DNA from: Gallionella sp.
Lineage (GTDB): Bacteria > Pseudomonadota > Gammaproteobacteria > Burkholderiales > Gallionellaceae
Reading direction: 5' to 3'
Length of the DNA stretch: 21,838 bases
Assembly (NCBI GenBank): GCA_025362155.1
Contig: JANYHX010000163.1
Span: 1 to 21,838 of the forward strand
Of the stretch, positions 1 through 21,838 are shown in pieces (the stretch's first letter is position 1; every line of letters starts with the position of its first letter). Below the pieces are notes generated by a model. That model saw only the letters and a list, made by a program, of their open reading frames with translations. It searched no databases and was not told the origin of the DNA. Position numbers and translations under genes: made by a program.

Positions 1-626
1 CCTTTCCGTGCCACCATCGTGCCGAGTTTGCCATTCTGCTGGGATTGCACAAAAATATTGCCGACACGGTTTGAACCCACGTCGACGTTATCGACAAAAT
101 ATACCCGGTCAGCCTGCTTGGATTCACGAAACATCCCTGGCGTTGCGGACATGGCATCGCCGCGACTTTCCAGCTTGTTCTTGAATTCCTCCGCCTGACG
201 CAGTGACCATGGCGACAAAAGCAAGCTCAGCAGTGCAATCAACCCCACCACCGGCACGGCATACCACAAGACTGGGCCTATCCAGCGGCTAAGCCCAATG
301 CCGGAACAAAACCACACCACCATTTCACTGTCACGATAACAGCGCGATAAAGTAAGCAGAATGGAAAGGAACAAACTGATGGATAACAACACTGGCAAAT
401 AATTCATCGCGCTAAAGCCCAGCAGCGCCAACACCCCATCCACGGCGATCACACCACTGACCGCGTCGCTCAGGAATCGGATCAACTGGCTGATCACTAC
501 GATGCCGATGAGCACTGCGAATATCAGTAATCCGCTGCTGGTGAATTCACTTACCAAAGCTCGCTGGAAAATCTTGCCGTGCAAGGGCTTTGACTTTATA
601 CGGTAAGTTTGCGGATAATCAGGCAT
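1..626 (-). CDS. lptF: LPS export permease LptF, 3' part outside the window
   Basis: The reverse strand reads from ATG 626 to the window edge without a stop, giving about 208 residues. The segment IFQRALVSEF near residues 19-28 matches the usual LptF/YjgP N-terminus. Three hydrophobic segments follow (about residues 32-52, 64-95 and 115-138), then a soluble part that would begin the periplasmic jellyroll. LptF with LptG forms the inner-membrane permease of the LptBFGC transporter, which extracts lipopolysaccharide for export. The gene is divergent from pepA, as is common in proteobacteria, with lptG expected further left. Start uncertainty: ATG 626 gives about 18 residues more than typical homologues; a TTG at 584 would give a more usual length, but no strong ribosome site decides between them. 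Confidence 0.9.
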   Translation of the reverse strand, partial: MPDYPQTYRIKSKPLHGKIFQRALVSEFTSSGLLIFAVLIGIVVISQLIRFLSDAVSGVIAVDGVLALLGFSAMNYLPVLLSISLFLSILLTLSRCYRDSEMVVWFCSGIGLSRWIGPVLWYAVPVVGLIALLSLLLSPWSLRQAEEFKNKLESRGDAMSATPGMFRESKQADRVYFVDNVDVGSNRVGNIFVQSQQNGKLGTMVARK

Positions 627-700
627 CGGTATCTGAGTGGACGTAAGTAAATGGCCTTGGATAAGTAGTGGGTATAAGTTTTTCAATTAAGGAGCCACAC

Positions 701-2191
701 GTGGAATTTAGCATAAAACAAAGCAGTCCGGAAAAGCAGCAAAGTGATTGCGTAGTCATAGGCGTGTATGAAGCCGGGAAGTTGTCGGCAGCGGCACAGT
801 TGCTGGACAAGACTGCCGCACATCATTTAAGCGACCTCATCAAGCGCGGCGATATGAAGGGCAAGCTCGGCACTACCCTGATGCTGCATCATGTACCCCA
901 CATCGTAGCTGAACGCGTATTGATGGTGGGCTTGGGCAAAACAGATGAATTTTCGAGCAAACAATTTCTCGATGTATTAAGAACCAGCTTGGGTGCGCTG
1001 CAAAAAACTGTCTGCAAAAATGCCGCGCTGTATCTCACGGACCTGCCGGCGAAGGGTCGTGATGAACCATGGAAAATTATGCAAACCGTATTGATTGCTG
1101 CCGAATCCGGCTATCGCTGCGACCAGCTTAAAAGTAAACCTGCAGATGCGCCTACTCTGCACAAAATATTGCTAGGTGGTGCCAGTAAACCAAACAGCGC
1201 CGCACAAGCCGCGCTAGACCAAGCCACGGCAATCGCGCGCGGCATGAAATTAACCAAGGATTTAGGTAATTTGCCCGGCAACATCTGCACACCCACTTAT
1301 CTGGCTGAACAGGCGCAAGCTCTGGCCAAAGCACACAAGCTGAAAGCAACTATCCTAGAAGAAAAGGATATGCAAAAGCTGGGGATGAATTCATTACTCT
1401 CCGTCACACACGGTAGTCGGCAACCTGCCAAACTGATCACGCTGGAATACCACGGCGGCGACAAAAAGCAAAAGCCCATCGTGCTGGTCGGCAAGGGCAT
1501 TACTTTTGATTCCGGTGGTATTTCGCTCAAACCCGGCGCGGATATGGACGAAATGAAATATGACATGTGTGGCGCAGCCAGCGTGCTCGGTACGATGCAG
1601 GCGATAGCGGAAATGGGCTTGAAACTGAATGTGGTCGGCGTCATTCCCAGTTGCGAAAACATGCCGGATGGCGCCGCCAGCAAACCCGGCGATATCGTCA
1701 AAAGCATGTCCGGCCAGACTATCGAAATCCTCAATACCGATGCCGAAGGCCGTTTGATCCTGTGTGATGCGCTGACCTATGCCGCACGCTTTGAACCGGA
1801 CACTGTGGTGGACATCGCCACCCTGACTGGCGCATGTGTCATTGCGCTGGGCCACGTTGCCAGCGGGCTATTCAGCAATGAGGACAAGCTCGCCAAAGAG
1901 TTGCTGGATGCGGGCGATTACGCCTATGACCGCGCTTGGCATTTGCCACTATGGGACGACTACCAGCAACAACTCGACAGCAACTTTGCCGACATGCAGA
2001 ACATCGGCGGGCGAGCCGGTGGCAGCATCACGGCTGCATGTTTCCTGTCGCGCTTCACCAAGGATTATCGCTGGGCGCATCTGGACATCGCTGGCACCGC
2101 ATGGAAATCCGGCAAGGAAAAAGGTGCGACCGGCCGTCCCGTGCCATTGCTCACCCAGTATTTAATCAATCGCGCCCAGTCGGTCAAATAA
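701..2191 (+). CDS. pepA: Leucyl aminopeptidase (M17 family, cytosol aminopeptidase)
   Basis: A 496-residue cytosolic metallo-aminopeptidase that removes N-terminal residues from peptides. In E. coli PepA also binds DNA in Xer recombination and carAB control. The M17 signature NTDAEGRL lies at residues 345-352 (D347 and E349 metal ligands, R351 catalytic), and VGKGITFDSGG at 263-273 carries the active-site Lys265 and metal-binding Asp270. I chose GTG 701 because a taaggag ribosome site (688-694) sits 6 bases upstream and the protein then starts EFSIKQSSPEKQ, as in E. coli PepA. An in-frame GTG at 668 adds 11 residues without a ribosome site. It is followed after 29 bases by holC, the usual pepA-holC-valS order. 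Confidence 0.95.
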   Translation: MEFSIKQSSPEKQQSDCVVIGVYEAGKLSAAAQLLDKTAAHHLSDLIKRGDMKGKLGTTLMLHHVPHIVAERVLMVGLGKTDEFSSKQFLDVLRTSLGALQKTVCKNAALYLTDLPAKGRDEPWKIMQTVLIAAESGYRCDQLKSKPADAPTLHKILLGGASKPNSAAQAALDQATAIARGMKLTKDLGNLPGNICTPTYLAEQAQALAKAHKLKATILEEKDMQKLGMNSLLSVTHGSRQPAKLITLEYHGGDKKQKPIVLVGKGITFDSGGISLKPGADMDEMKYDMCGAASVLGTMQAIAEMGLKLNVVGVIPSCENMPDGAASKPGDIVKSMSGQTIEILNTDAEGRLILCDALTYAARFEPDTVVDIATLTGACVIALGHVASGLFSNEDKLAKELLDAGDYAYDRAWHLPLWDDYQQQLDSNFADMQNIGGRAGGSITAACFLSRFTKDYRWAHLDIAGTAWKSGKEKGATGRPVPLLTQYLINRAQSVK

Positions 2192-2220
2192 TATAACCCT
2201 TCAATAGCCTACTCGAAAGA

Positions 2221-2652
2221 ATGACCAAAGTGGATTTTTATACCAGCTCCCCCGACAAGCTGCGCACCGCCTGCCAGTTGAGCCACAAAGCCGTGCAGAA
2301 TGGGATGCGCGCAGTCATCAGCACACCCGATGCGGCAGCCACTGATGCGTTGGACAAACTGCTCTGGCACTATCCTGCTACGGGCTTTCTTCCGCACTGC
2401 CGCAGCGATGCCGCAGAGGCGGAGCACATGCCGGTGGTGCTGAATCAGGGTGGCGATAAATTTCCTCACCATGAGCTGTTGATCAGCTTGCATAACGAAT
2501 GCGTGCCCTATTTCAGCCGCTTCGAACGTGTCATCGAGATTATCGGTAGCGACGAGGAAGATAGCCGCTTGGGACGTGAACGATTCAAATTTTATCGGGA
2601 TCGCGGCTATGAATTGCGCCACATTGATTTATCCAAAACTCAAAACTCATGA
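2221..2652 (+). CDS. holC: DNA polymerase III chi subunit
   Basis: A 143-residue protein starting TKVDFYTSSPDKLRTACQL, typical of HolC. Chi pairs with psi in the clamp-loader complex and contacts SSB on the lagging strand. The family pattern is visible throughout: a DFY start, LLWHYPATGFLPH at about residues 47-59, HMPVVLNQG, and the C-terminal RERFKFYRDRGYELRHIDL. Length is normal. The stop overlaps the next start as ATGA (2649-2652), so it is translationally coupled to the small ORF downstream. Its position between pepA and valS supports the call. Confidence 0.93.
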   Translation: MTKVDFYTSSPDKLRTACQLSHKAVQNGMRAVISTPDAAATDALDKLLWHYPATGFLPHCRSDAAEAEHMPVVLNQGGDKFPHHELLISLHNECVPYFSRFERVIEIIGSDEEDSRLGRERFKFYRDRGYELRHIDLSKTQNS

Positions 2653-3005
2653 ATCCTTTCAAGCAGGCGGTCAAACAAGCGGCGCAAAAAGAAGGTAGCG
2701 ATTTACCTGCCAAAATATCTTCTTCGAAACGCACGATAGGAGACGCAACACTGAATAGATTGCCGGTACTCACCGAGGTTGCTACTCCGGGAAATGTGCC
2801 TCCGTTCCGTGGCTTGAACGCGGAAGAAACGGGACAATTTTTGCAACAGTTCCAGACCCACATTGAAACCCTGTTTACGAAAAAACTCAGCCTGCGCCTC
2901 GAAGAATCGCAACGTCACGCCATTGACCAGGCGCTCGATGAACTCAAAGCCGAATTGCCCGAACTGTTGCGCGACGCGCTGAATGACCACCTCGAATCCC
3001 GCTAG
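2649..3005 (+). CDS. Small hypothetical protein coupled to holC
   Basis: A 118-residue hydrophilic protein of unknown function. Its start overlaps the holC stop by ATGA, and its codon use resembles its neighbours, so it is very likely a real gene. The N-terminal 50 residues are rich in Lys, Ser and Pro and look disordered. The C-terminal half (about residues 60-115) is predicted amphipathic helix rich in Glu, Leu and Gln, ending LPELLRDALNDHLESR. There is no signal peptide and no membrane segment. Small proteins of this kind often follow holC in betaproteobacteria, but I do not recognise a named family. Confidence 0.75.
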   Translation: MNPFKQAVKQAAQKEGSDLPAKISSSKRTIGDATLNRLPVLTEVATPGNVPPFRGLNAEETGQFLQQFQTHIETLFTKKLSLRLEESQRHAIDQALDELKAELPELLRDALNDHLESR

Positions 3006-3014
3006 CTGTATAAG

Positions 3015-3176
3015 TTAAGGAAGCGCCGATTAAGTCCTCCGCTCGTGGTGAGCCCTTCGACTTTGCTCAGGAGAGCCTTGTCGAACCATGAATGGAGGAC
3101 GATTTACAATCAGCGTGTTAGTTCTACGACCCTTCGACAAGCTCAGGGCGAACGGACTTAATCGGCGCTTCCTTAA
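3015..3176. repeat. MITE-like palindromic element with 23-bp perfect terminal inverted repeats
   Basis: The left end (3015-3037, starting ttaaggaagcgccgattaag) is repeated exactly, inverted, at 3154-3176. A second, imperfect inverted pair is nested inside (3033-3048 against about 3086-3101). Two variants of the widespread cccttcgacaagctcaggg motif occur at 3052-3070 and 3130-3148. There is no coding capacity; the small reverse-strand ORF across it (peptide SPFALSLSKG) is the usual artefact of this repeat class. At 162 bp the element fits a non-autonomous MITE or intergenic repeat. It separates the small ORF after holC from valS and could act as a hairpin in the transcript. No convincing target-site duplication was found. 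Confidence 0.85.
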
Positions 3177-3226
3177 TTGCGACGCAACCTCGCTGCCAGA
3201 CACGCTCGGCATTCTTATCTATCCGT

Positions 3227-3232
3227 TATAAT
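3227..3232 (+). promoter_or_regulatory. Candidate -10 box of a valS promoter
   Basis: A perfect TATAAT hexamer lies 42 bases before the valS ATG, in the short stretch between the MITE and the gene. No good -35 box is present at 16-18 bases spacing (3204-3209 reads gctcgg), so this is a partial match. A dedicated promoter here would make sense because the MITE interrupts the pepA-holC-valS block. Confidence 0.4.
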
Positions 3233-3274
3233 CCCGCCCCCTCGATCACCGCATATTAGCCACCCCATACAGCA

Positions 3275-6200
3275 ATGGAACTCGCCAAAAGTTTTGACCC
3301 AAAAAATATCGAATCGCATTGGTATCCCAAATGGGAAAAGTCCGGTTACTTCAAGGCCGGGCTGGACGCATCGAAAAAAGAAAATTTCTGCATCCTGCTA
3401 CCGCCACCCAATGTAACCGGCACGCTGCACATGGGGCATGGTTTTAACCAGACACTGATGGATGCGCTGACCCGCTATCACCGCATGAAGGGCGACAACA
3501 CGCTGTGGCAGCCGGGCACCGACCACGCCGGCATCGCCACGCAGATCGTGGTCGAACGCCAGCTCGACGCACAGGGCATCTCGCGCCATGACCTTGGCCG
3601 TGAAAAATTCATCGAAAAAGTGTGGGAGTGGAAAAAATATTCCGGCGACACCATCACTCGCCAGATGCGCCGCCTCGGCACCTCGCCCGACTGGTCGCGC
3701 GAGCGCTTCACGATGGACGAAGGCTTGTCACGCTCGGTCACCGAAACCTTTGTGCGCCTCTATCGTGAGAACCTGATCTATCGTGGTAAGCGGTTAGTCA
3801 ATTGGGATGTAAAACTACAAACGGCGGTGTCCGATCTGGAAGTAGTGCAAGAGGAAGAAGACGGCTTCATGTGGCACATCCTGTATCCATTTGCCGATGG
3901 CCCTCAATCCGCAATCATTGACGGTCAACCAACAATGCTAGACGGTTTGGTTGTCGCCACGACCCGCCCCGAGACCATGCTCGGCGACGTGGCGGTGATG
4001 GTTAACCCGGAAGATGAACGCTATAAACATCTGATCGGCAAACAGGTCAAGCTGCCGCTGTGCGGGCGCAACATCCCCATCATCAAAGACGAATACGTGG
4101 ACAAGGAATTCGGCACAGGCGTGGTGAAGGTCACGCCCGCGCATGACTTCAACGACTACGCGGTGGGACAGCGGCATAAACTAGCGTTGGCAAACATTTT
4201 GGAACTTGATGGACGAATTCGAAAGTTCGCGGAACTCATTATGGTTCCAGGTTCGAGTTTCGCCCTTCCATTTGAATCCGATGGCTCATATTCAGTCCTA
4301 ACACAGGGTGAAGGAAACTACCATGACGGCGTGTACATGAACACCTTCATCGCTCATCAATTCCTTCTGCCTGCCGCTTATAGCAATCTTGATCGTTTCG
4401 ACGCACGAAAAAAAATCGTCGCCGACCTCGAAGAGGCGAAGCTGCTAGAAAAAGTTGAGAAGCACAAACTCAAAGTGCCGCGAGGCGACCGCACCGGCGT
4501 GGTGATCGAGCCAATGCTCACCGACCAGTGGTTCGTGGCGATGAGCAAGCCGGGTGATAGCGGCAAGAGCATCACCGAACAGGCGCTGGAATGCGTCGCC
4601 TCCGGCGAGGTCAAGTTCCACCCGGAAAACTGGGTGAACACCTACAACCAGTGGCTGAATAATATCCAGGACTGGTGCATCTCGCGCCAACTGTGGTGGG
4701 GACATCAGATTCCCGCTTGGTATACCGATGGCGGCGGATTTTATGTCGCACACGATGAAGCCGAAGCGAAAAAGCTTGCCGCAAAAGATGGCTACACAGG
4801 CAATCTCAAACGAGACGACGACGTGCTCGACACCTGGTTCTCTTCCGCGCTGTGGCCCTTCTCCACACTAGACTGGACGCCCGAATATCCAGCCAAATCC
4901 AATCCCGCGCTGGGCATGTACCTGCCCTCTTCGGTGCTGGTCACCGGCTTCGATATCATTTTTTTCTGGGTGGCGCGCATGGTGATGATGACCAAACATA
5001 TCACCGGGGAAATTCCGTTCAAGGATGTGTATGTTCACGGCCTGATCCGCGATGCGGAAGGACAGAAGATGTCCAAGTCCAAGGGTAACGTGCTTGATCC
5101 GATTGACCTGATCGACGGTATCGCCCTCGATGAGTTGGTGAAGAAACGCACCACCGGCCTGATGAACCCCAAACAGGCAGAACAGATCGAAAAGCGCACG
5201 CGCAAGGAATTCCCCAATGGTATTCCGGCTTTCGGTACCGATGCGCTGCGCTTCACTTTCGCCTCGCTCGCCTCGCCCGGTCGTGACATCAAGTTCGACA
5301 TGCAGCGTTGCGAAGGCTATAGAAATTTCTGCAACAAGCTGTGGAACGCTACGCGCTTTGTGCTGATGAATTGCGAAGGACAGGATGTCGGGCTGGATGA
5401 AAAGCTTCCGCGGGAATATTCCGCTGCCGACAAATGGATGATCAGTGTGCTGCAACAAGCGGAAGCGGAAATGGCGCAGCACTTTGCCGATTACCGTTTC
5501 GACATGGCTGCGCGCACGGTGTACGAACTGGTTTGGAACAGTTACTGCGACTGGTATGTGGAACTGGCCAAGGTGCAGATTGCGACCGGCAACGATGCTC
5601 AGCAACGTGCCACACGTCGTACGCTGGTGCGCGTGCTGGAAGCCATCCTGCGTTTGGCGCATCCGATCATCCCGTTTATCACCGAAGAATTGTGGCAATC
5701 GGTCGCACCCCTTGCTGGGAAAGCCCCCTCCCCTGATAAAACAACTAGCCATTCGACTAGGCTATCAATAGACGATAGCCAAGTCGCTGGTTATGACAAG
5801 GGGAGGGCGGGGGGAGGGGTTTCCATCATGCTGCAACCTTATCCTAAAACAGATGCAGCCAAAATAGATACAGGCGCGATGGCACAAGTCGCCTTACTTC
5901 AGGAAATGATCAACGCGTGCCGCCGATTGCGCAGTGAGATGAATCTCTCTCCCGCACAACGTGTGCCTCTAATCGTTACAGGTGACACCCCCACACTACA
6001 CACACTGGCGCCTTACATCAGTAGCCTGGCTAAACTCAGCGAGGTGCAGATTGTCGCTGACCTGCCTGATGGCGACGCGGCGATAGCCATCGTTGGAGCA
6101 TACAAAATGATGTTGAAAGTTGAAATTGATGTCACCGCAGAATGCGAACGTCTCGATAAAGAAATCGCCCGTTTGCAAAACGAGGTGACCAAGACTCAAG

Positions 6201-6328
6201 GGAAATTATCCAACGCCAGCTTCGTGGACCGTGCGCCGGTTGCCGTGGTAGAACAGGAGCGCAAGCGCATGCAAGAATTTAGCGCGACGTTAACGCAATT
6301 GCAAAACCAGCGCAGTAAGTTGAATTAG
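3275..6328 (+). CDS. valS: Valyl-tRNA synthetase with two in-frame insertions
   Basis: Class I aminoacyl-tRNA synthetase charging tRNA-Val, cytosolic. HMGH is at residues 52-55 (HIGH motif) and KMSKS at 598-602; an editing (CP1) domain lies between them, an anticodon-binding domain follows, and a C-terminal coiled coil (about 950-1017) closes the protein. It has 1017 residues against 951 in E. coli. Two inserts account for most of the excess: about 29 extra residues between DGRIR (about 312-316) and LDRF (372-375) in the editing domain, and about 33 between LAGK and SIMLQPYP (about 816-850), the latter encoded by a palindromic DNA element. The frame is open throughout and all catalytic motifs remain, so the enzyme is probably active. 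It ends 5 bases from the convergent TusA-like gene. Confidence 0.95.
5718..5824. repeat. Imperfect palindromic element inserted in frame inside valS
   Basis: The arms are ggaaagccccctcccct at the left (5718-5734) and its imperfect inverse at the right (about 5799-5824). The centre is a perfect 7-bp stem ggctatc/gatagcc (5760-5766 and 5774-5780) around a 7-base loop. The about 107-bp element reads through in the valS frame, adding roughly 33-36 residues with a low-complexity, Ser/Asp/Gly-rich character. Homologous synthetases read directly from LAGK to ESIM at this point. The architecture recalls palindromic elements found inside genes in Rickettsia, although no sequence relation is claimed. 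Confidence 0.7.
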
Positions 6329-6333
6329 CAAAA

Positions 6334-6561
6334 TCAGCGGCGGCGAATCATGAAAATGAATTCACCCTCTTGCTCTACCGATGACAATAATTCATTACCG
6401 GTATTGTCGCAAAAAACCAAAAAATCCAAAGGCGCACCTTTGTCGGTTGCGACCACCCGGACAACCTGACCACTAACCATTTGCGACAGCGCTTTCTTGG
6501 CACGCAAAATAGGCAATGGACAAGCCAACTGGCGCGCATCCAGTTCAACATCGAATTTCAT
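6334..6561 (-). CDS. TusA/SirA-like sulfur carrier protein
   Basis: A 75-residue protein of the TusA (SirA/YedF) family, which carries sulfur as a persulfide on a conserved cysteine. The family motif is ACPLPILRAKKAL, with Cys14 in a CPxP helix start. The start is ATG 6561, overlapping the rhodanese stop as ATGA; a longer reading to 6591 would overlap the rhodanese more and lose the family start. It is the last gene of the kinase-rhodanese-carrier operon, so the rhodanese upstream is the likely sulfur donor (inference). In E. coli TusA feeds tRNA 2-thiouridine synthesis; in sulfur oxidisers relatives feed dissimilatory pathways. The context here does not decide which. Confidence 0.88.
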   Translation of the reverse strand: MKFDVELDARQLACPLPILRAKKALSQMVSGQVVRVVATDKGAPLDFLVFCDNTGNELLSSVEQEGEFIFMIRRR

Positions 6562-6899
6562 GACTCTATCGGCAACCCGGCTTGCGCCCACGCTGCAATT
6601 CCGCCCTGTAAGTTATATACATCGACAAAGCCATGCGCGACAGCAAATGCGGCGGCTTGCGCAGAGCGTCCACCCATCTGACAATAAAAAACGGTAGTGG
6701 AGTTTTTATCCTGGCCGTTCAAACGCAGCGGTAATAAATGCAGTGGCAAATGATCACCCTGTGGAATTTTTCCGCGCGCTACTTCCGTATCGGTGCGCAC
6801 ATCGACCAAATGTATTACGTCATGTTTCATCATCGCCTGCAATTCTGCTGCGGTAATATTTTTGTATCCATTAACGGCACTAGGCATTTTCTGGTTCAT
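6558..6899 (-). CDS. Single-domain rhodanese-like sulfurtransferase
   Basis: A 113-residue single rhodanese domain (GlpE/PspE type) moving sulfane sulfur through an active-site cysteine. The LVDVRTDTEVARGKIPQ motif is at about residues 31-47 and the active-site loop CQMGGRS starts at Cys73. The C-terminal NLQGGIAAWAQAGLP is the usual family end. No signal peptide is seen, so it is cytosolic. The start is ambiguous: ATG 6899 overlaps the kinase end by 20 bases but abuts the aggag ribosome site, while ATG 6887 (M5) lies 12 bases after that site and overlaps the kinase stop by only 8. The stop is coupled to the TusA-like gene by ATGA, making a donor-carrier pair likely. Confidence 0.9.
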   Translation of the reverse strand: MNQKMPSAVNGYKNITAAELQAMMKHDVIHLVDVRTDTEVARGKIPQGDHLPLHLLPLRLNGQDKNSTTVFYCQMGGRSAQAAAFAVAHGFVDVYNLQGGIAAWAQAGLPIES

Positions 6900-8190
6900 C
6901 TCCTGTTTGATTATGGTCAGCCAACAAATGTGAAATCCGGGTATTCGCCACCGACAAACGCTTTACCAGCATGCGCAAAAAAGCATCGCCGAACTGTAAG
7001 CGGCAGCCGGAGGTTGCATGCTTTAGCACATCGGGATTAATTTCGATCAGCAACACATCGTTTTTGGCGATCACGTCAGTGCTGCGTTTGAAGTTGCGCT
7101 CTAAAAGGTGCGCCATTTCACCAAAACAATCGCCGCGATGCAAGAGACTCAATAACCGCCCCTGCTTGGTTACGCGCACTGAGCCTTGTCCCAGTACATA
7201 GAAAGAACGTCCGTTTTCACCTTCCCGCAGAATGTACTCTGACTCAGGAACTTTGCGCCATTCACTGATGCGCAACACTTCCCAAAGCTCCACATCGCTG
7301 AAATTTTTGAAGAACACCAAGCCGCGCAGCGTGTCGAATTTTTCCGTATCCTGAATCTCGTTTTGCGTCGGCGTAATATTGCTGGAAAATCCCACCAGAT
7401 CGTTGGCAAATTCATCCCAGGTTTGATAACGCTTTGCCGTATCTTTTTCCATTGCGCGCTGCACGATCGCATCCAGCTCCGCACCCATTTCGGGACGAAA
7501 TGCGCTGGGTGGCGGCGGATCGATATTGATGATGTGGTAAATCATGCTGTGATTATTGCTGGCATCAAACGGCAATTTGCCGGTAAGCAATTTGTACATC
7601 GTCACACCCAGCGAATAAATATCGGTCTGATGTGTGAGCTTGAGTTCCTTGACCTGTTCAGGAGACATATAAGCAGGCGACCCCAACCCGGATACCTGCG
7701 TGGATTGATCGCTATGCAATGCGGCTGCGCCAAAATCGGATATCTTGATATCGGTTTCGCCTTGTAAGAGGATATTGGCCGGCTTGATGTCACGATGAAT
7801 GACGCCCTGATGCTCCGCATATTCAAGTGCCTTGCAACACTTGTAAGCGATTTCCGCAACCGTACTGACCGGCAATAACTTATCCACCTCAGCATATTGC
7901 TCCAGCGTACTGCCTTCGATATATTCCATCACGATGCAATTGACGTCGCCCTCCATCATCGCATCGAGAATTTTCACAATATGCGGGTGGGTTAATTTTC
8001 CCGCCAACGAGGCTTCGGTCATCAGCAGTTTGCGATAAACCTTGGCGCGATTGGGATCTTGCAACATGCCCAGATCGAATAACTTGAGCGCGACCTGCTG
8101 CTTGTTGAATGGGTCTGTAGCGAGGTAAACCGTGCTGGTCGCGCCTTTGCCAAGTTCACGAACAATTTCGTATTTGCCTATTTTTTCCAT
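6880..8190 (-). CDS. Ser/Thr protein kinase with C-terminal cyclic-nucleotide-binding-like domain
   Basis: A 436-residue cytosolic Hanks-type kinase with no membrane segment. The kinase domain covers about residues 7-262: glycine loop GKGATSTVY (14-22), catalytic Lys36 in VALK, Glu59, HRDIKPANILL from 132, DFG at 152-154, and the activation/P+1 segment SPAYMSPEQ. A linker leads to a cNMP-binding (Crp-like) fold at about 285-405, with the REGENGRSFYVLGQGSVRV and GDCFGEMAHL elements. The phosphate-binding cassette is unusual: FGEMAHLLERNFKRSTD departs from the typical RxAS pattern, so ligand binding is uncertain. I chose ATG 8190 over TTG 8205 because the kinase fold begins directly after it and a gaga-type ribosome site precedes it. 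It heads the operon with the rhodanese and TusA-like genes. Confidence 0.9.
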   Translation of the reverse strand: MEKIGKYEIVRELGKGATSTVYLATDPFNKQQVALKLFDLGMLQDPNRAKVYRKLLMTEASLAGKLTHPHIVKILDAMMEGDVNCIVMEYIEGSTLEQYAEVDKLLPVSTVAEIAYKCCKALEYAEHQGVIHRDIKPANILLQGETDIKISDFGAAALHSDQSTQVSGLGSPAYMSPEQVKELKLTHQTDIYSLGVTMYKLLTGKLPFDASNNHSMIYHIINIDPPPPSAFRPEMGAELDAIVQRAMEKDTAKRYQTWDEFANDLVGFSSNITPTQNEIQDTEKFDTLRGLVFFKNFSDVELWEVLRISEWRKVPESEYILREGENGRSFYVLGQGSVRVTKQGRLLSLLHRGDCFGEMAHLLERNFKRSTDVIAKNDVLLIEINPDVLKHATSGCRLQFGDAFLRMLVKRLSVANTRISHLLADHNQTGDEPENA

Positions 8191-8265
8191 ATTCTCTGTT
8201 TGCAATTTAAAACATTCAACTGCGCATTTTACGGAACATGCCTGTTGGGGGATACAAAAATTGTA

Positions 8266-8396
8266 TTATTGAGCATTACATAACTCATTACACCGTTCAC
8301 CCTGAGGTATCGAAGGGCGAAATTTTGTACCAGCCTCAGGCTTCGATACCTCAGCCCGAACGGAATGGTTATCGCGAATTATGGAATGCTCAATAA
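8266..8396. repeat. Second MITE-like element, 18-bp terminal inverted repeats
   Basis: Left end ttattgagcattacataa (8266-8283) matches the inverse of the right end (8379-8396) in 17 of 18 positions. An inner inverted pair carries ccgttc-nnn-ctgaggtatcgaag (about 8292-8315 and 8335-8364). The 131-bp element has no coding capacity and fills most of the gap upstream of the kinase operon. The inner motif resembles the ccgttcgccctgagcttgtcgaag motif of the element at 3015-3176, so the two belong to related repeat classes although their ends differ. No target-site duplication is evident. The rest of the 8206-8474 gap shows no other feature I can support. Confidence 0.8.
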
Positions 8397-8474
8397 CATG
8401 ACATAACAGCGGCTCCTCAACACTTCCTCCCGCCTGGGAAGAGTTGGAGAGGAGAAAACGGACAGGAGCTACAA

Positions 8475-8847
8475 ATGAGCAATAAACAAATATTGAACGT
8501 GGCAATTTCTTCACCGGAGGAATCTTTGGCGCACTTCGCCAAGGTGTGGAACTCGGCTGCTGGGCGGCAAGAAAGTCAAGCCTTACAACGGTATCGGCTT
8601 CGAGAGCATCGCGCAGTTTGCGGCGGCACTGACTCCGCAACGCTGGCTGCTCATCAATGCGCTGAAGAGTATCGGCCCCACTTCGATTTACGCGCTGGCA
8701 AAGAAGCTCGGGCGGCATTACAAAAATGTACACACCGACGTTACCGCGCTGGTGCAGTTGGGCATCATCGAAAAGGATGCAGAGGGTAAAGTATTTGTGC
8801 CGTGGGATGAAATCGATGTGAATATGCCGCTGGTGCGGGCGGCTTGA
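8475..8847 (+). pseudogene. Frameshifted winged-helix DNA-binding protein, HVO_A0114-like (antitoxin type)
   Basis: Two reading frames together give one protein. The first (from ATG 8475, with gacaggagct as ribosome site) reads SNKQILNVAISSPEESLAHF and ends its homology at about AKVWNSAA. The next frame, from about 8557, continues LLGGKKVKPYNGIGFESIAQ and runs to TGA 8845-8847, including a helix-turn-helix region (about SIYALAKKLGRHYKNVHTD) and the family end VFVPWDEIDVNMP. Intact family members read straight through at this point, so a small indel near 8557-8562 has broken the gene. Relatives are putative DNA-binding antitoxins often paired with a DUF6516-type toxin; no such toxin is intact here. 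Family name is from memory of the motif pattern. Confidence 0.75.
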
Positions 8848-8923
8848 TACATGCAGTACGATTGAAAAATATTGTGAAGCCGACCTCTTTGACCTCCTTT
8901 GATCCTGAGCCAAAATAGCCCCC

Positions 8924-9331
8924 ATGACATTCCAAGATATTCTCAATTTCGCTAAGGAGTACCCATCCATACTCAACTTGGCCATCTTTTTTATCGGCCT
9001 ATATTTTGGCAATAAACAAGCCATTGAAAGAGACCGAAGGAAAGAGTTCAATGAAATATCCGAAGACGCTTTCATTGCGCTTAACAAACAAATAGAACAA
9101 CTCAAAGTCGGGTTGCCGGGTCAATGTGTTAGTGACTTTCTCCTCATTTACAACTACATTCCTTTTTACAAACGCTGGCTCTTTCGCAGGCATATTGAGA
9201 AATACAAAAATGCACAACAAGGCCTAAGTACATACCATGTAGAATCAGGAACCGTTACTTTCAATCAAGAGAAAATGGTTCAGCTTACTTCCTCAGCAAA
9301 AGTGTTGTTATGCTACCTAAAGCGATGTTAG
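8924..9331 (+). CDS. Small hypothetical protein with one membrane segment
   Basis: A 135-residue protein I do not recognise. One hydrophobic segment near the N-terminus (about residues 14-30, LNLAIFFIGLYFG) is followed by a charged stretch (KQAIERDRRKEF), suggesting a membrane anchor with the rest in the cytoplasm. The body contains a Lys/Tyr-rich region and no catalytic motif. Base composition is visibly more A+T-rich than in the flanking housekeeping genes, which points to horizontal acquisition. Its TAG stop lies inside an attC-like palindrome (9315-9401), as in integron gene cassettes. Start is uncertain, since the ribosome site is weak. It could be cassette cargo of unknown role. Confidence 0.6.
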   Translation: MTFQDILNFAKEYPSILNLAIFFIGLYFGNKQAIERDRRKEFNEISEDAFIALNKQIEQLKVGLPGQCVSDFLLIYNYIPFYKRWLFRRHIEKYKNAQQGLSTYHVESGTVTFNQEKMVQLTSSAKVLLCYLKRC

Positions 9332-9401
9332 AGCGGTCACCGTTCGCTACGCTCTCTGCTCACGCCCTAGCGGGATGCCGCTCAACTTGAAAACGTTAGG
9401 C
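9315..9401 (+). other. Candidate integron attC recombination site
   Basis: The right end is a consensus R' box GTTAGGC (9395-9401), and the next start codon lies 6 bases later, as in gene cassettes. The left end acctaaa (9315-9321) fits RYYYAAC except for its last base. Between them an inverted pair GTTAGAGCGG / CCGCTCAAC (9327-9336 and 9378-9386) pairs with a single extra base, like the bulge in attC stems, and an inner pair CGCTA/TAGCG (9345-9349 and 9368-9372) extends the hairpin. The length of 87 bases is in the normal attC range. No integrase gene is in the window. Confidence 0.55.
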
Positions 9402-9407
9402 ATACCG

Positions 9408-10235
9408 ATGAATAAGGCACTACACATACTTGCGGGGAATTCAGCTCATGTAGATGATCTCGCCGCGGCTTGGGAAACCTCTGGAAAGGCGAACCGCAGT
9501 GTTCCAATGGCTGCTGCAACAGGAGACAACTTTCTTCTTTTCGACTTTGACTCCCTAGCATTCGCTGCATGCGGGGAAATTGCCTCCGATGCGGCGCGTG
9601 ATCCTGATGAAGACCCAAAATATTACTTCTCTGCTCTCAAGTTTTACACGTTCTTTGACATTGACAATAGTGTTTCGCGCATGCACGTAGTCGAAGCTCA
9701 CCAGACATGGCTTACCGACTTTCCTGAATGGAAGTGGATTCAACAGCCTACCCAGGGGCGTCGCCCAGGCTACGCATATAACGCCAAAGTACCCGATGCA
9801 ATTAGCGAAGAACTTTGGGGGTTTGTGCTTGATGCTGTCTTCGGGGCAGAGTGGCACAATCGCGCTCCAGAACTCTGGAATGAAGAGCACCCAGAGGATG
9901 ACACGCAACATTTCTACAACAAAGTATCTCAATCTCTACATGATAGCCACTCGTCAAGACAAGATCGTTTAGCAACTGCCCAAAAAATACCTGATTGCAT
10001 TTCCATTACATCGACTTCATTTCGACGCAATCCAGATGTTGTCGCTGAGGTTTTACTGAGGGCGAACGGAAAATGCGAGGGCTGTCTTCAACCAGCCCCA
10101 TTCGCGCGTGCATCTGATGGGACACCATACCTTGAAGTGCATCATCGTGTCAGGCTTGCAGCGGGCGGCGAGGACACTGTAGCCAATGCTATTGCCTTAT
10201 GCCCCAATTGTCATCGTGCAGCACACTATGCCTAA
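9408..10235 (+). CDS. HNH-endonuclease domain protein, probable gene cassette cargo
   Basis: A 275-residue protein ending in a zinc-stabilised HNH nuclease domain: CEGC (223-226), EVHH (243-246, with the catalytic His) and CPNCH (265-269). The first about 210 residues are acidic, rich in aromatic residues, and match no family I can name; they may recognise substrate. Such proteins act as restriction, defence or homing nucleases, but the target cannot be inferred here. ATG 9408 is preferred over ATG 9375, because the latter begins inside the attC-like palindrome, while 9408 follows the GTTAGGC box by 6 bases. The TAA stop is embedded in a GCCTAAC box (10230-10236), another cassette hallmark. 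Confidence 0.75.
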   Translation: MNKALHILAGNSAHVDDLAAAWETSGKANRSVPMAAATGDNFLLFDFDSLAFAACGEIASDAARDPDEDPKYYFSALKFYTFFDIDNSVSRMHVVEAHQTWLTDFPEWKWIQQPTQGRRPGYAYNAKVPDAISEELWGFVLDAVFGAEWHNRAPELWNEEHPEDDTQHFYNKVSQSLHDSHSSRQDRLATAQKIPDCISITSTSFRRNPDVVAEVLLRANGKCEGCLQPAPFARASDGTPYLEVHHRVRLAAGGEDTVANAIALCPNCHRAAHYA

Positions 10236-10294
10236 CCCGGCACAGTCAAGTGGGACGTGCCGCAAGCGGCACGCCTCTTACCTTTACATTATTC
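10230..10294 (+). other. Candidate attC site at the 3' end of the HNH gene, degenerate right box
   Basis: A perfect R'' box GCCTAAC (10230-10236) contains the HNH stop codon. It is followed by a tcaag L''-like element and a perfect 8-bp hairpin cgtgccgc-aa-gcggcacg (about 10256-10273), then cctcttacctttac. The expected right box GTTRRRY is replaced by attattc (10288-10294), which runs directly into a relic of the rep 3' end. The layout suggests an attC that recombined at, or decayed against, a non-canonical target. Confidence 0.5.
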
Positions 10295-10341
10295 TGCCAC
10301 CTGCTTATTCAGCATCGACTTCAACCTCGCCAGCTTATCCA
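10289..10341 (-). pseudogene. Diverged duplicate of the rep 3' end (last codons)
   Basis: On the reverse strand this reads DKLARLKSMLNKQVAE-stop, against DKLAKLKAMLNKPVTE-stop at the end of the intact rep gene. At DNA level 44 of 53 positions agree with 10997-11049, and similarity stops abruptly beyond 10341. Most differences are silent or conservative, as expected for an orthologue from a related strain rather than a recent duplication. The two copies bracket the addiction module. Confidence 0.75.
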
Positions 10342-10436
10342 GGAATCGATAAGGAGCGGTAGTCGAATAAAATTTCGGGCATATGTTCAGCATACATTTG
10401 TTAGAATAATCATCACTTCAAACTTAGAGGCGCGAC

Positions 10437-10646
10437 ATGTTAAACATAGAAAATCTGACACGCACGGAGAAGTTGCGCATGATGGAAGAAATTTGGGATG
10501 ATTTGTCGCATGATTCGGAAACGCTTTCATCCCCGGAATGGCACGCGCAAGCGTTGAAGGATACCGAGCGTGCCCTAGCTGAAAACCGGACGCATTTTGT
10601 TTCCTGGGATGCCGCTAAGAAGATGCTCCGCAACAGCACTCCATGA
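10437..10646 (+). CDS. Addiction module antitoxin (CHP02574 family)
   Basis: A 69-residue acidic protein with the family pattern of putative addiction-module components: LTRTEKLRMMEEIWDDL near the N-terminus and SPEWHAQALKDTERAL in the middle, ending in a Trp-containing tail (FVSWDAAKKML). Family members pair with RelE/ParE-fold toxins, neutralise them by direct binding and usually repress their own operon. An agagg ribosome site (10426-10430) supports ATG 10437. The stop overlaps the toxin start as ATGA. The pair lies between two copies of the rep 3' end, consistent with an acquired module. Confidence 0.85.
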   Translation: MLNIENLTRTEKLRMMEEIWDDLSHDSETLSSPEWHAQALKDTERALAENRTHFVSWDAAKKMLRNSTP

Positions 10647-10936
10647 AAATCGAGGTTCTGAGTATCGCATTGGTTGATATTCAGTCCGGCCAGAATTTTT
10701 ACGAGCAGCAACAGGAAGGATTAGGCGCCTACTTTCTGGATTCTCTATTTTCCGACATTGATGCGCTTTTGCTTTACGCAGGGATACACCAACAGTTTTT
10801 TGGTTATTACCGCGCCCTCTCGAAACGATTTCCCTATGCAATTTACTACCAAGTGAATGAGGAAGTCATTCAGGTGTGGCGCGTATTGGACTGCCGACAA
10901 AAACCATCACACATAGCGGTTGCGCTACGCCCTTAA
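10643..10936 (+). CDS. RelE/ParE-family toxin
   Basis: A 97-residue protein with the RelE/ParE fold pattern: an early helical part (DIQSGQNFYEQQQEGLGAYF), a central PYAIYYQVNEEVIQVWRVLDCR strand region and a C-terminal basic end. ParE-type members poison DNA gyrase and RelE-type members cleave mRNA on the ribosome. This subgroup, paired with CHP02574 antitoxins, is usually annotated as ParE-like, but activity cannot be read from the sequence. It is translationally coupled to the antitoxin upstream and convergent with rep. It looks full length, so the module is probably functional. Confidence 0.85.
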   Translation: MKIEVLSIALVDIQSGQNFYEQQQEGLGAYFLDSLFSDIDALLLYAGIHQQFFGYYRALSKRFPYAIYYQVNEEVIQVWRVLDCRQKPSHIAVALRP

Positions 10937-10944
10937 CCAAGGGT

Positions 10945-10987
10945 ATTTGAAGAATACTTGCCCCGCTTGCCTTCGCCGTCTTCAAAT
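10945..10987. terminator. Candidate stem-loop between the toxin gene and rep
   Basis: Perfect 9-bp inverted repeat atttgaaga (10945-10953) and tcttcaaat (10979-10987), separated by 25 bases, lies between the convergent toxin and rep genes. The stem is A+T-rich and has no clear T-run, so it is only a weak candidate for a bidirectional terminator. Confidence 0.3.
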
Positions 10988-10996
10988 TATTAAGCG

Positions 10997-12994
10997 TTAT
11001 TCTGTTACCGGTTTATTCAACATCGCCTTCAATTTCGCCAGCTTGTCCATGCCTTCATTTTTAGTCACAGTGGGCACCGCATCTGCGTGGCCGCCCGCAT
11101 AGACTAATTCATCTTCCGGCATTTCCTCAATGAAACGGCTAGGCTCGCAGGGTATCCAGTCCTTACCGCGTTTGCGGCGGTTGCAGTAACTGATTTGCAG
11201 GCTGCGCTCGGCGCGGGTGATGCCGACGTACATCAGGCGGCGCTCTTCTTCGATTTGTTTTTCGTCGCTGTCACGGAACGGCAGGATGTCTTCTTCCGCG
11301 CCGATGATGAACACGTGCGGGAATTCCAGACCCTTGGCGGCATGCAGCGTGGAAAGCGAGACGGCATCCGGCTCCTGGTCTTTGCCTTCCAGCATGTTGA
11401 TCAGCGCAATAGTCTGCACCATGGCGATCAATGATTTTTCATCCGCTTCGGCTTTGCGCTTGAGCCAGCCGATGAAATCTTCAACGTTCTTCCACTTGCT
11501 CTCGGCCTGGCGCGGATCATGTGAGTCATAAAGCCAGGTTTCATAGTTGATGGCGCGCAGTAATTCGTCCAACAATTCGCCACAGGACTCTTTATCGGCG
11601 CGATCCTGGATGCGGTTGATGAAGTTGCAGAACAGCATCAATTCTTCATATTGACGCGGCTGCACCTCATGTTCGACCTGTGCTTCAAATGCCGCCTCGA
11701 ACAGGCTGATATGGCGCTCTCCGGCGTAACTGCCGAGCTTTTCCAGTGTGGTGTTACCGATGCCGCGCTTCGGTGTAGTGATAGCGCGAATGAAAGCCGG
11801 ATCATCGTCCGGGTTGGCGATGAGCCTCAAATAGGCGGTGATGTCCTTGATCTCAGCGCGATCAAAGAATGATGTGCCGCCGCTGACGGTATAGGGCACA
11901 CGCTGGGCGCGCAGCTGTTCTTCGAATGCCCGCGACAGGTGATTGCTGCGATACAGGATCGCGTAATCGGAATATTTGGTGCGATGCTCGAACTTGTGCG
12001 ACATCAACTTCATCACCACACTCTCGGCCTCGTGTTCATCATCGCGCGCTGCATAAATACGAATCGCATCACCAATGCCATGATCACTCCATAAATTTTT
12101 CTCGAACACCTTGGTGTTGTGATTGATCAAATGATTCGCCACCTTGAGAATACGTTGCGAAGAGCGGTAGTTCTGCTCCAGCTTGATGACGTGCAGCTTA
12201 GGATAGTCGTCGCGCAGATTGTGCAGATTCGCTATGCTCGCGCCTCGCCAGGCGTAGATCGCTTGGTCGTCATCGCCCACCACAGTCAGCGCGGCGCGCA
12301 TGTCGGCCAGCAGCTTGATTAACTGGTACTGGCAATCGTTGGTGTCCTGATATTCATCCACCAATAGATATCGCAACTTTAATTGCCAGCGCAGCAACGC
12401 TTCGGGATGCTGCTTGAACAGCACTACCGGCAGATGGATCAGGTCGTCAAAGTCCACTGCCTGATAGGCGCGCAATGTTTCCTGATAGCGCGAATAAATG
12501 CGCGCATGCATTTTTGCTTCGTCACTGTCGGCATTTTGAATAGCTTGTTCCGGCGAAACGAATGCGGATTTCCAATTTGAAATTTGCGTCTGCATGTCTC
12601 GGATTTCCTGCTTGTCAGCGGAATTGCTCAACTCGCCGAATATCTTCCAAGTGTCGCTGCTATCGAAGATCGAGAACTGCGGTTTGTAGCCCAACAGTTT
12701 GGCCTCGGCGCGCAGAATGTTCATGCCCAGTGAATGAAAAGTGCTCACCACCAGACCCTTGGTATTGGTGTTTTTCAACAGATCACCGACGCGCGCACGC
12801 ATTTCATTAGCCGCCTTGTTGGTAAACGTGATAGCCGCGATATTGCGTGGCTCGTAGCCACATTGCTCGATCAAATACGCGATCTTGTGGGTGATCACGC
12901 GGGTCTTGCCGCTGCCCGCACCGGCCAGCACCAGCAAAGGGCCGTCGAGGTGCGTAACGGCTTCGCGTTGCACTGCATTGAGCTTGTTTAACAT
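10997..12994 (-). CDS. rep: ATP-dependent DNA helicase Rep (UvrD/PcrA superfamily 1A)
   Basis: A 665-residue 3'-5' helicase that helps replication forks pass protein roadblocks and restart. Superfamily 1 motifs are in order: Walker A GAGSGKT (25-31, Lys30), TFTNKAANEMR (Ia), Walker B DEYQDTN from Asp213, GDDDQAIYAWRGA (III), QNYRS (IV), and the C-terminal LSTLHAAKGLEFPHVF (V) and LMYVGITRAERSL (VI). The length is close to E. coli Rep (about 670). Start ATG 12994 gives the usual LNKLNAVQREAV N-terminus. The gene lies 105 bases downstream of the histidine kinase on the same strand and is convergent with the toxin module. A diverged copy of its last codons lies at 10289-10341. Confidence 0.95.
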   Translation of the reverse strand: MLNKLNAVQREAVTHLDGPLLVLAGAGSGKTRVITHKIAYLIEQCGYEPRNIAAITFTNKAANEMRARVGDLLKNTNTKGLVVSTFHSLGMNILRAEAKLLGYKPQFSIFDSSDTWKIFGELSNSADKQEIRDMQTQISNWKSAFVSPEQAIQNADSDEAKMHARIYSRYQETLRAYQAVDFDDLIHLPVVLFKQHPEALLRWQLKLRYLLVDEYQDTNDCQYQLIKLLADMRAALTVVGDDDQAIYAWRGASIANLHNLRDDYPKLHVIKLEQNYRSSQRILKVANHLINHNTKVFEKNLWSDHGIGDAIRIYAARDDEHEAESVVMKLMSHKFEHRTKYSDYAILYRSNHLSRAFEEQLRAQRVPYTVSGGTSFFDRAEIKDITAYLRLIANPDDDPAFIRAITTPKRGIGNTTLEKLGSYAGERHISLFEAAFEAQVEHEVQPRQYEELMLFCNFINRIQDRADKESCGELLDELLRAINYETWLYDSHDPRQAESKWKNVEDFIGWLKRKAEADEKSLIAMVQTIALINMLEGKDQEPDAVSLSTLHAAKGLEFPHVFIIGAEEDILPFRDSDEKQIEEERRLMYVGITRAERSLQISYCNRRKRGKDWIPCEPSRFIEEMPEDELVYAGGHADAVPTVTKNEGMDKLAKLKAMLNKPVTE

Positions 12995-13099
12995 TTGGAG
13001 ATACTGGCGGAAGAGGTGTTGCGCAAGGTTGTTATGATACCAAAGCTATTGGCCTGCGGCGAACAGATGTCGCCGTCCAAGTAATGAGGTGGCCAGCAA

Positions 13100-14476
13100 T
13101 TACTTGGCTATCTTCTGTGACAAAAAATCAATTTTTCGCGGGAAGGTTACGCGAAATAATGCTCCTCCCAAAGTTGCCCCTGTTTCAATAACGATGGATG
13201 CGTTATGGTTATGAACAATTTCACTTACGATGGCTAATCCTAGTCCGCAGCCGTCTACCCCCGAGGTATCCAGCCTGTAAAAACGTTCGAATATCCGTTC
13301 CTGTCCTTCTGTTGGAATTCCCGGTCCGCTATCTTCAACTTCCCACGTTATATGGCTGGCTGTGCTGCTACACCGAACCGTAACTACTCCCTCAGAGGGT
13401 GTGTAGCGCAGCGCATTATCTATCAGATTGTTAGTTAATTCTTCCAGCCAAACTGGGTCCCCGTCTACCTCTGCTACGTTCAGCTCAAAGCCGAGATCAA
13501 TGCGGCGCTGCATGGCCAAAGGCATCCAGCGATCTGCTGCATTCCTAGTCAATTCAGCGAGATCAATCTTGGACAAATGCATCTGTTGCGGTTCAAGGCG
13601 ATTCAATGTCAAAAGCTGATGCGCTAAATGGGTAATCCTGCGTGTTCCCGCAACAATTTTTTCGAGGTATTCGCCTGGATCAGGGGAACGCAAAGCCATC
13701 TCCGCTTCGGCTTGTAATGCCGCAATGGGGGTACGTAACTGATGTGATGCATCTGCCACAAAATTCCGTTTTGCATCAAGGGCTGCGGAAAGGCGAACCA
13801 ACAATTCATTCACTTCTGAAAAGATGGGGTAAATTTCTACTGGAATATCATTCAAGGGTAACTGGCTCAAATCAGTATGAGTGCGCCGCACCAATTCTTC
13901 TCGCAGTGGCTGAATGGTTGCCAGCGCGTTACGAACACTTCTGCGTATCATGAAAATAGCTGCGATTATCAAAAGAACTTCTGGCACTAACATGGCCAAT
14001 AAAATTTCACTGACCAATCGATCTCTTTTTAATTTTGTTTCTGCAGATAGAACGACGAAGGGAATTCCATGGTATTCATTAAATAAGGCTGCAACACGTA
14101 CTGGTTTGCCATTGAACACGCCGTCATAATAGAGCTTGTCATTTCCCAGTGGTTTATTAGCGTGTGGCAGTCCGGTATCGCCTGCTACGATCTCCCCACT
14201 GGAATCAACTACTGCATAAAATATCTGGTCATAGCCATCGGTAAGAAGAATTTCTTTAGCGACCACGGGTAATTCCAAATGCACACGACCATCCTGCAAA
14301 TCCACGTGAGCGGCAATAGCCAAGGCAGAGTCCATTAACGCGCGATCATAGGCCACGGTCGCTGCCTGGTGAGCAACAAAATAGGCGACGCCCCCTCCAG
14401 ACACGAGGATCGCTACCATCAGCGGTAGCAACCCTTGCAGCAGTTTTCGCGCAAGACTGAGTTTCTTAAGTCTCAT
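13100..14476 (-). CDS. Sensor histidine kinase with 2CSK_N-type sensor region (TctE/QseC-like)
   Basis: A 458-residue inner-membrane kinase. TM1 is at about residues 12-34, a periplasmic sensor of about 120 residues resembles the 2CSK_N domain (ALAIAAHVDLQDGRV; YAVVDSSGEIVAGDTGL), and TM2 is at about 158-178. A HAMP-like linker follows, then the H-box ASHQLRTPIAAL with His245, the N-box NLIDNAL with Asn354, DSGPGIP, and CGLGLAIVSEI. ATG 14476 overlaps the stop of the upstream regulator, so the pair is translationally coupled; an upstream in-frame start at 14497 is less likely. The cognate partner is the OmpR-type regulator encoded just before. The divergent RND efflux operon suggests the sensed signal is linked to the pump's substrate (inference). 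Confidence 0.9.
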   Translation of the reverse strand: MRLKKLSLARKLLQGLLPLMVAILVSGGGVAYFVAHQAATVAYDRALMDSALAIAAHVDLQDGRVHLELPVVAKEILLTDGYDQIFYAVVDSSGEIVAGDTGLPHANKPLGNDKLYYDGVFNGKPVRVAALFNEYHGIPFVVLSAETKLKRDRLVSEILLAMLVPEVLLIIAAIFMIRRSVRNALATIQPLREELVRRTHTDLSQLPLNDIPVEIYPIFSEVNELLVRLSAALDAKRNFVADASHQLRTPIAALQAEAEMALRSPDPGEYLEKIVAGTRRITHLAHQLLTLNRLEPQQMHLSKIDLAELTRNAADRWMPLAMQRRIDLGFELNVAEVDGDPVWLEELTNNLIDNALRYTPSEGVVTVRCSSTASHITWEVEDSGPGIPTEGQERIFERFYRLDTSGVDGCGLGLAIVSEIVHNHNASIVIETGATLGGALFRVTFPRKIDFLSQKIAK

Positions 14477-15140
14477 CAGTTCCCAAACTATAACCAAGAC
14501 CGCGCACCGTGCGTATGGTCACACCGGATCCTTCCAGTTTTGCGCGTAACCTGGAAATAACTTTCTCCACTGCATTTACTGAATTTATGTCGTCCTGCCA
14601 GCCATAGAGCGCTTGCAACAGCTGTTCCTTGGTGACAATACGGCGAGCGCGAATAGCGATATATTCCAATGCTGCCAACTCCTTGACACTTAATTCGAGC
14701 GGACGATCATTCACCATGGCACGATGACCGGCAGTCTCAATACGCAATGCACCGATAATTATTTCCGGGTCAGCAATGCCATGACTACGGCGTATCAGGG
14801 AACGAATGCGCGCTTCAAGTTCGTTCAGCGCAATCGGTTTGACCACATAGTCGTCCGCCCCCAAATCGAGAAGGCGCACACGTTCGTCCACGGCCTCCCG
14901 GGCGGACAAGACCAGTACAGGCACATGTTTGCCAGATGCGCGTAAACGTCGCAGCACTTCCCCTCCATCTGCATCCGGCAGGCCAAGGTCCAGCAACACA
15001 ACATCATAGTTCTGGCCTGTCAGCCAGTTGTCTGCTTCACGCTTATTTTGAGCCCAATCGATCACGTAGCCTACCTGCTGGAGCGCGCGACAAATTACAT
15101 CCGCCAGGGGATGGTTATCTTCAACTAACAGCAAGCGCAT
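14466..15140 (-). CDS. OmpR/PhoB-type response regulator (QseB/TctD-like)
   Basis: A 224-residue two-domain regulator. The receiver domain has the acidic pair Glu7/Asp8, phospho-acceptor Asp51 in LLDLGLPDADG, the switch Ser79 and Lys101 in VVKPI. The C-terminal winged helix (about 125-222) shows the family pattern LELSVKELAALEYIA and VISRLRAKLEGSGVTIRTVRGLGYSL. It is encoded first in a two-gene operon with the histidine kinase and divergent from the efflux operon by only 96 bases, so it very likely controls that operon and itself. A pair of direct repeats immediately upstream of its start could be its binding site. Confidence 0.92.
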   Translation of the reverse strand: MRLLLVEDNHPLADVICRALQQVGYVIDWAQNKREADNWLTGQNYDVVLLDLGLPDADGGEVLRRLRASGKHVPVLVLSAREAVDERVRLLDLGADDYVVKPIALNELEARIRSLIRRSHGIADPEIIIGALRIETAGHRAMVNDRPLELSVKELAALEYIAIRARRIVTKEQLLQALYGWQDDINSVNAVEKVISRLRAKLEGSGVTIRTVRGLGYSLGTDET

Positions 15141-15143
15141 GAG

Positions 15144-15161
15144 TGGTCAGGAAATGGTCAG
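15144..15161. promoter_or_regulatory. Candidate regulator box: direct repeat TGGTCAG, 11-bp period
   Basis: TGGTCAG occurs at 15144-15150 and again at 15155-15161. The 11-bp period is about one helical turn, the arrangement OmpR-type regulators usually bind. The site lies 4-21 bases upstream of the regulator's start codon, where a ribosome site would be expected but none is visible. Binding has not been shown; this is inferred from geometry. Confidence 0.4.
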
Positions 15162-15194
15162 CAAGAGTATTCATGATAGCAACTTCAATTATGG

Positions 15195-15210
15195 AAGGGT
15201 ACTAACCCTT
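15195..15210. promoter_or_regulatory. Inverted repeat in the divergent intergenic region
   Basis: AAGGGT-acta-ACCCTT is a perfect 6-bp inverted repeat, 27 bases before the efflux operon start. It could be an operator for a dimeric repressor or a small hairpin in the leader. The 96-base intergenic region holds both this and the direct repeat at 15144-15161. Confidence 0.35.
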
Positions 15211-15236
15211 AATGCAATCCACCTTATTTATTAATT

Positions 15237-16814
15237 GTGACTCCCCTCGTGCCGATCGCTCCCAACAATGCTGTGTCCACAAGACTCGCCTTAGTCCCGC
15301 TGCTGATATTAACCGCACTGGCAGGTTGCGCTGCAGGCCCCGATTTTAAAAGGCCAGCCGCGCCGACTGCTAAAGGCTATGCTCCTGCCAGCACCATACC
15401 CGAAGCGACCGTAGCCACTCCCGTGGTCGCTGGCGAGTCCCAGCGATTTAATCCAGCTTTGGATATCCCGTTTGAGTGGTGGACGCTATTCCAGTCGCCG
15501 CAAATTAATTCCATGATGAAGCGCGCATTCGCAGCCCATCCCAGTATAGAGGCAGCGCAAGCCGCCTTGCGTCAGGCTCAGGAGTATGCCGCTGCACAAA
15601 ATGGGTTTTTCTATCCGACAGTCAACGCAAGCTATACGTCATCCAGAAATAAATTGGCTGGAAACATGGGCAGCAGCGCCCCCGGTTTACAGGGTAACGG
15701 TGAATCGATTCAACCTTCCATGGGCCCTGCAAACCCGGTTTATTACAACTTTCATGTTGCGCAATTATCCGTTGGCTATGCGCCGGATGTGTTCGGCCTC
15801 AACCGACGGCAAATGGAATCTGCACAAGCGCAGGTTGCCACGCAAAAATTACAACTGGAGGCAACTTATATCACCCTGGCTTCCAATGTGGTTGCTGCGG
15901 CCATCCAGGAAGCTTCATTGCGCGCTCAGCTCAAGGCAATGGAAAAAATTGTCGCAAGCAGCCGGGAAACGGCGGGCATATTACGCAACCAGCTCAAGCT
16001 GGGTTATGTATCAGGCTTGGAAGTCGCTACCCAGGAATCCGCTCTGGCTTTTGCCCAACAAGCAGTGATTCCATTGCGCAAGCAATTGGAGCAAACGCGT
16101 GATCTGATCCGAGCGCTGACAGGCAATTCCCCCGATCAGGATGTGGAAGAAAAATTCGAACTTGCTGAATTGCATTTACCACAGGAATTGCCACTCAGCC
16201 TGCCGTCAAAAATTGTTGAGCAACGCCCCGATGTGCGTGCAGCCGAGGAACAATTGCATTTTGCCAGTGCCCAGGCCGGCGTTGCCATCGCCAATACGTT
16301 GCCGCAATTTTCTATTACAGCTGCCTTGGGTGGCATGGCATCAGATCCCGGCTGGATGTTCCGCAGCGGTGGCGGCTTCTTTGATTTAACCGCCAATATT
16401 GCTTACACGATATTTGATGGCGGAACCTTACGCGCCAAATCGCGCGCCGCCCAACAGGCCTTGATTCAGGCTGGAGCACAATATCGCAGTACCGTGATCA
16501 CCGCATTGCAAAATGTGGCCGACACCTTGCATCTCATTCAGTCAGATGCTGACGCGCTTAACGCTGCTGCCACTTCCGAAAATGCTGCACAAACCACAGC
16601 CCTCATCGCCCGCAAACAATTTGAGGTCGGGTATATCAATTATCAGACCTTGCTCACTGCCGAACAAAACCATCAACTGTCTACGATCAACCTCATCCAG
16701 GCGCAAACCAATCGCCTCGGCGATACAGCTGCGCTTTACCAGGCGCTGGGCGGTGGCTGGTGGAATCGTACTGAAGCACCGGCAATGCAAACGACCGAAT
16801 CACCCGCTTTATAG
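15237..16814 (+). CDS. RND efflux outer-membrane factor, NodT/CusC-type lipoprotein
   Basis: A 525-residue outer-membrane channel of the TolC/NodT type. The signal peptide ends in a lipobox LAGC (Cys31), followed by AAGPDFKRPAAP, the usual start of a mature lipoprotein OMF. Two efflux-protein repeats follow, with family marks such as PFEWWTLFQSP, LSVGYAPDVFGLNRRQMES, EQRPDVRAAEEQL and NLIQAQTNRLGDTAALYQALGGGW. It would trimerise to form the exit duct of the pump encoded downstream. GTG 15237 is the first start after an in-frame stop at 15210; no strong ribosome site is present, and GTG 15249 is an alternative. It is first in the operon, 32 bases before the adaptor gene. Confidence 0.92.
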   Translation: MTPLVPIAPNNAVSTRLALVPLLILTALAGCAAGPDFKRPAAPTAKGYAPASTIPEATVATPVVAGESQRFNPALDIPFEWWTLFQSPQINSMMKRAFAAHPSIEAAQAALRQAQEYAAAQNGFFYPTVNASYTSSRNKLAGNMGSSAPGLQGNGESIQPSMGPANPVYYNFHVAQLSVGYAPDVFGLNRRQMESAQAQVATQKLQLEATYITLASNVVAAAIQEASLRAQLKAMEKIVASSRETAGILRNQLKLGYVSGLEVATQESALAFAQQAVIPLRKQLEQTRDLIRALTGNSPDQDVEEKFELAELHLPQELPLSLPSKIVEQRPDVRAAEEQLHFASAQAGVAIANTLPQFSITAALGGMASDPGWMFRSGGGFFDLTANIAYTIFDGGTLRAKSRAAQQALIQAGAQYRSTVITALQNVADTLHLIQSDADALNAAATSENAAQTTALIARKQFEVGYINYQTLLTAEQNHQLSTINLIQAQTNRLGDTAALYQALGGGWWNRTEAPAMQTTESPAL

Positions 16815-16846
16815 CCACTTCCCGTGGCATCCGGAGAACATGTCCC

Positions 16847-18040
16847 ATGATTAAATATGAATTACGATTCCGTACCACTGCGATCATCTTGGTAGCAGTG
16901 TGTTTCTCCCAGCTTGCTGCCTGCAGCAAAGCGCCTGTCCCTTTACCTGCTGACGAACCGGTTGTATCAGGAAAAACCATACGTTTTCCTGTCGGCTCAT
17001 CGACAGCGCAACGTTTGCTCACTGCACCAGTCAGGCCCGCACAAAAAAATGTACTCAGCCTACCCGCCCGTATCGTCTGGGACGAAGATCATACAATCCG
17101 GATTACCTCTCCTATAGCGGGGCGTATAGACCAGAACCTGGTACAGATAGGTTCTTCTGTCAGGCCTAACCAGCCTCTGGCTTACCTGAATTCGCCCGAA
17201 CTCGGAAGCGCTCAATCAGACTCGACGCGCGCGCAGGCTGATCTCTCACAAGCCGAACGCAACTTGGTGCGTATCAAGGAATTACTGGCTGTAAATGGTG
17301 TTGCAGGTAAAGATATGGAACAGGCGCAGGTCGATCTGGAGCGTGCCCGCGCCGAGGCTGAACGTACCAGCTTGCGGCTAAAATCATTGGGCGCGGCCAG
17401 CACTGTGGATCAACGTTTTGTTCTCCGTAGCCCCATTGCCGGTGTAGTGGTCGAGCGCAACACCAATTCCGGCATGGAGGTGCGTCCCGACCAATCTAGC
17501 GCCCCACTGTTCGTAGTGACCGACCCGAGTTATTTGTGGTGCTGGATCGATGCACCTGAGCGGGTACTCAATCAGCTGCATCCCGGCATGAAGGTGATTT
17601 TACGCGCCAGTGCGTGGCCAGAAGAAACATTCAAAGCGCAAATTGATTTTGTCAGCGATGCGCTGGATCCCATCAGTCGCACCATTAAATTACGGGCCCG
17701 ATTGCATAACCCTATGCGACACCTTAAAGGGGAAATGTATGTGACCGCCGAGTTGGCTAGTCAAACGCAAGGAGTGCTGGACGTGCCGGCCAAGGCTGTG
17801 TTCCTGAATAATCATGAGCAGCAGGTTTTCATCAAGAGCGCGGAAGGACAGTTTATTCTCAGGACGATAGTGCCAGTAGCCAGCAGCGACCAGTGGGTAT
17901 CAATCGTGCAAGGGTTGAATAAAGGCGACGAAGTGGTAGTCGACGGAGCGCTCTACTTACAGAAATTGTTCGATGAAAATTCGCAGAGCCAGGCGAGTGT
18001 GCAGCCGCCAGCCGCGTTAGTAAAACTTTCCGCCCAGTAA
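16847..18040 (+). CDS. RND efflux periplasmic adaptor (CusB/CzcB-like membrane-fusion protein)
   Basis: A 397-residue lipoprotein-type adaptor linking the inner-membrane pump to the outer-membrane channel. A lipobox LAAC places Cys26 after the signal peptide. The domain order is clear: a first lipoyl half (ITSPIAGRIDQNLVQIGSSV), an alpha-helical hairpin rich in Ala, Glu and Arg (about residues 120-185), a second lipoyl half (LRSPIAGVVVERNTNSGMEV), a beta barrel and a C-terminal membrane-proximal domain. No His-rich metal-binding extension is seen, unlike some CzcB proteins. It lies between the OMF and the pump, with 14 bases to the pump start. Confidence 0.92.
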   Translation: MIKYELRFRTTAIILVAVCFSQLAACSKAPVPLPADEPVVSGKTIRFPVGSSTAQRLLTAPVRPAQKNVLSLPARIVWDEDHTIRITSPIAGRIDQNLVQIGSSVRPNQPLAYLNSPELGSAQSDSTRAQADLSQAERNLVRIKELLAVNGVAGKDMEQAQVDLERARAEAERTSLRLKSLGAASTVDQRFVLRSPIAGVVVERNTNSGMEVRPDQSSAPLFVVTDPSYLWCWIDAPERVLNQLHPGMKVILRASAWPEETFKAQIDFVSDALDPISRTIKLRARLHNPMRHLKGEMYVTAELASQTQGVLDVPAKAVFLNNHEQQVFIKSAEGQFILRTIVPVASSDQWVSIVQGLNKGDEVVVDGALYLQKLFDENSQSQASVQPPAALVKLSAQ

Positions 18041-18054
18041 GCAGGGAAACTAAC

Positions 18055-21000
18055 GTGATCAATCGAATCGTCCGTTTCGCCCTGACTCAGCCAATATTTG
18101 TGTTGTTGGGTACAGTATTTTTTATATTGGGTGGCATCCTTGCTTTCAATAATTTACCCATTGAGGCTTTTCCTGATGTGTCAGACATCCAGGTAAATGT
18201 AGTTGCACAGTATCCGGGACATGCCGCTGAGGAAGTAGAAAAACAGGTCACCATTCCCATTGAAGTCGCCATGTCAGGCATGCCGAACACGGTACGCATG
18301 TTCACCCATACCCAGTTTGGGCTATCGTTCATGATGATCACGTTCAATGACAAGACCAATGACAAGGAAGCGCGTCAGCAGGTGTTTGAGCGGCTCCGCG
18401 GCATTGATTTACCGCCAGGGGTAGAGCCTGATGTCGAGCCGTTATCAACTTCGATCGGCGAGATTTTTCGTTTTCGTGTTCAAGGCGACCATCTGAATTC
18501 GCGTCAGCTACGCGAGATCGAGGAATGGGTGGTGGAAAAAGCACTTAAAAAAGTACCGGGCGTTGCCGACGTTGTGTCGATGGGTGGTGCTATCAAGCAA
18601 TATGAAGTTAATCCAGACTTGGCGCGTATGCGTGATGCAAAGCTCACACTTAGTCAATTGTTTGGCGCACTGTCACGCGCCAATGCAAATGCTGGCGGGG
18701 GCGCAGTAGAACAAGGTCGCCAACAGTTTCTGGTTCGCTCACTGGGCTTGTTCAAAACATCGGCCGATATTGAACGGGTGGTGGTTGGCGATAACGGCAA
18801 GGGCGTACCGATTCTGGTGCGCGATGTAGCCAGTGTGAACGAGGCTAATGCGCCGGTTCAAGGCTTGGTCGGGCAAGACAATTCTGACGATATCGTCAAC
18901 GGTCTGGTGCTAATGCGTAAGGGAGACAATCCTTCTGAAGTATTGAAAGGTATAAAGCGGACTGTTGCCGAATTAAATGCTCACGGCTTACCGGTGGGTG
19001 TGCAGCTCAAGCCCTATTACGATAGGCAATGGCTGATCGACAAGACCTTGCACACCGTGTTCGGCAATTTGCTGGAAGGGGCATTGCTGGTCACCGTCGT
19101 ACTTCTGTTGTTTCTGGGCAACCTGCGCGCCGCGTTAATTGTGGCGAGTATCATTCCTTTGGCCGTGCTATCCACTTTTATTGGACTCACATTCCTCGGG
19201 ATGCCAGCCAACTTGCTGTCCCTGGGGGCGATGGACTTTGGCATCATCGTCGACGGCGCGGTGATTGTGGTAGAAAACGTATTTTTGCGACTGGGTAGTT
19301 TGAGTGATGAAGCCCAGCAAGATTTGAAGCAACGGATGCGCACCATATACGAGGCGGTGATCGAAGTAGGACGACCTACCTTGTTTTCGATGCTGGTAAT
19401 TATCGCGGCACACATTCCTATCTTCACCCTGCAACGCGCCGAAGGTCGTATCTTTGCCCCTATGGCGTTTTCGGTCACCTCGGCGCTGATAGGCTCGCTG
19501 ATTCTATCGCTTACGCTGGTGCCGTTACTGTGCCTGTGGTTGTTACGTGACCGCATACCGCACCACGATAACCGTTTGTTGTTATGGTTCAAGAGACTCT
19601 ATGAACCGGCATTCAAATGGGCAGTGGCTCGCCCCGGCAAGGTGATCAGTGTAGCGCTATTGTTATTGGTGGCAGCGCTTGCTTTGGGCAGCCGACTCGG
19701 TACTGAATTTCTTCCTGAACTCGACGAAGGATCGATCTGGGTCAACGTGTCCTTACCTCCCTCTGTCTCACAGGCCGAAGCTAACCTGGCGGCGCACCGT
19801 ATTCGAGCAGCCTTGCACAGTGTTCCGGAGGTCAACACGGTGATATCCAAGTTCGGTCGGCCCGATGACGGAACTGATCCCAAGATATTTAATTCAGGCG
19901 AATTTTTTGTGGAGCTCAAGCCTGAGTCATCCTGGCGTTCGGGTTTGGACAAGGCGCATATTATTGAGCAGATGGATCACGCGGTTTCTGCATTACCTGG
20001 CATTGAAACTTCCTTTTCTCAGCCCATTCGCGACAACGTATTGGAGAGTATTTCTCAAATCGACGGGCAAATCGTCATCAAAGTCCATGGGGATGATTTG
20101 ACCCAGTTGCGCGCCATTGGCCGTTCTATCGTCGGACAAGTTTCCAGCGTGCCTGGCGTTTCGCGAGCGTACATCGATCGGGACGGTGAATTACCGCAAC
20201 AGGTCATCAATATCGACCGGGATGCGGCTGCCCGTTATGGTATCAACGTAGGTGACATACAGGACACCATAGAATCTGCACTGGCTGGAAAGGCTACGAC
20301 AGAATTATGGGAAGGCGAGCGGCATTTCTCGGTGGTCGTGCGTTTGAGTGAACCACAGCGTGCGCTCGACAAGCTGGGTAGCTTGCTGATAGCCGCGCCC
20401 AGCGGAGCGCAAGTTCCTCTCAATGAACTTGCCCATTTTAAACAAACCCTCGGCGCACTGGACATTGCCCGGGAGAATGGACAGCGCGTAGTTTCTATCG
20501 GTATTTTTATTCAAGGGCGCGACATGGGTAGTGTGGTGACCGACATGAAATCGCGGGTCGAGTCAAATGTCAAAATCCCCAATGATGTAACCATAAGCTG
20601 GTCGGGCGAATTCGAGAATCAGGAACGTGCGATGGCACGCCTGGCGGTGGTAGTACCCTTATCTATTCTGCTTATTTTTGTTTTGCTGTTTGATGCCTTC
20701 GGCTCATTCAGAAGCGCACTGCTGATAGTGGCCAACATCCCGTTTGCATTGATAGGCGGTATCGTGGCGTTATTTGTCACCGGCATACCCTTATCGGTCT
20801 CTGCTGCCATCGGATTCATCGCGCTGTTCGGCCAGGCGGTACTGAACGGTGTCGTGATGGTGTCGGTATTTAACCAGCTGATCGAAGCCGGCCATACGCC
20901 TGAGCAAGCCGTGCATAAAGGCGCCATGTCACGCTTGCGCACTGTACTGATGACCGGCTTGCTAGCGATGTTTGGCCTTTTACCAATGGCACTGTCACAT

Positions 21001-21168
21001 AGCATCGGCGCGGAGACGCAGCGGCCACTCGCGGTAGTAGTGATCGGCGGCCTTATTAGCGCCACACTATTAACACTATTGGTGCTTCCATCGGCATATT
21101 TGTGGACCGTAAAACGCTATGGCACTCTTAAAAATTCGGCTCATGACCGCGCGCTTGTCATTGAATAG
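18055..21168 (+). CDS. RND efflux pump, CzcA/CusA (heavy-metal) class
   Basis: A 1037-residue inner-membrane proton antiporter with the RND layout of 12 membrane segments and two large periplasmic loops. The start FALTQPIFVLLG leads to NNLPIEAFPDVSDIQV, a heavy-metal-RND mark. In TM4, MDFGIIVDGAVIVVEN carries Asp394, Asp400 and Glu407, matching the acidic triad of CzcA rather than the Asp pair of drug pumps. The segment SFSQPIRDNVLESISQIDGQIVIKVHGDD also resembles CzcA; a CusA-like methionine relay is not obvious, so a divalent cation is more likely than Cu/Ag, though the substrate is unproven. GTG 18055 follows a caggga ribosome site. It is the last gene of the operon. Confidence 0.93.
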   Translation: MINRIVRFALTQPIFVLLGTVFFILGGILAFNNLPIEAFPDVSDIQVNVVAQYPGHAAEEVEKQVTIPIEVAMSGMPNTVRMFTHTQFGLSFMMITFNDKTNDKEARQQVFERLRGIDLPPGVEPDVEPLSTSIGEIFRFRVQGDHLNSRQLREIEEWVVEKALKKVPGVADVVSMGGAIKQYEVNPDLARMRDAKLTLSQLFGALSRANANAGGGAVEQGRQQFLVRSLGLFKTSADIERVVVGDNGKGVPILVRDVASVNEANAPVQGLVGQDNSDDIVNGLVLMRKGDNPSEVLKGIKRTVAELNAHGLPVGVQLKPYYDRQWLIDKTLHTVFGNLLEGALLVTVVLLLFLGNLRAALIVASIIPLAVLSTFIGLTFLGMPANLLSLGAMDFGIIVDGAVIVVENVFLRLGSLSDEAQQDLKQRMRTIYEAVIEVGRPTLFSMLVIIAAHIPIFTLQRAEGRIFAPMAFSVTSALIGSLILSLTLVPLLCLWLLRDRIPHHDNRLLLWFKRLYEPAFKWAVARPGKVISVALLLLVAALALGSRLGTEFLPELDEGSIWVNVSLPPSVSQAEANLAAHRIRAALHSVPEVNTVISKFGRPDDGTDPKIFNSGEFFVELKPESSWRSGLDKAHIIEQMDHAVSALPGIETSFSQPIRDNVLESISQIDGQIVIKVHGDDLTQLRAIGRSIVGQVSSVPGVSRAYIDRDGELPQQVINIDRDAAARYGINVGDIQDTIESALAGKATTELWEGERHFSVVVRLSEPQRALDKLGSLLIAAPSGAQVPLNELAHFKQTLGALDIARENGQRVVSIGIFIQGRDMGSVVTDMKSRVESNVKIPNDVTISWSGEFENQERAMARLAVVVPLSILLIFVLLFDAFGSFRSALLIVANIPFALIGGIVALFVTGIPLSVSAAIGFIALFGQAVLNGVVMVSVFNQLIEAGHTPEQAVHKGAMSRLRTVLMTGLLAMFGLLPMALSHSIGAETQRPLAVVVIGGLISATLLTLLVLPSAYLWTVKRYGTLKNSAHDRALVIE

Positions 21169-21188
21169 GCCAGCTTGTTAATTGAAGA

Positions 21189-21209
21189 GGCGCATTTCCT
21201 GAATGCGCC
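21189..21209. terminator. Stem-loop between convergent pump and DUF3025 genes
   Basis: Perfect 8-bp stem ggcgcatt / aatgcgcc around a 5-base loop, 20 bases after the pump stop and just beyond the stop of the convergent gene. It is well placed for a shared terminator, but there is no T-run on either strand, so intrinsic termination would be weak. Confidence 0.45.
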
Positions 21210-21215
21210 CAGCGT

Positions 21216-21838
21216 CTATCTGCTCCTGCCGCTGCGAAAGTACGCAGTGTTAGCGTAATACGCCGCATTATCGTTGTCTGCCGCCCATCCCGGCACGCCC
21301 AGCAAGGGCACGGGAGAAAGCTCGCGGGTGCTGCGGCAATGTACGGGCACGGCCAGATATTCCGCCAGAAGATTATCCAGGTGCGCTAACTGCTGCGACG
21401 GCGACCATGAAAAAAATTGCTGCTCCACCGCCAGCAGCAACCCCTGCCCGGTCATGCCGACATAGGGTTGCAGTGCTTTCTCATAGAGACCGTGGCCGAT
21501 CAGATAAAACCCCATGCTTGCCCTCACCTGTTCACGTCGTTGCCAGAACAATTCCTTCCACTGGAAATCGCGCAGCAGTGAGGCCAATTCCACATCGGCA
21601 TACACGACGATCACGCCGGATTCATCCAGCAGCGTATTCACGTCACGCACGGCACCGCGTGCTGTATTACCTGACTCCCTCTCTTCCCTGAGCGCATGAT
21701 AATGGCGCCCATTAAGGACAGCTTTGGATTTAGGGAAGGTCAACCAGACCAGCGCATTGAACAAATCATGCCAATTGTTTGCGCGCATTTGCACCTCGCC
21801 GCTGAGATAACAGCGCGGCTCGTATTGCGCTTCAAAGG
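21216..21838 (-). CDS. DUF3025 domain protein, 5' end outside the window
   Basis: The frame is open from the window edge to TAG 21216-21218, giving at least 207 residues. The sequence enters as YEPRCYLSGEVQMRANNWHD and continues NALVWLTFPKSKAVLNGRHY, the characteristic core of DUF3025 proteins. Function is unknown. The middle holds an acidic stretch around a VVYADVE strand and FQWKELFW; the end, VPVHCRSTRELSPVPLLGVPGW with an AYYANTAYFR tail, is also typical of the family. The internal ATG at 21794 is not the start, because family sequence continues upstream of it. It is convergent with the efflux pump and probably belongs to a separate transcription unit. Confidence 0.85.
   Translation of the reverse strand, partial: FEAQYEPRCYLSGEVQMRANNWHDLFNALVWLTFPKSKAVLNGRHYHALREERESGNTARGAVRDVNTLLDESGVIVVYADVELASLLRDFQWKELFWQRREQVRASMGFYLIGHGLYEKALQPYVGMTGQGLLLAVEQQFFSWSPSQQLAHLDNLLAEYLAVPVHCRSTRELSPVPLLGVPGWAADNDNAAYYANTAYFRSGRSR

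Follow-up and report, generated by a model that had tools for sequence, protein, structure and literature searches.

The window analyzed here, a 21,838-nt stretch of Gallionella sp. DNA (contig JANYHX010000163.1), very probably contains an integron cassette that lies in a chromosomal attC cluster lacking an integrase, or CALIN, carries a homologue of the EVE-HNH type IV restriction enzymes, and is preceded by a probable second cassette (Table 1). The HNH gene stands between two attC-type sites, both on the same strand. A GTTAGGC box at 9395-9401 is followed six bases downstream by the ATG at 9408, and the TAA stop (10233-10235) is contained in a GCCTAAC box at 10230-10236. These boxes, each within a palindrome (of 87 and 65 bases), had been described in a sequence-only reading of this DNA, and both the letters and the lengths of the two sites agree with that description. 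The left border of the cassette in Table 1 follows the crossover between G and TT in attC that is given in excerpts of PMC10127599.

Table 1. Coordinates of the features at the cassette locus
Feature	Position	Strand	Details
Candidate first cassette ORF, 135 aa	8924..9331	+	No Pfam family; ends within site 1
Candidate attC site 1, 87 nt	9315..9401	+	R'' ACCTAAA; L'' GTTAGAGCGG; L' CCGCTCAAC; R' GTTAGGC; one extrahelical base
HNH gene cassette (very probable)	9396..10288	+	Starts at the site 1 crossover (G^TT) and ends with site 2, where the border is approximate
EVE-HNH protein, 275 aa	9408..10235	+	EVE domain, residues ~1-150; linker; McrA-type HNH module, residues 157-275
attC site 2, 65 nt	10230..10294	+	R'' GCCTAAC over the HNH stop; L''/L' stem-loop
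3'-end fragment of a UvrD/Rep helicase gene, 53 bp	10289..10341	-	Begins at its stop codon; adjoins site 2

The small ORF in front of the HNH gene had been proposed as a further cassette. Its end does fall inside site 1, but a left border was looked for and not found; the ORF is probably a first cassette, placed before that of the HNH gene. Its G+C content is 39%, versus 53 to 54% for pepA, valS, and rep. The homologues found number 19, itself included, and only one of 158 genomes of the family, its own, contains a match.

The identity of the attC sites was assessed with a covariance model, R1, built from 33 hand-picked attC sites at 11 intI loci of the same family, none of them from the window. 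The 11 loci come from a set of 20 stretches, of which 19 surround intI genes in genomes of the family and the twentieth extends a neighboring stretch. In the training stems, 89.5% of cells were paired, compared to 75.3% in shuffles, and 100 two-sided changes were present, compared to 39.9; two of five covariation measures (pairs with a two-sided change and further pair types) were not above the shuffles. With filters off, R1 ranked site 2 first in the window (10242-10287; 34.4 bits, E = 8.6e-7, model positions 11 to 56 of 63) and site 1 second among the 10 matches listed (9.9 bits, E = 0.91); the third-ranked match scored 9.2 bits, and when only 2.2 kb was searched, the E value of site 1 was 0.092. 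The controls were clean: across 30 helicase loci (145 kb, E ≤ 1) the sole match was site 2 of the window itself, and a set of 45 loci surrounding relatives' helicase and kinase genes (368 kb, E ≤ 0.1) yielded none. Over the 20 intI stretches (325 kb), the model found 92 matches, which include the 33 training sites by construction. Rfam had no matches at gathering scores within the window. Site 2 is securely an attC, although its right R' half reads ATTATTC, not GTTRRRY, and is thus non-canonical.

Site 1 is identified only weakly: the architecture of an attC is present, but the score alone is not significant. R'' has one mismatch, R' is exact, and nine L pairs surround one extrahelical base. 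A strict scan for this architecture, designed after site 1 had been seen, matched the window at this place only and had zero matches in 770 kb of background strand-bases; the scan is insensitive, since at its loosest setting only 4 matches were obtained in intI loci. The bottom strand of site 1 folds into the R and L pairs, but with an ordinary energy (z = -0.25; 81 of 200 shuffles were as stable), whereas that of site 2 is low (z = -2.75; 2 of 200). A loose palindrome score has many matches in the window and does not single out site 1, and some longer sites near intI genes are similar to its 3' half. We infer that site 1 works as an attC. The sequence-only reading, which had proposed an HNH cassette flanked by two attC sites and had suggested a covariance search and a bottom-strand fold as checks, is confirmed in that R1 ranks the two sites first and second in the window; the checks bear out site 2 in score and stability, and site 1 in its pairing and extrahelical base but not in its score or stability.

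No intI gene over the TIGR02249 cut-off was found beside the window's sites or anywhere in the assembly of the same genome (2.2 Mb in 330 contigs, 87.8% complete), where the best of four tyrosine-recombinase matches reached 84.6 bits against a cut-off of 265. Further attC sites were detected by R1 on other contigs of this genome, three on C18, two on C315, and one on C221, in addition to those on the window's contig, C199; one on C63 is doubtful (E = 0.49). That scan scored 150 of 747 first-look candidates, so these counts may miss sites. The proposal of a cassette cluster without an integrase is supported across the assembly as a whole. A complete integron, with intI beside the array, was not found in this incomplete assembly. 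IntegronFinder 2 demands at least two attC sites for a CALIN (excerpts of PMC9024848), and with at least two sites and no intI nearby the locus is a CALIN, a class that depends on accepting site 1 as attC. The CALIN reading is supported by a 90% identical HNH module on C315, which sits after two attC sites. Within the family, intI exceeds the cut-off in 84 of 158 genomes, and attC sites at E ≤ 1e-4 occur in 68 of 76 genomes of the genus. Two genus genomes assembled as single contigs, G076 and G077, carry 17 and 11 attC sites, and in neither does an intI match exceed the cut-off; other genus genomes with attC and without intI over the cut-off were also seen. A search of the open-licence literature for integrons in this lineage returned no papers.

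The N terminus of the HNH protein, described earlier as unrecognized, can in fact be recognized, by a fold comparison of residues 1 to 159, as an EVE (PUA-superfamily) domain. The C terminus matches Pfam HNH and is of the McrA type (E = 7.1e-23 to E. coli McrA, 6ghc). H245, H246, N260, H269, C223, C226, C265, and C268 are invariant in 11 sequences, the window's included, and we take them to be the nuclease histidines, the asparagine, and the zinc cysteines of the HNH module. The structure model is poor in the HNH half, with block means of at most 54 from residue 161 on. Both the N-terminal EVE domain and the C-terminal HNH nuclease of EVE-HNH proteins are present; as for the NEco domain of McrA, the N terminus matches EVE folds, and similarity in sequence to 6ghc is confined to the HNH part. 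Together, the EVE sensor fold and the McrA-type HNH point to modification-dependent restriction. Judged from sequence and modeled fold, the cargo is most likely a putative VcaM4I-like modification-dependent (type IV) restriction enzyme, which would probably cut chemically modified DNA such as phage DNA; the earlier "perhaps defensive" can be strengthened to probably defensive.

VcaM4I itself (6yex) is an EVE-HNH modification-dependent restriction endonuclease (excerpts of PMC7897488). The window protein differs from it in its likely cassette-borne location, in an identity of 11% over the aligned part, and in an HNH sequence for which a match was found to McrA and not to VcaM4I. With E. coli McrA (EcoKMcrA) it shares the HNH module and the layout of sensor plus HNH; the sensor of McrA, however, is NEco (excerpts of PMC7145662), whereas that of the window protein has an EVE-type fold.

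The HNH module recurs behind different N termini. A homologue search returned 3,885 proteins, of which the best 120 were listed; among these matches, nine full-length relatives (63 to 81% identity) keep the EVE part, a tenth (48%) has a distant form of this part, and other relatives share only the last ~118 residues (75 to 88%) and have other N termini. We compared 201 proteins (the 120 listed homologues, including the window's, 80 from genome loci, and one further copy from the same genome). An N terminus of at least 50 aa is present in 196 of them, and these form 40 single-linkage BLAST groups, an upper bound, since remote homologues may be split and a few entries repeat a protein already present from another source. 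At a module identity of at least 75%, 32 proteins fall into 5 N-terminal groups. On a module tree made by a quick method (196 proteins, 119 columns), the 12 largest N-terminal groups require 35 label changes, against a minimum of 11 and a shuffled mean of 110.4. Few of its branches are well supported (18 of 191 inner ones), and repeated exchange of the N terminus is therefore suggested only.

The second copy in the same genome, on C315, has a module 90% identical to the window's and a last 345 nt that is 89% identical, with a front at 23% identity (E = 1.7e-5). The idea that this front is an unrelated domain, forming a sixth group, was rejected; it is a distant relative of the window's. The copy is frameshifted and comes at the end of the order Mrr-type restriction gene (PF04471), attC, another ORF, second attC, HNH copy; this second cassette cluster (L115:7674-10071) adjoins the ribosomal protein genes of L33 and L28. 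An attC of its own was sought after the C315 copy, and nothing was recognized past GCCTAA.

Among the best 80 of 373 genome loci with the module, R1 detected an attC at the HNH stop or no more than 60 nt past it (E ≤ 0.0041) in six (L140, L141, L142, L188, L196, and L207); at a seventh, L198, one in this range had an E value of 0.28. The six loci represent five N-terminal groups, and the window is a further group. The L140 module, with an attC where its reading frame stops, shows 83% DNA identity to the window's; L140 is the same as the family genome G130 over the 800 nt compared, so the two were counted once; module identity at the other five is only 56 to 67%. A cruder palindrome score of at least 9 was reached at 10 of the 80 module loci versus 42 of 1,805 other ORF ends there; four of the ten are loci found by R1, and L161 and L208 scored above 14. 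The stop lies within RYYTAAC at 6 of the 80 versus 20 of the 1,805, with L145 and L151 lacking an attC. Since most of the 80 loci show no attC, the module represents a wide family that enters cassettes and is not exclusively cassette-borne. The whole protein was matched at E ≤ 0.001 in 19 of 158 family genomes, where, beyond its own genome, only G130 (80%) and G066 (72% over 64 residues) exceeded 60% identity. At E ≤ 1e-25, the module was found in 4 of 399 genomes across the order and 3 of 369 across the class, its own included. Plasmid records contain the module family at up to 63% identity (best 25 of 98 matches), and among relatives of the module that carry a name, the nearest comes from a Nitrosomonadales MAG.

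We tentatively propose, as something possible and short of probable, that integron cassettes house a combinatorial restriction family, in which an McrA-type HNH module with its stop in the attC R'' is joined to exchangeable N-terminal sensors. If this were true, cassette arrays would act as a workshop fusing new sensors to a fixed nuclease-plus-attC tail, and hosts would gain changing specificities against modified phage DNA; integrons would then make new restriction specificities, not merely store genes. Darracq, Littner, and colleagues reportedly described anti-phage cassettes of chromosomal integrons in 2025. That cassettes carry defense genes was discovered only recently, in work on Vibrio and mobile integrons; excerpts of the review PMC12409362 report defense cassettes that include size-reduced type II and IV restriction genes, and contain no mention of one HNH module behind different N termini; a Treponema HNH endonuclease cassette is listed in a portion of PMC9137128. 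In the open-licence literature, no cassettes sharing an HNH-attC tail under different sensors appeared among the matches listed. What is new here is the HNH module recurring behind different fronts; CALINs, defense cassettes, and EVE-HNH enzymes were already known. In Xanthomonas, roughly every second genome contains CALINs outside the main locus, according to parts of PMC12444791. The present locus is like known CALINs in that attC sites flank genes with no intI nearby, but it has two sites only, of which the first is weak and the second, adjoining a helicase-end fragment, is non-canonical in its right half. It adds a probable EVE-HNH restriction cassette to an integron-rich lineage in which some genomes carry attC sites without a detected intI.

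At the kinase loci of relatives, one or more of the valS, tusA, and rhodanese genes occur on one side at a distance of at most 1.5 kb in 29 of 29 cases (valS in 25), and an M48-peptidase-like gene lies on the other, upstream side in 27 of 29; the one tested belongs to Pfam Peptidase_M48. The neighbors of the helicase vary among relatives. The kinase and helicase neighborhoods are thus otherwise separate, and the cluster sits where both meet. Site 2 is followed by the helicase-end fragment, a toxin-antitoxin pair (10437-10936), and the intact helicase gene; the pair consists of a PF09720 antitoxin and a ParE-like toxin that scored below its cut-off. The fragment is 83% identical to the end of that gene (10997-11049) and up to 87% identical to helicase ends of other species. 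Neither a relative with an empty site nor, at the kinase and helicase loci of relatives that were searched, any cassette or attC was found. According to the sequence-only reading, a gene order shared by many genomes but lacking the palindromes would speak against a cassette; the order in relatives differs. It is plausible that the insertion took place at a secondary site, and the position of the last site against a helicase 3' end suggests that the target may have been non-canonical. A third attC considered behind the toxin-antitoxin pair (10937-11003) was rejected: R1 found nothing there, and the loose scan flagged the other strand only.

How the cluster came to this place could be explained in another way, which we rate only slightly short of an even chance: it may have been brought in, along with a helicase end of foreign origin, through homologous or illegitimate recombination at a rearrangement junction and not through an integrase acting at a secondary site. 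The fragment's closer match to some other species than to its own helicase would fit such an event, as would the different neighbors of kinase and helicase in the relatives examined, but the fragment starts where the R' of site 2 would end a cassette, as insertion by an integrase gives. It is also quite possible, if less than probable, that a complete integron exists, with intI in the missing part of the assembly, and that the window is a detached cassette piece. Against this stand the interior position of the sites on a 21.8-kb contig, where a kinase and a helicase gene flank them and no intI is adjacent, the spread of attC over four separate contigs, and the attC-bearing single-contig genomes G076 and G077 with no intI above the cut-off; the fragmented and incomplete assembly, the C18 array adjoining a transposase-like gene extending to the end of its contig, and the presence of intI in more than half of the family genomes searched are what make it worth considering.

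The two remaining alternatives concern the nature of the sites and of the protein. The ordinary folding energy of site 1 and the many matches of loose palindrome scans would suit palindromes that are chance repeats or terminators, with an ordinary HNH gene next to them, but the fit of site 2 to family attC sites in both sequence and structure, the clean controls, and the occurrence of attC after relatives of the module elsewhere make this very improbable. The EVE sensor fold and the McrA-type HNH likewise argue that the protein is unlikely to be a homing-type or cassette-forming nuclease instead of a defense enzyme, even though it has been suggested that cassette endonucleases play a part in forming cassettes (excerpts of PMC9137128). 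In the preferred reading, an integron cassette in a CALIN, an integron integrase supplied in trans, or one from an ancestral integron since lost, would have placed the cassette through recombination of the attC bottom strand in its folded form. The predicted EVE domain may flip and read a modified cytosine, the HNH domains as a dimer may cut the DNA, and the targets could be phages with modified DNA or methylated incoming DNA. We infer the mobility and expression of the cassette and the substrate and defense role of its protein.

Other observations were made nearby. In 5 of 16 related stretches compared, a DUF3025 gene adjoins the helicase; in the window, the region between the two (13100-21168) presumably holds histidine kinase, response regulator, and RND-type efflux genes, going by ORF translations. 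At 8475-8848 lies an HVO_A0114-type gene (PF25212, in one frame), which seems frameshift-broken when read frame by frame. A 137-nt palindromic repeat at 8262-8398 occurs in 14 places in the same genome with 78 to 100% identity and is MITE- or REPIN-like; one of its copies is ~1 kb from the C315 cassettes.
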